Below, in pieces: positions 1 to 64,000 of a stretch of 64,000 nt of DNA; within the stretch, counting starts at the first letter, position 1; every line of letters starts with the position of its first letter. A program made the translations under genes and the position numbers. The stretch spans positions 1 to 64,000 of the forward strand of contig CAMDKL010000007.1 in the NCBI GenBank assembly GCA_945900945.1, given 5' to 3'. The notes beneath the pieces are model-generated. The model saw only the letters and a program-made list of their open reading frames with translations. It had not been told where the DNA came from and ran no database searches. Source of the DNA: Pirellula staleyi DSM 6068 (GTDB taxonomy: Bacteria; Planctomycetota; Planctomycetia; Pirellulales; Pirellulaceae).

Positions 1-2
1 AT

Positions 3-190
3 CGGTTTTTTGCAAACGAAAACGTCACGCCTGAGAAGATTCACGCACCCCACTACGCGAGGACTAAGCAGCGCATCTCGGAGCATCCGGTTTGCCTGTT
101 AGTACAAGACACCACCGAGCTCGATCTGACGCGGCCCAATCAGCAAGTGTAAGGTGCTGGGTCGTTGGCCCGGAAACACTAAAACAGCGC
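3..190 (+). pseudogene. IS4-family (Tn5-like) transposase fragment, left-truncated
   Basis: Frame 3 from the window edge reads RFFANENVTPEKIHAPHYAR, then a segment ending in LLVQDTTELDLT. The spacing and the QDTTELD motif match the N-terminal half of the Tn5/IS4 DDE transposase, where the first catalytic Asp lies in exactly this motif. The frame meets TAA right after NQQV and continues in frame as GAGSLARKH before a second stop. This suggests a nonsense change followed by loss of the rest of the gene. The 5' part lies outside the window. No catalytic core downstream of the first Asp is present, so this is a dead remnant. Family assignment is from motif memory, not a search. Confidence 0.7.
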
Positions 191-233
191 AACTTCAAAA
201 CTAGCGCCTCAGGCTCAATTAATCGCAAAAACA

Positions 234-596
234 TCAGGAATCAAAGTGGGAAGATCTCCTACGACCGTTAGAACCGTAGTATTGCGTACTTTCCTTCTTA
301 CGGCCATCGGTGAATACGCCAAAATACTCCGCGTACGCCTTCCATTTTTCACCAAAAGGCACCTTCAAAACGGTCGAAGGAGACCACACGTTAAAGTTGT
401 CCTCTTCAAAATCGTCCGGAACATTTCCGGATGTGGAGCTGCCTGCACCTCCCACCTCGTAATTAAATCCAAATCGCAATTCGAGATGGTTACCGATCCC
501 AAATCTCGCGATTATTTCCGGCAGACTATGTGTGTCATAAACTATTCGATTATCGATAAAAGAATAACTCGATTCGAGGACCATGCATCTGCCGCC
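234..596 (-). pseudogene. Outer-membrane beta-barrel fragment (phenol MetA-pathway transporter-like)
   Basis: The ORF of about 116 codons has alternating polar/hydrophobic strands typical of a porin-like barrel. Its run HLELRFGFNYEVGG resembles the strand-turn-strand of the Phenol_MetA_deg family of putative outer-membrane transporters, usually 250-300 aa. There is no signal peptide, and the upstream half is replaced by the start of a sulfatase in another frame. The segment is therefore an internal piece of a larger gene, left after a deletion. The family call is tentative; the truncated state is clear from length and context. Confidence 0.45.
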
Positions 597-775
597 AGTC
601 GTTTCATGTTCGGGGTACGAATATCGGTTGCACCGTAGGCTTCCGAATCCAACATGCTGTGGTCGTCGGCGATGAAGACGACAAAATTAGGTTTCTTCGT
701 GGATTGAACTTCATTCGCATAGAGAGGGCCACAAAGGAATGCCGCGATAGGCAACAATAGCAGCAGATGATTCAT
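584..775 (-). pseudogene. Sulfatase N-terminal fragment
   Basis: The ATG at 775 begins a good signal peptide (MNHLLLLLPIAAFLCGPLYA). It is followed by KPNFVVFIADDHSMLDSEAY, the first metal-binding DD motif and N-terminal strand of type I sulfatases. Homology stops after about 63 residues (RLAAD), well before the CxPSR formylglycine site, and the frame runs into the unrelated beta-barrel fragment and ends at 542. Intact family members are 450-600 aa, so over 85 percent is missing. Planctomycetes carry many sulfatases, and this one has been destroyed by a deletion. A secreted formylglycine-generating enzyme lies at 55.2 kb. Confidence 0.75.
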
Positions 776-1259
776 GGTTGGTGCATGGATGAAATCGGTA
801 ACGAATAGATGAATGGTGAGGATGCGAAACCAGTCAGCCGTTCTCGGCCTTCGCCCTCGAACGGCTAGATCTTAAGCTTAATCGTACTCTTTATCGATTG
901 AAGGGCCTTCGTGTAAAAGTCGGCCGCTTCTAGGTGACAAACCCCAAGACCTCGAGCGGAACACGGGGGCATTTTGCAGCCCTTGGGTGACGGGTGATTT
1001 CCAGGCCAGATATTCAATCATCTCAAACTTCGGCGATTTGCGAAGCGAAAAGACGCTGTCTGAGAGTAATTTACTGAGGACTCACTGCACCCTTCGCTTA
1101 GGGGTATTTTTTGCCGCTTAGCCGATTGACAACAGCGACGAAACTAGATTACAATCGAACCTAACGGTATCAGATGTAGGGATCTTAATAAAATTTTCGT
1201 ACAAAAATTTTGGTCTCTGCACAAATTTTGATGTTTTTTTTTAAAATTGCGAGGAATTT
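776..1259. other. Gene-free spacer ahead of the DUF1559 gene
   Basis: No ORF with protein-like composition is visible on either strand. The left part follows the broken sulfatase start. The right part becomes AT-rich (runs of A and T at 1185-1250) and holds the promoter-like pair listed separately. There is a short inverted pair around 832-862 (gccgttctcgg and cgaacggc), but no other structure. Confidence 0.5.
1126..1155 (+). promoter_or_regulatory. Sigma70-type promoter for the DUF1559 gene
   Basis: TTGACA at 1126-1131 and TACAAT at 1150-1155 are separated by 18 bases. This would leave a leader of about 100 nt before the ATG at 1260, AT-rich and with a GAGGA ribosome binding site just before the start. 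The -35 is perfect and the -10 has one mismatch to consensus. Planctomycete promoters are poorly charted, so this is a consensus match only. Confidence 0.5.
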
Positions 1260-2357
1260 ATGAGACGAAATCGGAAGGGTTTCACGCTGGTTGAACTACT
1301 GGTCGTGATAGCCATTATTGGCATCTTGGTTGGCCTGCTATTGCCAGCCGTACAAGCGGCACGCGAGGCGGCGCGTCGAATGAGTTGCGGAAACAATATG
1401 AAACAACTTGCGCTCAGTTTTCATAATTATGAAAGCACCTACCAAAAAGTTCCCCGTTTGGCGAGCCATATGACTTGGACACGGACTTTGCCCGGTCTTG
1501 CCAATTCGAACTGGCACGGTTACTCGGCTCACGTCATGATCCTGCCTTATATCGAACAGACGGCTATCTTCCAGCAGTTTCAGTTCATGGATAGCCACTA
1601 CGAAACCGTTTTGAGGGCTCCGGTAACGATTCCGCCTCTTTACAACGCTCACCGCAAGATTGGCGGATTCGTTTGTCCCTCCGACCTTACTTACCCCGCT
1701 TCTTCTAACATTCAAGCGGGTACTGGTTGGGAGCTAGCCGAGTTGGGTTGGAATAACTATGGATGCAGTGAGGGATCTAACTCGGGCTACGCTGGTGGAG
1801 CTGGTGCTCCAGTAGGGTTTTCCGCCGGTGATCAGAACGGTTTCTTCAAGCGGGATAGAGAGACCGGATTCGGTGAGATTCCTGACGGCCTTTCTAACAC
1901 GATTATGCTTGCTGAGTTCAATAAGGGTGACAACACATCGGGCATTTTCTCGGCTATCGCTGGGGACTTCCCAAATGGTGTTAACTTCCCTGGGACTTGG
2001 ACACATCAGTTCCCAACGATAGCTGCGCTGAATACCTATGGAGCAGCGTGCTTAGCAGCGGGCCCAAGGAGTCACCGAAGCACCGCAGGTTTCCGATGGT
2101 CCGCGCCCGGATTCTACAATACGGCGATCAATACGGTTGCCACGCCGAATTGGACATTTCCAGCCTGCATGCCGTGTGCGGGTTGCGGACAGGGAGATTC
2201 GGGTGGAGTGTGGCCATCACGTAGTAGACATTCCGGTGGTGCACAGCATGGGATGGGTGACGGTTCGATACAATTCGTTTCGAATAGTATCAACCTGATT
2301 ACCTATCAAGGGCTCGGTAGTGCTAAGGGTGGTGACGTGTCTTCGATAGAGCAATAA
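1260..2357 (+). CDS. DUF1559 protein with type IV pilin-like N-terminus
   Basis: This is a typical planctomycete DUF1559 protein (365 aa). Residues 7-40 carry the prepilin cleavage/methylation signature [20 protein letters not shown], followed by the family hallmark [13 protein letters not shown] and [14 protein letters not shown]. The C-terminus has the H-x9-DG-type element ([17 protein letters not shown]). The signal predicts processing by a prepilin peptidase and display as a pseudopilin-like surface or secretion component; the exact role of the family is unknown. A GAGGA ribosome binding site lies 5 bases before the ATG. The gene has its own promoter upstream and a strong terminator 45 bases downstream. 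A small lipoprotein follows, as is usual for this family. A broken C-terminal copy of another member lies at 34349-34534. Confidence 0.9.
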
Positions 2358-2402
2358 TCCTGTTTAAACAAGGTGTTGTTGACGATTAGTTTTTTTTCTA
2401 TT

Positions 2403-2437
2403 CCCACTCACGAGTTCATCGCTGAGTGGGTTTTTTT
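2403..2437 (+). terminator. Rho-independent terminator after the DUF1559 gene
   Basis: CCCACTCA and TGAGTGGG form a perfect 8-bp stem with a 12-base loop, followed by seven T. It lies between the DUF1559 gene and the small lipoprotein gene, whose ribosome binding site begins about 15 bases later. It may therefore attenuate rather than fully separate the two genes. Confidence 0.8.
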
Positions 2438-2461
2438 CTTAAGATCCATTGGAGGAATTGA

Positions 2462-2782
2462 ATGAGTTTAACTCGGTTCAGCGCGATCGCACTAGTAATA
2501 ATGAGTCTTGCCATTTCAGGATGCAGCGGTAGTCTTCCTGACGATAAAGTTGTTGTGACTTCGTCAGCTATCTCGGGTAGTGCGAGGGAAACACTCGAAG
2601 GAATTGAGAAATCCGGAGTGCTTGGAAGTACAATTACAGCTCTTGAATCCGACATCAACGGAATAAAATCAACCGATGCGGTAAAGGGAGAAGCACTCTC
2701 GAAGGCATACCGCGAGCTTCAGGGGCTGACAAAGGCCGACGAGATCAAGGCGAAGGCTAAAGAGATGATTGGTAAGTTGTAG
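2462..2782 (+). CDS. Small lipoprotein of unknown function
   Basis: The protein has 106 aa. A lipoprotein signal peptide (ALVIMSLAISGC, lipobox ISGC, Cys near residue 21) is followed by a short Ser-rich linker and an Ala/Lys/Glu-rich, probably helical domain (residues 40-106). GGAGGAATTG directly before the ATG gives a strong ribosome binding site. It sits just after a DUF1559 gene, where planctomycetes often place a small lipoprotein, but it lacks the carboxypeptidase-regulatory beta fold usual in that slot. No family recognised. It is probably anchored to a membrane and exposed outside the cytoplasm. Confidence 0.75.
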   Translation: MSLTRFSAIALVIMSLAISGCSGSLPDDKVVVTSSAISGSARETLEGIEKSGVLGSTITALESDINGIKSTDAVKGEALSKAYRELQGLTKADEIKAKAKEMIGKL

Positions 2783-2876
2783 AGGGTTTCCCTCGGGACA
2801 CCATTGTAGGACGATTGTCCTCAATTGTTCCCGCATCAACGGCAGAACGGGAACAGTTGATCACTTGGAGCAACGC

Positions 2877-4460
2877 TTGGGACGGTCAATACTGAAAAAG
2901 AAACCATGGAGACTGCGAACCGCTTGGATCGCAGTCTTCTTTTTTTTAGTTGTCGGATTTTTTGGCTGTCAAAACGAAGAGAGCACCCGTGGTTCACGCC
3001 CCGCATCGAATCCAACCACGCTGACATCTAGTCTTCCAACAGAGACTATTGGTCGCATCGAGCGATTCTGCGGAGACTGCCACCCGTTACCGTTTCCCTC
3101 CACGTTTCCGAAAGCAAATTGGGTGGAAGAGGTTCGTCAGGGATTTGATTTCTATATCGAATCCAATCGAACCGATCTGGAGGAACCTGTCCGACATGAC
3201 GTCGTGAAGTACTTTCAAGATTTGGCCCCTGACAAGGTATTGGTGCCGCGTGCAGATGCAATGAAACAGTCACTATCACCAGTTCAATTCCAGCGTGGTA
3301 AGGGCCTTGGGATAGCAGATTTATCCCCAGCAACGGCGCACGTCGTTTGGAATCCAGTCCAAAAAGCGGTTTATTTCACGGACATGAGAGGCGGCACTCT
3401 TCGATCGTGGACGCCATCAACTCAATTACACGCAATCCATTCGCCTAGTAGCGATAGAATCGTGGCGGAGGGTGTCAATATTTGTAGAGCGCATGCTTGT
3501 GACTGGGATCAAGATGGGACGCAAGACTACTTACTTGGCGAACTAGGAAGCTTTCCCGTTGGAGATCATCAAAAGGGACGAGTTTCATTGTTGTTTGGCG
3601 GTCCAAACGGTTTTCTAGAGACAATAATTCTGGCAGAAGATTTGGGGCGTGTAGTTGAGGCAAAACCGTTCGATTACGACGACGACGGTGATACCGATGT
3701 ATTGGTCGCAGAATTTGGATGGAGGAAAACTGGGGCTCTCAAACTATTGCGCAATATAGGAGGCACAGTCCGGGCACCAATAATACAAGTCGAGATACTT
3801 GATCCAAGGCATGGAGCATTGGGTGTAGAGATTGCGGACTTGGACGGAGATTCGAAATTGGATTTCGTTGTCGCGTATGGGCAGGAATTCGAGACAGTCG
3901 AGGTGTATCTCAGTCGAGGTGCTGGGAGATTTGAGCATCAGGTCATCATGCGGCTTCCAGACCCATCCTACAATTCGAGCTCAATTCAAATTGCAGATTT
4001 GGACCAAGATGGGCGATTGGACATTGTGCATACGTGTGGCGATACCATGGATGCATTGTTGCCAAAACCGTATCACGGTCTTCGGTGGATTCGCAATTTG
4101 GGAAACGGGGAATGGGAGAATCGCGAGCTTGGACTGCTCGTAGGTGCGCTTCAGTCGACCGTTGCGGACTTCGACGGCGATGGAGATCTAGACATTGCAG
4201 CCGTGGGGCTTTTTCCGATGGCGTATTTGGATGGCCCTGGGGCTTATGATTCTATCTGTTGGTGGGAGCAAAAGGAAAATCTTGAGTTTACACGTCATTC
4301 CATCGAGCGAGATCATTGTGCGCATGCTTGCTGTACGACCGGGGATGTCAACGGAGATGGACGTATCGACTTGATTGTTGGCGAATGGCAATCGGAGGAT
4401 AAATCTTCCTTTCGCGTTTTCTTGAATTTCAAAGCGGAAGCGAGCCCCGCGCTTCGGTAG
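2877..4460 (+). CDS. FG-GAP/VCBS repeat lipoprotein with a c-type haem motif
   Basis: The track start (TTG 2769) overlaps the previous gene and adds about 36 residues that do not look like a protein start. TTG at 2877 has GGAG six bases upstream and gives MGRSILKKKPWRLRTAW, leading straight into a hydrophobic signal ending in a lipobox-like Cys (VVGFFGC). After it comes CGDCH, a c-type haem attachment motif, within a region like planctomycete cytochrome-type domains. Several FG-GAP/VCBS calcium-loop repeats follow (DWDQDGTQDY, DYDDDGDTDV, DLDGDSKLDF, DLDQDGRLDI, DFDGDGDLDI, DVNGDGRIDL), which should fold as a beta-propeller. Role unknown; likely an envelope-anchored, possibly redox-linked surface protein. 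Convergent with the UnbV gene. Confidence 0.75.
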   Translation: MGRSILKKKPWRLRTAWIAVFFFLVVGFFGCQNEESTRGSRPASNPTTLTSSLPTETIGRIERFCGDCHPLPFPSTFPKANWVEEVRQGFDFYIESNRTDLEEPVRHDVVKYFQDLAPDKVLVPRADAMKQSLSPVQFQRGKGLGIADLSPATAHVVWNPVQKAVYFTDMRGGTLRSWTPSTQLHAIHSPSSDRIVAEGVNICRAHACDWDQDGTQDYLLGELGSFPVGDHQKGRVSLLFGGPNGFLETIILAEDLGRVVEAKPFDYDDDGDTDVLVAEFGWRKTGALKLLRNIGGTVRAPIIQVEILDPRHGALGVEIADLDGDSKLDFVVAYGQEFETVEVYLSRGAGRFEHQVIMRLPDPSYNSSSIQIADLDQDGRLDIVHTCGDTMDALLPKPYHGLRWIRNLGNGEWENRELGLLVGALQSTVADFDGDGDLDIAAVGLFPMAYLDGPGAYDSICWWEQKENLEFTRHSIERDHCAHACCTTGDVNGDGRIDLIVGEWQSEDKSSFRVFLNFKAEASPALR

Positions 4461-4535
4461 CCAAGACGGCTAAACGATCCGCAGCTCAAGGAGGTCGGGT
4501 TTTTCCAAAAGCGGCAGCAGCGGCGCATGCAAATA

Positions 4536-4554
4536 CCGCAGGCTTGTCCTGCGG
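4536..4554. repeat. Short hairpin between convergent FG-GAP genes
   Basis: CCGCAGG and CCTGCGG form a perfect 7-bp stem around a 5-base loop. No T-run follows on either strand, so it is not an obvious intrinsic terminator. It is the only structure seen in the 138-base gap between the two convergent genes. Confidence 0.4.
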
Positions 4555-4598
4555 ATAGTTCTGCTTCAAGGCTACATCCAAGCCGTCGAGCTCCGCGA

Positions 4599-6323
4599 CT
4601 ACAGTCTAGGCTCGACCATTTGATTGAACTCGTTGACTCTGAGATTGTCAACAACTTGAGCCGTTCCATCGGGCCAGGTTATTTCTGTTTGTCGAAGCTC
4701 TTCGTCGAATGGAAAAGCACAGTGCACTAAATACGGGTTTTGAGAAAGGTAACTACCTCCGCCAACAATGTTTCGCAGATAGCTCTTCTTGTCGGTTCGA
4801 AAGACTATTCTCGCTCCAATGCAGTCGCGATTCGATTTTCTTCCAATAAGCTCCAGACTGCACCATTTGCCTTTCGTCTTCGTTTGGTTCTCGAGAATCG
4901 CTGCAAGTTGATTGACGTTTGACATCACAAGATCCATATCCCCATCTCGGTCGAAATCAAATCCAGCGACGCCGCGACCTCGCCACTTTCTACCGAAGTA
5001 GGTCGACGGACCAAACTGTTGCCGCGTCAATTTCCCACGCCCATTGTTTAGCAAAAGCAAAGGAAATTGATCAACTGTGTTTCCCGGAGGGAATCGAAGC
5101 ACGTGGCCATTCGCAACGACAATGTCTTCGTCCCCGTCAGAATCGAAATCAGCGGCAACTGTTCCGAATGCTACAAACAACGTACCGAGCGCCGTAATCC
5201 CGGTAGAAGATGTTACGTGTCGGAAATTCGAATTACCATCATTCTTATAAAGAGCGAATGTCTCGTTTTCGTAGTTGCAAACCCATAGGTCGGGCCTAAG
5301 ATCCCCGTCAAAATCCAGGACCGAAACGCCCATGCTTCCATTGGATGTACCGCGTTCATCGAGGGCCGTACCACTCGCAATTCCCTGCTCTTCGAACTTT
5401 CCGCTTCCTTGATTGACGTAGAGGAAGTTATTGACCGCATCATTTGCAACATAGACATCCAGCTTGGAATCTTGATTGAAATCGGCACAGACGACGCCAA
5501 GTCCTTTTCCTTCGGCAACGAGTCCCACTTCTGAAGTTACCGATCGAAAAGATCCGTTGCCATTGTTCATGAAAATGACATCCTGCAGTCCCTTATATGC
5601 ACCAGGTGGACAGATTTCTCGGATGCCAACCGAAGACTTACACTCCGGATTTTTCTCCCACGACCAATCTACGTAGTTCGCAACATAGAGATCGAGAAAT
5701 CCGTCGTTGTCAAAATCTCCAAACCCAGCGCTGGTACTCCAGAGAGCGTTATCAAGGCCAAAGGAGGCTGCCAATTCAAGAAATGTTCCTTCCCCCTGAT
5801 TCACAAACAGCTGCAAACCACCATAGCCCGTAACGAGCAGGTCAGGAAAACCATCATTGTTGATATCGCCAGCCGACGCTCCCTGAGAATAAAATTTCAC
5901 AGAATCCGAATTAGACGGACGCGAAACGTTTGCAAAGTCTTTGCCCGCATCGTTTCGCCACAAAGTTCCTGGGATCGGGGTCAACGTCTTTGATTCAGTG
6001 ATCAGACCTCCGCCAGGAAAAAATAGATCCGGCCAACCGTCACGATCGTAATCGAGGACAGCCAAACCGCCGCCCATGGCTTCGAGATAGGTAAATTCGT
6101 TTTGCTCCTCGCCGTTGCGATACGGATGTTCCACATGGAGTTCCGCTGTAAGGTCAGTGAACACAACCTCAGTCTCACTGTTACGAGAGGCGTTGTTACT
6201 AGAACCGATAGAAGCAGATGAGACAGGAAGCGATTTTGCGGAGTCCTTGCACCCAGGAGCAATCATAAAGCAGTACGAAATACAGAGGCAGGATAGGCAC
6301 TTTAGTTTGAAATGCACGGACAT
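4599..6323 (-). CDS. CRTAC1-like FG-GAP lipoprotein with ASPIC/UnbV domain
   Basis: The protein has 574 aa. The signal peptide ends at a lipobox-like Cys (FMIAPGC, about residue 25). FG-GAP/VCBS repeats with calcium-type loops fill about residues 60-480 (DYDRDGWPDLFF, DINNDGFPDLLV, DFDNDGFLDLYV, DFNQDSKLDVYV, DFDGDLRPDLWV, DFDSDGDEDIVV, DFDRDGDMDLVM). The last 90 residues match the ASPIC/UnbV domain (IGARI, then ITWPDGTAQVV near the end). This domain order is that of planctomycete CRTAC1-type proteins. The lipidated, calcium-binding propeller should sit in the envelope; substrate unknown. The TPR gene upstream on the same strand is a common partner of UnbV proteins, but a 213-base repeat-containing spacer separates them here. 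Confidence 0.88.
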   Translation of the reverse strand: MSVHFKLKCLSCLCISYCFMIAPGCKDSAKSLPVSSASIGSSNNASRNSETEVVFTDLTAELHVEHPYRNGEEQNEFTYLEAMGGGLAVLDYDRDGWPDLFFPGGGLITESKTLTPIPGTLWRNDAGKDFANVSRPSNSDSVKFYSQGASAGDINNDGFPDLLVTGYGGLQLFVNQGEGTFLELAASFGLDNALWSTSAGFGDFDNDGFLDLYVANYVDWSWEKNPECKSSVGIREICPPGAYKGLQDVIFMNNGNGSFRSVTSEVGLVAEGKGLGVVCADFNQDSKLDVYVANDAVNNFLYVNQGSGKFEEQGIASGTALDERGTSNGSMGVSVLDFDGDLRPDLWVCNYENETFALYKNDGNSNFRHVTSSTGITALGTLFVAFGTVAADFDSDGDEDIVVANGHVLRFPPGNTVDQFPLLLLNNGRGKLTRQQFGPSTYFGRKWRGRGVAGFDFDRDGDMDLVMSNVNQLAAILENQTKTKGKWCSLELIGRKSNRDCIGARIVFRTDKKSYLRNIVGGGSYLSQNPYLVHCAFPFDEELRQTEITWPDGTAQVVDNLRVNEFNQMVEPRL

Positions 6324-6357
6324 TGGTTATTGCAATTTTCAGATTGGGTTTTTGGGT

Positions 6358-6470
6358 TGAGCCGCAGGCGCTAGCCGCGTTATGAGTCGCGATTCGTGCA
6401 AGTGCGTTGCCTAGCGAAGTCAGGCCCGGGGCTAACGCCCGCCGGTTCACGAAATCACAAAGTAAACAGC
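6358..6470. repeat. Partial copies of a dispersed GC-rich repeat
   Basis: The spacer between the UnbV and TPR genes holds gccgcaggcgctagccgc (6361 onward) and, at about 6421-6466, AGGCCCGGGGCTAACGCCC leading into ccggttcacgaaatcacaaag. The second piece matches the core shared by the copies at 39.6, 57.9 and 60.5 kb and the pair at 22.6-22.8 kb. It lies inside what would otherwise be a simple operon spacer. Confidence 0.75.
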
Positions 6471-6536
6471 ATTGGGATCGCGCCCTGTGCCTACGGTTCA
6501 GTTTAACGGCAAACCTTAGGCTGGATGATTCGCTAC

Positions 6537-7913
6537 CTACTTTTTTGTTACAAAGGAACGGTGGTATGCAGCACGCTTTTTATCCTCGGGCGTCATGTTC
6601 TTTTTGCTCTCGAAAAAATTAGCTATCGCCTCGTGTGCCTCCGAGTTCGTGGGATCGTATGAAAATACGCTTTGAAGCCAAAAGAGGCCAGTTCGTTCGG
6701 ATTCGTGTTCGAGAACGATCTTTCCGATCATGATTCGCGACTGCGTGTCTTGAAGATCCTTGCGGAGCACCTCTTGTAATACGGTGACTTGGTCGAGGGA
6801 TGCTCTAGCGGCGCGCGTAATTGCAAAATTCTCTTCTGCTTCTTTTTGTAGCCTAAGCCCTCTAAGAGCAACTGCGTAAGAATACCGAGCAATCGAATCA
6901 AGCGGGTGAACCTTTAAGGCAATCTCAAGGTACTTTCGGGCCACGGCAAAGTCACCGAGTTCCGTCTCTAGGATCCCAAGTTCTGACGCAGCAACAAATC
7001 TCTCTGGTATTTCATCCATGCAGCGGTAGGAGTCGAGTAGATCCTGATAGCTTGATTTCAAGACTTCGTGTAGTAGTGTACGGGCTTTCTCGGTTTCACC
7101 AAGGGTTTTGTAGCAACGTGCCATGCCTGTTTTTGCAGCCAAAGCGGAGGCCCCCGAATTACACGATTGAAAAAACTTCAATGCCTCTTCCGGACGCTTT
7201 TGATCCAGCAGCACACGTGCAAGGTTGTAGGTTGCCTTCTGATACTTGCGGTCTTTTTCGATCGCTTTTTTGTACTGAGCCTCTGCCTCAGTCGCTCGGG
7301 AAAGGTGTTCATTGATTCTCGCGATTCGATAGTTTGCAACCGGTTCCCACGGTGCGTTCTCCTCCCAAACTTTGAGAAGTTCCATCGCATTATCGAACCG
7401 CGAGACCGCAGTTAGTCCATTCGCGTACGAATCGATGATTTCTCCAACTTCCGCATTTGGCCCTTCGAGCCATAGATTCAATCGATCTTCGACCTCTTTG
7501 GTTAGTCGGCCCAGGCTTGCTGCCGCAAGGTCCTGTTCGCGATCCAGTCGCCTCGGATCGAAACCCTTTTTGAACGCAACCTTCAGGTGATTAGACATCT
7601 TATCTAGATTACCCCGCTTTCGCTCCGTCCTTGCTTGTAGGAAATCGGACAGTGCATTGGACGAAGAAATGGACCGAGACACATTCAACCACCAGTCAGC
7701 GGAATCCAATCTCTGGGATGCGATCGCATTCTGTGCCATCGAGTTGGCAAATCCAACGATTCCACCCGTCCAAAAGAATGCCAACAACAAACATACAAGC
7801 ACCGCGAATAAGGCTTTGTGGCGCAAGGACTTCGTTCGCTTGGCATTTTCTTGATCCTGCGATTTGCTGTTCGACTTCCTATTGGATTTATCCAGCTTTT
7901 TTAGATTTGTCAT
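6537..7913 (-). CDS. TPR repeat membrane protein
   Basis: The protein has 458 aa. A basic, Lys/Asn/Ser-rich cytoplasmic N-terminus (about 33 residues) is followed by one hydrophobic segment (ALFAVLVCLLLAFFWTGGIV, about residues 34-55). A long helical TPR region follows. Recognisable units include YRIARINEHLSRATEAEAQY, the KYQKATYNLARVLLDQKRPE unit and AARKYLEIALKVHPLDSIAR-like units. TPR arrays bind protein partners; the topology suggests a membrane-anchored scaffold with the TPR domain outside the cytoplasm. It precedes the UnbV lipoprotein on the same strand, and the pairing of TPR with UnbV/FG-GAP proteins is common in planctomycetes. Specific role unknown. Confidence 0.85.
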   Translation of the reverse strand: MTNLKKLDKSNRKSNSKSQDQENAKRTKSLRHKALFAVLVCLLLAFFWTGGIVGFANSMAQNAIASQRLDSADWWLNVSRSISSSNALSDFLQARTERKRGNLDKMSNHLKVAFKKGFDPRRLDREQDLAAASLGRLTKEVEDRLNLWLEGPNAEVGEIIDSYANGLTAVSRFDNAMELLKVWEENAPWEPVANYRIARINEHLSRATEAEAQYKKAIEKDRKYQKATYNLARVLLDQKRPEEALKFFQSCNSGASALAAKTGMARCYKTLGETEKARTLLHEVLKSSYQDLLDSYRCMDEIPERFVAASELGILETELGDFAVARKYLEIALKVHPLDSIARYSYAVALRGLRLQKEAEENFAITRAARASLDQVTVLQEVLRKDLQDTQSRIMIGKIVLEHESERTGLFWLQSVFSYDPTNSEAHEAIANFFESKKNMTPEDKKRAAYHRSFVTKK

Positions 7914-7937
7914 TATTCCTTCAGGAAATTAAAAACT

Positions 7938-7972
7938 CAGCCGCAGGCGCTAGCCGCAGGCGCTAGCCGCGA
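7938..7972. repeat. Tandem duplicate of the GCCGCAGGCGCTA unit
   Basis: Two adjacent copies of gccgcaggcgcta are followed by gccgcgacgcg, just upstream of the TPR gene start. The unit contains GGCGCTAGCC, the inverse of the GGCTAGCGCC core in the dispersed repeat at 6.4, 22.6, 39.7, 57.9 and 60.5 kb. It is probably a relic of the same repeat family. Confidence 0.6.
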
Positions 7973-8054
7973 CGCGATGATTTGCGACCAAAAACACGGC
8001 TCAACCCAAAAAACATGGCCGGAAAAAGAAGTAAGGCGATCGGCAGGCTGAAGC

Positions 8055-8399
8055 CTACCTGCCGCGTGGGCGTTTTGGCATGATGAGTATATCGTAAGAC
8101 GGCAGTTTTTCCGAGCGAATGAGTCGCTTGTTGATTTCCTTCATTTCTTGTCTTGGCACGATGACACCTGTCGGATAGTTTCCTTCCACGAGAACAATGC
8201 TTGGATGTTGGCCTTTCCCAGTCATACGCGAAGCGCACACTCGAAAGACCTGCCAACATGTTAGCAAGGCGCCATTCCATTTTTTCTGCAACGATGACCA
8301 GCATCGCTCGATTGGATGGTATTTGCTGTGATAAAGTGGATAGTAAACTAGTCGAATCTCTAAGCCTGACCAGTCACTGAACGCAACGATACGTTCCAT
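8055..8399 (-). pseudogene. ISAzo13-type transposase, C-terminal remnant
   Basis: The ORF contains YYPLYHSKYHPIERCWSSLQ, then KKWNGALLTC and RMTGKGQHP. These are characteristic of the C-terminal part of ISAzo13-family transposases, where HSKYNPIERxW holds the last catalytic Glu. The usual end of the protein (YDIxIxP) is present as SYDILIMPKRPR. The N-terminal two thirds, including the first two catalytic Asp, are absent: homology stops at about 8395, where a GTACTC repeat begins. No intact terminal inverted repeats were found. It is an immobile remnant beside the phosphatase gene. Confidence 0.8.
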
Positions 8400-8404
8400 C
8401 CGTT

Positions 8405-8446
8405 CGTACTCGTACTCGTACTCAGCGAAGCGGTACTCGTACTCGA
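8405..8446. repeat. GTACTC short tandem repeat
   Basis: Three to four head-to-tail copies of CGTACT (cgtactcgtactcgtactc) are followed, after agcgaagcg, by two more (gtactcgtactcg). The repeat lies exactly at the broken end of the ISAzo13-type remnant and just downstream of the phosphatase gene. It may mark a slippage or recombination junction. Confidence 0.7.
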
Positions 8447-8533
8447 TCGCTTGTCATCGAGTACGCGTAAGGATGCTCGTCAAATCGAACTGACCATTTC
8501 AGGTAGTTTTCAGGCCGCCGCTCGCGTAAACGG

Positions 8534-10216
8534 TTACTCGTCGCGGGCAACGATGACCAAACACATATCGTCCTCTTGTTCGCAGCCGACAATATGTTTG
8601 GTGACACGGTCAATGATCTCGTTACCCGCACGCTGGATATCCCCTGCACATTCCGCCACCCGCTGACGAACTTGGTCGATCGAGAACTGGGCTCCCTGAG
8701 CATTGGGGGCTTCAAAGATTCCATCCGTATACAACGTCATGGATTCGCCAGGTAGGATGTCCATCTCAAAGGCATCGAATGGGATATCGGTCATAATGCC
8801 TAGGGGAGGACCGCCCACATCGGATCCAGGTTCTTGGATCGACTTGTTTTGCATGAGCATGATGGGTGGCATGTGCCCGGCGATGACAATCGTTGCCTTG
8901 TGAGCAACGCAGTCCAAAACGATAACGGCCATCGTAATAAACTTTTCGACTCCCAAGGCAGTGATTCGATCGTTGAGCGTTGCCATAGCCAATCGGGGAT
9001 CGGCAATCGTTGCAAAGGCAAACCGCCACTCGGCAGACAGCTTGGCCATGAACATGGCGGCTGCTACCCCGTGCCCTACCACGTCGGCGATAACGATAGC
9101 AATGCGATTATTGCTTAGCTCAATATAGTCAAAATAGTCGCCGCCGATCTGTTCGGCTGGGTTGTAGTATTGAAAGAAAGAGTAGCCGGGAATTTTGGGG
9201 GCGGCTTTTGGGAGAAACGCTAATTGTACTTGACTTGCCAATTCTAGGTCTTGTTCGACTAACCGTCGTTTAACATCTTTTTCGTGTAACTGTGCATTTT
9301 CGATTGCGATGCCTGCTTGGTTTGCAACGCCAACTAAAACTTCAAGATCTTTGCTTTCGAAACCTCCTTTTTGCTGCACGGTATCGATCTGAATTGCACC
9401 GATTGCATCTCCATCGCTATTAAGGAGTGGGGCAACGATCATGGACCGAATGCGAAAATCTGCAATGCTCTGACTCAGTTCAAAACGGGCATCGCTCCCG
9501 GCGTCGAGTGAGATAATGGCTTCTTTGGTCTGCATAACCTCGCGTAAGACTGTTTTGGAGACTCGTACCATCTCTTCTTGGTCAGGTCGTCGAGTCTTGA
9601 TCCATTTCGGCTTAAGTTGTCCGTCGCCGTCATTGAGGATAATAAAACCACGATCCGCCTGAATGAAGATTGTGAATAGTGTGTCCAAAACCTTTGGAAG
9701 CACATCGTCCAAGGTAACGGCTCTCGCAAGATTCTTCATGATCTCGAGGATCGCAGCCAGCTTGGCTTCCGGAGACGCGCTCAACTGGGCTCCGTATTGG
9801 CTGCCACGAACATCTAGCTTGGCGGTAACGGATAGAGTGGAACTCCCGTCATCGCCATCGTCGACGATCATTATGCCAAACGCCGAACCCTCGGACATCG
9901 TATTGGCAGTCAAGGCCGAAGATTCAGCCTCTTCGTGAAAGTTCAATTCGATATCGCATATCCGAATCGTATCCCCTTCCAGAAGTTTTGTTGACTCATT
10001 GATCAGTCGACCGTTTACAAACGTGCCGTTGCGGCTTTTGAGGTCTTCCAAAACGAAGTTCGAGCCACTCTTGGAGATTTTGGCGTGCTGTCTCGAAACG
10101 GAACCGCTTTCGAGAACAATGTCGCAGTCGGGATGTCGTCCCATGACGTATTGACTATTTTCCAAGGGATAGCGGCGTCCCATGGCGGGCCCAGTAATTG
10201 CATCCAAATATGGCAT
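8534..10216 (-). CDS. FHA-GAF-SpoIIE (PP2C-type) protein phosphatase
   Basis: The protein has 560 aa and three readable domains. Residues 5-90 are an FHA phosphothreonine-binding domain (YVMGRHPDCDIVLESGSVSRQ, then SRNGTFVNG). Residues about 150-320 are a GAF sensor domain (ADRGFIILNDGDGQLKP; GIAIENAQLHE). A short coiled linker leads to a SpoIIE/RsbU-type PP2C phosphatase, about 345-555, with metal-binding GGDYFDY, IADVVGHGVAAAMFMA and LYTDGIFE. Such proteins dephosphorylate anti-sigma-factor antagonists or other Ser/Thr targets in response to a GAF signal. The gene lies 155 bases downstream of fliF on the same strand, so a link to flagellar assembly or motility control is possible but inferred. 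Confidence 0.92.
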   Translation of the reverse strand: MPYLDAITGPAMGRRYPLENSQYVMGRHPDCDIVLESGSVSRQHAKISKSGSNFVLEDLKSRNGTFVNGRLINESTKLLEGDTIRICDIELNFHEEAESSALTANTMSEGSAFGIMIVDDGDDGSSTLSVTAKLDVRGSQYGAQLSASPEAKLAAILEIMKNLARAVTLDDVLPKVLDTLFTIFIQADRGFIILNDGDGQLKPKWIKTRRPDQEEMVRVSKTVLREVMQTKEAIISLDAGSDARFELSQSIADFRIRSMIVAPLLNSDGDAIGAIQIDTVQQKGGFESKDLEVLVGVANQAGIAIENAQLHEKDVKRRLVEQDLELASQVQLAFLPKAAPKIPGYSFFQYYNPAEQIGGDYFDYIELSNNRIAIVIADVVGHGVAAAMFMAKLSAEWRFAFATIADPRLAMATLNDRITALGVEKFITMAVIVLDCVAHKATIVIAGHMPPIMLMQNKSIQEPGSDVGGPPLGIMTDIPFDAFEMDILPGESMTLYTDGIFEAPNAQGAQFSIDQVRQRVAECAGDIQRAGNEIIDRVTKHIVGCEQEDDMCLVIVARDE

Positions 10217-10371
10217 AGTAAAAATCGGCGAAACCGTCAGAGGTGGAAGTGAGTTTCCGATATGATAACTCTTTGATCGGATCTCCGGTATTTGACCGTG
10301 AGATTTTATTCCAGAGCCAGCGGCTCAGATTAAGGACTGTATTTTAGCGTACCTGGATATGCTCTCGCGAT

Positions 10372-12072
10372 TTACGTCGATTCGGTGATCCAATTGCGTA
10401 GCATCGTGGCCGCAACATCGGGATTATCGCGTACTAAAGCTGTCAAATCGTTTTTGATGTCGCCACCGGTAGTTCGAAGTCGCGGTAGCGAAATCTCACC
10501 CTCCGATTGGTTGGCAAAAACCTCATTTTCTTCGTCTGTCAATGAACTCAAGTCGATATCGTTCGCGTCGTCTAGTGGTAAATCAAAACCTCGCTCGAAA
10601 TCCCTATCCTTTGAAGTTGGCACGGTCTTCGCAAAGCTCCGAAGCGATATCAGGGCGACACCTACCAGTCCCATTAGTGCCAGCGTTTGCCAAGATTGCG
10701 ATAGCCACTCCAAAACCGTAACGGTCAACGAAACGGCGGGCGGTTCAGGAACTGGCATGTCCTGATAAGTTTCAACGGCTACCCTTGGGATTTTGTCTTC
10801 GCCCGCAGCAACTAGGGGTAGAATTGCGCTGATTTTCTTTTGGATACTACGTTCCGTTTCGTCCTGCAGCGTCTTGATATCGCTCGCAGTCTGCTCAGGG
10901 AAGTCACTTGCAGGTTTACCTGGATTCAATTCCCTCCATTTGTAAACTGCCACTTTTCGATAATAAGAGAATGGAATGGAAGCCGAAACGGATACTCGCG
11001 TTGTCTTGTGCCCCACTGTTTTCGTTCGTTTTAGCGTGTTTCCTGTAACGCTCTTTTCCTTTTCGGTTTGTTCCTTCGATTCCGTGTTCTGGTCCGGGGT
11101 AGCAGTGATCGAGGCACTTTTATTGGCAAGGGCATTCGGTTCTGTGCCTGGCCTGCCCCCCTGCGTAATTCGCTGACCCTTGGCGTCCTTCTTGCTTGAA
11201 GCCGATTGGATAACGGTTGGTTTTTCGTTGAAGCTGAGGCTTTCCGTTGTCTCGCCAGCAGTCGGGTCAAGCTCAACACTCACATCCAATCGGACATTTC
11301 CGTAATCCGTTAAGAGCCGTTCCGCTCTAAAGCGATATTCTTCCTCCTGCTGCCTTTTCAACTGGTAGTACTTGGACTGCTGCATTGAAGTTGGATCATC
11401 GGAAGCGATCATTGTTTGGCCATTGCAGTAGACAGCAATATCGGATTGCTTTAATCCTGCAAATGACTTTTCGACAAAACTGATGATCGCACGCCGTTGG
11501 TCGGCTGCTAGCTCTTTGCTCCCTTTTGTTTGGATTGCGACACTGGCAGTTTGCTTCCGATCGCCGGAAAAACCAGCCCGCTTTTCGTCATACGTGATAA
11601 ATGCGTCTTGAATGATGGGGTCCATGCGTTTGAGTGCATTGGAAAGTGACTTCAGTTTCGCGTTCAATAGCTTTTGTTCCGTCGTCTTGGTCGATTCCAA
11701 AAAGCTGTTGCTATTGAGTGCTGTCTCGATCGAATTGCCCATCCTCTCCGGAACGGCTTTGCCCTCAGAGATGGCTTTATAGTACACGTCGCTGGATGCT
11801 TTCGGCACGAGCATGCGATTGCCTTTTCGATCAAAACCGCGAAGGCCTGAGTTTCCAAGCGCAAACTCAATATTGTCGAGTTCTTCGTCACTGAGGGTTT
11901 TTCCATCCAAAAGGTACACCATCGCGCCGTTGCCAGTAGCACCCGCCTGAATCAGATACACCGTACTTATCCCGATCCCCACGGTCAGTAATACTGCCAT
12001 CAACTTGGATTGGGGCGTCATCCCTGCAAAGAGAGACCGCATCTGCAGAATGAAATCGGTAAGTTGATTCAT
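10372..12072 (-). CDS. fliF: Flagellar MS-ring protein FliF
   Basis: The protein has 566 aa, the usual FliF length. TM1 is at residues 24-45 (KLMAVLLTVGIGISTVYLI). The periplasmic YscJ/FliF ring-building domains follow (residues about 50-300), including ALKRMDPIIQDAFITYDEKR and YYQLKRQQEEEYRFRAERLL. A variable Lys/Glu/Thr-rich linker separates them from TM2 (about 450-470), followed by a short cytoplasmic tail. The tail ends NPDVAATMLRNWI, matching the conserved FliG-binding C-terminus. FliF builds the inner-membrane ring on which rotor and export apparatus assemble. It sits 25 bases after fliE in the order flgC-fliE-fliF. Confidence 0.93.
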   Translation of the reverse strand: MNQLTDFILQMRSLFAGMTPQSKLMAVLLTVGIGISTVYLIQAGATGNGAMVYLLDGKTLSDEELDNIEFALGNSGLRGFDRKGNRMLVPKASSDVYYKAISEGKAVPERMGNSIETALNSNSFLESTKTTEQKLLNAKLKSLSNALKRMDPIIQDAFITYDEKRAGFSGDRKQTASVAIQTKGSKELAADQRRAIISFVEKSFAGLKQSDIAVYCNGQTMIASDDPTSMQQSKYYQLKRQQEEEYRFRAERLLTDYGNVRLDVSVELDPTAGETTESLSFNEKPTVIQSASSKKDAKGQRITQGGRPGTEPNALANKSASITATPDQNTESKEQTEKEKSVTGNTLKRTKTVGHKTTRVSVSASIPFSYYRKVAVYKWRELNPGKPASDFPEQTASDIKTLQDETERSIQKKISAILPLVAAGEDKIPRVAVETYQDMPVPEPPAVSLTVTVLEWLSQSWQTLALMGLVGVALISLRSFAKTVPTSKDRDFERGFDLPLDDANDIDLSSLTDEENEVFANQSEGEISLPRLRTTGGDIKNDLTALVRDNPDVAATMLRNWITEST

Positions 12073-12097
12073 AGATTGAAGTTTGGTTCAGGGTGGA

Positions 12098-12427
12098 TTA
12101 GACGCGGATCGAATTTAGCTCTTCGTACGCATCCAAAAGCTTGTTTCGGATTTGCACAAGCAGACGGAATGACATGTCGGCTTTCTGCATGCTCGTGAAT
12201 ACCTCAGCCTGATTGACGTCGCCGCCGGTTAGCAACTGCTCCATCTGACCGTTGGCGGAATTCTGCATTTCATTTACTTTGGTAACTCCACCCACCAGCA
12301 TGTCGGAAAAGGGGTTACTACTGCCTGAGTTGGCGCTTCCAAGTTCGGACTGTGCGCTGGCTCGCTGTAGCAATCGCATGGCTTTGTCGGCATGCTGAGC
12401 CATCATAGAATCGGAGCGAATTTGCAT
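12098..12427 (-). CDS. fliE: Flagellar hook-basal body adaptor FliE
   Basis: The protein has 109 aa, standard for FliE. The C-terminal half carries the family pattern QAEVFTSMQKADMSFRLLVQ followed by IRNKLLDAYEE, which corresponds to the conserved helix pair. FliE joins the MS ring (FliF) to the proximal rod. The gene begins 6 bases after the flgC stop and ends 25 bases before fliF, consistent with one transcript. Confidence 0.92.
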   Translation of the reverse strand: MQIRSDSMMAQHADKAMRLLQRASAQSELGSANSGSSNPFSDMLVGGVTKVNEMQNSANGQMEQLLTGGDVNQAEVFTSMQKADMSFRLLVQIRNKLLDAYEELNSIRV

Positions 12428-12433
12428 AAGGAA

Positions 12434-12853
12434 TTACGCCAGAATGCTGAGTGTTTGTCTGGCAAGTCCTTCGGTGACTTCCATGACGCCAATGTTGGCT
12501 TCGTAAGATCTCGACGCTTGCAATGCATCGACGAATTGCTCGTTCATGTCGACGTTTGGGTAAGCCACGTAGCCTTTCCATTTGCCCTCCGTTGCGGCAA
12601 GTGGGTGGTCCGGCTGAAAACGATACAGAGGCTCAGAATCGTCAATCTCGACCTTTGCAATTTTGACACCGGCTGCTCCTCCTTCCGGCTGCTCCTCACC
12701 GGTTTCAAATACGACGAAACGGGACTGATAAGGCTTGTTCTCGCCTGCCTCGTTTTTCAACGTCGACATGTTTGCGATGTTGCCTGAAATAGTATTGAGC
12801 CGAACTCGCTGAGCCACTAACGCGCTGGTGCTAATGTCCATTGCCGAAATCAT
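12434..12853 (-). CDS. flgC: Flagellar proximal rod protein FlgC
   Basis: The protein has 139 aa. The N-terminus MISAMDISTSALVAQRVRLN followed by ISGNIANMSTLKNE is the axial-protein signature, and the C-terminus NVDMNEQFVDALQASRSYEA is the conserved rod/hook coiled segment. FlgC forms part of the proximal rod. GGAGG lies nine bases before the ATG. FlgB normally sits directly upstream, but here the next gene upstream is the giant SdrD-B protein, so flgB must be elsewhere. flgC is first of flgC-fliE-fliF. Confidence 0.93.
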   Translation of the reverse strand: MISAMDISTSALVAQRVRLNTISGNIANMSTLKNEAGENKPYQSRFVVFETGEEQPEGGAAGVKIAKVEIDDSEPLYRFQPDHPLAATEGKWKGYVAYPNVDMNEQFVDALQASRSYEANIGVMEVTEGLARQTLSILA

Positions 12854-12982
12854 AGTCCGTCGCCTCCTGCGAACTCACTTTTTCTGAAAAACTCAGATCC
12901 ACAGTGATACGCTTTAGCAAATCCAGCGAATTAAGCCAAGATCTTTCCGAAAGATTTCGCTAATGCTAGCAGATAAACCAGT

Positions 12983-12999
12983 GGTGCCAACGTGGCACC
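12983..12999. repeat. Small hairpin downstream of the SdrD-B gene
   Basis: GGTGCCA and TGGCACC form a perfect 7-bp stem around ACG, immediately after the stop of the minus-strand 1393-aa protein gene. It may act in transcript ending although no T-run follows. It could equally be a small dispersed repeat. Confidence 0.45.
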
Positions 13000-13002
13000 T
13001 AC

Positions 13003-16000
13003 CTATCGCAATGCCGTGCGGGCTTCCGGCTCGGTCAGTCCAGGTATGGAAGAATAGAATGCTGCCTCGTCGACACCGTCGCCGTTGAAATCTCCGACGA
13101 CGACTTGCCCCGCTTGGCCCTCAATTTCAAACACCCGATCGGTGGCATCCCATCGACCATTGCCGTTGCTATCGACAATCAAATCTCTGCCTCGAACCAC
13201 CGCAATTTCATCCAGCCCATCGCCATTGAAGTCACCGACTACCGCGATGTCACCTTGTTGACCAAAATCAAAGAACGAATCCTCTTGAGCACTAAAACGA
13301 CCATCGCCGTTCACATCGATGCGCCATTTACCGTTGTTGAAAATTCCAAGAGTTGAGATGCCATCCCCATTGAAGTCCCCAGCAACAGGCTGGTCGGTGT
13401 CGCCTCCAAAACGGAACACGTGGTCAATTACGTCTGAGCGCGGATCGCCCGTGACGCTGCGTTGCATAAGTCGATCCTGTCCTGCCACTTTCTTGCGAGG
13501 TGGTAAGTTCTTAGGGGTAGAAAAGAGCCTATTCTCGGGATCAGGCAAACCAGGTTCGTTCAGAAGGGCTTGTTCGTCACCTGCCCACTCCGGACCGAAG
13601 ATTCCGATATCATCTTTCCCATCACCATCCCAATCTCCAACCACAGCCAAATCGCCTTTTTCGCCGAGCTTCGCCCATAGATCGCCTCGATCCCAAACAC
13701 CGTTTCCATTGATGTCTAATAACCATTCTCCGTCTTTAAACAGTGCCAATTCATCTCGCCCGTCTCCGTTGAAGTCGCCCGCGAGTTGCTTTGCTCCCAA
13801 AATATCGAACGCATCTCGTGAAAGCTTTGCGGGTTTGTTCTTGGTATTGGAAACGATCACCCAACGGCCACGGTCTAGCGTATCCACCGTCCATAAACTC
13901 GTATTTAACAGTTTAGCGGAACTCGCAACACGGTCACGGCTAACCGTTTTTTCATTCTGATGCCCGCGTGGTTCGCCGGCATTGATGATACTTAAATGCC
14001 ATGTGTATTCAACCGAGTAGCCCGCACCGGGCGTGTCCGGCCGACCCAATTCAAACGGTGGTATCACCAGCATGCGATCATAGGGAGGTGTAACAAATCC
14101 GATTGCCGGTGGCAGGCTTGTCGGCGGCGTGCTTGTCAGTGGTGGCGGCGCAGGCGGGTTGCTGGGCGGGCTCCTGAGCGGGGTCATGGTCACGACAACT
14201 TCGCTGAAATTATTTTCAATCGACTGTGCACCTGCTTGCAATGGGATCATCAAGATCGCATCGCTTCCAGGCCTCGTTGCTGGATCGATTGCCAACTGCT
14301 CAAGGATATCTTGAATATCGAAATCCGTATTCATATCCTCGACATTGATCGCAAAACCGCCCGTGGACCCCGCAGTGTCCAGTCCATCAAAGTAGCCATC
14401 TGGTTGAACCTCATAAACGTGGTACTCTCCAATTCTCAATCCGCGAAATTCGTAGTACCCGTTGCGATCGGTGACGACGCGAATGGTTTCCCCAGAATAG
14501 ACACCCGGCATTGCACTACTCGAGGACAAGCGTTGCCCAGTGCGAGTTCTCAATTCGAGTACCACGCCGCCAATAGGGGCGTCCCCTTCGTTTCGAATCC
14601 CATCCCTAAGTTCCTTGAGAAGCAACGGTGGCAGTCCATCCTCTGTTTCAATCGGAGCCCCATCTTGAAAAACGTAACCTGCTATTGACGCCGGAGGAAC
14701 TTCACAGAAATTTAGCTCGAAAACACTCTTACCAGAACCAAGCACAAGGTTGGCAATCAAATCAACGATGTCCGTATCTGCAACTCTGTCCGGGGCCATT
14801 TGGCCGCCCTGAAAGTAACCAGCTGGCTGAATCTCACGAACGGAATAAATGCCTGGCCTTAAATTGATAAAGCGATAGATACCTTGTTCGTCGGTTTGGG
14901 CAGTGTCAATCACATTGCCTTGCTCATCCAGCAACTCCACTCTCACATCGGAAATCGATGACTCGTCTGTGTCGAAAATGCAATCCTCGTTTAAGTCTGC
15001 GAAGACCATTCCCTCAAGGGATGCAACCCGTTGTTCGCTAAAATCATAGTCCGTCGCTTGAGCACCTGCCCCCAGAGCAATTGCCGAGATGATATCATTC
15101 AAGGTCGCATTGCCACCCGAGCTGCCAGCCTTCTGGCCACCTTGAAGATATCCTTCCGGCTGCTGCTCTCGAATCGTGTATACGCCAGGAAGCAGGTTGT
15201 CAAAATGGTATTCTCCAGACGGATCCGTTTGGGTCGTCGCAATGACTTGCCTTTGCTCATCGAGAATTTCAATGAGAACACCTTCGAGACGGACCTCATC
15301 GTGATCTCGAATGCCATCCCCATTGAAATCTTCGTACACGTTCCCGGCGATGCTGGCCGGAAGCAGTTCGCAGAAGTCGTAATGGGTCCCTTGCTGCCCT
15401 CCTCTGATTGAAACCTGTCCAATCTGAGATCCGCTAGATGCAGATCCAATCGCGATTCCATCGATCACGCCGACGCGAGACAGTCCATCAAGTAGATCAG
15501 CAAGTTGCGTTTCGACAATACTGTAGACGCCAGCCGGCAGCAGATCGAAGTGATAGCTACCGTCAGCGACAGTGAAGGTAGTGGCCACGACAGAGCCGGA
15601 CGCATTTACTAAGTCGATCTTTACATCAGGCAACGGCGAGTAGGAATTCGGCTCCGAAGAAAAGCAATCAAAGCCAGGCATCGCAACGCAGACATGACCC
15701 GACAAACTCGATGGCTCAATCTCGCCAAAGTTAAACTCGATTCCGTTGTCATTTCCGTCGAGACGAATTTCAGTGATCTGATCATCGGTCGCGCTGGAAC
15801 CACGCGATTGGCCTCGAACCGTTCCAGGAGAATCCTTGCCGTCAAAGTAGTCGATGGGCTGCGAGGATTCGGAAATGCGATATCGGCCAGGCGGTAGCCC
15901 GATGAAACGGTAAGAGCCGTCCGACAAAGTCTGGGTTGTCAGGCTCAGTGGGCCAGCGATAGTCTCAAGCGAGACGATTTGAATGTCTATTCCGCCAATC

Positions 16001-17184
16001 CCAGTTTCACTATCTTCTCGTCGACCGTTATCGTTGTTATCTCGGTAAACAAAGCCACTGATTTGGACAGGCTGGGCTTCGGCAAAGTCCAGTCGTGTAC
16101 CGCTGCTATCTCCTCGCAGGATCTGGATATCGGTTAGAATATCTTTGCCGTCAAGTACAGTGCTTCCTAAATTCGACTGGCCATTCAATAACCCTGGAAC
16201 GGCACCCACGCTGAGGTACCCGTCCGGTTGCGACTCGCGAATCTGGTACGTGCCAGGCGCCAGAGAGAGATTGAGACCAAACTGATATCGCCCCTGCTGG
16301 TCGGTCGTGGTGCTCAGTCCTGTGCTAATGTAGCTTCCGTTATCGAGGCGGAACAAGCTAAGTGCAACGTTGGCGATGCCAGCTTCGCCTGAGTCTTGGG
16401 TGAGACTCAAATTGCTATCGAGGTAGACAGACCCTGACAACTCGATCGGTTTGGGAACCTGCGTTACAGTCGCAGCCGCTCCAGAAGTTCTGTCTCGCAA
16501 TCCGCCATTATTGTCGGGAGGCAAATCCATGCTGGAGGGAGCAAAGATAGGGTCATAAAGGTTGACGAAGCTACCCTCTGCGGAAGCATTCTCAAAATAG
16601 GGAGCAACAAAGGTAGCTTTAATCTTGGATTCGGAGAATTCAACACCAGATGTGATCGGGTCAATGTTCGGGTTGATTGCATCAGGACTTTGTTCATTGC
16701 GGTAACGCTGGATCTCATCGACATCCATCGAGAACTTGAGCTTATCACCCGCAACGAAATTTTTAAAAGTCAGAACGAGTTGCATACCACCATCTGTGAC
16801 TGCTGCGCTTACGTGTGCATTGGTCGATTGAGCCGTCAACGCCTCCAAATGAAATGGAAACGCATGGTCGGATCCTAGCCCACCTTCGACAGTGTCAAAG
16901 AGATTGTCTCCACTGGAAAAGCCAGGCGATCCTTGATCGGTATCGATCACCAAACGAGTTAGCTGCGTTCCTGCCGCACCGCCTCGAAAGGTAACGTAAA
17001 ATGAATCGCCTTGCGCATCACCGCCATTGTCCTCTTCGACGTAGACACCGCCGACCCAAAGTGGATCCACGTTGAACATCACTCGCGACTCGAGGGATTC
17101 AAGAATCGAACGACGTACAGATTTGTTTGAGTATCTCACGATATTTTTTAGGGGGTTGTCGCTGCGAGATGAGGGACGGTTCAA
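13003..17184 (-). CDS. Large secreted SdrD-B-repeat / FG-GAP protein
   Basis: The protein has 1393 aa. A basic N-terminus leads to RRSILESLESRVMFNVDPLW, a degenerate LEPR-XLL-type motif seen at the start of many exported planctomycete giants. A non-repetitive domain (about 45-245) is followed by six SdrD-B (Cna-B-like) beta-sandwich repeats. They begin GSVYLDSNLS, GFVYRDNNDNG, GHVCVAMPGFD, GNVYEDFNGDG, GMVFADLNEDC and GYVFQDGAP, roughly residues 250-1020. A Pro-rich hinge then leads to five FG-GAP-type calcium loops (GDFNGDGRDEL, GDWDGDGKDDI and similar) up to the end. It should be a long, calcium-stiffened cell-surface or adhesive rod. The start is TTG at 17184, 21 bases after the WD40 stop, with no clear ribosome binding site; GTG a few codons later is an alternative. 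Confidence 0.85.
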   Translation of the reverse strand: MNRPSSRSDNPLKNIVRYSNKSVRRSILESLESRVMFNVDPLWVGGVYVEEDNGGDAQGDSFYVTFRGGAAGTQLTRLVIDTDQGSPGFSSGDNLFDTVEGGLGSDHAFPFHLEALTAQSTNAHVSAAVTDGGMQLVLTFKNFVAGDKLKFSMDVDEIQRYRNEQSPDAINPNIDPITSGVEFSESKIKATFVAPYFENASAEGSFVNLYDPIFAPSSMDLPPDNNGGLRDRTSGAAATVTQVPKPIELSGSVYLDSNLSLTQDSGEAGIANVALSLFRLDNGSYISTGLSTTTDQQGRYQFGLNLSLAPGTYQIRESQPDGYLSVGAVPGLLNGQSNLGSTVLDGKDILTDIQILRGDSSGTRLDFAEAQPVQISGFVYRDNNDNGRREDSETGIGGIDIQIVSLETIAGPLSLTTQTLSDGSYRFIGLPPGRYRISESSQPIDYFDGKDSPGTVRGQSRGSSATDDQITEIRLDGNDNGIEFNFGEIEPSSLSGHVCVAMPGFDCFSSEPNSYSPLPDVKIDLVNASGSVVATTFTVADGSYHFDLLPAGVYSIVETQLADLLDGLSRVGVIDGIAIGSASSGSQIGQVSIRGGQQGTHYDFCELLPASIAGNVYEDFNGDGIRDHDEVRLEGVLIEILDEQRQVIATTQTDPSGEYHFDNLLPGVYTIREQQPEGYLQGGQKAGSSGGNATLNDIISAIALGAGAQATDYDFSEQRVASLEGMVFADLNEDCIFDTDESSISDVRVELLDEQGNVIDTAQTDEQGIYRFINLRPGIYSVREIQPAGYFQGGQMAPDRVADTDIVDLIANLVLGSGKSVFELNFCEVPPASIAGYVFQDGAPIETEDGLPPLLLKELRDGIRNEGDAPIGGVVLELRTRTGQRLSSSSAMPGVYSGETIRVVTDRNGYYEFRGLRIGEYHVYEVQPDGYFDGLDTAGSTGGFAINVEDMNTDFDIQDILEQLAIDPATRPGSDAILMIPLQAGAQSIENNFSEVVVTMTPLRSPPSNPPAPPPLTSTPPTSLPPAIGFVTPPYDRMLVIPPFELGRPDTPGAGYSVEYTWHLSIINAGEPRGHQNEKTVSRDRVASSAKLLNTSLWTVDTLDRGRWVIVSNTKNKPAKLSRDAFDILGAKQLAGDFNGDGRDELALFKDGEWLLDINGNGVWDRGDLWAKLGEKGDLAVVGDWDGDGKDDIGIFGPEWAGDEQALLNEPGLPDPENRLFSTPKNLPPRKKVAGQDRLMQRSVTGDPRSDVIDHVFRFGGDTDQPVAGDFNGDGISTLGIFNNGKWRIDVNGDGRFSAQEDSFFDFGQQGDIAVVGDFNGDGLDEIAVVRGRDLIVDSNGNGRWDATDRVFEIEGQAGQVVVGDFNGDGVDEAAFYSSIPGLTEPEARTALR

Positions 17185-17205
17185 ATGTTTTTCGTCGATC
17201 GTAAA

Positions 17206-18471
17206 TTACCTAACTTCTTCTCCGGCGCCGGAGTCTTCGAACTGGGCAGCCACAGGATGACGGTATCTACCCTCTTTATCCATCGTCGCGATGGCTCGTT
17301 CAATGTCCCAAATGCGAATGGTGGTATCGAAGCTTCCCGAGATCAGGTGCTTCGGTGTGCGTTTCAGGATGCTCACGGAGCCATCATGGCCAACCAGCTT
17401 TGCATGCACTTGCTGATCGGTATCGCTAAAAATGCGAATCATGTTGTCACTGCTAGCAATTGCAAACAGATGTGGTTCCAACTCGCACAATCCGAGAAGC
17501 TTTCCACCGCCAATCTCGGCTTGTCCAACTATGGCTCGATTAGCGACATCGTAGTGGATGATACGACGGTCTTCTCCGACGGATGTTATATGACTGCCAT
17601 CGGTAGAAAATTGGAGCGATCTAATTCGTTCGAAATGCAGCGGGACTACTAGTTCGTTTGATGGATCCAAATGCAATCCACCCTCGTTCTCAACGATATC
17701 AATGCGCCGCATCCTTAACACTCCATCACGGCCACCAAAAGCAATCCATTTCCGATCCGGCGAAGCAGCGATCGATCGAATGTCGGCACAATCGCAAGAG
17801 TGAAATACAACAAGGTCTTTTTGGGCACCGTCATATTGGTAAATGCGATTGCTAAATCCTGCCGCAAAGATGCAATCGTCGCGGAGAAACGTTAGCGTCA
17901 TCAACGCGTGTGGAACCGACTTTGTTGAAATCAACTTCGGCCTGGAGCCCAGCGACCAAACCCGAAGCGTTCCATCGTTGCTGCAAGATGCCAATTCAAG
18001 GCCACTTGGTGAGAACTCGACAGATTGAACCCAATCCAGGTGACCGATTAGCGTGGCTGACGTCTTTCCCGTGGCCAAGTCCACGATTCGGATTGCGTGG
18101 TCATCACCAGCTGCTGCAATAACGTCACCCTTGGGGGAGACACTCATGGCGGTTACTACTGGCGATTCAATGTGGCTAGGCAGGCTCTTCAATCGAATTA
18201 CGTCTACCCCAGGTCCGTTTGGAGCCGATCGCACATTTCCGTTGTTCGGATCGGCTAGCGCATTGTCATTTTTAACAGGTCCGGTCCGAAATGGATTGGG
18301 AAAAGTTTTTGTAGAGCCGCTCGGAATCTCCCTTTCTTTTTGTGCGATCAACGTGGAGGAGCAAACACCCGTGGATACCAATAGCCATGCACCAAGCCGT
18401 CCTCCTCTCAACATAGCCGGGGTAATCGCGGCAATTACTGAATTCACGGTGTGAACTCGACGTATTTGCAT
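17206..18471 (-). CDS. Exported WD40 repeat protein
   Basis: The track start at 18621 adds 50 residues of no protein character. ATG at 18471 has GAGGGG about eight bases upstream and begins a signal peptide (RGGRLGAWLLVSTGVCSSTL), giving 421 aa. WD40 units follow from about residue 100, for example VTAMSVSPKGDVIAAAGDDH, LIGHLDWVQSVEFSPSGLEL plus RVWSL, and LVGHDGSVSILKRTPKHLI with TIRIWD near the end, consistent with a seven-bladed propeller. It is probably a secreted protein-binding scaffold. The tight spacing (21 bases) to the SdrD-B gene suggests co-expression. Confidence 0.88.
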   Translation of the reverse strand: MQIRRVHTVNSVIAAITPAMLRGGRLGAWLLVSTGVCSSTLIAQKEREIPSGSTKTFPNPFRTGPVKNDNALADPNNGNVRSAPNGPGVDVIRLKSLPSHIESPVVTAMSVSPKGDVIAAAGDDHAIRIVDLATGKTSATLIGHLDWVQSVEFSPSGLELASCSNDGTLRVWSLGSRPKLISTKSVPHALMTLTFLRDDCIFAAGFSNRIYQYDGAQKDLVVFHSCDCADIRSIAASPDRKWIAFGGRDGVLRMRRIDIVENEGGLHLDPSNELVVPLHFERIRSLQFSTDGSHITSVGEDRRIIHYDVANRAIVGQAEIGGGKLLGLCELEPHLFAIASSDNMIRIFSDTDQQVHAKLVGHDGSVSILKRTPKHLISGSFDTTIRIWDIERAIATMDKEGRYRHPVAAQFEDSGAGEEVR

Positions 18472-18856
18472 GGTCCAGACCCCTCGGTTGAGAAAAAAAC
18501 GGTGGCAGCGGCACACTCCCCGATCTATGTCTTTATCGACGTTCGAGGCATGGGTCTTTTGTGAAACTTGGTAATTTGAGGCGAGAATCCGGTTTGGGCG
18601 CAATTTGCGGGCTTGGAACAAAATTCGAGAGCAGACGGGACAAGAAAAGTATTCGCGTAGAATTCAAGCGTTGCAGTGCCAAGAAAGGTTCCCCGGGATC
18701 CTTGGTTAGCTATAATGAGGCCGTCTCGAAGCTGAGTTATTTATTACGTGAATCCTCGCCCCTTTAAAGAGCGGTGACTTTTGGCACTTCATCGAATGAT
18801 TTGGTCGCGATTCGCAACCTTGGATGGGTTTACAACTTTTGAGCAAGTGACACGAA
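18472..18856. other. Divergent spacer between the WD40 gene and sucA
   Basis: No ORF of protein-like composition was found. A perfect TATAAT occurs at 18711-18716 on the plus strand, about 140 bases ahead of sucA, without a convincing -35 at 16-18 bases. It may belong to the sucA promoter. Nothing else stands out. Confidence 0.4.
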
Positions 18857-21619
18857 ATGAACACCTACAGTCTCGATTACATCGACGACTTATACGTACG
18901 TTATATCCAGGACCCGAATAGCGTATCGGATGTCTGGAAGCGTTATTTCGAAGAATTCTCGCTAGCGGCTCAATCGGAGGCTTTGTACGCGGAGCAGCAC
19001 GATGTCAGCTCAAAGAAAGATAGCAATTCGACCGAGCCAGCACCGGACGCACTGTGGCTCGCTCGAATGCAGGAGCGAGTGGACCAATTGGTTCGCGAGT
19101 ATCGAGTGCGAGGACATCTCATGGCGAGGATCGATCCGCTAGGACTGACACGCAAGGGTCCCCCGGAACTGGATCCTCAATCGCATGGCCTAACCGACGA
19201 GGATCTGAAACGTCCATTTACTTCCCCTACACTTGAGTACGCAAACGGTCGTACTCTTGCCGACATTATTGAAAAGCTGCGGAACACTTACTGTCGAAGT
19301 ATTGGTGCGCAATTCATGCACATTGACAATCGCAACATTCGCGATTGGCTTCAACGGCGCATGGAGACGACACAAAACCGACTAACCCTTTCGCACGATG
19401 TTCAAACGCGTATTTACACAAAGCTGGCAGACGCAACCATTTTCGAGGAGTTCGTTCGAAAGAAATACCAGACTGCAAAGACATTTTCGCTGGAGGGTGC
19501 GGAGAGCTTGATCCCACTTTTGGATCGGGCGTTGGAAAAAGCCGGTCAGCATGGCGTCCACGGAGTGCTTCTTGCGATGGCCCACCGAGGCCGACTCAAC
19601 GTGCTGGCCAATATCATGGGCAAGCGTGCACAGAGTATCTTTTGGTCCTTTGATGATCCCAAACCAGAACTGTTCCGCGGGGGTGGCGACGTCAAATACC
19701 ATATGGGCTACAGCAGCGACTGGACCACCAGCACCGGACAGAAAGTCCACATTTCACTTTGTTTCAATCCAAGTCACCTCGAGTTTGTGAATCCAGTTGC
19801 GCTGGGGCGTTGTCGAGCGAAACAAGATCGCGATGGTGACATGCATCGCACTGAAAGTATGACGATCCTCATTCACGGTGACGCTGCCTTTATTGGCGAG
19901 GGAGTCGTTCAAGAAACGCTTAACTTGAGCGAGTTGCCAGGCTACCGAACCGGCGGCACGCTTCACATCGTTCTCAACAATCAAATTGGTTTTACGACCG
20001 AACCCGACGAGGCACGCAGTTGTACCTATGCGACCGACATCGCGAAAATGCTTCAAATTCCTATTTTCCACGTCAATGGCGAAGATCCAGAAGCGGTTGC
20101 ACAAGTTGTTAATTTAGCAATGGACTTCCGCAAGGAGTTCGAAAAAGACGTTGTCATCGATATGTATGCGTACCGGCGTTTGGGACACAACGAAGGTGAC
20201 GAGCCGCGTTTTACGCAGCCCCTAATGTATGCAGCCATCGACAAACGAAAGAATGTACGAGAAAGCTACCTGGAACATCTCCTGGAGATGAATGAGCTTT
20301 CTCGATTGGAAGCGGATGCGATCGCCGAGGTGCGACACAATCGACTGTCACGCGAGTTTGAACTCGCGAAAACGGAACCATTTGTCCACGATCTCCAAAG
20401 TCTAACAGGTTATTGGGCCGGTTACTTCGGAGGTGCTGAGCCTGTAGATCAGCATGTCACAACATCCATACCAAAGCATATAGCTGGGGAATTGATTCAG
20501 GCTGCGTGTGCTGTTCCACAAGGCTTCAACCTGCATAAGAAACTGGTGAAGCAGTTTGAGGACCGGCGAGCGATGGCAGCAGGCAAGCTACCATTGGATT
20601 GGGCTACGGCGGAGTCGCTCGCGTTTGCATCGCTGTTGTCCGAAGGCCAGCCGGTTCGATTGTCGGGCCAAGACTGCCAGCGCGGTACCTTCTCGCATCG
20701 ACATGCGGTCGTTCGCGATGTAGAGGACAATCGCAAATACATGCCGCTTGGCCATTTGGCTCCCAATCAAGCTAGAATCGAGATCATCAATAGCCCACTT
20801 TCCGAAATAGCCGTTCTCGGCTTTGAATACGGATATAGCCTTGATTGCCCGGAAGGTTTGATTGCATGGGAAGCACAGTTCGGCGACTTCTGGAACGTTG
20901 CACAGTGCGTAGTCGATCAGTTCATTACCAGTGCAGAAGACAAATGGAAACGACTAAGCCGTTTGGTTATGCTGCTGCCTCATGGTTTCGAAGGCCAAGG
21001 TCCTGAGCATTGCAGCGCTCGTCTCGAGCGATTTCTATTGTTGACTGCGGAACACAATGTTCAAGTAACCCAGCCATCAACTCCAGCACAATACTTTCAC
21101 TTGCTGCGCCGTCAAGCCAAGTCGAAATGGAGCAAGCCGTTGATTGTTCTGACGCCAAAGAGTTTGCTGAGGAACAAGTCCTGTGTATCCACTCTAGATG
21201 ACATCGAGCATGGTCATTTCCAAAGGATCGTTCCAGACAATCGTCCAGCGCGTTCGCCGACGACTCGAATTATTATGAGCACAGGCAAAGCCTACTACGA
21301 TTTGCTTGCGGAGCGTACCAGGCTTAACCGCGACGACGTCGCACTCGTCCGTATCGACCAGTTCTATCCACTTGAGGCGGCGAGAGTTGTCGAAGCACTC
21401 AGTGTGTATGCTGCTGGAACGCCCGTTTATTGGTACCAGGATGAGCCAACCAATATGGGCGCATGGACCCATGTGAAGATGCGATGGGGCGACGAAATTT
21501 CCGTGCGACACAAACTGGAACGGATCTCGCGTGTCGAGTCCGCTAGCCCATCAACCGGTTCCCTGCGAGCGCACCAATTGGAAGAGCGAGAACTCTTAAA
21601 CGCCGCATTTGGAAATTAA
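18857..21619 (+). CDS. sucA: 2-oxoglutarate dehydrogenase E1 component
   Basis: The protein has 920 aa, matching the family. It is the thiamine-diphosphate E1 subunit that decarboxylates 2-oxoglutarate in the TCA cycle and passes the succinyl group to lipoylated E2. The N-terminal docking segment is YIDDLYVRYIQDPNSVSDVW. Core motifs are MAHRGRLNVLANIMGK, YHMGYSSDW, FNPSHLEFVNPVALGR, the TPP-binding GDAAFIGEGVVQE with NNQIGFTT, and RRLGHNEGDEP. The transketolase-like pyrimidine-binding part follows (about 580-780), then the C-terminal MGAWTHVKMR. The E2 (sucB) and E3 genes are not adjacent; a small unknown gene follows 12 bases later. Confidence 0.97.
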   Translation: MNTYSLDYIDDLYVRYIQDPNSVSDVWKRYFEEFSLAAQSEALYAEQHDVSSKKDSNSTEPAPDALWLARMQERVDQLVREYRVRGHLMARIDPLGLTRKGPPELDPQSHGLTDEDLKRPFTSPTLEYANGRTLADIIEKLRNTYCRSIGAQFMHIDNRNIRDWLQRRMETTQNRLTLSHDVQTRIYTKLADATIFEEFVRKKYQTAKTFSLEGAESLIPLLDRALEKAGQHGVHGVLLAMAHRGRLNVLANIMGKRAQSIFWSFDDPKPELFRGGGDVKYHMGYSSDWTTSTGQKVHISLCFNPSHLEFVNPVALGRCRAKQDRDGDMHRTESMTILIHGDAAFIGEGVVQETLNLSELPGYRTGGTLHIVLNNQIGFTTEPDEARSCTYATDIAKMLQIPIFHVNGEDPEAVAQVVNLAMDFRKEFEKDVVIDMYAYRRLGHNEGDEPRFTQPLMYAAIDKRKNVRESYLEHLLEMNELSRLEADAIAEVRHNRLSREFELAKTEPFVHDLQSLTGYWAGYFGGAEPVDQHVTTSIPKHIAGELIQAACAVPQGFNLHKKLVKQFEDRRAMAAGKLPLDWATAESLAFASLLSEGQPVRLSGQDCQRGTFSHRHAVVRDVEDNRKYMPLGHLAPNQARIEIINSPLSEIAVLGFEYGYSLDCPEGLIAWEAQFGDFWNVAQCVVDQFITSAEDKWKRLSRLVMLLPHGFEGQGPEHCSARLERFLLLTAEHNVQVTQPSTPAQYFHLLRRQAKSKWSKPLIVLTPKSLLRNKSCVSTLDDIEHGHFQRIVPDNRPARSPTTRIIMSTGKAYYDLLAERTRLNRDDVALVRIDQFYPLEAARVVEALSVYAAGTPVYWYQDEPTNMGAWTHVKMRWGDEISVRHKLERISRVESASPSTGSLRAHQLEERELLNAAFGN

Positions 21620-21631
21620 CGGATCGAAATC

Positions 21632-22144
21632 ATGAACGATACTACCTCTGCTGACATCAATTGTACAAACTCACGACCAGTCGATATCGCATTTGATTGC
21701 ATACCACTGCGTAGCATGGCAAGACTAGATCCGCCGTTGGATGCTTCACCTGGACTTACTGCCAAGTATTCTCGGATCAAAGCGGCCATCGCGGAACACG
21801 GAACACACAATTCCTATTTTTTGCACAATGCAACTTGCCGTTTCTTTGTAACCAACGACCCTCTTAACGGAATGATTGCATTTAGGTTCGAAGGGGTCGT
21901 TTTCACAGACGATTCCGACACTCGTGCTAGGCATACGTTTTTGAAGGTAACACTCGACAAAGAAACATGTTCATGGCTCGAACAGCACGTTGTGAAATGG
22001 TTTGAGGAGACAGTGAGCCAAGCCGTCCTGTTCGAGTTCAATCGCTACATTGGAGTCGGTGATCCCGAGCAAACCAAGAAGCGTTTGCTACAAATGGAGC
22101 GGGCTATGGAGGACAAAGGCGGATTCGTCGGAATGCATCTCTAG
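21632..22144 (+). CDS. Conserved-looking hypothetical protein downstream of sucA
   Basis: The protein has 170 aa with no signal peptide or TM segment. Mixed alpha/beta composition is evident, with a central patch RFFVTNDPLNGMIAFRFEG followed by an acidic stretch (FTDDSDTRARHTFLKVTLDK). A helical C-terminus comes next (WLEQHVVKWFEETVSQAVLF and EQTKKRLLQMERAMEDKGGF). I do not recognise the family. It starts 12 bases after sucA, so it is probably co-transcribed, but nothing in it suggests an enzyme of the TCA cycle. Its TAG overlaps the stop of the convergent FmdB-like gene in a shared CTAG. Confidence 0.8.
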   Translation: MNDTTSADINCTNSRPVDIAFDCIPLRSMARLDPPLDASPGLTAKYSRIKAAIAEHGTHNSYFLHNATCRFFVTNDPLNGMIAFRFEGVVFTDDSDTRARHTFLKVTLDKETCSWLEQHVVKWFEETVSQAVLFEFNRYIGVGDPEQTKKRLLQMERAMEDKGGFVGMHL

Positions 22145-22437
22145 TCATTTGCGGAGATTACGTCAGGCCCTTTACCCGCTCGCTTTTCATACATCCCATC
22201 TCCCATCTTGACGTATTTGGTAAAGCCCTTCGCGTCTAGATTCTTGTCGCTAAGGCTGGTTGCCGTTTTCATGTCAGACCACATGCCCGCAGCGGACGGC
22301 AATGAAATGCATCTGCGAACCGGTTGTCCCGTCTCTGGATGTTGCGTTAAGGGCGGATCGCTCATTGCTTGTAGTACTTCAAACGTCTCTCCGTCATCGC
22401 CTCCAGATTGGATCACTTCGTATACGTAAATCGGCAT
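22141..22437 (-). CDS. FmdB-family-like small protein lacking the zinc cysteines
   Basis: The track ORF starts at 22647, but the family start MPIYVYEV lies at 22437, giving 98 aa. FmdB/CxxC zinc-ribbon proteins begin MPIYEYxCxxCG. Here the first CxxC is replaced by IQSGGDDGETFEVLQ and the second by HPETGQPVRRCISLPS, so only one Cys remains and no zinc ribbon can form. The rest of the fold pattern (FEVLQAMSDPPLTQHPETG) is kept, and the same variant is, as far as I recall, common in planctomycetes. Function unknown. The N-terminal extension in the track reads through a dispersed repeat and is not coding. Confidence 0.75.
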   Translation of the reverse strand: MPIYVYEVIQSGGDDGETFEVLQAMSDPPLTQHPETGQPVRRCISLPSAAGMWSDMKTATSLSDKNLDAKGFTKYVKMGDGMYEKRAGKGPDVISAND

Positions 22438-22561
22438 CGTTTTTCCAAGTTCCTGTTGCTGGACGAAGGCTTCTCTAAAGTAACATTCTACAGGAAAATT
22501 AGGGGCTTGTCTGAGCCGTAGTCGCTGGCTGACACTGGCCAAATAGTTCTTGAACTGCGAC

Positions 22562-22776
22562 TTGGTGAACCGATGAGGCGCTAGCCCCGGGCAAGCCTCA
22601 GTCTGTTTCACCTGATATGCAGCCAGACTTCTGCGATGGCTAGCCACTATGGTTCAACGCACGAGCTATCGATTTATGTTGGGGCGAAGTCGATTGGCGG
22701 GGGCAGTGTTTCCATACACAGATCGCCTTCGGTTAGCGAAAATTCAGGCCCGGGGCTAGCGCCCACCGGTTCACGA
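22562..22776. repeat. Inverted pair of the dispersed GC-rich repeat core
   Basis: The left arm (22562-22592, ggtgaaccgatgaggcgctagccccgggc) is the reverse complement, with few mismatches, of the right arm (22747-22776, gcccggggctagcgcccaccggttcac). About 150 bases separate them. Together they could form a large cruciform between the FmdB-like gene and ppdK. Copies of the same core occur at 6.4, 39.7, 57.9 and 60.5 kb. Confidence 0.75.
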
Positions 22777-22861
22777 AACCCCCATGGTCAGCGCAATTTG
22801 GTTTATGCAATTTGGCTAGGGCTGCGGTGCAATCCTAAAGTCAAGCTTAAACGCTTTTCCA

Positions 22862-22895
22862 TAAAAAAGCGGAAACCAACCGGCCTCCGCTTTTT
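22862..22895 (-). terminator. Intrinsic terminator of ppdK
   Basis: AAAAAGCGGA and TCCGCTTTTT are perfect 10-base arms around a 12-base loop. On the minus strand the hairpin is followed by a run of six T. It starts about 30 bases after the ppdK stop. Confidence 0.8.
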
Positions 22896-22925
22896 GAACT
22901 TTAATCACCTAGCGAACCAAATGCA

Positions 22926-25727
22926 CTACTTTGCAGATGTCTTCGACTTGGTCGCACCCGATTTTGCCTTTGTTTCCTTGATCACCTTGGCCACGACTGG
23001 CTTTGGCGGATGCCGAAGGGCTGCCTGGGCAGCTGCTAGGCGTGCAATCGGCACTCGGAATGGGCTGCAACTGACGTAATCCAAACCGATGATGTGGCAG
23101 AATTCGACCGACGATGGGTCACCACCGTGCTCGCCGCAAATACCAATCTTGAGGTCTGCTTTCGTCGAACGGCCTTTGTCCACGCCAATCTTCATTAGCT
23201 GACCCACTCCCGTTCGATCGATCGAAGCGAACGGATTCGCCTTGATGATCTCCAAACCTTGGTAGGCGGGCAGGAACGAACCCGAATCGTCTCGGCTCAT
23301 TCCCAAACAAGTCTGGGTGAGGTCGTTTGTTCCAAACGAGAAGAACTCGGCGGACTCGGCAATTTCATCTGCGGTCAAAGCACCACGCGGAACCTCGATC
23401 ATGGTTCCGACCGTGTATGCAAACTTCTTGCCGGTCGCCTTCATGACTTCGCCAGCCACGCGGTGAACGATCTCCATCTGCAGATCCAGTTCCTTCTTGA
23501 AACCGACCAACGGCACCATTACCTCCGGCTTGACCTTGATTCCCTCTTTGAGAACAACGGCTGCGGCTTGGAATATCGCTCTCGCTTGCATCTCGGTGAT
23601 TTCAGGACGCAAGATACCGAGACGACAGCCTCGAAAACCTAGCATGGGGTTGAACTCATGCAGTTCAGAAACCAACCTAGCCACTTCAGCGACCGTTGTC
23701 TTGAGTTGCTTGGCAACTTCTTCTTGCCCTTTCTTGTTGTCGTGCTGAGGCAAGAATTCGTGCAACGGTGGATCGAGCAATCGAATGCAACCTGGCAGGC
23801 CGTTCAATGCGCGAAAGATTCCTTCGAAATCCTTTTGCTGATAAGGGAGCAAAGTGGCCAATGCCTTCTTGCGATCGTCTTCTGCCTTTGCCAATATCAT
23901 CTGGCGGACAGCGATGATTCGGTCCCCCTCGAAGAACATATGCTCGGTTCGGCAGAGGCCAATTCCTTCGGCACCGAAAGCAATCGCGTTGACGACCTGG
24001 TCGGGTTGGTCAGCGTTGGTTCGCATACCCAGCGTTCGATACTTATCCGCGAGCTTCATCAAGAAGTCGTAGTACTGAAATACTTTGCTGTCCTTAGGCT
24101 TCATGGTCTTATTGACCAAGACCTGCTTGAGTTCGCTGTCGGCAGTTGCAATCTTGCCATGGAAGACTTCGCCGGTCGTGCCGTTGATGCTAATTGGGTC
24201 ACCTTCCTTGAGCGTAACCCCTTTGCACTTGAGCGTCCCCTTGTGGTAATCGATTTCGATATCACCAGCCCCAGCAACGCATACTTTGCCCATTTGGCGA
24301 GCAACCAATGCGGCGTGGCTGGATACGCCACCGCGCGCTGTTAGAATGCCATCCGAAGCGATCATGCCTCGAAGATCTTCTGGACTGGTTTCAATACGGG
24401 CCAAGACAACGCTTTGCCCTTTGGCAGCCAGCTCTTCGGCTTTACCAGCGGTAAAGACAACGGAACCAGAAGCTGCACCGGGGCCGGCAGGTAGTCCGAC
24501 GGCCAACAATCGGCCTTCTTTTCCAGCGTTTGCATACGCGGTGGTATCGAAAATCGGCTGCAGGAGTTGGTTGAGAGCTTCTGGATCTCCGGACTTGATC
24601 GCATGCTCTGGGGTCATCAGCTTTTCTTTGACCATGTCGTGAGCGATCTTAACATAGGCCAAAGCGGTTCGCTTTCCGTTGCGAGTTTGAAGCATGTACA
24701 GCTTCTTTTTCTCGATGGTGAACTCGAAGTCCTGGACGTCGCCGAAGTTCTTTTCGAGGATCTTCCGAACATCGTTCAATTCCTTGTGAGCTGCACCGAT
24801 GGTTTTGTCCTTGGCCATGTCCGCGATGGTCAATGGTGTTCGTACGCCTGCAACGACGTCTTCTCCTTGTGCGTTGACGAGGTACTCGCCGTAGAACACA
24901 TTTTCACCGTTGGCAGGGTCACGGGTGAACGCAACACCGGTCGCACAATCGTCCCCCATATTGCCGAATACCATCGCTTGGACGTTGACTGCGGTGCCCC
25001 ATTCGTCAGGAATGCGGTACTTTTGGCGATAGAGAATAGCCCGATCGTTCATCCACGAGCTAAAGACGGCGAAAACGGCACCCTCAAGCTGTTTGACGGG
25101 ATCGGTTGGGAACGACTTGCCCGTCCAATCCTTGATCAGCTTTTTAAATCGCTTGACCAATTCTTGCAGCTGGGCGGCAGTGAACTCGGTATCGTCCTTG
25201 ACCTTCACTTCCTTTTTAAGCCCATCCATAACGGCTTCGAACGGATCGTGATCGTTCTCCTTCTTTTTTTGGACGCCCATCACAACGTCGCCGTACATTT
25301 GCAGGAATCGGCGGTAGGAGTCCCAAGCGAAACGTGGATTGCCGGTTGCCGCTGCGAGACCTTCACAAGTTGCGTCGTTGAGGCCCAGATTGAGGATCGT
25401 ATCCATCATTCCTGGCATCGAGTCGCGGGCACCCGATCGGACGGAAACTAGAAGGGGGTTCTTGACGTCCCCGAATTTCTTTCCAGCTTCTTTCTCAAGC
25501 CATTTGACGGCCTTTTCCATGTCCGGGGCTAGGTCGGCCGGTGCTTTGCGGCCATTTTTGTAATAGCTTACACAGACTTCGGTGGTAATGGTAAAACCCG
25601 ACGGGACAGGCAAACCAATTTTGGTCATTTGGGCAAGGTTGGCGCCTTTGCCACCGAGCAGAGCCTTCATGTCTCCGCCACCGTCGGTCTTAGATTTCCC
25701 AAAAAAATAAATCAACTTGTTTGCCAT
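22926..25727 (-). CDS. ppdK: Pyruvate, phosphate dikinase
   Basis: The start was moved from 25835 to the ATG at 25727 ([13 protein letters not shown]), giving 933 aa; PPDKs are usually 870-900. It interconverts pyruvate + ATP + Pi with PEP + AMP + PPi. Domains: N-terminal ATP-grasp ([40 protein letters not shown]); central phosphohistidine domain with catalytic His in [20 protein letters not shown]-terminal PEP/pyruvate barrel ([28 protein letters not shown]) with catalytic Cys in SCSPFRVP. A Lys/Ala/Ser-rich tail of about 25 residues extends beyond the usual end. It is monocistronic, with its own terminator. Confidence 0.97.
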
Positions 25728-25888
25728 GGCCGAATGCAATGCTCCCGTGTTTCTGCAAAAATCAAAGGGGGTTCGACAGCGTCGGATATCTATACAGACA
25801 GACCCCCAAAATACAGGGAAAGAGTGTACTTTCACTACTTCAAACCGTCAATTGCCGTTACTCGCCCGAAAAACGGGAGCAGGTCCAA

Positions 25889-27649
25889 ATGATCATTCCG
25901 GAGCCGCACCTTCTTGCGTTAACCGAATTGCTTTCAGGCAAACCTTCGCAGGCAGCTCAATTGCCTTTTTTTCAAAGTAACTACTACCAGATCAACGCCC
26001 ATGTCTGGTCTTGTGTACTGTCGCAACCCGGAAACGACCCATGGTATTTCCGTCCATTGGAGTCGACACTTTGCGAATCAAATTCCAATTTCGGCGGCTC
26101 AAATACAATTTCCAATCCATGGTCAATCAACCAACGACTGTCCGAACAAGTACGAATATCAGTTCAAGAGATTGACGGTGGTCGATGTGCAAGCATTCCG
26201 CCCGACAATTTTTTCGTCATTACCAGCGAGTCCTTTGGTGCCGTTTTGGGGACACGCTGCTCCAGCCTCCAACTTGTCGCTAAAACACTGCAAACGTGGG
26301 GAAGTCCACCGCAGTCGGTGATTCAAGACTGGCAAAATCAATTGGGAAAATCCACTCTACCCAGTACTGCCGAAACGCTGGTCACCGAAGATGGAATACT
26401 GATTCCGCTCTCGGACGTGCTGAACCATCTCACACGGAGCGGTCTCGAGCGGACTGCGGTAGCAGTCCCGACGTTGCCGCATACAACACCCTCCTCCAGT
26501 CCAGCTCCCGATTGGCCACACTGCAGACCCACGTTGGAATCGCAAGTCGATTTCGAACCAGTCACCCAGAGTCGCCACTCGAGCCATTCAGCGGGAACGC
26601 TTCGACGCAAGAGAAAAAACAATTCGAAATGGCTTCCGATTGGTTCTGTAGCTGCGGCGATCACCATTTTGACTCTCAGCATTTGGCTCCTCAGTCTAGA
26701 CGATAGAACTCCCAATGAAATGATCGCCGTCGGTAAAAGCGCTGCTTTAGGAAACGACTCTGATAATGGCAAAAACTCAACTGCAATAGAGATTCAGGAA
26801 CTCACCATCACCGGCGATCCGACAACGTTAAATAACGAAGCTTCGGTACAGCAGTCCGAGTTGACTATTGAGACCCTGCTCGCACAACTCAGGCCCAACA
26901 AACAAGGAACGCTGAGTCTCGATTCCGTATCCGCCGCCTCGATCATCAGCGAGTCGTTATATCCCGCCGGGATCGGTCTACCGACTATTTTAGCGGACGG
27001 AACAGCCAGCGAAGAGGCCGAATCCAACGAAGCTGCTCTTCCGGCCGCTCTAAATACAATCCAGTCCGAAAGCGGTCGAATCCTATTGGAACGGCCGATT
27101 CGACTCCAAGCCGCCATCACCAAAGAGACCGTGTTGGTCGGGATGCCTGTTTTGGCAAAAGCAAGCCGTTGCGAAATCGAGTTGAAGCTGGTAAAAAATT
27201 TGGTCGTTGAACCTGCGGAAAGTGTTGCCATCGAGGGGACAGGCAAAGCGACGTGGAGGATTGCGATGGAAGATGAAGATCCGGAGTTGGTAGTCGAAAT
27301 CTGGTCCAAGCCTGGTGCGAGATGGCAAGTTATAACAGCGGTTGGGCTGCGTGAAGGCCCAGGGGCAATACCCACTTGGATTGGTCCGCGCGAAGCACAG
27401 AATATCGGTAATAGACTAATCGATTATCGCCAATGGATTAACAACGCTATCGAAACGCTTCGAACAGCTCGATCGAAACCACGTGGCCGAACCACCATCG
27501 ACTTTGCTGGCGAAATCAAAAAACTAGAGCAACAGGAGCGTGAAGCAGAAAAGGCAATCGAACGGTGGAAGGTGATCGCGAGATTGAGCCATTACTTCTT
27601 TGATAGCAACGAAGTTCGCCTCCAATTTACTGCGGTCCCAAAACCTTGA
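25889..27649 (+). CDS. Single-TM membrane protein of unknown function
   Basis: The track start (25721) overlaps the ppdK start codon region. ATG 25889, with GGGAG 11 bases upstream, gives 586 aa. The N-terminal cytoplasmic domain (about 1-240) has no motif I can name. It is followed by a basic stretch (RRKRKNNSKW) and one TM helix (about 246-268, AAAITILTLSIWLLS), so the N-terminus is in. The exported part contains a beta-rich segment (about 430-530) and a C-terminal coiled coil (EIKKLEQQEREAEKAIERWK). It is divergent from ppdK. It might be an anti-sigma-like or envelope sensor by topology, but nothing in the sequence proves that. Confidence 0.7.
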   Translation: MIIPEPHLLALTELLSGKPSQAAQLPFFQSNYYQINAHVWSCVLSQPGNDPWYFRPLESTLCESNSNFGGSNTISNPWSINQRLSEQVRISVQEIDGGRCASIPPDNFFVITSESFGAVLGTRCSSLQLVAKTLQTWGSPPQSVIQDWQNQLGKSTLPSTAETLVTEDGILIPLSDVLNHLTRSGLERTAVAVPTLPHTTPSSSPAPDWPHCRPTLESQVDFEPVTQSRHSSHSAGTLRRKRKNNSKWLPIGSVAAAITILTLSIWLLSLDDRTPNEMIAVGKSAALGNDSDNGKNSTAIEIQELTITGDPTTLNNEASVQQSELTIETLLAQLRPNKQGTLSLDSVSAASIISESLYPAGIGLPTILADGTASEEAESNEAALPAALNTIQSESGRILLERPIRLQAAITKETVLVGMPVLAKASRCEIELKLVKNLVVEPAESVAIEGTGKATWRIAMEDEDPELVVEIWSKPGARWQVITAVGLREGPGAIPTWIGPREAQNIGNRLIDYRQWINNAIETLRTARSKPRGRTTIDFAGEIKKLEQQEREAEKAIERWKVIARLSHYFFDSNEVRLQFTAVPKP

Positions 27650-27861
27650 CGGCGGCACAACCGACAGGCCAAGGGCGAATGGCATGAGAACCGGCGGCTA
27701 AAACGCCTTGCCGCTCCCATGCTATGGCGAATATTTACCTTGCAATCTTCGCAAGTATTGGTAGCATAACCGTTTAGAGCAGCTGGAGAGCAGAGGTCTT
27801 TCGTGGTAGCTCTGAAAAAAAGTAGGATCCTGGTGCAACCACAAGGAAAGTTCGTCCGTTC

Positions 27862-28818
27862 ATGTTTTTTAATCTGCTGGCGGAAGCTGATTTTTCATCG
27901 ATTTTCACTCTTGCATCGCTGCAGGTTGTCGTGGCGTTGATTGTGATCGAGGGATTGCTTTCGGTTGACAATGCTTTGGCCATTGCCGCCCTGGCATCGC
28001 ATCTAGATGAAAAAAAAAGAAAAATAGCGATGACGATCGGCTATGCGGGTGCTTATGGATTCCGCATCCTTGCTTTGATCCTTGCATCGTACATCATCAA
28101 CAACCATTGGCTGATGGTTTTGGGTGCGAGCTATTTGATTTGGTTGATGTGCAACCATTTTGCAGAAAACGAACAGGACGAAGAGCACCAGGGAACACAT
28201 CGAGCCCCCCCGAGTTTTGCAAAAACGATTGCTCTGATCGCCTTTCTCGACCTCAGCCTGAGTTTCGACAACGTCGTCGCAGCGGTCGCTTTCGCTCGAG
28301 ACAGTCTCATTCTGGTCTATGTTGGCGTGACCATCGGTATTATTACGCTTCGACTCGTGGCTGGGTACTGTATCAAGTTGCTCGAAAAACATCCCTGGCT
28401 CGAACATACTGCCTTTTTGTTGGTAGGCTTCGTCGGTGCATTGCTATGCATGGAGCTCTTCTGGGACACCTATGTCCGGCAGGACTTGCCCGTATTTGGT
28501 TACGACATTATTCATGGTGAAGAGTCTGCCGACATCTCAGACAATTTGAATACCACCGATGTAGTGCCTGTTCAGAATGCTACGAGCCATACCTTGCATT
28601 ACCATATCAAGAAGCCGATAAAGTTTGGTGGAATTTTCATGATCGTGTTGGTCCACATGGCGTATGAAAAGTATCCAGCAGTCAAGGCCACATTGCGTCC
28701 GCTCGTTATCGCATTTCGACATCTCTTTGCGATCACAGCACGAGCAATTAACTCGCTCTTCGGTCTCATCACCTGGCCTATTCAAATTCTTTTCAAGTTC
28801 CGACGTCGCGCAAGTTAG
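27862..28818 (+). CDS. TerC-family integral membrane protein
   Basis: The protein has 318 aa and seven or more hydrophobic segments. The two family hallmarks are present: VIEGLLSVDNALAIAAL early and FLDLSLSFDNVVAAVAF in the middle, whose Asp-Asn pairs are the conserved polar residues of TerC/Alx-type transporters. A hydrophilic loop (ENEQDEEHQGTHRAPP) separates the two halves. TerC-type proteins are linked to tellurite resistance and, in several bacteria, to manganese efflux. No Mn riboswitch could be recognised in the 211 bases upstream. Substrate is uncertain here. Confidence 0.9.
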   Translation: MFFNLLAEADFSSIFTLASLQVVVALIVIEGLLSVDNALAIAALASHLDEKKRKIAMTIGYAGAYGFRILALILASYIINNHWLMVLGASYLIWLMCNHFAENEQDEEHQGTHRAPPSFAKTIALIAFLDLSLSFDNVVAAVAFARDSLILVYVGVTIGIITLRLVAGYCIKLLEKHPWLEHTAFLLVGFVGALLCMELFWDTYVRQDLPVFGYDIIHGEESADISDNLNTTDVVPVQNATSHTLHYHIKKPIKFGGIFMIVLVHMAYEKYPAVKATLRPLVIAFRHLFAITARAINSLFGLITWPIQILFKFRRRAS

Positions 28819-28905
28819 AAAATTCGCGACACCTGTTCGACCAATACCCAATCGCAACGGTCACTCCCCATCCCTTTCGATTCAAACCAAGACGGGCTTT
28901 TCGCC

Positions 28906-30423
28906 ATGATTCCGACATTCCCAGTTCCTGAACCCACCCTCGTTTGGAGCCGCTTTTTTGAATTGCTCCAAGTGCCTAGACCATCCAAAGCGGAAGGGGC
29001 AGCGATCGATTTTTTGAATCGATGGGCGGATGGGTTGGGGTTCGAGGCACGTCGTGATGCTGCTGGCAACTTGGTCGTCCATGTGCCAGAAACCGTTGCC
29101 GATGGAAAAGGACCCACCGTCATACTGCAATGCCACGTCGATATTGTGTCGGTCACCGCAGAGGGGGATGCGCATGGTGCTGACGCCGCACGGGGGATGA
29201 TCCCAACCGTTCGTGGCGATTTCAATCCTGCAAATGAAAAACGACTTGATCCCAACGCCTCGGGCGATTGGATCAATGCCCCTTTCACCACACTCGGAGC
29301 AGACAACGGAATTGGAGTGGCAATGATGATGGCCTTGGCTGAGTCAAACCATCGACCTGTGCCACTGCAACTGCTTTTCACCATTGATGAAGAAGCAGGG
29401 ATGACAGGTGCCTTTGGACTAGACCCTCAGGCACTTGGCTTAACGGGGAAACTGCTAATCAACATCGATACCGAGGATGATGACGAAATCACGATCGGAG
29501 CAGCTGGCGGCCGCGATATCGAAATAAGTTGGGAAGGCACACTAGAACGAGTCGGAAACCAAACTTGCTATTCGGTCGGGCTCAAGGGGCTCAAGGGAGG
29601 ACACTCCGGCGTCGAAATCAATCAAGGACGAGCCAATGCTATACGATTATTGTCGCGAGCGTTGCGCAGACTTTCCGATGCAGTCGATTTACGCCTACTG
29701 AAACTGAGCGGTGGTTCGCGGCGAAATGCAATTCCAGATGTCTGCACAGCAGTCATCGTTTTCGATTCTGCCGAGTCCGCTGTCGCCCAACTTACAATCG
29801 AAGCATGTTGCGATCAATGGAACCAACTTTACGCAGGCCGTGAAAACCCGATCATCATCGAAATGACTCGGATCTCGGATTCACAACCTGAGTCCTGTTT
29901 ATCCGTTGCAAGCACTCAAACGTTCCTGCAGATGCTCAATGGGATTCCAGTCGGCATCTGCGAGATGACACCCGAGATTCCCACATTGGTCGAGTCGTCC
30001 TGCAATCTAGCGATCGTCGAATTCGCTACACCCGAATCAGCCAAGATCATTTGTAGTGTTCGTGGGACAACTGGCTTTGCAGCAGACGATATTTGCGACA
30101 CGCTGCGGTCGATCGTGGGACTTGCCCATGGTACTGTCGAAATCGCGGACGGATATCCTGGATGGAAACCAAGACTAGAGTCCCCACTCTTGAAAATTGC
30201 GATCGAGCAATATGAACTGCTGTTCGATTCCAACCCAAAGGTACATGCCATCCATGCGGGACTCGAATGCGGGTTGCTAATCGAGAAGCTACCTGGACTG
30301 GATACGATTTCGATCGGACCAAATATCAAGGGCAATCATGCGGTAGGCGAACGCGTTCAAATTAGTTCCGTACAGAAATCGTTTCTCTACGTAGTCGCGA
30401 TCCTCGAGCAGCTCGGGAGATAG
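28906..30423 (+). CDS. pepD: PepD-type aminoacyl-histidine dipeptidase (M20 family)
   Basis: The protein has 505 aa (PepD about 485). The M20 metal ligands are readable: HVDIV (His and Asp of the first site), LGADNGIGVAM (bridging Asp), DEEAGMTGAFGL (catalytic and metal Glu) and NIDTEDDDEITIG. The lid-domain GLKGGHSGVEINQGRANAIR and the late HAGLECGLL (ligand near the C-terminus) also match PepD. It is a cytoplasmic zinc peptidase cleaving X-His dipeptides such as carnosine. No ribosome binding site is evident before the ATG. It is apparently single-gene, between terC and the convergent Tyr-rich protein gene. Confidence 0.92.
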   Translation: MIPTFPVPEPTLVWSRFFELLQVPRPSKAEGAAIDFLNRWADGLGFEARRDAAGNLVVHVPETVADGKGPTVILQCHVDIVSVTAEGDAHGADAARGMIPTVRGDFNPANEKRLDPNASGDWINAPFTTLGADNGIGVAMMMALAESNHRPVPLQLLFTIDEEAGMTGAFGLDPQALGLTGKLLINIDTEDDDEITIGAAGGRDIEISWEGTLERVGNQTCYSVGLKGLKGGHSGVEINQGRANAIRLLSRALRRLSDAVDLRLLKLSGGSRRNAIPDVCTAVIVFDSAESAVAQLTIEACCDQWNQLYAGRENPIIIEMTRISDSQPESCLSVASTQTFLQMLNGIPVGICEMTPEIPTLVESSCNLAIVEFATPESAKIICSVRGTTGFAADDICDTLRSIVGLAHGTVEIADGYPGWKPRLESPLLKIAIEQYELLFDSNPKVHAIHAGLECGLLIEKLPGLDTISIGPNIKGNHAVGERVQISSVQKSFLYVVAILEQLGR

Positions 30424-30447
30424 GAGTAGTGCGGAAATTCATTTCCA

Positions 30448-31560
30448 CTAGTTCAAGCATGCCTCTAACAGATTGTTCCAGCGAAACGCTCCCGACCCGG
30501 CAACCTGTTCCCCAACTTCGTTTGCAAATAACTTTGCACGATCCGGTTGGCCATCTAGCTTGAGCAATGCTGACAGGAGTAGCAATTCGCGGCCCGAGTT
30601 GTTCGGCGACTCCAACACCGATTTCGAAAGGCGTTCCAGCGTTCCGTTTACGTCGACCATACAAGCTGCAAAATAGTCTCGAAGTGAATCCTTGGCGAGT
30701 TCGCTCGGCTGCACTTGGCTTCCGGCCGCACAAGCCAGCTCCAGCAGATGCAAAATTTCGTCGGTCGATCTCGCTTGCGTTTCGCTTGCGTCGGTTGAAA
30801 AGTAGCTGAGCAATGCTTGGCGGAGATAGACTCCGGATCCTTTGGGTTGCGTGATTCGCTCCATGCTTTTGCAAGACGAATGCGCATGATCCAATTCTCC
30901 CGCAGCCACCATGTCGTCGACAATCCCGACAGCTGCCTTGGTCCAAATGGGCGAATAAGGCTGCAACAGTGCCGGCTTATTGGAAACCAGCTTGACGCCT
31001 GGTTCCTTTGCGACAGATCCATTGACCTTGGCGATTTGCTCAAGAGGGTCCCTCATCGAAAGCTGCATCGACGCGAGCTGCGTTCTCGTTTGAAATGGAC
31101 GAGTCTGAGTTGCGGCAAGCGGACTTTTCAGTTGGGTTTTGGCATCGGACGAACCAACGGTTAAATTTCGCGGCACGCTATTGTTGGCTGCGACTGGGAA
31201 GCCCAAGTTGAAATTGACGTTGCCCCACGTTGAACAGGGTGCAAATGCTGGAGCGTAGTAAACCGGCGGATAATAGACCGGTGCAAAGTAGGTCGGTGGG
31301 TAATAATTAACCGAGTAATACCGAGGTACATAGCCGAACGAAAGGGATGGGTAATAGTAAGATGAACTCAGTCCGTAAAAACTGGAATAGCCGCCATAGT
31401 AGTGCGAACCCCAACCGAACGATCCAAAACAACCGTGGTGATGGCGGAAAGGATGGTGAGCGTAAGCCTGCGGCTCTATCGTCAAGCTGCCAATCGCTAC
31501 GCAACCGATTGCAAACGTCCATTTTGCGATGAATCGGAAAAACCATTTCGAACTACGCAT
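30448..31560 (-). CDS. Exported Tyr/Pro-rich protein with helical C-terminal domain
   Basis: The protein has 370 aa. A signal peptide (FIAKWTFAIGCVAIGSLTI, cleaved near QAYA) is followed by a His/Gly/Tyr-rich stretch. That stretch becomes a run of tyrosine-proline units (residues about 50-110, e.g. YYPPTYFAPVYYPPVYYAPA), common in planctomycete exported proteins. Residues about 190-370 are helical and TPR-like (VGIVDDMVAAGELDHAHSS; LLLLSALLKLDGQPDRAKLF). The Tyr-rich part may serve cross-linking or adhesion in the envelope; this is inference. Convergent with pepD. Confidence 0.75.
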   Translation of the reverse strand: MRSSKWFFRFIAKWTFAIGCVAIGSLTIEPQAYAHHPFRHHHGCFGSFGWGSHYYGGYSSFYGLSSSYYYPSLSFGYVPRYYSVNYYPPTYFAPVYYPPVYYAPAFAPCSTWGNVNFNLGFPVAANNSVPRNLTVGSSDAKTQLKSPLAATQTRPFQTRTQLASMQLSMRDPLEQIAKVNGSVAKEPGVKLVSNKPALLQPYSPIWTKAAVGIVDDMVAAGELDHAHSSCKSMERITQPKGSGVYLRQALLSYFSTDASETQARSTDEILHLLELACAAGSQVQPSELAKDSLRDYFAACMVDVNGTLERLSKSVLESPNNSGRELLLLSALLKLDGQPDRAKLFANEVGEQVAGSGAFRWNNLLEACLN

Positions 31561-31613
31561 GCTAATGTCTCACTGTTTGCTGTTTCTGAACGAAAACTCT
31601 CTAAGTATTAAAC

Positions 31614-32051
31614 CTACGTTGCGGATTTGCCAGTACCAACGTTGGATTTACTCGGAAAAATTGCACCAATCCCAAGCACTAGCCAGGCGATCATCATGGT
31701 AGCCCCCCCCAAGGGAACGATGCTCCAATGCCCCATTCTGTCAAGAAAAACCATGCTATAGAGCCCCCCTGAGAATAGGCAAACGCCTACAAAAAACAGG
31801 ATGCAGGCGACTTTCCAAACACGCCGAGTTTCTGTAGCGGGACACAGCCCGACCGCAAGGATGGCCAAGGTGTGGACCATCTGGTATTTCACTGCAATTT
31901 CGCACTGCCCGATTTTTTTTTGGATATCGCTTTGGGACAATCCGGACTCTTGGAGACGTTTGGCAAGCGAGTGAGAGCCCATAGCACCGATGCCGACCCC
32001 GATGAGGCCTGAAAATGCGGCAATAAAAACGATCCAGCGCGAACCAATCAT
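31614..32051 (-). CDS. DUF423 (YgdD-like) membrane protein
   Basis: The track ORF (187 aa) runs back through the tRNA-Leu gene. The family start MIGSRWIVFIAAFSGLIGVG lies at 32051, giving 145 aa. Four TM segments and the motif GAMGSHSL (usually GAFGAHxL) near residue 20, plus CLFSGGLYSMVF and PLGGATMMIAWLVL, identify DUF423. The inserted stretch ESGLSQSDIQKKIGQCEIA between TM1 and TM2 fits the family. Function unknown; small inner-membrane protein. It may be expressed from the tRNA promoter, since only 18 bases separate the two. Confidence 0.9.
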   Translation of the reverse strand: MIGSRWIVFIAAFSGLIGVGIGAMGSHSLAKRLQESGLSQSDIQKKIGQCEIAVKYQMVHTLAILAVGLCPATETRRVWKVACILFFVGVCLFSGGLYSMVFLDRMGHWSIVPLGGATMMIAWLVLGIGAIFPSKSNVGTGKSAT

Positions 32052-32069
32052 GTCAGCCCTCGAAAAAGA

Positions 32070-32152
32070 TGCCGCTGGCGGGACTCGAACCCGCACGGGG
32101 TTTCCCCCAGCAGATTTTAAATCTGCTGCGTCTGCCATTTCGCCACAGCGAC
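32070..32152 (-). tRNA. tRNA-Leu (anticodon UAA)
   Basis: Read on the minus strand, acceptor arms GTCGCTG and CAGCGGC pair with one G-U. The anticodon stem CAGA/TCTG encloses TTTAAAA, giving anticodon UAA. A variable arm (class II, GGGGGAAACCCC-like) precedes the T arm GCGGGTTCGAGTCCCGC. Length is 83 nt, discriminator base A, CCA not encoded. The D arm GTGGCGAAATGGCAGACGC is typical for Leu. Confidence 0.95.
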
Positions 32153-32338
32153 ATCGCGAAACAAGAATGTAGCCCAATCATCGTTGGAGTGGTAGTGGCT
32201 ACCGTTTTTGAAAAAATTTACGACTTGGGACTTGTTTTTCTTTGGCCGCACGCATTCATTGCTGTAGCGGATTGCATGGCGCGTGCGATGCGATTTTCAG
32301 CGTTTTGGATCTTTAGTCAAACGGAGGTAGTTTTCCTT

Positions 32339-32869
32339 ATGGCAACGATTCCGATGTGCACTCCCTCTTCCATAGATTGTGTGCCAACGGTGCGTGAGGC
32401 CAGCAAATTGTGCGATGCTCCACCCTTGCACCGCATTGCTGAAGTGAGAGTTCAGCAAGAATTGACCTTGCGCGCAATTTCTCTCCGGAGTGGAGTCGAC
32501 GTTCAGGATCTCAAGCAACAAGAGTTGCCAGATTCGAATTTGACTCTCATCGACTTGACTCGTTGGGCAAAGGCCCTGGAGGTTCCAATCGAAAATCTTA
32601 TCGTAGATAACGACTTTGAACTTTCCGATCCCGTTCAATCGAGAGCGGCAATGGTGAAAGTGATGAAGACGGTCGTCGCATTAACCGAGGTTGTGGCCTC
32701 ACCGAGAGTAGCACGCTTGACAACAATGCTGCGTGAGCAACTGATCGAGCTAATGCCTGAGCTGGCCGAAATCGGCGGTTGGCCCAACTATGGCAGTCGT
32801 CGTCCTTCGGACCAGCTTGGTCGAATTGGCGAGAACCCGATTGAAGTACAACAACTTCAACTTGATTGA
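32339..32869 (+). CDS. Small XRE/HTH-like regulator
   Basis: The track ORF begins inside the tRNA complement. ATG at 32339, with GGAGG 12 bases upstream, gives 176 aa. Residues about 30-88 resemble a cro/C1-type helix-turn-helix: RIAEVRVQQELTLRAISLRS, then GVDVQDLKQQE and LTLIDLTRWAKALEVPIENL. The C-terminal half is helical (MVKVMKTVVALTEVVASPRV) and ends NYGSRRPSDQLGRIGENPI. It is probably a cytoplasmic DNA-binding regulator with an alpha-helical partner domain. Targets unknown. A strong terminator follows. Confidence 0.8.
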   Translation: MATIPMCTPSSIDCVPTVREASKLCDAPPLHRIAEVRVQQELTLRAISLRSGVDVQDLKQQELPDSNLTLIDLTRWAKALEVPIENLIVDNDFELSDPVQSRAAMVKVMKTVVALTEVVASPRVARLTTMLREQLIELMPELAEIGGWPNYGSRRPSDQLGRIGENPIEVQQLQLD

Positions 32870-32935
32870 CGCGGTTGACGTAAAAAGCAATTCTAATTTT
32901 TTTATTAGATACCTGAAATCAAAAACCGTTAGGTA

Positions 32936-32965
32936 AGCGGCCAGCCAAAAGCTGGTCGCTTTTTT
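32936..32965 (+). terminator. Intrinsic terminator after the HTH gene
   Basis: AGCGGCCAGC and GCTGGTCGCT (one G-U pair) form a 10-bp stem with a CAAAA loop and six T. It ends at the stop codon of the convergent amidohydrolase gene. Confidence 0.85.
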
Positions 32966-33845
32966 ATGAGTCGATCCATCGTTTCGTCAGATCTCCATAA
33001 GCATCGATTCGCCTATCTCTCAAGAACGGCCAGTGCGTCCGCTGGACATCGATTTGGCTTAGGTTGCATTCAACAATGACGATTTCTTCATCTGAATGGC
33101 TTGCTCGATGCAACAAATTGCCGGCTGGATCAAATACGAACGAAGCTCCCCAAAACTCGATAGAGCTCTCGACACCGACTCGGTTGGCCGCACCGACGAA
33201 TACTCCGTTGGCGATGGCATGAGATCGCATCATCGTCTCCCAAGCTTCGTGTTGGCTTCGTCCATAGAGTGGTTTGTCTGCGACACTCCAACCGATGGCC
33301 GTTGGATAAAGAAGGATCTCGGCACCGCGCAAAGCGAAAAGCCGAGCCGCCTCGGGATACCATTGATCCCAACAGACTCCAACACCTAGGACGCCAGCAC
33401 TCGTCTTGGCTACCGTGAAACCGGTATCGCCGGGCGTAAAGTAAAATTTCTCGTAGTAAAGCGGATCGTCGGGAATATGCATCTTTCGATAGAAACCGAC
33501 TTGAGCTCCATCACTGTCGAAAACAAGTGCGGTATTGTGGTAGAGTCCATGCGCTCGGCGTTCGAAAACAGAACCGGTTACGACAACCGAACACTCCTTT
33601 GCAATTTCGCTTAGCGCTTTGCTTGTCGGACCAGGAATCGCCTCAGCCCACTGAAATCGGTCGTGATCCTCGCTTTGGCACGGGTAAGGTGCGTTGAACA
33701 GTTCCTGTAGGCAGACGATGTTTGCACCCAGCGCCGCTGCCTGCCGAACTCGTGCAATGGCTTTCGCCAAGTTTTGTTCTTGGCTTTCGCTGCACATCAT
33801 TTGCACCGTTGCTAGTCGAACAATGCGATCTTTGGGAGTAGCCAT
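32964..33845 (-). CDS. aguB: N-carbamoylputrescine amidase (nitrilase superfamily)
   Basis: The protein has 293 aa, the exact size of AguB. The Glu-Lys-Cys triad is present: Glu in CLQELFNAPYPC, Lys in YRKMHIPDDPLYYEKFYF, Cys in GVGVCWDQWYPEAARLF. The segment GDTGF before the Cys and TAIGWSV after it also match AguB. It hydrolyses N-carbamoylputrescine to putrescine, CO2 and ammonia in the arginine-agmatine route. The partner agmatine deiminase (aguA) is not next to it in this window. A lone nitrilase of similar type acting on another carbamoyl amine cannot be excluded. Confidence 0.88.
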   Translation of the reverse strand: MATPKDRIVRLATVQMMCSESQEQNLAKAIARVRQAAALGANIVCLQELFNAPYPCQSEDHDRFQWAEAIPGPTSKALSEIAKECSVVVTGSVFERRAHGLYHNTALVFDSDGAQVGFYRKMHIPDDPLYYEKFYFTPGDTGFTVAKTSAGVLGVGVCWDQWYPEAARLFALRGAEILLYPTAIGWSVADKPLYGRSQHEAWETMMRSHAIANGVFVGAANRVGVESSIEFWGASFVFDPAGNLLHRASHSDEEIVIVECNLSQIDVQRTHWPFLRDRRIDAYGDLTKRWIDS

Positions 33846-33856
33846 CCTCGTCTGCC

Positions 33857-34288
33857 TTATTTTGGTATCGCTGTCGTCAGGGCGAAATCGTTTGCGTTGC
33901 TTCCAGATTTCACTTCCGTAGCCAACGCTCCACGTGCGTAGTGTTTTGGAATCGGAACAAATTCTGTTTTCACGACCGTTCCAGTGTCCGGTTCATCCTC
34001 CTTGGACACTCGAGTTGTATCAATTGTAACGTCGTGGACGCCTAGCATCGCGCCGAATTTGTCCGTCGTATACTCCAGTCGCTATTTGCCATTGGCATCT
34101 GTCTTTCCATAAGAACTTGTGCCATCTCGCGCTTTGCAAATAAATGTCTCCAGGGCGCCAAGGACGGGTTTCCCATCAAGCGTCACAGTCCCTGTGACGG
34201 TACCAAGTTGCGGTCCACTGACCCGCAGCCTGTAACGAACAGGACAAATAAAATAGATCAAAATAATCGACAAGAAACCGGTTTCATA
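33857..34288 (-). pseudogene. Broken carboxypeptidase-regulatory-like lipoprotein
   Basis: This is a planctomycete small lipoprotein of the kind that follows DUF1559 genes. ATG 34288, with GGGAG upstream, opens MKPVSCRLF and then meets TGA. The same frame continues into a clear lipobox (LFVLFVTGCGS). Protein similarity then switches frame to SGPQLGTVTGTVTLDGKPV, the conserved Ig-like beta domain. At 34082-34084 an in-frame TAG replaces what is normally Tyr (GK-stop-RLEYTTDKFGAMLG). The last part runs in frame to HYARGALATEVKSGSNANDF and ends at 33857. One frameshift plus two stops show a decayed gene, not stop recoding. Confidence 0.85.
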
Positions 34289-34348
34289 CAACTCCCTTTT
34301 TGCCTAAAGCGAGAGTCACGGATAATAGGCTAGCAGACTGTTCTACGA

Positions 34349-34534
34349 TTACAAGTCCAGCGAAATAACGTTGCCGTCGTCCATGGAACCCATGCGTTGG
34401 TACGTCCCAAACGGACCACTCGCCGTTACCGCTGGAGGGTTAAAGTTGGTAGCGGTATGTTGAATTGAGTCAGAAATAAAAGGAATCGATCCATCAACGA
34501 ATGCGAACTGGCAACCGCCTGTGTGTCGCGACAA
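34349..34534 (-). pseudogene. DUF1559 protein C-terminal stub
   Basis: 61 codons carry the C-terminal DUF1559 signature HTGGCQFAFVDGSIPFISDS and the usual last segment (GTYQRMGSMDDGNVISLDL). The pilin-like N-terminus and roughly 240-300 residues are missing; 34535-35005 shows no trace of them. With the broken lipoprotein just downstream this was a DUF1559-lipoprotein pair like 1260-2782. Confidence 0.85.
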
Positions 34535-35005
34535 CTCCTGAAAAGAACGAAAAGACTAGATTAAATATGACTTAATGATAGACATCGCCCCGCTAAGGCT
34601 ATGATGACGGATTCCGTTATCGCATCGATAAAGTTTCGCTAAATTCAAAAATAAATCAGAAATTCATGGCGAACGCAACTCAATTTGGAGAGCACCCATT
34701 CATCGAGGCATTTAGTTCGCTGGAATTGTGAGAGGCTCTTTGCGATGTTACAACGATCGTTGCAACGCAGAAATTAGGATAGTTGCCATACGAACGATTA
34801 AAATCGTTAGCCAAATGGTTGCGATTTCATGAACCATTGGGCGCTATCCCGGGGCCTTGAATCACGCCTATTAACGCGTCGATCGCCAGCGGCTTCCAAC
34901 AAAAATCTGCCCCGAAAAATATAAGGTATAATCGATGAAGAGAGTTCAGTATTACTTTCGGTTCGCAGGGGACTCTCTGGAAGCGTTTCCCGCTTGGGAG
35001 AATGG
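34535..35005. other. AT-rich spacer upstream of the OtnK-type kinase
   Basis: No convincing ORF is seen on either strand. It lies where the missing part of the DUF1559 pseudogene would have been, yet no residual homology is readable. An AT-rich tract at 34910-34935 precedes the kinase start and could contain its promoter, but no clear -35/-10 pair was found. Confidence 0.4.
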
Positions 35006-36283
35006 ATGAATCGCCCGCTTTTAGGATGCATAGCCGACGACTTCACTGGCGCATCGGACTTGGCAAGCAATCTAGTGGAATCTGGCTTGGTCGTCGTTCA
35101 GTGTCTGGGAGTCCCCAATTCGTTCGATGCGATAGCAGGGGCGGACGCGGTTGTGATCGCTTTGAAAACTCGTTCCTGCCATCGCGACGAAGCGGTCCGG
35201 CAATCGCTCTCTGCACTTGAATCGCTGCAAGCCATGGGAGCTCGCAGATTCTATTTCAAATACTGCTCAACCTTTTATTCGACAGACGAGGGAAACATTG
35301 GGCCAGTCGCCGAAGCGTTGCTTGAAGCATTAAAAGCATCGCAAACGATCTTCTGTCCCGCATTTCCAGAATACGGCCGGACCGTTTATCAGGGCCATCT
35401 ATTCGTAGGCGGAAAGTTGCTTGGCGAGTCAGGAATGGAGCACCACCCGCTGACTCCGATGAACGATGCAAACTTGGTTCGGGTCCTCTCTCAACAGACG
35501 GGTCTTCGGGTCGTATCTGTCCCCTACGGGCAAATTCAAGGAGGATATAAACCGTTGCAGGAAACCATGCAAGTCTTGCAGGCTGCGGGAAAACGATTCC
35601 TCATCGTCGACGCGCTATCCAAAGAGCATCTGCAAACCGTCGCCATGGCTTGTGCGAATATGCCGTTAGTGACGGGCAGTTCCGGTCTTGCGATCGAGCT
35701 GCCGGATATCTACCGCGCATTGGGACTCTTGTCGAATGAGCGATCGATTCCTCGCATGCCGGAGGTCCTTGGTCGGACTGCAATTTTGTCGGGCAGTTGC
35801 TCGCAAGTGACACAGGAACAGGTCGCCGTCATGCAATCGCGTTTCCCAAGTTTTCCATTGGACGTTCGGCAGTGTGTTTGCGGTCGCGACAAGGTTGTCA
35901 GCGAAGCAATCGATTGGAGTAGCAAGCAGAATTCGGACACTCCGATTCTGATTTATTCGACTGCGGAGGCAAACGCCGTCGCATGCCACCAATTGGAGTT
36001 TGGCCGAGAGGTCGCTGCAGCGGCCATCGAGTCGACTTTTGCCGCAATCGCATCGCGATTGGTCAAGGAGTGTGGCGTGCGACGCATGATTGTCGCCGGA
36101 GGTGAGACGTCCGGTGCAGTCGTTTCAAGCTTGGGCGTTCGAGCCCTTCGAATCGGGCCTCGCATTGCAACGGGAGTTCCTTGGACGGAGTCCATTGACG
36201 AGTCCCCGATGGCCTTTGCTCTCAAATCAGGTAACTTCGGCCCTCCCGATTTCTTCCAAAAGGCCATAGACATGCTCAAGTGA
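35006..36283 (+). CDS. otnK: Four-carbon acid sugar kinase (OtnK/DUF1537 family)
   Basis: ATG 35006, with GGGAG five bases upstream, was preferred to TTG 34994 and gives 425 aa. The N-terminal LGCIADDFTGASDLASNLVE is the family hallmark. PAFPEYGRTVYQGHLFVGG, VTGSSGLAIE and AILSGSCSQVTQEQ follow, and the C-terminal nucleotide-binding VAGGETSGAVVSSLGV ends the core. Members phosphorylate 3-oxo-tetronates or related C4 acid sugars. The usual partners (OtnC aldolase, OtnI isomerase, dehydrogenase) are absent, and the gene stands alone among pseudogenes, so its substrate cannot be told from context. Confidence 0.9.
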   Translation: MNRPLLGCIADDFTGASDLASNLVESGLVVVQCLGVPNSFDAIAGADAVVIALKTRSCHRDEAVRQSLSALESLQAMGARRFYFKYCSTFYSTDEGNIGPVAEALLEALKASQTIFCPAFPEYGRTVYQGHLFVGGKLLGESGMEHHPLTPMNDANLVRVLSQQTGLRVVSVPYGQIQGGYKPLQETMQVLQAAGKRFLIVDALSKEHLQTVAMACANMPLVTGSSGLAIELPDIYRALGLLSNERSIPRMPEVLGRTAILSGSCSQVTQEQVAVMQSRFPSFPLDVRQCVCGRDKVVSEAIDWSSKQNSDTPILIYSTAEANAVACHQLEFGREVAAAAIESTFAAIASRLVKECGVRRMIVAGGETSGAVVSSLGVRALRIGPRIATGVPWTESIDESPMAFALKSGNFGPPDFFQKAIDMLK

Positions 36284-36432
36284 ACGAACAGGAACTCCAC
36301 GAACAGACAGAAGGACGCCAACCCATTTAATATCGGTCCATCGACGACTGGTCGCGGTTCAAGATAATTTTGGTTGGGCAGCACGGCAGCAAGAGTGCAG
36401 TTGATAGCTGACCAGTCCCTTCTCTGATCGAC

Positions 36433-36756
36433 CTAACCCTTGTTTGTCCTTTTGCCAGCATCTCTAGACAGCACACTCACAAGTCTTCTACCATCAAAAA
36501 AAAATTTCATGACTATCAAGACTACAAAAAACTCAGTGATAAGCACAATCACAGGCCCGAAAACACTTCCTTTCAATATTCCAGTCAACCAGAAGTGGGG
36601 TCTTAGTACGCGATCCCCCAAACTTTTTAAAGACGATAAGGGCTAGGAATGGATCATCGACATGCTGGATGCCTCATAGAGGTAGCAAAAAATCCAGGTT
36701 CCGACATTGAAGAGGATAATCAGCATAGCTAACGACGCTGTTCGGTAAAAATTCAT
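36433..36756 (-). pseudogene. Two-TM small membrane protein split by an in-frame TAG
   Basis: ATG 36756 opens MNFYRTASLAMLIILFNVGT, a TM helix and short tail, stopping at TAG 36643-36645 (37 aa). The same frame continues at once (PLSSLKSLGDRVLRPHFWL) into a second TM helix (VFGPVIVLITEFFVVLIVMK) and a basic tail ending at 36433. Without the TAG this would be a 107-aa protein with two TM helices. It could be a decaying gene, or two very small membrane proteins (the second from a TTG at 36621). No family recognised. It lies directly downstream of the broken Pro-rich secreted protein. Confidence 0.45.
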
Positions 36757-36778
36757 GAATCTACTCGACTTTCTCAGC

Positions 36779-39323
36779 TTATGGAATTGTTGTCGGATTA
36801 TTAAGGGGGAATCCATACTCCGAGTCCGAGATATTTCGAATCACAATGTTGAGACGGGCTCGTAAAACGCCAAGGAAGTATCGGTCCGCTCTCATTGATT
36901 CGGTCCTGTCTAACGCATAATGGTAAGCTGTATGCGAACTTTCCCAGCTATCATTGTATCCCGGAGTACCTCCAAGCGAGCCATGGGTTGCAAAAAACCG
37001 AGAGGGACGATTGAATATCGTCCTGGTATTTCCAGTTTGAGCCGTTATTCGGTCGTACCAAGACATTCGCCAGAGCGTATCATAGTCCAAATTTTGGTTT
37101 GGCTCATATTCAGGCCCCATGATTACAATCTCTGTAACCTGTGTCGCAACGGCGGCCTCTGCGTCGGGAATAGAACCAGCCATGTCCACTGGATCATATT
37201 CTCCCAACACTTCGGTAGGGATGTTAATGTCTGACAGGTCATTTGCGACCCTAGGCCAACCCACGACGTCCAAGTGTACGATTCGCTCTGCGTATCGTCA
37301 TTTGGAATGGATACGAAGTTCGGGGAAGTAAGCCGTGCGGTTTTCGCGGAATCGGCCCAGACGTTTAGCCCAGGCGAAACAATTAGAGTAAGTTTGTATC
37401 CATCGTTAAAACCAAACGCATTTGCTTCCAAAATAGTCTCAGCTGGAGCGGAACGCCTAAATACCTTTTTTCCTTTCCCGGCAGTATTTTCGATCGAATC
37501 CTCGTACGCGGATCGATCAACTACTAACGTGTCATCGCTGTCCGTATCCAAATCCAAGGGGTAGGAGGTCACAACAACTTCGATAACATGTCCAACGATG
37601 GTTCCGTAAATACTACAACCGTGGTTAACGCCAGCGTTTGGAACCCATTCCATGAAAATCTCCGATCGGGAAGAAGATATTCCTTCCACCCAAACTTGAT
37701 CTTGGCTTTTGTGGATACTTCCGTACTGAATCAAGTTGTTTTTTGACTGAGTGTCCCAAATTCGAACACTCTTGTTGTCATATTTCAAATATCGGGTTCC
37801 CTTTGCAAGGTCCATTCCATTCGTCAAAAGCTGACTGAGACTAATCGATTTTAGGTCATCATCATCAAAACCACTTTCGGAAAGATCCTCAAGTAGATTT
37901 AAGTTGTCGTCATCGCTATTTGCATCCAAACCTAGTAAGCTCCTTGAACGTATTTGGCTTACCCCAGAGTCGTCGTCCCAAACAATTACTGACTTCATCG
38001 AAATTTGTTCGTCCGGTTGAAGTAATCGGAATACGGTGCCCACAAACACCGATGAACAAGTGTACTGCTGAATGAAGCTACTTTCTGACGTCGTAATGCC
38101 ATCCGACCAAGTTACCATCGCAGTGTGTACATCATGGGCACCTGGATCTGTTATCGAAACTTTTACCATCGCATACCTCTTACCCGAGAGTTCCGCAAAA
38201 CCAAAAGTGGGAACGCCGATAATATCGGGAGGGACATTGTTAATTGTGATTATTTCGTTTTTGACGTCTAAGCCAAAGCGGATTGTAATGTTGACGGTGT
38301 CGCTTGGTGTGGAATTGCCAGGAGAAAGGCCGTCGTCACGGAAGTTGATGGAAAACGATATGGGATCCAATGGGCCACTAACCCGAAACGTTTGGAGTTC
38401 GTCCTCCTCAATTGTGCCATTAAAGTTGCTATCGGCACTAATAGTTAGTAGTTGCGGTGCCGGAAAATTGATACCGTCCTCGCCTAACGGACTGACTACG
38501 TTAACAGTGCCGCTAACTGACCCCTCCTCGTCAATAATGTTCTCGCTGAGAGTTTTCGACTGAATTGTATATGTCGCGGACGGTGTTGGGATTGGAGACG
38601 GTGCCGGTGCCGGTGCCGGAGTTGGAGTTGGAGTTGGAGTTGGAGTTGGAGTTGGAGTTGGCGATGGCGATGGATTTGGATTTGGACTTGGCGACGGAGT
38701 TGGACTTGGCGATGGTGTTGGGTCTGGCGACGGAGCTGGACTTGGGGATGGTGCTGGAGTTGGAGTTGGGCATCCTTTACCATCGCATGGATCGAATGGG
38801 ATTGACGGCGGACTTGGTGATGGTAACGGTGCGGGGATTGGTGTCGGAGCACAAATGTCAATACACGACGGCGTTGGGATTGGCGGCGGCGGTGGAGCGG
38901 GAATTAGATCCGGATCAAGGCACAATGCAGTCGGTGAGTCAGTGCAGGCGGTGATTGATGGCGGCGATGGACTTGTTTGCGGTCCATATGCGAACGTTAA
39001 AGAGTTGGTACCGGCAGGTACGTCTAAATTCGTCGAAAGAACTTCGTTAATACTTAATGAATAGCCGTGGGTGTTGCGATCACCAAAACATCTGCGGGCT
39101 CAATTTGACCGTTTCCATTGACGTCTTATGGTAAAACCGTGTTCTGCATTGCCGGGAGTGGTTGCGTCGCACTCATTACAATTCGAGGTTCGAACTGCTC
39201 GAATTTAGGCCGGCGATCCAAACTGAAAGATGTGGTTTTCCTGCTTCGAATTCGATAATGACTTGCCCGCTGCTCAACGTAGGAAAGCAAACGGATGAAC
39301 CAAGGCCGAAGCTGAAATTTCAT
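36779..39323 (-). pseudogene. Secreted dockerin / Pro-rich protein broken into three frames
   Basis: Frame A (39323-39126) gives an exported N-terminus with RRPKFEQFEPRIVMSATQ, a degenerate LEPR-XLL-type motif. After TAA it continues in frame as a dockerin-like calcium loop DVNGNGQIEPADVLVI, then stops. Frame B picks up with INEVLSTNLDVPAGTNSLTF and carries a Pro/Ser/Thr-rich linker rich in TPTP and beta-rich domains (EEDELQTF, FAELSGKRYAMVKVSITDPG) to about 37270. Similarity to a single protein then shifts to frame C (DVVGWPRVANDLSDINIPTE) and ends at 36779. One nonsense and at least two frameshifts interrupt a protein of about 840 residues. The ORF-track proteins at 37123-38925 and 36779-37273 are parts of it. 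Confidence 0.8.
38618..38660. repeat. GGAGTT hexanucleotide tandem array
   Basis: About seven uninterrupted copies of GGAGTT (minus-strand coding Thr-Pro pairs) sit inside the Pro-rich linker of the broken protein, flanked by GGTGCC (Ala-Pro) and degenerate units. Length changes in 6-base steps keep the frame, so the array itself does not explain the frameshifts. Confidence 0.85.
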
Positions 39324-39459
39324 GATTGTGGCTCGATAGAGAGGATTTCAAAAAGAGCAAGCAAAACATAGCGGACGTGAATTTATCACGGTTATGTTGC
39401 TAAAGCAAACATTTGCAGGTTATTTTTTCGACACTTCTCAGTGAGCACCTCTAGTCTTA

Positions 39460-39497
39460 GACCCTCGTTCCTAAGCTCTGGCTTGGTAACGAGGGTC
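39460..39497. repeat. Inverted repeat GACCCTCGTT / AACGAGGGTC
   Basis: Perfect 10-base arms surround cctaagctctggcttggt. It is nested in a larger pair CTAGTCT (39451) / AGACTAG (39525), which abuts the start of the inverted-repeat element at 39528. It lies in non-coding spacer and is probably a REP-like dispersed repeat. Confidence 0.65.
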
Positions 39498-39527
39498 TCT
39501 GAAGCTCTGCTTCGACGCCCGCAGAGA

Positions 39528-39800
39528 CTAGTGCTTTGTTACTGCTTGATTTTAGGATTAGCCGTTTTGGCGTTAGCCACGGTTTACGCGACATCCATAA
39601 ACCGGGGCTAACGCCCAACGGCTGATTACTTTGAACAATTCTCGCTGTCCTCGGGCTTCGTATTAGGCGAATTCGCCAGCGAATTTAGGCCCGGGGCTAG
39701 CGCCCGCCGGTTCACGAAATCGCAAAGTAAGCGCCATTTGGCTAACGCCCAAACGGTTATTTGGATTCAACCCTAATTCTTAGCCGTCACAAAGCACTAG
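39528..39800. mobile_element. MITE-like element, 273 bp, CTAGTGCTTTGT ends
   Basis: The left end CTAGTGCTTTGTTAC (39528) and the right end GTCACAAAGCACTAG (39786-39800) are near-perfect inverted repeats (one mismatch in 15). Inside lie, in order, a 64-bp hairpin module (39560-39623) and one copy of the dispersed GC-rich repeat (39631-39745) with a perfect palindrome GGCGAATTCGCC. No ORF is present. The right terminus with its preceding caaccctaattcttag recurs in the 95-bp element at 40215-40309, so the ends move independently of the cargo. Confidence 0.65.
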
Positions 39801-39871
39801 CTCGAGCCAGCCAAAGACCACTTAGTCGGCACCGAGGGCTGATGGCGTGTGTCTTTCACATGCAGGGTCCG

Positions 39872-39920
39872 GGAAGCAGAGCTTCCAGAGTGTGCGTTCC
39901 CAAGCCGGAGCTTGGGAACG
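39872..39920. repeat. Paired REP-like hairpins
   Basis: GGAAGC-AGA-GCTTCC (39872-39886) is followed by CGTTCCCAAG-CCGGAG-CTTGGGAACG (39895-39920), both perfect. They are not followed by T-runs and sit between two MITE-like elements. Similar paired hairpins are widespread in some bacterial genomes, which I state from memory. Confidence 0.65.
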
Positions 39921-40214
39921 CGTGGATAACAGAGCAAAATTCATGTATACGGATTAAACTTCCTGTAGGGTAAATCAACCATCTCGAATTGGATTTATTG
40001 GTAAACACCAGCCTCCGTTTGCAGGGTGGACGCAAGGCCAAGGGGCATTGCCGCGATGGTTAGAATGACTCGATTACATCAAGAAAAGATGTCGAGTGGC
40101 AAAGATGTGCGAACGCTAGAAACACGGCGCAGGGCGCCGCGGCACAATCTTTGTCGAATTCATAGATTAGCTGGCTGGACAACACCACTTCGCGGATTTT
40201 TATCGTAGCTGCAG

Positions 40215-40309
40215 GCTAATGCTTTGTTATAGATTGATATGAGGGTAGTGGATCTTGTAAAAGATCCACTACCGCCAACCCTAATTCTTAGTTGTCACAA
40301 AGCACTAGC
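40215..40309. mobile_element. MITE-like element, 95 bp, same ends as the 273-bp element
   Basis: The left end GCTAATGCTTTGTTA and right end GTCACAAAGCACTAGC are inverted repeats with two mismatches. The interior is a perfect 13-bp hairpin GGTAGTGGATCTT-GTAA-AAGATCCACTACC (40244-40273). The right 35 bases match those of the 273-bp element. It lies 62 bases downstream of the giant metalloprotease gene's stop. Confidence 0.65.
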
Positions 40310-40370
40310 TGCCTGTTGCTAAACAGTTATTTCCCGCAGGCTAGCAGTCTGTGGTTGCGTAGGGCGTGAG

Positions 40371-43300
40371 CTACTTGCTGTTGAGGACGTCGCTGGCGAG
40401 ACCATCGAGGTAGTCGAACTCCTCTTCTCCGCTGTCTGTTGATGACATATACTCATCAAGGCTAAAGGCTTTTTCCAACTCTTCCGTCGACGGCATTGGT
40501 CCATAGACGAGGGTTGAGCTCGTGCCGGATCGCTTCGTTGCAAATGGAACATCAACTAGTTCGGTCTTGAACGTCGATGCATCAGAATTTACGATGGGTG
40601 CTGCTTCGCCTTCTCCGTTGCCACTCTGCTGTCTGGTGTTTAGTTCGTTAATGACCATCAAGGCATCGAGCGGTGACAAGTAATTGTCGCGGTTGACGTC
40701 CAAAAAGAATCGACCTTCACCACCTTCACCACTGGCACCGTCGCTGAATGCACCAGACAGCAATCCGCTGCCACCTGAGTTCAATGAATTCACCAAGACT
40801 AGGACGTCGATCGGCGAAACGAACCCGTCGTTATTGACGTCAAAAGCGTTGTTCAAGTTCGTATTGCCTTCGCCGCCACTGGACCCACTGCCACCGGCAG
40901 TTGAAACGATCAAGATCGAGTCCGATGTGTAACGAATCTGGGAGGGAGTCAACGGTGTCGTTGGATCGAAAACGAAACTGTCGTGGAACGGTTTGATGTC
41001 CGCTGGATCCCCGATGAAATTCGCGGCCCCTATATTTCGAGCTGTCAACGTGACAACAAACTGAAGTTTTTCGCCAAAGCCCGTAGGTCCCCCGGTTGAC
41101 TGCGCCGACCCGATTTCATTGATAAGTCCAGGGATGCGAATATCACCTGATTTTGCGTTATTGTATAGACCATCATATGCAACTTGGAATCCTGGGTCGG
41201 TTGGGAGGGTACTGATGTTTACCGAGACGAGACCCTTGCTGTAGAGAATATCTTGATAGGCAGCGAACACTCCAAACGCAGTTGCAGTGGTTCGCAAGTC
41301 CTCGACATACCCTCGCAATTGAAACTGTTGCCCAACCGTGATTTGATCGATTGGAACTCCTGCCAGGTCGGTAGCACTTAAACGAAGTCGAATGAAGTCA
41401 TCACCGGTATCGGCACCAACATGCAGGGTAACGGTTGCGGTCGAGGTGAAACCCCGTTCGTCGGTAATCGTATACTTGAACTGATCCAAGCCGACAAAAT
41501 TTGTATTTGGAAAATACGTTACTGTATCATCCGTAAAATTATTCGGAGTATTGTTGTTGTTGATTTGGGTTTGGCCACTGCCTGGCTGCGTTATCGCACT
41601 GATTCGAATCGGTGGCTGTGTTCCCACGGTATCATTCGTCAAAACATCGACATTGAACGGGTTGCCTTGTGCCACATTGAATCGGGTATCATCGACGGCA
41701 AATGGGAAATTAACACCGTTTGGCACAATCTCAAGCGTCGATCGTCCAAAGCGAATTTGCTCATTGGGAACTCGGACAGAGGATGGGGCGTTGTAAAACG
41801 CTACTTCTGACCCAGGGATATTGTCCGCAGGATCCCCTACAAACTCCGCGATGCCGGCTGATGCAGCCGTAAAATCTAGGACGACAACCCGGTACTTCGA
41901 CAGATCCTCAGTAAAATCTGACGGCGGGAAAACTTGAAGTAAACCACCGAAGGCACCAAGTTCGTCTATAATTCCCGGTATGATCGCACTCCCTCCCTTC
42001 CCACTCGTATACGGTTTAATGAATGTCGCAGCAAAATCTTGGGTGCCGCCGGTAGGAGCATTCGGAATGACCAAACCGGAATTGTACAGCAGGTCCAAAT
42101 AAGCCGAATAGACACCTGGATCCGAAATATTTCGGGGTGGAGTTTCAACAGCAGCCTTCTCTGGCCTCAAATCTTTGACTAAGACGACTACCTTGAATGA
42201 ATCGCCTTGGCGAACTTCCGTGATCGTTTGGTCGTTGGCAGCATTGCGAAAGGAGAAGCTGAACTCGACTTCGTCATCAGCACGGTCACCCTGCAAGGTA
42301 TGGACGGTAATATTCGCAGAGGTAACTTTGCCCGTTCCATCGACGGCAGTGTATCGAAATTGTTCGGTTCCGCCGAAACCATTGCGCGGCGTGTAGCGAA
42401 TGCTTTGGGCACCTGAGCCAATGACTACGGTTCCGCCTTTATCAGGAGTGGTAACACTCAGCACAACCAGTGCCCCGCCTCGGCCCTCGACGTCGTTAGC
42501 GAGCACGCTGAGGGGAAACCCGACGGAGTTTGTTGGAACATCGAAAGAGTCATCGACGGCGACGGGATCTACAAATTGCAGAGCAACGTTGACACTCACC
42601 GTTGCAGTTTCGCGATAGCCAGAAGCACTCGTTGCCGTGTAGGTAAAAGTGTCTCGACCGGTGAAACTCAGTGACGGCGAATACTTGACTGTTTGGGTGC
42701 TTGCGTCGATGACGACTCGTCCACCCTGGTTCCCACTGCTGACACTTGTGAGCGTGAACGCATCGCCTGGCAAGCTAAAGTCGTTTGCCAAGACATCCAA
42801 AACATTATCGCGACTATTTCGTGCAACGGTAAAGGTATCTGGTTGAAGGAGAACACGAGGGCCATCTACGATAGAGTAGACATAATCCTCAACTTCACCC
42901 GTTCTAGATCGCCCGGTTGGAGTGAGGTTTTGGTCCTGTGACAGTCGGAATCGAGCGAAGGTGCGACTGACAGCGTTGGTTGGTGCGGCGAAGGTAATGT
43001 TCGTAGAACCACTTGTGGCCACAGAGACATTCGTCGCGATTTGCTCGCCAGCGTCTGTCCAACTGCCATTGCCGTTGAAGTCGATCCAACCTTGAATAAA
43101 GGCAGGCGAACCAGCAGTGTTAGTCACATTGACGCGAATGACATTGGAACCGTCGGCTCGAACAATGGGTGTTAGGAGTGTAACTCCGTCTTCATCGTCA
43201 ATAACAGTACCGGTGCTATTCAAGAGTCCGGCGAGATCATCACCGTCTGCATTGTTAGATGGGCGACCATCCTGTTCTGGATCGAAGGCATCTCCGAGTC

Positions 43301-45527
43301 TTAGTCCGGGTGTTGTGCCGTGTGAAGCACCACTTTGAGCGCGAGTCGTTGCGTACGGAGCCGGGGCATCACCCCAATCTGACGATTCGCTATTACCGAA
43401 GTCGAAACCACGAAGCGGATTGGTGCCATCGTAGACAACCGTATGCTCGCCAGAAGCCGGGAATGTCTGAACGTAACCCGCCTCCACAACTTCGCGAATT
43501 GCGTACGTACCGCGACCAGGAGGAATTAACGAGTAGGACCCGTCAGCCTTGGTAACGCTCGACGGCTCACCGATATCTGGACGGTCGTCGCCATCGATAT
43601 CTAGATACACATAGACTCCAGCCAAACCTGGTTCGCTTGCGTCACGAATACCATCACCATTGATATCGAGCCATTTAAAACCGGAGGCCGTGTCCGAGGG
43701 TATTACGGAACCAAAGTTAGCCGTAACAGCTGCGCTTCCAACCACGATTACCGCTTTGACAAGTTCAGAACTAGTCGAGGGGATCCAATTGCTTGGACGA
43801 ACGATACGGACATTGTATGTGCCCGGTGCAACACGCAGAGTGAAGTTACCGGATGAATCCGTCGTTGTTCGTGGTTCACCGAATTCGCGAACGCCATTGC
43901 TATTGATATCTGCAAAGACTTCCCAGCCGCCAATTCCTTCGTCCGTGGAATCTTTACGAGCATTCCGGTTGCGATCATTGAAAGAGTTGCCAACAATAGA
44001 TCCACCTATTTTGCCAGTAGGATCGGTGAACGCGACGACTTCAGCCGAGTTATTAACCCCACCACCGAAGATTGCCCCTGCGGTTGGCGCATATTCGTCA
44101 GTTAGAAACCTTAGTGGCGAGTCGTCCGCAGATCCGAAAATTCCATCTAGCCCTGCCCCGCTAACGATCACTCCAGAATAAAACTGGTCGATAATGCCAT
44201 AGACAGTATTACTAGGATCCTGGTGAATCGCTCCGAGATTGTGCCCCATCTCGTGCGCGATGACGAACGAGGTCAACTCGACAAATAGATCAATGTTGGT
44301 TACCGATCCCGAGCGTGGAATATAAGTCGGACTGGTGATAAGTAGATTCGTCGCGTCGGCAATAAGGGTGTCTAGCATCACAAGTGCAGTATCTTCACGA
44401 TCGAAGTTTCCGATATCCACCCGTTGTGCGATTCCCAACAATCCGACAATGGTTGGTGCGAGGATCGGCTGGGTTCCGCCAACTAGGACACGAGAAACAT
44501 TTGGCTGTCCCCAAAAATCTCCATCGTTACTGCTCACGACCTTAATATCGAAGTCACCGGGATTTCCTGTCGCAGAATAAAAACCATTGCTTGAATTGCT
44601 TGCGAGGATCGTTTTCAGTTTACCTTCGACGTTTCGAGTGATACGTTCGATAACGCCAGGAACCTGGGCTTGGGTGATGCCGAGTTGCGTTGCATAAGTC
44701 GAAAAAGCGGGTACACGAAGCGTAACGCCTCCACCGACCGTTGGGATATTAATCATATCGTTTCGAACGGTAGACCCATCGAAATCTAAGAAAACTATCT
44801 GTTGAGTTCCAATCGGCTCTTGCTCAAGAGTGGGCCGGTAGGTCCTTAGATTCAATGAGTACGCGCCGAGTGCATCTCCGACGCGGAAATAGTAACGAGC
44901 GTCCGTATCAACGACGTACGATAATGTCGTTGAGCCTGTAGTGAACCGAGGCGATTTTGTTGGCACAACACCCGACACGCCTGGCAGGAAAAGGCCCTGA
45001 GTAAATAGCAATTCCGTGCCGCTTGAGTTGTAAAAAATAGCTGTTGGTACAGGGCTAGTCGGCGCTGTCGTAATTCTAGCGTCGAAGATATCTCCCTTCT
45101 TCAAATCAAGGGCAAAATAGTCTTCATCGAAGGTGCTTTGCATCTGGCCATTCACGTTTACAACACTGTTTTGGCTTGTGCCATTTCCGAGCGGAAGCAA
45201 GTTGGCCTTTGAACGGATGTTGTTCGGTTCAACTTCGTTTGTATTGAATGGGGCATTGGACGCTCCCTCGGCTGAACCATTGGAAGCGACGGCGGCACCT
45301 CCAAGATTTGCAGTCAAAACGGCTCCAGCAGCATCGTACTGAGCGCTGTTTCTGAACAGCATTGACGCCAAAATCGTATTGACTTGGGGCGAAAAATCTG
45401 CGGTCATCAGCTCGCGCCGTTCCAAAATCTCGAACTGTCGAGCACGTTTGGCGAGTTTTCGGCTCGTAGCCATTTTTGTTGTGTTGGACTTCATAGAACC
45501 AAATGCAGGCTTACGTGAATTCACCAT
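40371..45527 (-). CDS. Giant secreted metalloprotease-like protein with cohesin-like and dockerin domains
   Basis: ATG 45527 (GGGGA upstream) was preferred to the track start and gives 1718 aa. Order: LEPR-XLL-like motif QFEILERRELMTAD (about 33-46); a pre-peptidase-type segment with EVEPNN; a zinc metallopeptidase with HEMGHNLGAIH (about 440), the metzincin signature; two SdrD-B domains (GNSFNDRNRNARKDSTDEGI; GFKWLDINGDGIRDASEPGL); a GEVED domain (SRTGEVEDYVYSI); cadherin-like repeats with VLANDFSLPGDAF and VLANDVEGRGG; two beta-sandwich units resembling cohesins (YSAYLDLLYNSGLVIPN and FAAYQDILYSKGLVSVN); and a C-terminal dockerin pair (DVNNDGFVSPIDVLVLVNSL; DVNRDNYLSPLDALMVINEL). It should be an extracellular protease or adhesive scaffold. 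Confidence 0.88.
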   Translation of the reverse strand: MVNSRKPAFGSMKSNTTKMATSRKLAKRARQFEILERRELMTADFSPQVNTILASMLFRNSAQYDAAGAVLTANLGGAAVASNGSAEGASNAPFNTNEVEPNNIRSKANLLPLGNGTSQNSVVNVNGQMQSTFDEDYFALDLKKGDIFDARITTAPTSPVPTAIFYNSSGTELLFTQGLFLPGVSGVVPTKSPRFTTGSTTLSYVVDTDARYYFRVGDALGAYSLNLRTYRPTLEQEPIGTQQIVFLDFDGSTVRNDMINIPTVGGGVTLRVPAFSTYATQLGITQAQVPGVIERITRNVEGKLKTILASNSSNGFYSATGNPGDFDIKVVSSNDGDFWGQPNVSRVLVGGTQPILAPTIVGLLGIAQRVDIGNFDREDTALVMLDTLIADATNLLITSPTYIPRSGSVTNIDLFVELTSFVIAHEMGHNLGAIHQDPSNTVYGIIDQFYSGVIVSGAGLDGIFGSADDSPLRFLTDEYAPTAGAIFGGGVNNSAEVVAFTDPTGKIGGSIVGNSFNDRNRNARKDSTDEGIGGWEVFADINSNGVREFGEPRTTTDSSGNFTLRVAPGTYNVRIVRPSNWIPSTSSELVKAVIVVGSAAVTANFGSVIPSDTASGFKWLDINGDGIRDASEPGLAGVYVYLDIDGDDRPDIGEPSSVTKADGSYSLIPPGRGTYAIREVVEAGYVQTFPASGEHTVVYDGTNPLRGFDFGNSESSDWGDAPAPYATTRAQSGASHGTTPGLRLGDAFDPEQDGRPSNNADGDDLAGLLNSTGTVIDDEDGVTLLTPIVRADGSNVIRVNVTNTAGSPAFIQGWIDFNGNGSWTDAGEQIATNVSVATSGSTNITFAAPTNAVSRTFARFRLSQDQNLTPTGRSRTGEVEDYVYSIVDGPRVLLQPDTFTVARNSRDNVLDVLANDFSLPGDAFTLTSVSSGNQGGRVVIDASTQTVKYSPSLSFTGRDTFTYTATSASGYRETATVSVNVALQFVDPVAVDDSFDVPTNSVGFPLSVLANDVEGRGGALVVLSVTTPDKGGTVVIGSGAQSIRYTPRNGFGGTEQFRYTAVDGTGKVTSANITVHTLQGDRADDEVEFSFSFRNAANDQTITEVRQGDSFKVVVLVKDLRPEKAAVETPPRNISDPGVYSAYLDLLYNSGLVIPNAPTGGTQDFAATFIKPYTSGKGGSAIIPGIIDELGAFGGLLQVFPPSDFTEDLSKYRVVVLDFTAASAGIAEFVGDPADNIPGSEVAFYNAPSSVRVPNEQIRFGRSTLEIVPNGVNFPFAVDDTRFNVAQGNPFNVDVLTNDTVGTQPPIRISAITQPGSGQTQINNNNTPNNFTDDTVTYFPNTNFVGLDQFKYTITDERGFTSTATVTLHVGADTGDDFIRLRLSATDLAGVPIDQITVGQQFQLRGYVEDLRTTATAFGVFAAYQDILYSKGLVSVNISTLPTDPGFQVAYDGLYNNAKSGDIRIPGLINEIGSAQSTGGPTGFGEKLQFVVTLTARNIGAANFIGDPADIKPFHDSFVFDPTTPLTPSQIRYTSDSILIVSTAGGSGSSGGEGNTNLNNAFDVNNDGFVSPIDVLVLVNSLNSGGSGLLSGAFSDGASGEGGEGRFFLDVNRDNYLSPLDALMVINELNTRQQSGNGEGEAAPIVNSDASTFKTELVDVPFATKRSGTSSTLVYGPMPSTEELEKAFSLDEYMSSTDSGEEEFDYLDGLASDVLNSK

Positions 45528-45829
45528 GGGATCCCCAAGTGACGAACGGACAGAAAAGAAATGCAGTGTTTTTGTCGTGCCGGCAGCAAGACACTCAAAA
45601 AATTGAGCGCACTTATGCGACACGCGAATTTCTATGGTAGTTGGACGCCATTCACTGTCAACAAAACGAACTGCGAGTACGATGCACTTAAAGGAACCGA
45701 AGTTCCGATTAACCAGAGTTTTTGGCAATATCGCCTCAACCAGACCTTTTAGCGAATTTGTTGGTTAGTTGCTATTTTCGGCAATACGGTGGAAAATCGT
45801 GCATTTGAGCTACTGGTGTCGAGGCCTTG
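45528..45829. other. Divergent spacer between the metalloprotease-like and vWA genes
   Basis: No protein-like ORF beyond a 67-codon extension of the metalloprotease frame, and no clear promoter or repeat. It must hold both promoters, but neither is recognisable by consensus. Confidence 0.35.
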
Positions 45830-46897
45830 ATGGCAAGTCGTATAAAAAACACGAAAATCCCACCGAATTTGGATTTTATCCTTCGGCGGGATCGTAGCCA
45901 TTTCGTTTTCGAACAGAAATCTTGGTCCGATTTTCGTGCTTGGATGGCGAGTTGCCTCTTCCACACGACGCTATTGGTCCTTATTGCCCTGCTTTTGCGG
46001 CCTCAAACTCGCGGGACTTCCGGGGAACCCGATCCACCTGTTGGAATTGCCATCGCTCAAGATACCAACCAAGGAAACGAGTATTCGTTAGAGGGCGGAG
46101 CGACTGGAGCAAACATCGCTAGTGCCGCTGCGAGCCAGGCTATTCCGATTGCGCTGATCAACGACACAGGCCCACCGATATCCATTGAAAACATCGTTTC
46201 TGATCTGATTGGCGATCAGACCAGCCCGTCGGAAACCAACCTAAGCCAAACTGGGTTAAGCCAAATTGGGTCGCAAGGGACCGGACTTTCTGGCGATGGG
46301 GGATCTGGCTCAAGTACCGGTGGTAGAGGGCGTGGCACAGGAAATAAAACAAAAACTTCTTTTTTTGGAGTCGAGGGCTCCGGTTCCTCGTTCGTTTATG
46401 TCGTGGACCGCTCGGACTCAATGAATGCTTATGACGCGGCCCCACTGCGATACGCCAAGCGAGAATTGCTAAAAAGCTTGGAATCGCTCAACGAGTACAA
46501 CCAATTCCAAATCGTATTTTACAACGACTCCCTCTCGCCCATGTCGAGAAAAATGTTCTTTGCAACGGATGCTGATAAACGGCGGGCAACCCATTTCGTC
46601 AGGACGATGCCAGGCGATGGCGGAACCGCCCACCTACCTGCCTTGAGGCAGGCTTTGAACATGTCTCCTGAAGTGATTTTTTTCTTAACCGATGCAGACG
46701 ATCCTCGTTTGACCCTGCCGCAGTTGCAAGAAATCCGAGAGCGAGCCGAGCTATCAAGAACTACCATTCATGCAGTACAATTCAATTCGGGACCACCATC
46801 CAACGACGGAAACTGGATTCGAGTTTTGGCGGAGATGAATCGCGGCACCTACAAATACATTGACGTAACCTCTTTCAATAAAAATCCAGGCGAGTAG
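45830..46897 (+). CDS. Membrane-anchored vWA-domain protein
   Basis: ATG 45830 (GAGG six bases upstream) gives 355 aa. One TM helix (about residues 42-60, SCLFHTTLLVLIALLL) is followed by a Gly/Ser/Thr-rich linker (GSGSSTGGRGRGTGNKTKT). A von Willebrand A domain follows, with the MIDAS motif DRSDSM (DxSxS) in FVYVVDRSDSMNAYD and later FFLTDADDPRLTL. vWA domains bind a ligand through a divalent cation. The domain should lie outside the cytoplasm. It is 5 bases upstream of upp, so probably co-transcribed, though no functional link is apparent. Confidence 0.88.
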   Translation: MASRIKNTKIPPNLDFILRRDRSHFVFEQKSWSDFRAWMASCLFHTTLLVLIALLLRPQTRGTSGEPDPPVGIAIAQDTNQGNEYSLEGGATGANIASAAASQAIPIALINDTGPPISIENIVSDLIGDQTSPSETNLSQTGLSQIGSQGTGLSGDGGSGSSTGGRGRGTGNKTKTSFFGVEGSGSSFVYVVDRSDSMNAYDAAPLRYAKRELLKSLESLNEYNQFQIVFYNDSLSPMSRKMFFATDADKRRATHFVRTMPGDGGTAHLPALRQALNMSPEVIFFLTDADDPRLTLPQLQEIRERAELSRTTIHAVQFNSGPPSNDGNWIRVLAEMNRGTYKYIDVTSFNKNPGE

Positions 46898-46902
46898 CAG
46901 TC

Positions 46903-47535
46903 ATGCAAAACGTTTTCGAGCTAACTCACCCGCTAGCCGCCCATCACCTTTCCATCCTGCGCGACATCCGAACAAGTCCTGCACAATTTCGGACTCAAAT
47001 ACACTTGTTAGCAATGCTACTGGCTGTTCGAGCCACCGACGATCTGGGCCTCGAACCATCTGTTGTTCAAACGCCACTGACGCAAGTAACCGGCAGTCGG
47101 ATGGTACAACGGATTGGAATCGTGCCAATCTTGAGAGCTGGCTTGGGACTCGTAGAACCGGTTTTGCAATTGATTCCCGATGCTGCCGTTTGGCATCTAG
47201 GTATGTACCGAGACGAAGCGACGGCTCAACCGATCGAATACTATTGCAAGCTGCCAACCGGCAACGCTGTCGACGTTGGATTGGTTTTAGATCCGATGCT
47301 TGCAACGGGCGGTTCGATTCGCGCGGCTGTCTTAGCGCTCAAGCGATGGGGCGTGCGCGACATTCGCGTTCTGAGTGTTCTCGCAGCCAAGCAAGGGGTA
47401 GAACAATTTCAACGTGAATTCCCCGAGGTCAAGGTTTTTGTGGCGGCCATCGATCCCGTATTGAATGACCACAAGTTCATCGTGCCAGGTCTTGGTGATG
47501 CCGGCGATCGCATGTTCAATACGCAACGGGATTAG
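46903..47535 (+). CDS. upp: Uracil phosphoribosyltransferase
   Basis: The protein has 210 aa, standard length. It makes UMP from uracil and PRPP in pyrimidine salvage. Family motifs: SILRDIRTSPAQFR near the N-terminus, GIVPILRAGLGLVEPVLQLI, HLGMYRDE, and the PRPP loop LVLDPMLATGGSIRAAV, then FVAAIDPVLNDHKFIVPGLG at the uracil site. It starts five bases after the vWA gene. Confidence 0.96.
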   Translation: MQNVFELTHPLAAHHLSILRDIRTSPAQFRTQIHLLAMLLAVRATDDLGLEPSVVQTPLTQVTGSRMVQRIGIVPILRAGLGLVEPVLQLIPDAAVWHLGMYRDEATAQPIEYYCKLPTGNAVDVGLVLDPMLATGGSIRAAVLALKRWGVRDIRVLSVLAAKQGVEQFQREFPEVKVFVAAIDPVLNDHKFIVPGLGDAGDRMFNTQRD

Positions 47536-47638
47536 CGGGAATTCCGATATTGTTTGTCTCCGCGACCTCCGTGGCTCCGCGTGAGCAATCTTTCGTCGAT
47601 TAATGCTGATTTCATGGATTTTCGCGTGGCCTGTCGTT

Positions 47639-48343
47639 TTACTGTTCGGGCTTCGGTGCCAACATCACGATCTCGAACCGATCTCGAATGTCTGGCCAAA
47701 AGGCTATCTTGCCGATCACGCGTATCTGCCAGGTAAAAGAGTTATTGGAGGATTTAAAAGAGTGCATCGTTGAAATAGGAATAGACACCAACTCGAATCC
47801 TTGTGCGACGCTTTCGGGCTTTTCGCTATTGACCACAGTTTGTCGATAGAACGGTTTTTCTTCGGTTCGGGTGCTAGTGCCCTGCCGATACGAAACTTTT
47901 TCAATTCCTTCGAGTACGATTTCAATGTGTTTGATTTTCTTTGCGTTCCCGCGAAACATCCAGCTGAGTTCGAACTCGCTCCCTGGATAAATATCGCGTT
48001 GACTGCAAGCAAGGATCGGGCTGGGATTGAAAATTTGCAAAGTCGAATAGCATGCAACGAGCAAGAGCGCGATCCCAATCAAAAGGAATACGGAAACGAT
48101 CATCATCGGGAACCAGTCTCTATTTTGTCGAACTCCCAAGAAAATCAATGAGACAATTCCAGTCCAAACAAGGCCAACAATCCATGATCCGATCGCTACC
48201 GCCACTCGCGATCTGGCCGCTTGTATGACCAGTGGTTCATCTGGTTCACCTGATTCGATCGGGCAGGTCGCATTGGCCATTGCCTGTTTCAAATTCGTCC
48301 TCTCCGAGCGAGCTGCTGACCCGATAGCTGGATTTGTCGCCAT
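47639..48343 (-). CDS. Two-TM membrane protein of unknown function
   Basis: The protein has 234 aa. A cytoplasmic N-terminus (about 48 residues) leads to two TM helices (SWIVGLVWTGIVSLIFLGV; MMIVSVFLLIGIALLLVACY). A beta-rich C-terminal domain follows (PGSEFELSWMFRGNAKKIKH, KVSYRQGTSTRTEEKPFYRQ), pointing to the same side as the N-terminus if the hairpin is short. The C-terminal layout resembles proteins where the second half is an arrestin-like or DUF3592-type beta sandwich, but I cannot name a family. It is convergent with upp. Confidence 0.75.
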   Translation of the reverse strand: MATNPAIGSAARSERTNLKQAMANATCPIESGEPDEPLVIQAARSRVAVAIGSWIVGLVWTGIVSLIFLGVRQNRDWFPMMIVSVFLLIGIALLLVACYSTLQIFNPSPILACSQRDIYPGSEFELSWMFRGNAKKIKHIEIVLEGIEKVSYRQGTSTRTEEKPFYRQTVVNSEKPESVAQGFELVSIPISTMHSFKSSNNSFTWQIRVIGKIAFWPDIRDRFEIVMLAPKPEQ

Positions 48344-48372
48344 ATTGTTTGTTCCATGTTATTTATAGGTGC

Positions 48373-48540
48373 AGAACGAATGGTTTGTTGTAAAATGATT
48401 CAGCCGTGGGGTGTCCGCTTGAGGACAAGCGGACCTACGTGGCAGGACGAATGGTTTGTTGTAGAATGGGTCGAGGCAACGTTGTCTGCTTGAGGACAAG
48501 CGGACCTACGAGGCTGACTCAAAGGTTTTTTGTAAAATGG
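48373..48540. repeat. Tandem 72-bp repeat with GTCCGCTTG hairpins
   Basis: Two full units and a partial third precede the DUF1549 gene. Each starts gaatggtttgttgta and contains a perfect or near-perfect hairpin GTCCGCTTG-AGGA-CAAGCGGAC (48413-48434; 48484-48505 with one mismatch), followed by ctacg. The array ends about 40 bases before the ATG at 48574. It would lie in the leader or promoter of that gene. Confidence 0.8.
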
Positions 48541-48573
48541 TGCCTACCCTCGTTATCCTACCCCTTTTTTTCT

Positions 48574-51090
48574 ATGTGTAAAACCTCCCTCGCGATCTTG
48601 CTCGTCATCTTGGCGAGCTCTGAATTACTTGCCGCCAAGCCGGTAGGAATTCGAGTTTTCCCTGAAAATGTTGACCTGACTTATTTGAACAGCATTCAAA
48701 GTATTACAGTTCAAACCGTGCTCAGTGACGGAACGATTGGCCCGGTGGTTGTCACGACTCCTAACATTCAATTCTTAGACCCATCTTTGGTCAAACTGGA
48801 AAGCACTGGGCCGGGTTGTTTTCAGTTGACAGCTAAGCGATCGGGGACTACGAAGCTTAGCATCGAATGCAAACTCAGCGATGGCGAGACGGCGCATGCA
48901 TCGGCGACAATCACAAGTCGCGATACAGAAAAAACGCTCGATGTGGAGTTTACTAATCACATCCAATCGGTCTTGGCTCGCAACAGTTGCAATATGGGAG
49001 CGTGTCACGGAGCATTGGCAGGTAAAGGTGGATTTAGATTGTCGTTGCGAGGCTACGATCCCGTGGCAGACCATTTCAATATCACGCGGCAAGACGGAGG
49101 GCGGCGAATCGAGGTCTCTTCACCGGCGTCGTCACTCTTCATTGCGAAACCAAGCGGTTCGATCCAGCACAAGGGAGGGTTGCGGCTGCCTGCGGACTCA
49201 GACGACTATGCGATGATTGCAAAATGGATCGCAACAGGAGCTGCTGGCACGCGGGCGACCGATCCCAATCTCATCCGCCTCGAGATCTTGCCTGCTGCGG
49301 TACGCTTAGAACGAGGGGATACTCAATCGATCAATGTACGAGCCCACTATAGCAACGGTCGTATCGAAGACGTCACTCGTTGGACTAAGTTTAGTTCCAC
49401 CGACGAGTCGGTTGCGACCGTCGACGAGCATGGCCTAGCCAAAGTAATGGGGCCAGGGGAAGGGGCTGTCAACGCTTGGTTTGCAAGCCGAATCGTTTCG
49501 TCTCGCCTGAGCGTTCCCTTTTCTAACGAAGTCGGCAGCGCGGACAATAAAGTATCTCGCGCCAATTTCATCGACGACCATGTTGCAAAGCAGCTTGCGA
49601 CGCTTGGTTTGGATTCCTCGGGCCGAACGAACGACAGTGAATTTATTCGCAGATCGGCCTTGGATGCAACTGGAACCCTGCCGACCGAAGTACAAGTCAA
49701 CACATTCTTACAGGACACGTCACCCGACAAGCGGAGCCGATGGATCGATTCGCTTCTAGAGAGTCCTGAGTACGTGGACTATTGGACTTATCGCTGGTCT
49801 GACTTGCTCATGCTCAATAGCAACCTGCTTCGAGCCGACGGAATCAAATCCTACTATCAATGGATTCGCGGCCATGTCCAAAAGAACACGCCTTGGGATC
49901 AGTTCACACGCGAAATCTTGACGGCTCGCGGCGAAGCCTTAGAGAATGGTGCGACCAATTTTTACGCGATTAATCAGGATCCGGAGGGTATGACCGAAAA
50001 CGCCTGCCAAGCGTTTCTGGGACTCTCGATTGGTTGTGCAAAATGCCATAATCATCCGCTCGAAAAATGGACCAACGACCAATACTACGCTATGGCAAAC
50101 ATGTTCGCGCGAGTGCGTGCCAAAGGCTGGGGTGGAGAAACGCGAGACGGAGATGCTTCTCGGACAGTATTTGTTTTGGACCGAGGCGATTTGATACAGC
50201 CATTGCGAGGCAAGCCCCAACCGCCAGCACCGCTGGATGCGAAGCCATTGGATATCCACTCCACCGAAGACCGACGCGAGTATCTTGCCCAATGGCTAAC
50301 GTCGCCTGACAACCCCTACTTTACTCGAGCGATTGTAAACCGAGTCTGGGCCGCCTACTTTGGCATAGGGATCGTTAATGCAATCGATGATTTGCGAGCA
50401 AGCAATCCTGCGAGCAACCCAGCCCTCATGCATGCTCTTTGTGAACATCTTGTTCTTCACAAATACGATCTGAAGGAGTTGATGCGAGTTATTTTGAATT
50501 CGGAGTCCTATCAACGCAGCAGCATCACCACGGAACTGAACAAAGACGACAAGAAATATTTCTCTCACTACTATCCGCGGCGTCTGATGGCAGAAGTGAT
50601 TCTCGATGCGATGGGTTCGGTGTCGACCGTGCCTACCGTCTTTAACAAGGTTTCTTTTCTAGGTGGCGATAAACGGGACACCAAATTCTACGGCAAGGGA
50701 ACGCGTGCGATTCAATTGTACGATTCGAGCGTCGACAACAATTTCCTTAAGACGTTCGGTCGCAATCAGCGCCGAATCACTTGCGAGTGCGAACGAAGCG
50801 ACGAGCCGAGTGTGACCCAAGTACTTAACCTCAGCAATGGGGATACGCTCAATGCCAAGCTTTCAGAAAAAGGGAGTGTAGTCGACCAGCTCCTTACCAC
50901 ACACGAGGCGGACTACGTCGCCATGGTTCAAGTAGCCTACTTGCGGTGCTTGTCACGATATCCGAGCGAATCGGAGTCGACGTCGCTCGTCAAGGAACTG
51001 TTTGACTCACCCGAGGGCGAACGTCGCACGGTGCTGGAGGATTTGCTTTGGAGTCTAATGACGTCCCGTGAGTTTTTGTTTAACCACTAG
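48574..51090 (+). CDS. DUF1549/DUF1553 protein with Ig-like and cytochrome-type motifs
   Basis: The track start (48406) reads through the tandem repeat. ATG 48574 gives 838 aa with a signal peptide (MCKTSLAILLVILASSELLA). Next come Ig-like BIG2-type segments (about 25-120 and 215-310), with NSCNMGACHGALAGKGGFRL between them. This is a CxxxxCH element of planctomycete cytochrome-like domains. DUF1549 follows (FIDDHVAKQLATLGLDSSGR), containing a CxxCH motif (SIGCAKCHNHPLEKW), and then DUF1553 (TRAIVNRVWAAYFGIGIVNA) to the end. Such proteins usually pair with a DUF1501 gene; none is adjacent here. Role unknown; exported and perhaps haem-binding. Confidence 0.9.
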   Translation: MCKTSLAILLVILASSELLAAKPVGIRVFPENVDLTYLNSIQSITVQTVLSDGTIGPVVVTTPNIQFLDPSLVKLESTGPGCFQLTAKRSGTTKLSIECKLSDGETAHASATITSRDTEKTLDVEFTNHIQSVLARNSCNMGACHGALAGKGGFRLSLRGYDPVADHFNITRQDGGRRIEVSSPASSLFIAKPSGSIQHKGGLRLPADSDDYAMIAKWIATGAAGTRATDPNLIRLEILPAAVRLERGDTQSINVRAHYSNGRIEDVTRWTKFSSTDESVATVDEHGLAKVMGPGEGAVNAWFASRIVSSRLSVPFSNEVGSADNKVSRANFIDDHVAKQLATLGLDSSGRTNDSEFIRRSALDATGTLPTEVQVNTFLQDTSPDKRSRWIDSLLESPEYVDYWTYRWSDLLMLNSNLLRADGIKSYYQWIRGHVQKNTPWDQFTREILTARGEALENGATNFYAINQDPEGMTENACQAFLGLSIGCAKCHNHPLEKWTNDQYYAMANMFARVRAKGWGGETRDGDASRTVFVLDRGDLIQPLRGKPQPPAPLDAKPLDIHSTEDRREYLAQWLTSPDNPYFTRAIVNRVWAAYFGIGIVNAIDDLRASNPASNPALMHALCEHLVLHKYDLKELMRVILNSESYQRSSITTELNKDDKKYFSHYYPRRLMAEVILDAMGSVSTVPTVFNKVSFLGGDKRDTKFYGKGTRAIQLYDSSVDNNFLKTFGRNQRRITCECERSDEPSVTQVLNLSNGDTLNAKLSEKGSVVDQLLTTHEADYVAMVQVAYLRCLSRYPSESESTSLVKELFDSPEGERRTVLEDLLWSLMTSREFLFNH

Positions 51091-51201
51091 CCTGGATATT
51101 GCATAAGCCGTTTTGGCGTTAGCCACGGTTCACGCGACATCCATAAACCGGGGCTAACGCCAAAACGGCTGATTACTAAAGATCGCGTGCAATATCCAGG
51201 C
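51090..51201. mobile_element. MITE-like palindromic element inserted between convergent stops
   Basis: Terminal inverted repeats GCCTGGATATTGCA (51090-51103) and TGCAATATCCAGGC (51188-51201) are perfect 14-mers. A second, perfect 19-bp pair lies inside: AGCCGTTTTGGCGTTAGCC (51106-51124) and its inverse (51152-51170). CTA flanks both sides, as a 3-bp target duplication would. Removing the element rebuilds a CTAG in which the plus gene and the minus TolC-type gene would share overlapping stops. The hairpin module recurs at 39.6 and 57.8 kb; the terminal sequence recurs at 57.77 kb. Confidence 0.75.
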
Positions 51202-53166
51202 CTAGGGGGTTTGGATCGGATCGACTAGCTCGGTTGGTACCGATTCAGTTGCGATGGGGAGTCCAACACTCGAAGGATTCATTGGGCCCTGGCTGACACG
51301 ATTGCGAACGGTCACTTCCTCCGGATTATCGCGTGGAGTAAAGTGTCGGCCTCGCTGGTAGGCTGCCTGAATCGTTGCGCTGTCTAGTGCATCCTCGGAC
51401 AAGTTGACTTGGTTGTACGCGAGTAAGGAACCTTTTTCGCGATGGAAATCGCGGACCGCCAAGTTGTAGTCCACCAACGAGCGGGAAAAGTTGTTCTCAC
51501 TGATGGCAAGACGCTGTTGGGCTTGTCCCACGAAAAATATAGGATTTTCTCCAAAACCGACTTTGAGAAGGTTCTCTTTTGTTTCGAGGTAGTCCAGGTC
51601 TGCCATTTTTCGATTGAAATTCGCTTGCATCTGAACGTAGCTTCGAGAGATTTGGCGTGATGCATTGCTCAAGTCATGCGAGATTCGAAGCTGTTGTTCT
51701 TGGAGTACCGTCATGTCTTTGGCCAAATTCAACTGGGCATGGCGGACTGCGGCCGAAGCTTGTCGCAGCCCCACCGCATAATTCCAATCAAACCCAGCTT
51801 GCCATTCTTGGAAATTTCCCTCGGTAAAATTCTGTGCTAGGCTCTCAAACTGATTGTTCGGGTTGCGACCGCCAACAAGATGGTCCCCCAGTCCTCGCCA
51901 TCGATACTGAGTGAGAGCGTCAAGTCGCGGTCTTTTGTTTAGTCGAGAAGCGATCAATTCGAGTTCGCGTCTCTTGATGGTCCATTCCTGCCGTCGTATT
52001 TCAACACGTCGAGTTAAAGCATCGTTTAGCGACGCTTGCCAGTCGAATGAAACCTCGGCTTGTAGCGGCTGATCGGAAGGCTTGATCAATCGTCCATCGG
52101 TCGGAGGCAATCCCATTACATAACGCAATCGCTGTTCCGCTGCGTACAAACCCGATTGTCCGGCCAACGCATCGTTCACTTGCCCTACAAACAAATAGTA
52201 GTTGGCTCGAGCTTCGCTTTCAGGTCCCAGATCACCACCCTTAAGCCCAACCCTTTTTTTATCATTGACAACCTGCCAAGTTTTAAGCGCTGCATCGCGG
52301 CCATTGACCACCGTGTCGAGTGCTCTGTAGGTAAAGTACAGTTCCCAGTAAGCTCCCTCCACGTCGTTGATCAAGCGGAGCACACCGGCCTCGAAGTCCG
52401 CGAGCGAGATGTCGGTATTGATTCTCGTAATGAGCACACCGTTGTATTGACCAGGTACCGTTGTCGGCCCTGCAATCCGGTTGTAGGTCGTGCCGGATCC
52501 CGCCATTAAAGGCTGGCGGTACTCGGCTTCGAGGAAACCTGTAAAATCGGTTCGGAAAATTCGGGTTGGATTGTTATTGTTGTCGTACAACACATTCGTT
52601 CGTAAGGCAAACTGAGCGCCTGTGGCAGTACGCTTCTGAATCTGATTAATGTAATTGCCAGTTGTTTGGTTGAAAGCCAACGGAAAGATCAGGGCGAAGT
52701 TGTTGTTTTGCGGTCGATCGTTTTTGGCCCAAAACAATTGTGAAGTTACTTGAGCGTCGAACGCAGCCAGGGCTGCCTGAGTTCCAATTTGCGGATTAAG
52801 GTCTGTCAAGGCTACGTCGAATTTAGCTGCTTGCCCTGTCGGTGCCGTGACTACTTGCCCGCCCAGCGACCGTAGCACATCGCTGCTTTGCAACGATTCG
52901 CGAATGGCTTCCTGCAGGGTCAGCTCATACGATGGTAATTCGGCAGGGTTCTCAACGGACAGCGGCATCGGACTTTTGGCCGCCGTGGGCGAGATTGGTA
53001 CATTGACATCCGGATACTCGATCTGCGTAACAAAATTCTGGAAGTAAGACACCTCCGAACTATCTCGCCACGCTCGAAAACGCTCCGTGGGCCGGCAGCC
53101 TGATACGCAGGATACGGCAATGCATCCGCTTACAATCCAATGGCGAACTCGTGTGCGATTTGTCAT
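51202..53166 (-). CDS. TolC-type outer membrane efflux lipoprotein
   Basis: The protein has 654 aa, longer than Escherichia coli TolC. The signal peptide ends in a lipobox (IAVSCVSGC), so it is lipid-anchored. The outer-membrane-efflux helical repeats begin LTLQEAIRESLQSSDVLRSL and QVTSQLFWAKN and continue in long alpha-hairpins (NRIAGPTTVPGQ; LINDVEGAYWELYFTYRALD; RLRYVMGLPPTDGRLIKPSD; QLNLAKDMTVLQEQQLRISH). It would act as the outer channel of a tripartite pump; no RND or adaptor gene lies next to it. The stop adjoins the MITE-like element. Confidence 0.88.
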   Translation of the reverse strand: MTNRTRVRHWIVSGCIAVSCVSGCRPTERFRAWRDSSEVSYFQNFVTQIEYPDVNVPISPTAAKSPMPLSVENPAELPSYELTLQEAIRESLQSSDVLRSLGGQVVTAPTGQAAKFDVALTDLNPQIGTQAALAAFDAQVTSQLFWAKNDRPQNNNFALIFPLAFNQTTGNYINQIQKRTATGAQFALRTNVLYDNNNNPTRIFRTDFTGFLEAEYRQPLMAGSGTTYNRIAGPTTVPGQYNGVLITRINTDISLADFEAGVLRLINDVEGAYWELYFTYRALDTVVNGRDAALKTWQVVNDKKRVGLKGGDLGPESEARANYYLFVGQVNDALAGQSGLYAAEQRLRYVMGLPPTDGRLIKPSDQPLQAEVSFDWQASLNDALTRRVEIRRQEWTIKRRELELIASRLNKRPRLDALTQYRWRGLGDHLVGGRNPNNQFESLAQNFTEGNFQEWQAGFDWNYAVGLRQASAAVRHAQLNLAKDMTVLQEQQLRISHDLSNASRQISRSYVQMQANFNRKMADLDYLETKENLLKVGFGENPIFFVGQAQQRLAISENNFSRSLVDYNLAVRDFHREKGSLLAYNQVNLSEDALDSATIQAAYQRGRHFTPRDNPEEVTVRNRVSQGPMNPSSVGLPIATESVPTELVDPIQTP

Positions 53167-53436
53167 AGCAGCCTAAGCGATTTCCAAAAAAACCTGATCG
53201 AATCGCATGCAGATCAATCGAATCTACAAGCAAACCAGTTAAATGACGATCGATCCATGCAAGCGTCACGACTCAAATTATCGGACCGGCGTGCACAATC
53301 GCTGCATTGAGCCCCGCGTCGCTACGAAACAATCTTAAGGAAGGCACGGCAAAACAAGCATTATCGAAAGAATCGTTGCAGACGACAAGGTTTGACTCGC
53401 GTTGCACCCCGGGCTTGCAACGTGGCGATTGCTCGA

Positions 53437-53465
53437 TTGACCCGGCTGGGCAAAATGCGTACATT
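53437..53465 (+). promoter_or_regulatory. Sigma70-type promoter for the ispE-spoVG-FGE run
   Basis: TTGACC (53437-53442) and TACATT (53460-53465) are 17 bases apart. Transcription would begin near 53472, so starts upstream of that (the track TTG at 53392) would be excluded, favouring ATG 53482 or 53524 for ispE. Consensus match only. Confidence 0.4.
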
Positions 53466-53481
53466 CTGGCATTTGGTAAAG

Positions 53482-54528
53482 ATGTCTACTAGCGAATCAG
53501 AATGCTTACCCGAGTATGGGTCCATGATTATCGAGAAGTCGCTTGACGGGTTCCGAGTTACGGTTCCTTGCAAGGTGAATTTGTTCCTGGAAGTACTAGG
53601 AAAGAGAAATGATGGTTTTCATTCCTTGGATACCGTGATGATGGCTGTCTCACTGGTAGATGAGTTGGAAATTACCCGTCGAAAAGACGATCGGCTCGAA
53701 CTTTTGATTGAGTTTCCAGATGGATCCGGTCAATCCCTCGATGGTGACGATCTCGCGTGGCGTATTCCTGCGGATCAAAGCAACTTGATCGTTCGTGCAC
53801 TGGATCTGCTGCGAGTCACGTTGAACCAATCGTTCTCGGGGGGGGGGAAGTGCTCAGGTGCAAATGTTCGGTTGATCAAACGTATTCCAGCGATGGCAGG
53901 CCTGGGTGGCGGTAGTGCTGACGCTGCTGCCGCGTTGATCCTAGGCCTTTTATTATGGGGTACGAATGACGATTTTGGCAAAACACTAAATATTGCGAGC
54001 GAACTTGGCAGCGATATCAATTTTTTCCTCGAGGGGCATTGCGAAGGCTTTTGGCTGGCTCGATGCACCGGTAAAGGCGAGGTAATCGAACCATTGAAAT
54101 GCTTAGAGCCACTTCACTTGGTCATAGTCCACCCACCACGAGGGTGCGGGACTAGGCAAGTTTTTGAGGCATTGGAACAAGAATCTAATCGAAACCGTCG
54201 AGAACAGCCCGAAACGCTTTTGGATGCCCTAAAACGGGGGGATACAAATACCGTCGGAGGGGGTATGTTTAACAGACTTGAATCTGCTGCTATGCGGACG
54301 ACAGATTGGATTGAAAGGTCGAGAGGGTGGGTTGATCGGTATGTCCATCTCGGTCAATGCATGTCCGGGAGTGGATCGGCCAGATTTTGTTTGTGCACGA
54401 CACGTGAACAAGCCGAGAGTATAGTGAGTGAGTTGCGGACCAACGGTAGGATGCGAGCATATTACGCACAGACGTGGCAGTCGTCAGGGATAAAAGACCA
54501 GGTCGCGGGAATTCGAAACGAACCGTGA
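53482..54528 (+). CDS. ispE: 4-diphosphocytidyl-2-C-methyl-D-erythritol kinase (IspE)
   Basis: The start was set at ATG 53482 (348 aa). ATG 53524 is equally possible and gives the shorter lead usual in the family before VPCKVNLFLEVLGKRNDGFH. It is a GHMP kinase: the N-terminal motif is that Lys-Val-Asn-Leu-Phe-Leu patch, and the ATP loop is IPAMAGLGGGSADAAAALI. HPPRGCGTRQVFEAL and a late GQCMSGSGSARFCL complete the fold. It phosphorylates CDP-methylerythritol in the MEP isoprenoid route. It is followed by a SpoVG-family gene; in Bacillus ispE and spoVG also lie close together (with purR and yabJ between), so the neighbourhood may be old. Confidence 0.92.
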   Translation: MSTSESECLPEYGSMIIEKSLDGFRVTVPCKVNLFLEVLGKRNDGFHSLDTVMMAVSLVDELEITRRKDDRLELLIEFPDGSGQSLDGDDLAWRIPADQSNLIVRALDLLRVTLNQSFSGGGKCSGANVRLIKRIPAMAGLGGGSADAAAALILGLLLWGTNDDFGKTLNIASELGSDINFFLEGHCEGFWLARCTGKGEVIEPLKCLEPLHLVIVHPPRGCGTRQVFEALEQESNRNRREQPETLLDALKRGDTNTVGGGMFNRLESAAMRTTDWIERSRGWVDRYVHLGQCMSGSGSARFCLCTTREQAESIVSELRTNGRMRAYYAQTWQSSGIKDQVAGIRNEP

Positions 54529-54564
54529 TTTAAAAACAGGACAAAAGGGAGTACAATCATCGCC

Positions 54565-55143
54565 ATGGAAATCACTGAGGTTCGAATCAAATTGATGGAA
54601 GAGTCTGAAGATCGCCTTCGGGCTTTCTGCTCCATAACGATTGACTACTCTTTCGTTATTCGAGACTTAAAAATTATTGAGGGAGCCAACGGCCCGTTCG
54701 TCGCCATGCCCAGCCGAAAAATGTCCGCTCGCTGCGGAAAATGCGGAAACAAGAACCATTTAAGAAGCAGTTATTGCAACCAATGTGGAACACGATTGCG
54801 TGGCCCGCAGGACGTCCGTGAGGTTGAGGGAGGAGGCGGATCGAACAAGATGTACGCCGACATTGCCCATCCAATCAACCAGTCTTGCAGGGATATGATC
54901 CAAAATTCGGTGATTCGCGAATATTTAGTGGAATTGGACAGAGCGAAACAACCTGACTATAAATCAAGGTATGATGACGAATACGTCGAATCGACGCATT
55001 CAGAAATTCAACCAAACTCCCAAGCCAGTCAAGCCGAATCGTCGTCCGTTCCCAAGCCATACTTTTTGGATGCTGATAAAAAGAACAGCACCAACGCGAG
55101 TAGCAACCCGGACAAGCGAAATTTTGGTGACGGCGTATTTTAA
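54565..55143 (+). CDS. SpoVG-family protein with an inserted zinc ribbon
   Basis: The protein has 192 aa against about 85-100 in SpoVG. Residues 1-55 match SpoVG ([20 protein letters not shown], then [20 protein letters not shown]). Where SpoVG goes directly to DIAHPINxxxR, this protein carries a four-Cys zinc ribbon [19 protein letters not shown] and a Gly-rich turn, then resumes with [21 protein letters not shown] long, acidic and Ser/Asn-rich tail follows. SpoVG proteins bind nucleic acid and affect cell-cycle and envelope genes. The inserted ribbon may add metal-dependent binding. GGGAG lies 13 bases before the ATG; it is between ispE and the FGE gene. Confidence 0.85.
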
Positions 55144-55154
55144 GCTCTCACGCA

Positions 55155-56237
55155 ATGCATGTATTTCCATCTGCTCGATGTCCAGTTCTGCTAATTGTCT
55201 TTGCGATCCTCTCCCTGTTGTTTACGCTTCGCACCCCGATCGTCTGGTGCGAAGATCCGCAGGGCATGGTTCTCATCCCATCGGGTGCGTATGTCATGGG
55301 TGGTCCTTCGCCTGAAGCGATCCGTGAAGTTCGCGAGACAAACCTTGCTAATAGACCTTGCTGCTCTGGCCTCATTAAGGGCTTCGAGGACTGCATGCCG
55401 AAGCACCAAGTCAAGATTCGTTCGTTCTGGATGGACAAAACCGAAGTCACGAACCGAGAGTTTCTCAAGTTCGTCGAGGCGACCGGCTACAAAACGATCG
55501 CCGAACGGGAATTGAATCCTGCTGACTTCCCACAAGTGCCAAGAGAACAATTAAAGTCGGGGTCGGTTGTCTTTACACCGCCAAAGAAAGCGGTCTCGCT
55601 ATTCAACTTTATGGAATGGTGGAGCTATGTTCCTGGAGCGTGCTGGAATCATCCAGACGGACCGAAGAGTACGATTGCAGAACTCTTGGATTATCCAGTC
55701 GTCCACATCGCCTTCGCAGACGCGGAAGCCTTTGCAAAATGGGCTGGCAAACGATTGCCCTCGGAAGCGGAATGGGAATGGGCCGCTCGCGGAGGACTTG
55801 AGGAACAAGCGTATCCGTGGGGCAACCCATTGCTTGTCGATGGCAAATGGCAGTGCAATGCTTACCAAGGGGAGTTCCCACACTTGGATACTGCGGACGA
55901 TGGCTTCAAAGGGATGGCCCCAGTTGGAAAGTATCCCGCCAACAAATATGGCTTGTTGGATATGTCTGGCAACGTTTGGGAATGGTGCAGCGATTTTTAC
56001 CACCCGGACACGTATCGCAATCGTAAGGAACTGGGCAAGGTCGTAGAAAATCCCAAGGGACCGGTAAGCAGTTGGGACCCCGAAGAGCCGGGCATTGTCA
56101 AACGCGTGCACCGGGGCGGTTCCTTTCTTTGCAGCAGCGAATACTGCGCTCGCTATATGATCGGGACACGAGGCAAAGGGGACATTGATACCGGTGCCTC
56201 GCACGTTGGCTTTCGCTGCGTCAAAGATCTACCTTAG
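55155..56237 (+). CDS. Secreted formylglycine-generating enzyme (SUMF1-type)
   Basis: The protein has 360 aa. A signal peptide (VLLIVFAILSLLFTL) is followed by a complete FGE-sulfatase domain: MVLIPSGAYVMGG, FWMDKTEVTNREFLKFVEAT, KRLPSEAEWEWAARGG, NVWEWCSDFYHPDTY. The active-site motif RGGSFLCSSEYCARYMIGTR has both catalytic cysteines in SFLCxxxYC, and GFRC ends the domain. It therefore should oxidise the CxPSR Cys of type I sulfatases to formylglycine. This is distinct from the many FGE-fold proteins that have lost these cysteines. It starts 11 bases after spoVG. No sulfatase is adjacent. Confidence 0.93.
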   Translation: MHVFPSARCPVLLIVFAILSLLFTLRTPIVWCEDPQGMVLIPSGAYVMGGPSPEAIREVRETNLANRPCCSGLIKGFEDCMPKHQVKIRSFWMDKTEVTNREFLKFVEATGYKTIAERELNPADFPQVPREQLKSGSVVFTPPKKAVSLFNFMEWWSYVPGACWNHPDGPKSTIAELLDYPVVHIAFADAEAFAKWAGKRLPSEAEWEWAARGGLEEQAYPWGNPLLVDGKWQCNAYQGEFPHLDTADDGFKGMAPVGKYPANKYGLLDMSGNVWEWCSDFYHPDTYRNRKELGKVVENPKGPVSSWDPEEPGIVKRVHRGGSFLCSSEYCARYMIGTRGKGDIDTGASHVGFRCVKDLP

Positions 56238-56239
56238 CG

Positions 56240-57460
56240 CTAGCGACGGTTCCAATAGATGACAGCGTTGTGCGTGGCTCGCCCGACCGCGATAATGTCC
56301 TTGCGACCGTCACCATCTAAATCAGCGACAACCATATCTTCGACTGCAACCTGGCCTGGCTCGACCAAAGTCCTTTCCCATTTGTTTCCCGCAAAGTCAT
56401 AAATACGAATACCGCAACGATGCGGTGCGTCAGCGTTGTCGCGAACTCCAACCACGATTTCCTCGTCCGAATCGAAATCGAGGTCTGCGCATGCTACAGC
56501 GTGCCCCCACTTGAGTTCTTTATCGATAACGTCGCGAAGCATGAAACGTATGCCTCGTTTTGGGTCATTGGAATAGACGACTACCTCGTCGCCATGCCAT
56601 GGTTCAATGGTAGCAATGTAACTGCTTCCACCAGTCAAATGACCGAGGCGAATTTCGCTTGAACCGCGTGCGGGTGCGACCCCTTCGTGCCCCATGCCTT
56701 GAGGGTAGATGAACTTTTTCATATTTTTCGTAAACATGAGACGCGTAGCGCCCTCATAGCTCGCCACCAGTATGTCCGTGTTACCCTCGTCTTTCATGTC
56801 GACGATTTCAAAATTGTGTGAGACGTGCCTCGACTCATCGAGAACATTCATGGCCCATGGTTCGGACTCGGGCTTGCTCGGAATCTCGAATTGCAAGAGC
56901 CGCACCGGAGCTTGATCAAATCCTGGAGCCGTCGTATTGCGGCCCTTCAAGGGCAGCACGATTAATTCCAAACGTCCGTCCTGATTCAGATCGCCCCAAT
57001 TCATTCGATGGGTCGTTGGTTCCTCCGCGATCTTGGTGTAAGTCCATGGTTGACGTGGGTCATTTGGCGATTTCAGCCAGCCTATCTCGCCGCCCGATTT
57101 CGTATTGTTGGGTTGCCAATCATGCCCGATGGCCAAGTCGATCTTGCCGTCACCATCGATATCGTACGGAGCCATGCACACGTTGTCGTTCTTGGCATTC
57201 GGGGTCGAGTAGATTACATGAGCTTGCCAACTCGGGTTCTCCAACCAAAGATACCGCTTGCTATCAGCAATCAAAATATCGAGCTTTCCATCGCCGTTGA
57301 GATCAAGCGTTCGGACTGCATATCCAACTTGCAGCTCTACGGGCAATACCTGCGGCACCCATTGAGCTTCGACTTGAGCATCGAAGTTAGGGAGCCAAAA
57401 GAAGCAAGCAGTCAATAAAACAGCTGCCAAATCACCGATCCGTTTTCCCAGACAGCACAT
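56240..57460 (-). CDS. Exported FG-GAP/VCBS repeat protein
   Basis: ATG 57460 has GGGGGAG eight bases upstream and was preferred to TTG 57484; it gives 406 aa. A signal peptide (IGDLAAVLLTACFFWLPNF) is followed by calcium-loop repeats: DLNGDGKLDILI, DIDGDGKIDLAI, DLNQDGRLELIV, DLDFDSDEEIVV, DLDGDGRKDIIA. These should form a beta-propeller secreted to the envelope or outside. Target unknown. It is convergent with the FGE gene, their stops only three bases apart. Confidence 0.87.
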   Translation of the reverse strand: MCCLGKRIGDLAAVLLTACFFWLPNFDAQVEAQWVPQVLPVELQVGYAVRTLDLNGDGKLDILIADSKRYLWLENPSWQAHVIYSTPNAKNDNVCMAPYDIDGDGKIDLAIGHDWQPNNTKSGGEIGWLKSPNDPRQPWTYTKIAEEPTTHRMNWGDLNQDGRLELIVLPLKGRNTTAPGFDQAPVRLLQFEIPSKPESEPWAMNVLDESRHVSHNFEIVDMKDEGNTDILVASYEGATRLMFTKNMKKFIYPQGMGHEGVAPARGSSEIRLGHLTGGSSYIATIEPWHGDEVVVYSNDPKRGIRFMLRDVIDKELKWGHAVACADLDFDSDEEIVVGVRDNADAPHRCGIRIYDFAGNKWERTLVEPGQVAVEDMVVADLDGDGRKDIIAVGRATHNAVIYWNRR

Positions 57461-58542
57461 ATCGCAAACTCCCCCATCGCACAAAATTCTAAATCAAAAC
57501 AAGATGAATGGAGTGTACCGTAGCCGAATTATCGATTCAACACCTCAGGACATCTGTCCCTTGACCTTCGAATTCTCGGGACTGTCTACGATTTGGGCTG
57601 TTCGAAGTAATCTTTAATGCACATCAACGAAAACCGCCTCCAGGATTACCTTTACTGCTTCCGGTTGCTAGCCTGGATTATTCATTAGACGATGCTTAAG
57701 CGAGGGATTTGAACAGCCGTCCTCGTTTAATGGGTTTTGAAGCTGCGCCATTTTGACTTAGTCTGGATATTGCATAAGCCGTTTTTAGCGTTAGCCACGG
57801 TTCACGCGACATCCATAAACCGAGCCTAACGCTCAATGGCACTCACTTTAAACCATTCTCGCTGTCCTCGGGCTTCGTATTAGGCGAATTCGCCAGCGAA
57901 TTTAGGCCCGGGGCTAGCGCCCGCCGGTTCACGAAATCGCAAAGTGAGTGCCATTTGGCTAACCCTGGGCTGTTAAAAATTCGGTATTGACATGACTTTT
58001 CGGCAAGTTGTTTTTGTTCCCCAAGTATTGTATTGCCCCCGGTCGGCTTGTCCGGCTGGAACGCGAGGTTCGTTAGCAAATGAACCTGATTCACCCGTGG
58101 CGCAAGGTCACTGGGGGTCTTTCGAATCCATCGGCCTCTTCTTCTAACATACGAACCTTAGTTCGCGTTAAGGAGTTATCGGGAATTGGAGGTTTGGAAG
58201 AAATCAATCGACTTGGTGGAGCAAATTTATCTGGCTTCAAAGAGCTTTTCAGCGGAGGAGCGATTCGGGTTAACCAGCCAGATGCGTCGAGCAGCAGTGT
58301 CGTCCCTTTCCCAAACCCCACTCAGGCCGCATCGCAGTCCAGGTAATCAACCACCTCGGCGATGAGGTCATGAAAGTTTTTCGAGTTTAGACTCGCCCGA
58401 AAGCCATCAAGATGAAAGCCAACGCAGTACCATTACTGGCTCTATTTAAGAAAAAGATAAGCACCTATGCATAAGTTTTCGAACAAAATGAATGAACATG
58501 GATGGAAAAGATGTACAGGATAATTTCAATTCGCTGATAGAT
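57461..58542. other. Repeat-bearing spacer, no convincing gene
   Basis: The left half includes cctggattattcattagac (57671) and, from 57764, the hairpin module and dispersed repeat listed separately. The right half (58000-58500) carries 70-90 codon ORFs on both strands (58080-58346 and 58091-58321) that overlap each other and have no ribosome binding site or recognisable domain. I regard this as non-coding. Confidence 0.5.
57764..57960. repeat. Compound repeat: hairpin module plus dispersed GC-rich element
   Basis: TCTGGATATTGCATAAGCCG (57762 on) repeats the left end of the MITE-like element at 51090. The hairpin module follows (57777-57840, less perfect), then a dispersed-repeat copy bounded by perfect 15-bp inverted arms AATGGCACTCACTTT and AAAGTGAGTGCCATT. 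Its core contains GGCGAATTCGCC and GGCCCGGGGCTAGCGCCC. The right TGCAATATCC terminus is missing. Confidence 0.75.
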
Positions 58543-58809
58543 TCACTTGTGTCGTGTGAATCGTTTGGTTTCGAGTTTCGAATTGCCAAAATGGATCAGC
58601 AGGCCGACCTCGATTCCAGTTGCCCTCAGGTAGTTAATAATCATGGCCTGGTGCTCGGGAGCGATTGCCAAGGCTCTCTCATATACTGATTCAAGAAACC
58701 CGGTTCCCAACTCATGGATGACTTCGAATGCACAACCGATGATTTTCTCAGTGATTTCTCCAAACTGGTAGTCGGATCGACGATCATCCTGTAAATCCTG
58801 TAAATCCAT
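58543..58809 (-). pseudogene. GxxExxY-family protein with an internal deletion
   Basis: The 88 codons begin with the family N-terminus ITEKIIGCAFEVIHELGTGF and LESVYERAL, where the GxxExxY signature is GFLESVY. They then jump straight to INYLRATGIEVGLLIHFGNS and the KRF ending. Full members are 120-130 aa. The missing middle (about 40 residues) should include the segment with conserved Lys/Glu/Leu of the PD-(D/E)xK-like core. The reading frame is open across the join. It may be an inactive remnant. Neighbouring glycosyltransferase and SDR genes are intact. Confidence 0.75.
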
Positions 58810-58870
58810 GTTCGTTTCTCCGTTTGTGTCAACGGGTGATGGTTATGCCAGTTTACTTATGGTCTGATGC

Positions 58871-59629
58871 TTATGTTTGCCTCTTTTGCAGCGATGCGTT
58901 GACGGTTTTGATGTACGCGCGGCCGGCCTTGGTGTACGGATGGAATAGATTGAAATACAGGATGTACCAAATCGCCGCTACGCCGTCCCATGTCCCTATT
59001 TTTTTTCCTTCTTCATAGGTTCGCCCATAATACGAAATCGGAACTTCGTAAGTCCTTGCTCGCGTTTTGCATACCATTGCAGTTATCTCTACCTCCATAC
59101 CGAACCCGCTACTTTGCAAACGGATTGGAAGGATCACGTCGCGATGAAACGCTTTGTAGCACGTCTCAATGTCCGACATGTTGCGATTCGTCAATATATT
59201 ACTGAGGCAGGTCAAGAATTTATTGGCAAGATAGTGGTAATAATACAAAACGCGCGATGCTCGCTTGACCATAAAACGACTGCCGTAAACAACATCTGCA
59301 ACTCCCTCGACGATCGGAGAAATAATTTCTGGAATCTCGCTTGGGTCGTATTCTAAGTCCGCATCTTGAACGATCAATATGTCTCCTGCGCTTTCGGAAA
59401 TCGCTCTGGAGATGGCTGCCGTCTTGCCAAGATTTTTGGTATGTGAAAAGAATCGGATCACAGGATGGATTGCTGCCAATTGCTGAACCATACGACCTGT
59501 TGTATCGGTTGATCCATCGTCGACCACAATGATTTCCCGCTCGCCAACGGGCAAATCAAGCAGCTTAAGCAAAACGCGTTCAATCGTTTTTTCTTCGTTG
59601 TACGCGGGTACTAAAATAGAAACTCTCAA
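58871..59629 (-). CDS. Family 2 glycosyltransferase (DPM1/ArnC-like)
   Basis: The protein has 252 aa with no TM segment. GT-A fold motifs: VPAYNEEKTIERVL, VVDDGSTDTTG, DIIVQDADLEYDPSEI-like (DADLEYD, the metal-binding DxD region). It also has VYGSRFMVKRASRVLYYYHY and an HRDVILPIRLQSSGFGMEVE acceptor segment, giving a polyprenyl-phosphate mannosyl/glucosyltransferase type. It probably transfers a sugar to a lipid carrier at the cytoplasmic membrane. The SDR gene is 11 bases upstream and likely co-transcribed. Donor sugar unknown. Confidence 0.9.
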   Translation of the reverse strand: MRVSILVPAYNEEKTIERVLLKLLDLPVGEREIIVVDDGSTDTTGRMVQQLAAIHPVIRFFSHTKNLGKTAAISRAISESAGDILIVQDADLEYDPSEIPEIISPIVEGVADVVYGSRFMVKRASRVLYYYHYLANKFLTCLSNILTNRNMSDIETCYKAFHRDVILPIRLQSSGFGMEVEITAMVCKTRARTYEVPISYYGRTYEEGKKIGTWDGVAAIWYILYFNLFHPYTKAGRAYIKTVNASLQKRQT

Positions 59630-59640
59630 GGCGATTTTCC

Positions 59641-60378
59641 TTAGTAGTATTGCTGGTTGACTGGCTTGATCACAATTTCAGGAACGTGCACTCGTTCGGG
59701 CAAGCAGGCCAAACCAACGACAACTTGAGCGATATCCTCGGGCAACAACATCTTTTGACGGTGTTCGTCCGTGACTGGCGTTGGTCTCTGTTCCAGGATA
59801 GGAGTGTCCACTTCACCGGGGTACACATTAGTGACACGAATATTCTCCGTACACACTTCATTCGAAACACAGGTTCCAAGTGCCGACATCGCAAACTTGC
59901 TCGCAGAGTAGGCGACCCCTCCTAGTGCAATCGCGCGTTTTCCAGCCACGCTTGAGATATTGATAATCATGCCGTTCTTCCGAGTTCTCATTTGAGGCAG
60001 GACTGAGTAAATACAGTTGTACGCCCCCGTTGCATTGATCGCCATAACCTGATCCCATTGGTCAGGTTCCATGCTATTGATGGAGCGATCGCGAATGTTG
60101 ACGCCAGCCGCGTTGACCAAGATATCGACTTGGCCTAGGTTTTCGGCCACCCACTCAAAAAACGATTCGACGCTAGCTCGCGTTGCGACGTCTAGCGTAT
60201 GGCCGATCAAGTGATTGCCAGCTGTTTTGACTGCTTCTGCAATCGCCAGCTCGCGGCGGGACCCAATCGCTACCTTTGCACCGTTTTGCGCAAATAGGTT
60301 CGCGATCGCGAATCCTATTCCGGTGGCTCCACCTGTTACGACGACTTGCTTTTTTTTCAGTAAGTTTGAATCGATCAT
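59641..60378 (-). CDS. Short-chain dehydrogenase/reductase
   Basis: The protein has 245 aa. Classical SDR features: nucleotide motif VVTGGATGIGFAIAN, GHTLDVA for the adenine, NAAGVNIRD, catalytic Ser in NISSVAGK, and YSASKFA for Tyr-Lys. The C-terminus NVYPGEVDTPILEQRP is typical. A cytoplasmic NAD(P)H oxidoreductase. Substrate cannot be read from the sequence; proximity to the glycosyltransferase might point to a sugar or polyol, which is inference. Confidence 0.92.
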   Translation of the reverse strand: MIDSNLLKKKQVVVTGGATGIGFAIANLFAQNGAKVAIGSRRELAIAEAVKTAGNHLIGHTLDVATRASVESFFEWVAENLGQVDILVNAAGVNIRDRSINSMEPDQWDQVMAINATGAYNCIYSVLPQMRTRKNGMIINISSVAGKRAIALGGVAYSASKFAMSALGTCVSNEVCTENIRVTNVYPGEVDTPILEQRPTPVTDEHRQKMLLPEDIAQVVVGLACLPERVHVPEIVIKPVNQQYY

Positions 60379-60424
60379 TCTTGGAGTTTTTACTTTAAAA
60401 TTTGTCGGGAAAGTGGACCATTTG

Positions 60425-60575
60425 GCTGACGCCCAATGGCACTCACTTTAAACAATTCTCGCTGTCCTCGGGCTTCGTATTAGGCCAATTTGCCAGCGAA
60501 TTTAGGCCCGGGGCTAGTGCCCGCCGGTTCACGAAATAGCAAAGTGAGTTCCATTTGGCTGACGCCAATGGCTAA
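60425..60575. repeat. Dispersed GC-rich repeat, third large copy
   Basis: Arms ATTTGGCTGACGCC...ATGGCACTCACTTT (60420-60450) and AAAGTGAGTTCCATTTGGCTGACGCC (60540-60566) are close to inverted, with ccatttggctgacgcc also repeated directly at both ends. The core matches 39.7 and 57.9 kb but has lost the perfect GGCGAATTCGCC palindrome (gccaatttgcc). It sits in the spacer upstream of the SDR gene start. Confidence 0.75.
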
Positions 60576-60789
60576 ATCCTTTCGTCCTTTCAGGACTAAG
60601 AACAGTACGAGGCTCCTGTTGCAAGCTTCTCATTAAGTTATAGCTTCTCGTATTGCTAGCGTTCCGGCAAGTTTGACTCGTACAGGTCGAAGATTTAATG
60701 GGAGGATTCGTTTTTGGCGAAAAACCATACAATCATCGCCAGCCAAACTGCCCCGTTACGCATTCCTCCACTTCAATAGAAGAATTTGC

Positions 60790-62112
60790 ATGCATCATTC
60801 TACCAAACCTCAAGTTATTGTGATCGGCGGCGGTTTCGGCGGCATGGCATGTGTTCGAGCATTGCGAGGAGTCGATATTGAAATCAAATTGGTGGATCGT
60901 CGCAATTTTCACTTGTTCCAACCGCTTCTCTACCAAGTTGCTTCCGGCGGATTATCGCCGGCCAACATCGCTGCGCCACTCCGCAGCATTTTCCGAAGAC
61001 AGAAGAACATACAAGTGCTATTGGGTTCGGTCGTCGATTTCAACCTAAGCGATCGGACGGTCATTTTGGAAGATCAGATTTCAATCCCCTTCGATTACTT
61101 GATCGTCGCGACGGGATCCACTCACCACTACTTTGGACGGGATGCTGAATGGGAACCGCTTGCACCAGGGCTCAAAACTATTGAGGACGCGACTGAAATT
61201 CGTCGACGTGTGTTAACGGCATTTGAACAGGCCGAACGAACCGTTGATCTTGCCAAGAGAGCTTCACTTTTGACCTTTGTGGTGGTAGGCGGCGGGCCGA
61301 CCGGCGTTGAAATGGCCGGCTCAATTTGTGAGCTTGCTCATCAGTCGATGAAAAACGACTTCCGATCTATCGATCCCGCGTCGGCCCGCATTATCTTGAT
61401 CGAAAACAGCAAGTTGATTTTGGACAAGTATCACGTTTCGCTTTCGGAAACCGCGACACGCGATTTGAAAGCACTGGGGGCCGAGATATGGAACGAAACT
61501 CGACTTTTAGAAATCTTCACGGACCACGTTATCGTGAGCCAAGGAGGAAACGCTAAACGACTCGAAACCAACACAGTGATTTGGGCGGCGGGAGTCAAGG
61601 CCTGTCGGCTTGGCAAGAAGCTCGCGGATGCGATGCAAACACCGAACCAAGTCGATCGTTCCGGTCGCGTGGTGGTCGATTCCCAATGCGCCGTTACCGG
61701 ACATCCCAATATTTTCGTAATCGGTGATCTGGCCGCATTCAGCGCTCCAAACGGGAATACATTGCCAGGAGTAGCGCCTGTCGCAGTACAACAAGGTGAC
61801 TATGTTGGAGGCCTGATTGCCAAGTCGGTTCGTGGCAGTCGACCAACGCAACCGTTTCAGTACTGGGACAAAGGAAACATGGCAACGATTGGCCGTTCGC
61901 GCGCAATCGTCGAAGCGGGAAAAATTCGCATGAGCGGGAAAATCGCTTGGCTCGTTTGGCTCTTCATTCACATCATGTACCTTGCTCGTTTCGAAAATCG
62001 AATTCTCGTTCTTTTTCAATGGTTTTGGAACTACATTAGTCGAAATCGAACAGCCCGGCTTATCACGGGCGCAAAGGAACAAAATGTACAAGACGTCACC
62101 TTACCTCATTGA
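60790..62112 (+). CDS. ndh: Type II NADH dehydrogenase
   Basis: ATG 60790 (MHHSTKPQVIVIGGGFGGMA) replaces the track start and gives 440 aa. It is a two-dinucleotide-fold flavoprotein: FAD motif VIGGGFGGMACVRAL, NADH motif VVVGGGPTGVEMAGS, and NIFVIGDLAAF for the flavin ring. The C-terminal amphipathic membrane segment is WLFIHIMYLARFENRILVLF. It passes electrons from NADH to quinone without pumping protons. It overlaps the convergent regulator gene by 17 bases. Confidence 0.94.
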   Translation: MHHSTKPQVIVIGGGFGGMACVRALRGVDIEIKLVDRRNFHLFQPLLYQVASGGLSPANIAAPLRSIFRRQKNIQVLLGSVVDFNLSDRTVILEDQISIPFDYLIVATGSTHHYFGRDAEWEPLAPGLKTIEDATEIRRRVLTAFEQAERTVDLAKRASLLTFVVVGGGPTGVEMAGSICELAHQSMKNDFRSIDPASARIILIENSKLILDKYHVSLSETATRDLKALGAEIWNETRLLEIFTDHVIVSQGGNAKRLETNTVIWAAGVKACRLGKKLADAMQTPNQVDRSGRVVVDSQCAVTGHPNIFVIGDLAAFSAPNGNTLPGVAPVAVQQGDYVGGLIAKSVRGSRPTQPFQYWDKGNMATIGRSRAIVEAGKIRMSGKIAWLVWLFIHIMYLARFENRILVLFQWFWNYISRNRTARLITGAKEQNVQDVTLPH

Positions 62113-63553
62113 ATACTGGCGAATCGTCCTCTCCGTCTACGGTTCCGCTTTCGGATTGGAGTCCCCATTGTTGCAATCGACGCAAAAGACGTGCACGCGA
62201 AATGTTTAGAATCTTGGCCGCAGAAGTTTTATTTTGCGGGAAACGTTCCAATGCTCGCATGATCATAGTCTTCTCGACATCCTCGAGAATCGCGTCCAGG
62301 TCTACGGACTCATCTCCTTGGGATTGCTCGATGTGAGATACGCACGTTCGAATATTCACGGGAAGATCTTTGTCAGTGAGCTTTTCACTCGTCGCATTTT
62401 TTGTAGCATGGGAAAGTGCATCGGCAAGTTCCTCGATGTCATCCGGCCATGAATAGGCTATTAGGGCTTCTATGAAGCGATCGGTGATTTCTTTTGTCGG
62501 TACGTCCGCACTGCGTTGATCGCAAAACCACGCGCTTATCAACGTAGGTATGTCCTCCAGCCGATCTGCAAGTCTTGGTAAATCGATGCGAAGGATGCTG
62601 GTTCGAGTTAGCACTTGCCGCCATCGCAGGTCAGTCATCGGCAAAGTCTGAATGAACTTGGGATCGCAGGTGGCGATACAAACCGTTGCTTCGTGACTTT
62701 TTAAAAAAGAGGCCAGTATAGCAATGCATTCTTCCGGTAAGCCTTCGAGATTGTCAAGCAAAACGGTTGGCTCTGCTCTTGCGTTGATTTTGCTTTCCTC
62801 AATGACCTCAAGCATGCTTTGCAACAATTCAGCGTCCATCAAAGAGCAGTCTATGCGAATCATTGAATCGCCGATTGAAAATTTGCGATCGTTGGATTGG
62901 AGTCCTTTGCGGCGCGACTGAATGGATTGCGCGAGCCAGGATCGCCCCGATCCTTTTTGACCGAAAACCGTGAGTGATAAAGGATTTGCAATAGCAAGTT
63001 GGACTTGCTCCAGTGCTCGACGTACTTCTACCGATCTGCCTTGCAAGTACCACATGCTATCCAAATGAGCGTACCTGTAGCGATTCTCTCGCATGATTTG
63101 ATGCGTGATAGCAGCTTGTTCGTCTACGAGTTCACGGATTGTGCCCATGGGTGTGGGGCACAACACGCAGAGCACACAGCCTGGGTTTTCCTCCAGAGGA
63201 ATCAGACATCGCATCCACTGCGATTGGGCGAGCGGAATTGTCGGGTCGGTTGGAGATGCATGGATGTTCGGAATGGGTCCAAATTCAGGTTGCAGCTTGA
63301 GGATTCGGCGAGGCCAATGGATCGGTAAAGAGAAGAATGCGGAAAGTTGAGCATTTGGATTTCCGTCGACGGGAATGGGAGAGTTGCAGGACAACCCAAG
63401 TAGGCTTTCGGGAGATCTCCCAACGAGGCGGCCTAATGCCTCATTTGCAAATACGAGCGAATCCTCTTCGGAAATTACGTAGATGGGATTGGATGAACTG
63501 CCAAGCAGCCTTGCAATCTGGCGTTTGGCGATGGAACGGTTGGTTTCATCCAT
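62096..63553 (-). CDS. Sigma54-activator-like regulator without GAFTGA loop
   Basis: The protein has 485 aa. A PAS-like sensor (about 1-150, SSNPIYVISEEDSLVFANEA) is followed by a linker and an AAA+ domain (about 185-390), with a degenerate Walker A FGQKGSGRSWLAQSI. Walker B is reduced to VLLDNLEGLPEE, and no GAFTGA motif is present: after RIDCSLMDAELLQS the expected loop 1 is absent. The C-terminus is a Fis-type HTH (MRALERFPQNKTSAAKILNI, then ARLLRRLQQWGL). The architecture is that of NtrC-type activators, but lack of GAFTGA means it probably does not remodel sigma54. It may be a DNA-binding repressor or activator by another route. Confidence 0.85.
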   Translation of the reverse strand: MDETNRSIAKRQIARLLGSSSNPIYVISEEDSLVFANEALGRLVGRSPESLLGLSCNSPIPVDGNPNAQLSAFFSLPIHWPRRILKLQPEFGPIPNIHASPTDPTIPLAQSQWMRCLIPLEENPGCVLCVLCPTPMGTIRELVDEQAAITHQIMRENRYRYAHLDSMWYLQGRSVEVRRALEQVQLAIANPLSLTVFGQKGSGRSWLAQSIQSRRKGLQSNDRKFSIGDSMIRIDCSLMDAELLQSMLEVIEESKINARAEPTVLLDNLEGLPEECIAILASFLKSHEATVCIATCDPKFIQTLPMTDLRWRQVLTRTSILRIDLPRLADRLEDIPTLISAWFCDQRSADVPTKEITDRFIEALIAYSWPDDIEELADALSHATKNATSEKLTDKDLPVNIRTCVSHIEQSQGDESVDLDAILEDVEKTMIMRALERFPQNKTSAAKILNISRARLLRRLQQWGLQSESGTVDGEDDSPVFNEVR

Positions 63554-63570
63554 GGTGCCCTCTAGATAAA

Positions 63571-63609
63571 CGAAAAAACACTGCGAGATCGAGCGACCAA
63601 CGCAGTGTT
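63571..63609 (-). terminator. Intrinsic terminator after the small secreted protein gene
   Basis: On the minus strand AACACTGCG and CGCAGTGTT form a 9-bp stem with a 15-base loop, followed by a T-rich run (TTTTTTCGTTT). It lies 31 bases after the stop at 63641 and insulates that gene from the regulator gene downstream. Confidence 0.8.
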
Positions 63610-63640
63610 GCGGGAATTGGTGTTTTACTATCAGCGCGGT

Positions 63641-63982
63641 TTAGAAGACGTCTGTCAAGAAATGATGGCCCCAATGATAACGCTGCGCAGTTGGATAGTA
63701 GTTTTCCCACTTGCGATTGTAAACTGGAATCTGCATTTCGGCAGGATATCGATGGTAAAGACTATCGCTGCTGCGAAAGTACTCGTTGCCATAGAAGTTC
63801 TGAGGATAGTAAACATACGGATAGTGATTGAAACGTTCGTAGTCGCGATTGCTCGCAGCACCACCCCAAACTCTGCCATATGCCTGAGCCTGTGGCTGGG
63901 CTTGTTGGGCTTGTACGTCGTTATATGAGGCCAGACCAGCGACGAGTGCTAGTGCGGCTACCAAAAAGGTCTTGCGGACCAT
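63641..63982 (-). CDS. Small exported Tyr/Asn-rich protein
   Basis: The protein has 113 aa. A signal peptide (MVRKTFLVAALALVAGLASY) is followed by a Gln/Ala-rich stretch (QAQQAQPQAQAYG) and a Tyr/Asn/His-rich C-terminus (NHYPYVYYPQNFYGNEYFRS). GGGGGG precedes the ATG by seven bases. Proteins of this composition are common and numerous in planctomycetes, some labelled only hypothetical. It is likely an envelope or extracellular protein; function unknown. It is the last gene of the window and has its own terminator. Confidence 0.8.
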   Translation of the reverse strand: MVRKTFLVAALALVAGLASYNDVQAQQAQPQAQAYGRVWGGAASNRDYERFNHYPYVYYPQNFYGNEYFRSSDSLYHRYPAEMQIPVYNRKWENYYPTAQRYHWGHHFLTDVF

Positions 63983-64000
63983 GTTAAACCCCCCGGTTAA

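Follow-up and report, generated by a model that had tools for sequence, protein, structure and literature searches.

A predicted zinc ribbon inside the ispE-linked SpoVG of planctomycetes and some related phyla

SpoVG proteins and the planctomycete insert

SpoVG is a small regulator, common in bacteria, that binds DNA and RNA. Its DNA binding depends on a short basic pair of residues: K50/R51 in Staphylococcus aureus and R53/R54 in Borrelia are essential (PMC3688583). Mutagenesis has also identified six residues of a SpoVG helix that set DNA specificity (PMC3688583), and the Listeria protein binds RNA (PMC4959528). A longer form of the protein was recorded by Gupta et al. (2012), who described an insert of 32–36 aa in SpoVG as a conserved signature indel of all planctomycetes then sequenced; their text states that the insert is absent outside Planctomycetes, and zinc is not mentioned (PMC3444138). 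Among small zinc-binding modules, the RNA-binding RanBP2 fingers are defined by the pattern W-x-C-x2-4-C-x3-N-x6-C-x2-C, an aromatic residue at position 17 and a second arginine, R20 (PMC6384913).

The existence of the insert is not new, having been published as a signature indel of planctomycetes (PMC3444138). A literature search found no description of its zinc-ribbon nature, wider distribution, loss or position relative to the DNA contacts, nor of the tail tip. New here are the proposed zinc-ribbon identity, the presence of the insert outside planctomycetes, its probable loss in one Omnitrophota clade, the near-universal adjacency of ispE and spoVG, and the FGxGIF tip. An unexplained indel, formerly a bare phylogenetic marker, becomes a testable structural and functional module.

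The protein and its predicted ribbon

The gene lies in the window, which is the whole 64,000-nucleotide stretch of DNA analysed (table 1). It codes for the orthologue of SpoVG that is linked to ispE in planctomycetes and some related phyla. In a Pfam search, PF04026 spans residues 1–120 unbroken (E = 4.2e-27; 94.5 bits against a curated cut-off of 29.6), and residues 1–52 and 97–120 align to Bacillus subtilis SpoVG (2ia9) by phmmer. The NCBIfam equivalog PRK13259 scores the protein at 89.4 bits, with the match split in two by the insert; the cut-off of 108 bits that it misses is a naming threshold and no biological feature, and an insert-bearing protein of Auribacterota reaches 109.5 bits. An AlphaFold2 model of residues 1–130, built with 51 homologues (pLDDT 85.5, pTM 0.69), combines a SpoVG fold with a C4 zinc-ribbon lobe. 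Foldseek matches the core model to the SpoVG structures 2ia9 and 2i9z (E to 1.6e-7, probability 1.00, TM (target) 0.70–0.87), and all matches at E ≤ 0.001 are SpoVG structures. The original prediction had held that the chain belongs to SpoVG and resumes that fold after an insertion. It is borne out: both flanks align by profile above the Pfam cut-off, the model has the SpoVG fold, and nearly all planctomycete SpoVG proteins carry the insertion.

Table 1. Features of the spoVG locus, in window coordinates.
Feature	Coordinates	Strand	Basis
spoVG with predicted internal zinc ribbon	54565..55143	+	ATG to TAA, 192 aa; PF04026 and AlphaFold2 core model
N-terminal SpoVG part, residues 1–52, MPSRK at end	54565..54720	+	aligned to 2ia9 residues 4–54
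Insert, residues 53–96 (44 aa); ordinary SpoVG has a 7-aa loop here	54721..54852	+	alignment
Predicted zinc ribbon, residues 57–75	54733..54789	+	DZR/Zn_Ribbon_1/RanBP profiles; pLDDT about 87–88
C-terminal SpoVG part, YADIAHPIN and helix, residues 97–128	54853..54948	+	PF04026 to residue 120; helix 106–128 in model
Low-complexity tail, residues 129–192, predicted disordered	54949..55140	+	pLDDT 51–60 beyond residue 140; composition
Conserved C-terminal tip NFGDGVF, consensus F[GS]xG[IVL][FLI]	55120..55140	+	homologue tails
ispE (CDP-ME kinase), directly upstream	53524..54528	+	TIGR00154 172 bits, cut-off 138.7

The insert takes the place of the short loop that connects the conserved MPSRK strand to the DIAHPIN helix. 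The segment from K52 to D99 measures 46 aa, against 7 aa between [RK][RK] and DIAHP in insert-less SpoVG. Cysteines C57, C60, C71 and C74 form the pattern C-x2-C-x10-C-x2-C. This exact spacing is kept in 221 of 223 distinct insert-bearing homologues (a scripted count of 214 plus seven inserts parsed only as far as the fourth cysteine), which excludes a chance origin of the pattern; the first knuckle is altered in the two exceptions (L132 and L082). Conservation extends beyond the putative metal ligands to K/R, N, [LIV], R, A/S, F/Y, N and G, and four positions are nearly fixed among 190 distinct ribbons (K/R in 188, N in 187, F/Y in 182, G in 187). The Pfam family DZR is matched singly by all 51 of 51 diverse homologues (E ≤ 0.01 each; best E = 3.5e-9), and the match of the window protein itself falls under the Pfam gathering score. 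Blocks 61–70 and 71–80 of the model have a pLDDT of 87–88. The fixed cysteine spacing, the DZR matches and the C4 lobe of the model uphold the internal zinc ribbon proposed at the outset: the insert is predicted to fold as such a ribbon, very likely with zinc bound. The linker that follows it (84–92) is modelled with low confidence, and the model therefore does not fix how ribbon and helix are oriented to each other.

Taken alone, the insert matches C4 zinc fingers in Foldseek with insignificant E-values and probabilities up to 0.96. The closest by E-value is ZRANB2 ZnF2 with ssRNA (3g9y; rmsd 1.1 over 25 columns, 40% identity), but at a Foldseek E of 1.7. Membership of the RanBP2 type was considered and rejected: the cysteines and the asparagine fit, but in the window protein A55-R56 precede C57 and H65 replaces the aromatic residue. 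Histidine occupies this position 17 in 102 of 190 homologues.

The tail is unstructured in the full-length prediction. It had been described as long, acidic and rich in Ser/Asn. The last 64 residues are indeed Ser-rich (11 S, 5 N); their acidity is only mild (net charge −4), and they end in a conserved tip. Tails vary in length. Of 202 distinct homologue tails, 87 finish with F[GS]xG[IVL] followed by a hydrophobic residue; close relatives are among the 202, so the figure counts sequences rather than independent events. A slightly looser pattern occurs in 2 of 3042 control ORFs. The tip was rejected as a general tag, FGxG[IVL]x-stop being found in its own genome in spoVG and otherwise only in tiny non-gene ORFs. 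Tails that bear the F[GS]xG[IVL][FLI] tip often carry a P[HY] motif farther upstream.

Neighbourhood, distribution and loss

The end of ispE and the start of spoVG are 36 nt apart, and a gene with an FGE-sulfatase domain begins 11 nt downstream of spoVG. Among 154 insert-bearing loci, to which some genomes contribute more than one, a script places ispE immediately upstream and in the same orientation in 129. In a further 14, ispE overlaps by a stop-to-stop ORF measure and is read as adjacent; 11 are without ispE or lie at a contig edge. The suspected ispE neighbourhood is thereby confirmed, with TIGR00154 over its cut-off in the window and adjacency in nearly all homologous loci, and ispE is a probable operon partner of spoVG. 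The position between ispE and an FGE gene is correct for the window, but FGE as a conserved partner was rejected: apart from the window genome, only one relative has it next to spoVG. Desulfurellales, a Clostridia MAG and Treponema likewise have ispE and spoVG as a pair; in Planococcus and Lysinibacillus the two genes lie 1.3–1.4 kb apart. The pairing is therefore old, and it was the ispE-linked copy that acquired the ribbon. A Clostridia MAG (L317) encodes two tandem degenerate SpoVG-like repeats after a membrane-like N-terminus.

SpoVG is matched in 60 of 60 genomes of the same genus, family and order. A phylum-wide sample of 292 planctomycete genomes gives SpoVG in 182 and no SpoVG match in 110. 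Among the matches listed, all in this sample are of insert length, at least 339 bp (at least 113 aa; the model has 82 positions). The insert is also found in complete, single-contig genomes. Weaker matches, no longer than about 240 bp and without the insert, represent extra diverged copies in a small number of planctomycete genomes and the sole copy in two (G142 and G317). Such insert-less, diverged SpoVG-like copies (L152–L163; for example in G069, G096 and G111) number several per genome in some.

When genomes were scanned with an alignment of diverse sequences, this insert was recovered from many Candidatus Omnitrophota and also from Auribacterota/Theseobacter, Desantisbacteria and PVC bacterium AB1; in the same scan it is absent from the SpoVG of Bacillota, Treponema and Desulfurellales. 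Sampling of whole genomes bears this out: SpoVG is present in 115 of 145 Omnitrophota genomes, mostly at insert length, and in 14 of 39 genomes of the Auribacterota group, where the main copies are all of insert length, one being cut by a contig end. The AB1 lineage (2/2 genomes) and Desantisbacteria (4/4) carry SpoVG throughout. In a negative-control phylum, 22 of 22 SpoVG matches measure 243–246 bp. Two records under other names, L186 (Actinomycetes) and L197 (Bacteroidales), are probably misnamed, because they group among planctomycetes in an IspE tree. A mobile-element source of the insert was rejected, since no SpoVG match in phages or plasmids contains the insert, judged by match length. 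The occurrence in Omnitrophota, Auribacterota, Desantisbacteria and AB1 contradicts a 'planctomycete only' distribution, and the insert is no longer a planctomycete signature. Its wider distribution may reflect an older shared ancestor or, alternatively, transfer within the PVC neighbourhood.

One Omnitrophota group (L268, L269 and L281) has an ispE-linked SpoVG without the ribbon, and its sister L279 has an 18-residue, cysteine-free segment at the ribbon site. The four form one clade (100/99) of the IspE tree within a ribbon-bearing Omnitrophota clade (100/97), which also includes a long-branched Treponema. This nesting is most simply explained by secondary loss of the ribbon. The 18-residue segment, seen in ispE-linked SpoVG of L279 and L316, is a possible remnant of a decayed ribbon. 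Many Omnitrophota (L301–L314, L319) have a second, insert-less SpoVG that is not ispE-linked and often lacks the Arg/Lys DNA-binding pair. A tree of the SpoVG core leaves 108 of 165 inner branches unresolved; with 81 columns it is too short to separate one from several ribbon origins.

Possible roles of the ribbon and tail

R51/K52 of the window protein are the equivalents of S. aureus K50/R51, and both are conserved in at least 90% of the homologue alignment. The residues after HPIN are the equivalents of the six-residue specificity stretch (PMC3688583). The insert starts directly after the basic pair and stops just short of the specificity helix. Its ribbon has a net charge of 0 to +6 (median +4) in 245 homologues. 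Because the ribbon is basic and placed between two DNA-contacting elements, an enlarged nucleic-acid-binding face is the best explanation, and one that we hold to be somewhat more probable than its negation. A single C4 zinc ribbon would have replaced the hairpin loop between the Arg/Lys-ending strand and the specificity helix, with the SpoVG fold and multimer kept. The zinc-folded basic ribbon would project beside the known nucleic-acid face and add DNA or RNA contacts. Planctomycete SpoVG would be a regulator with an enlarged binding surface, and the disordered tail with its conserved tip could tether a partner protein. Contact between the ribbon and nucleic acid is moderately likely.

C4 ribbons often bind proteins rather than nucleic acid, which counts against this explanation, as does the incomplete RanBP2 RNA-binding signature of the ribbon, with Trp, aromatic 17 and R20 missing from the sequence. 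The same incompleteness suits a ribbon that acts as a protein–protein docking module, serving RNA polymerase, a ribonuclease or the self-assembly of SpoVG, while nucleic acid stays on the classical face. In Foldseek, the ribbon's neighbours are mostly C4 fingers that bind ubiquitin or Ran, and the conserved tail tip suggests partners. Docking nevertheless appears rather unlikely, if still plausible: the basic charge in nearly all homologues and the site of the ribbon between two DNA-contact elements both point to nucleic acid.

A mere structural clamp of the lengthened loop, or a zinc or redox switch, would give the ribbon no ligand of its own. The Omnitrophota clade that keeps the protein beside ispE without the ribbon fits such a role, and its persistence indicates that the SpoVG fold does not need the ribbon; conservation beyond the metal ligands, on the other hand, exceeds what a clamp needs, and we regard this role as improbable. 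The draft state of the assembly could suggest an artefact, by mis-assembly, frameshift or a chance CxxC in an unrelated protein. The matches in all 60 relatives, the complete genomes and the invariant spacing reduce its probability to almost nothing.

The enlarged nucleic-acid-binding face can be extended to a broader, decidedly tentative picture that is doubtful as a whole. Zn-SpoVG might be an ancient global regulator with two nucleic-acid-reading heads (helix and ribbon) in a single fold and an SSB-like disordered tail whose FGxGIF tip recruits a partner, possibly a post-transcriptional hub. We know of no such control hub in planctomycetes and neighbouring phyla. SSB has a disordered tail ending in a tip, which the SpoVG tail and tip resemble by analogy only; the tip as a partner-binding peptide is speculative. 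Planctomycetes nonetheless gain a concrete candidate global regulator, and point mutants can separate the contributions of ribbon, helix and tail.

The window protein shares with ordinary SpoVG (PF04026; B. subtilis 2ia9, S. epidermidis 2i9z) a common fold, the MPS[RK][RK] and HPI motifs and the ispE neighbourhood. It differs in the 46-aa segment with the predicted zinc ribbon, in place of the 7-aa loop, and in its long disordered tail, which ends in a conserved tip. The DZR and Zn_Ribbon_1 families (PF12773, PF13240) have the same C-x2-C-x3-N-x6-C-x2-C-G pattern, but the SpoVG ribbon is single, lies inside another domain and has its own conserved K-N-[H]-[LIV]-R core. With the RanBP2-type finger (ZRANB2 ZnF2) it shares C-x2-C-x3-N-x6-C-x2-C, a similar predicted backbone and, in most SpoVG ribbons, an arginine at R19; unlike that finger, it is without the Trp before the first cysteine, the aromatic residue at 17 and R20, which is mostly A/S. 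Compared with the indel of Gupta et al. (2012; PMC3444138), it is the same insert, read here as a zinc ribbon and found in at least four further lineages.
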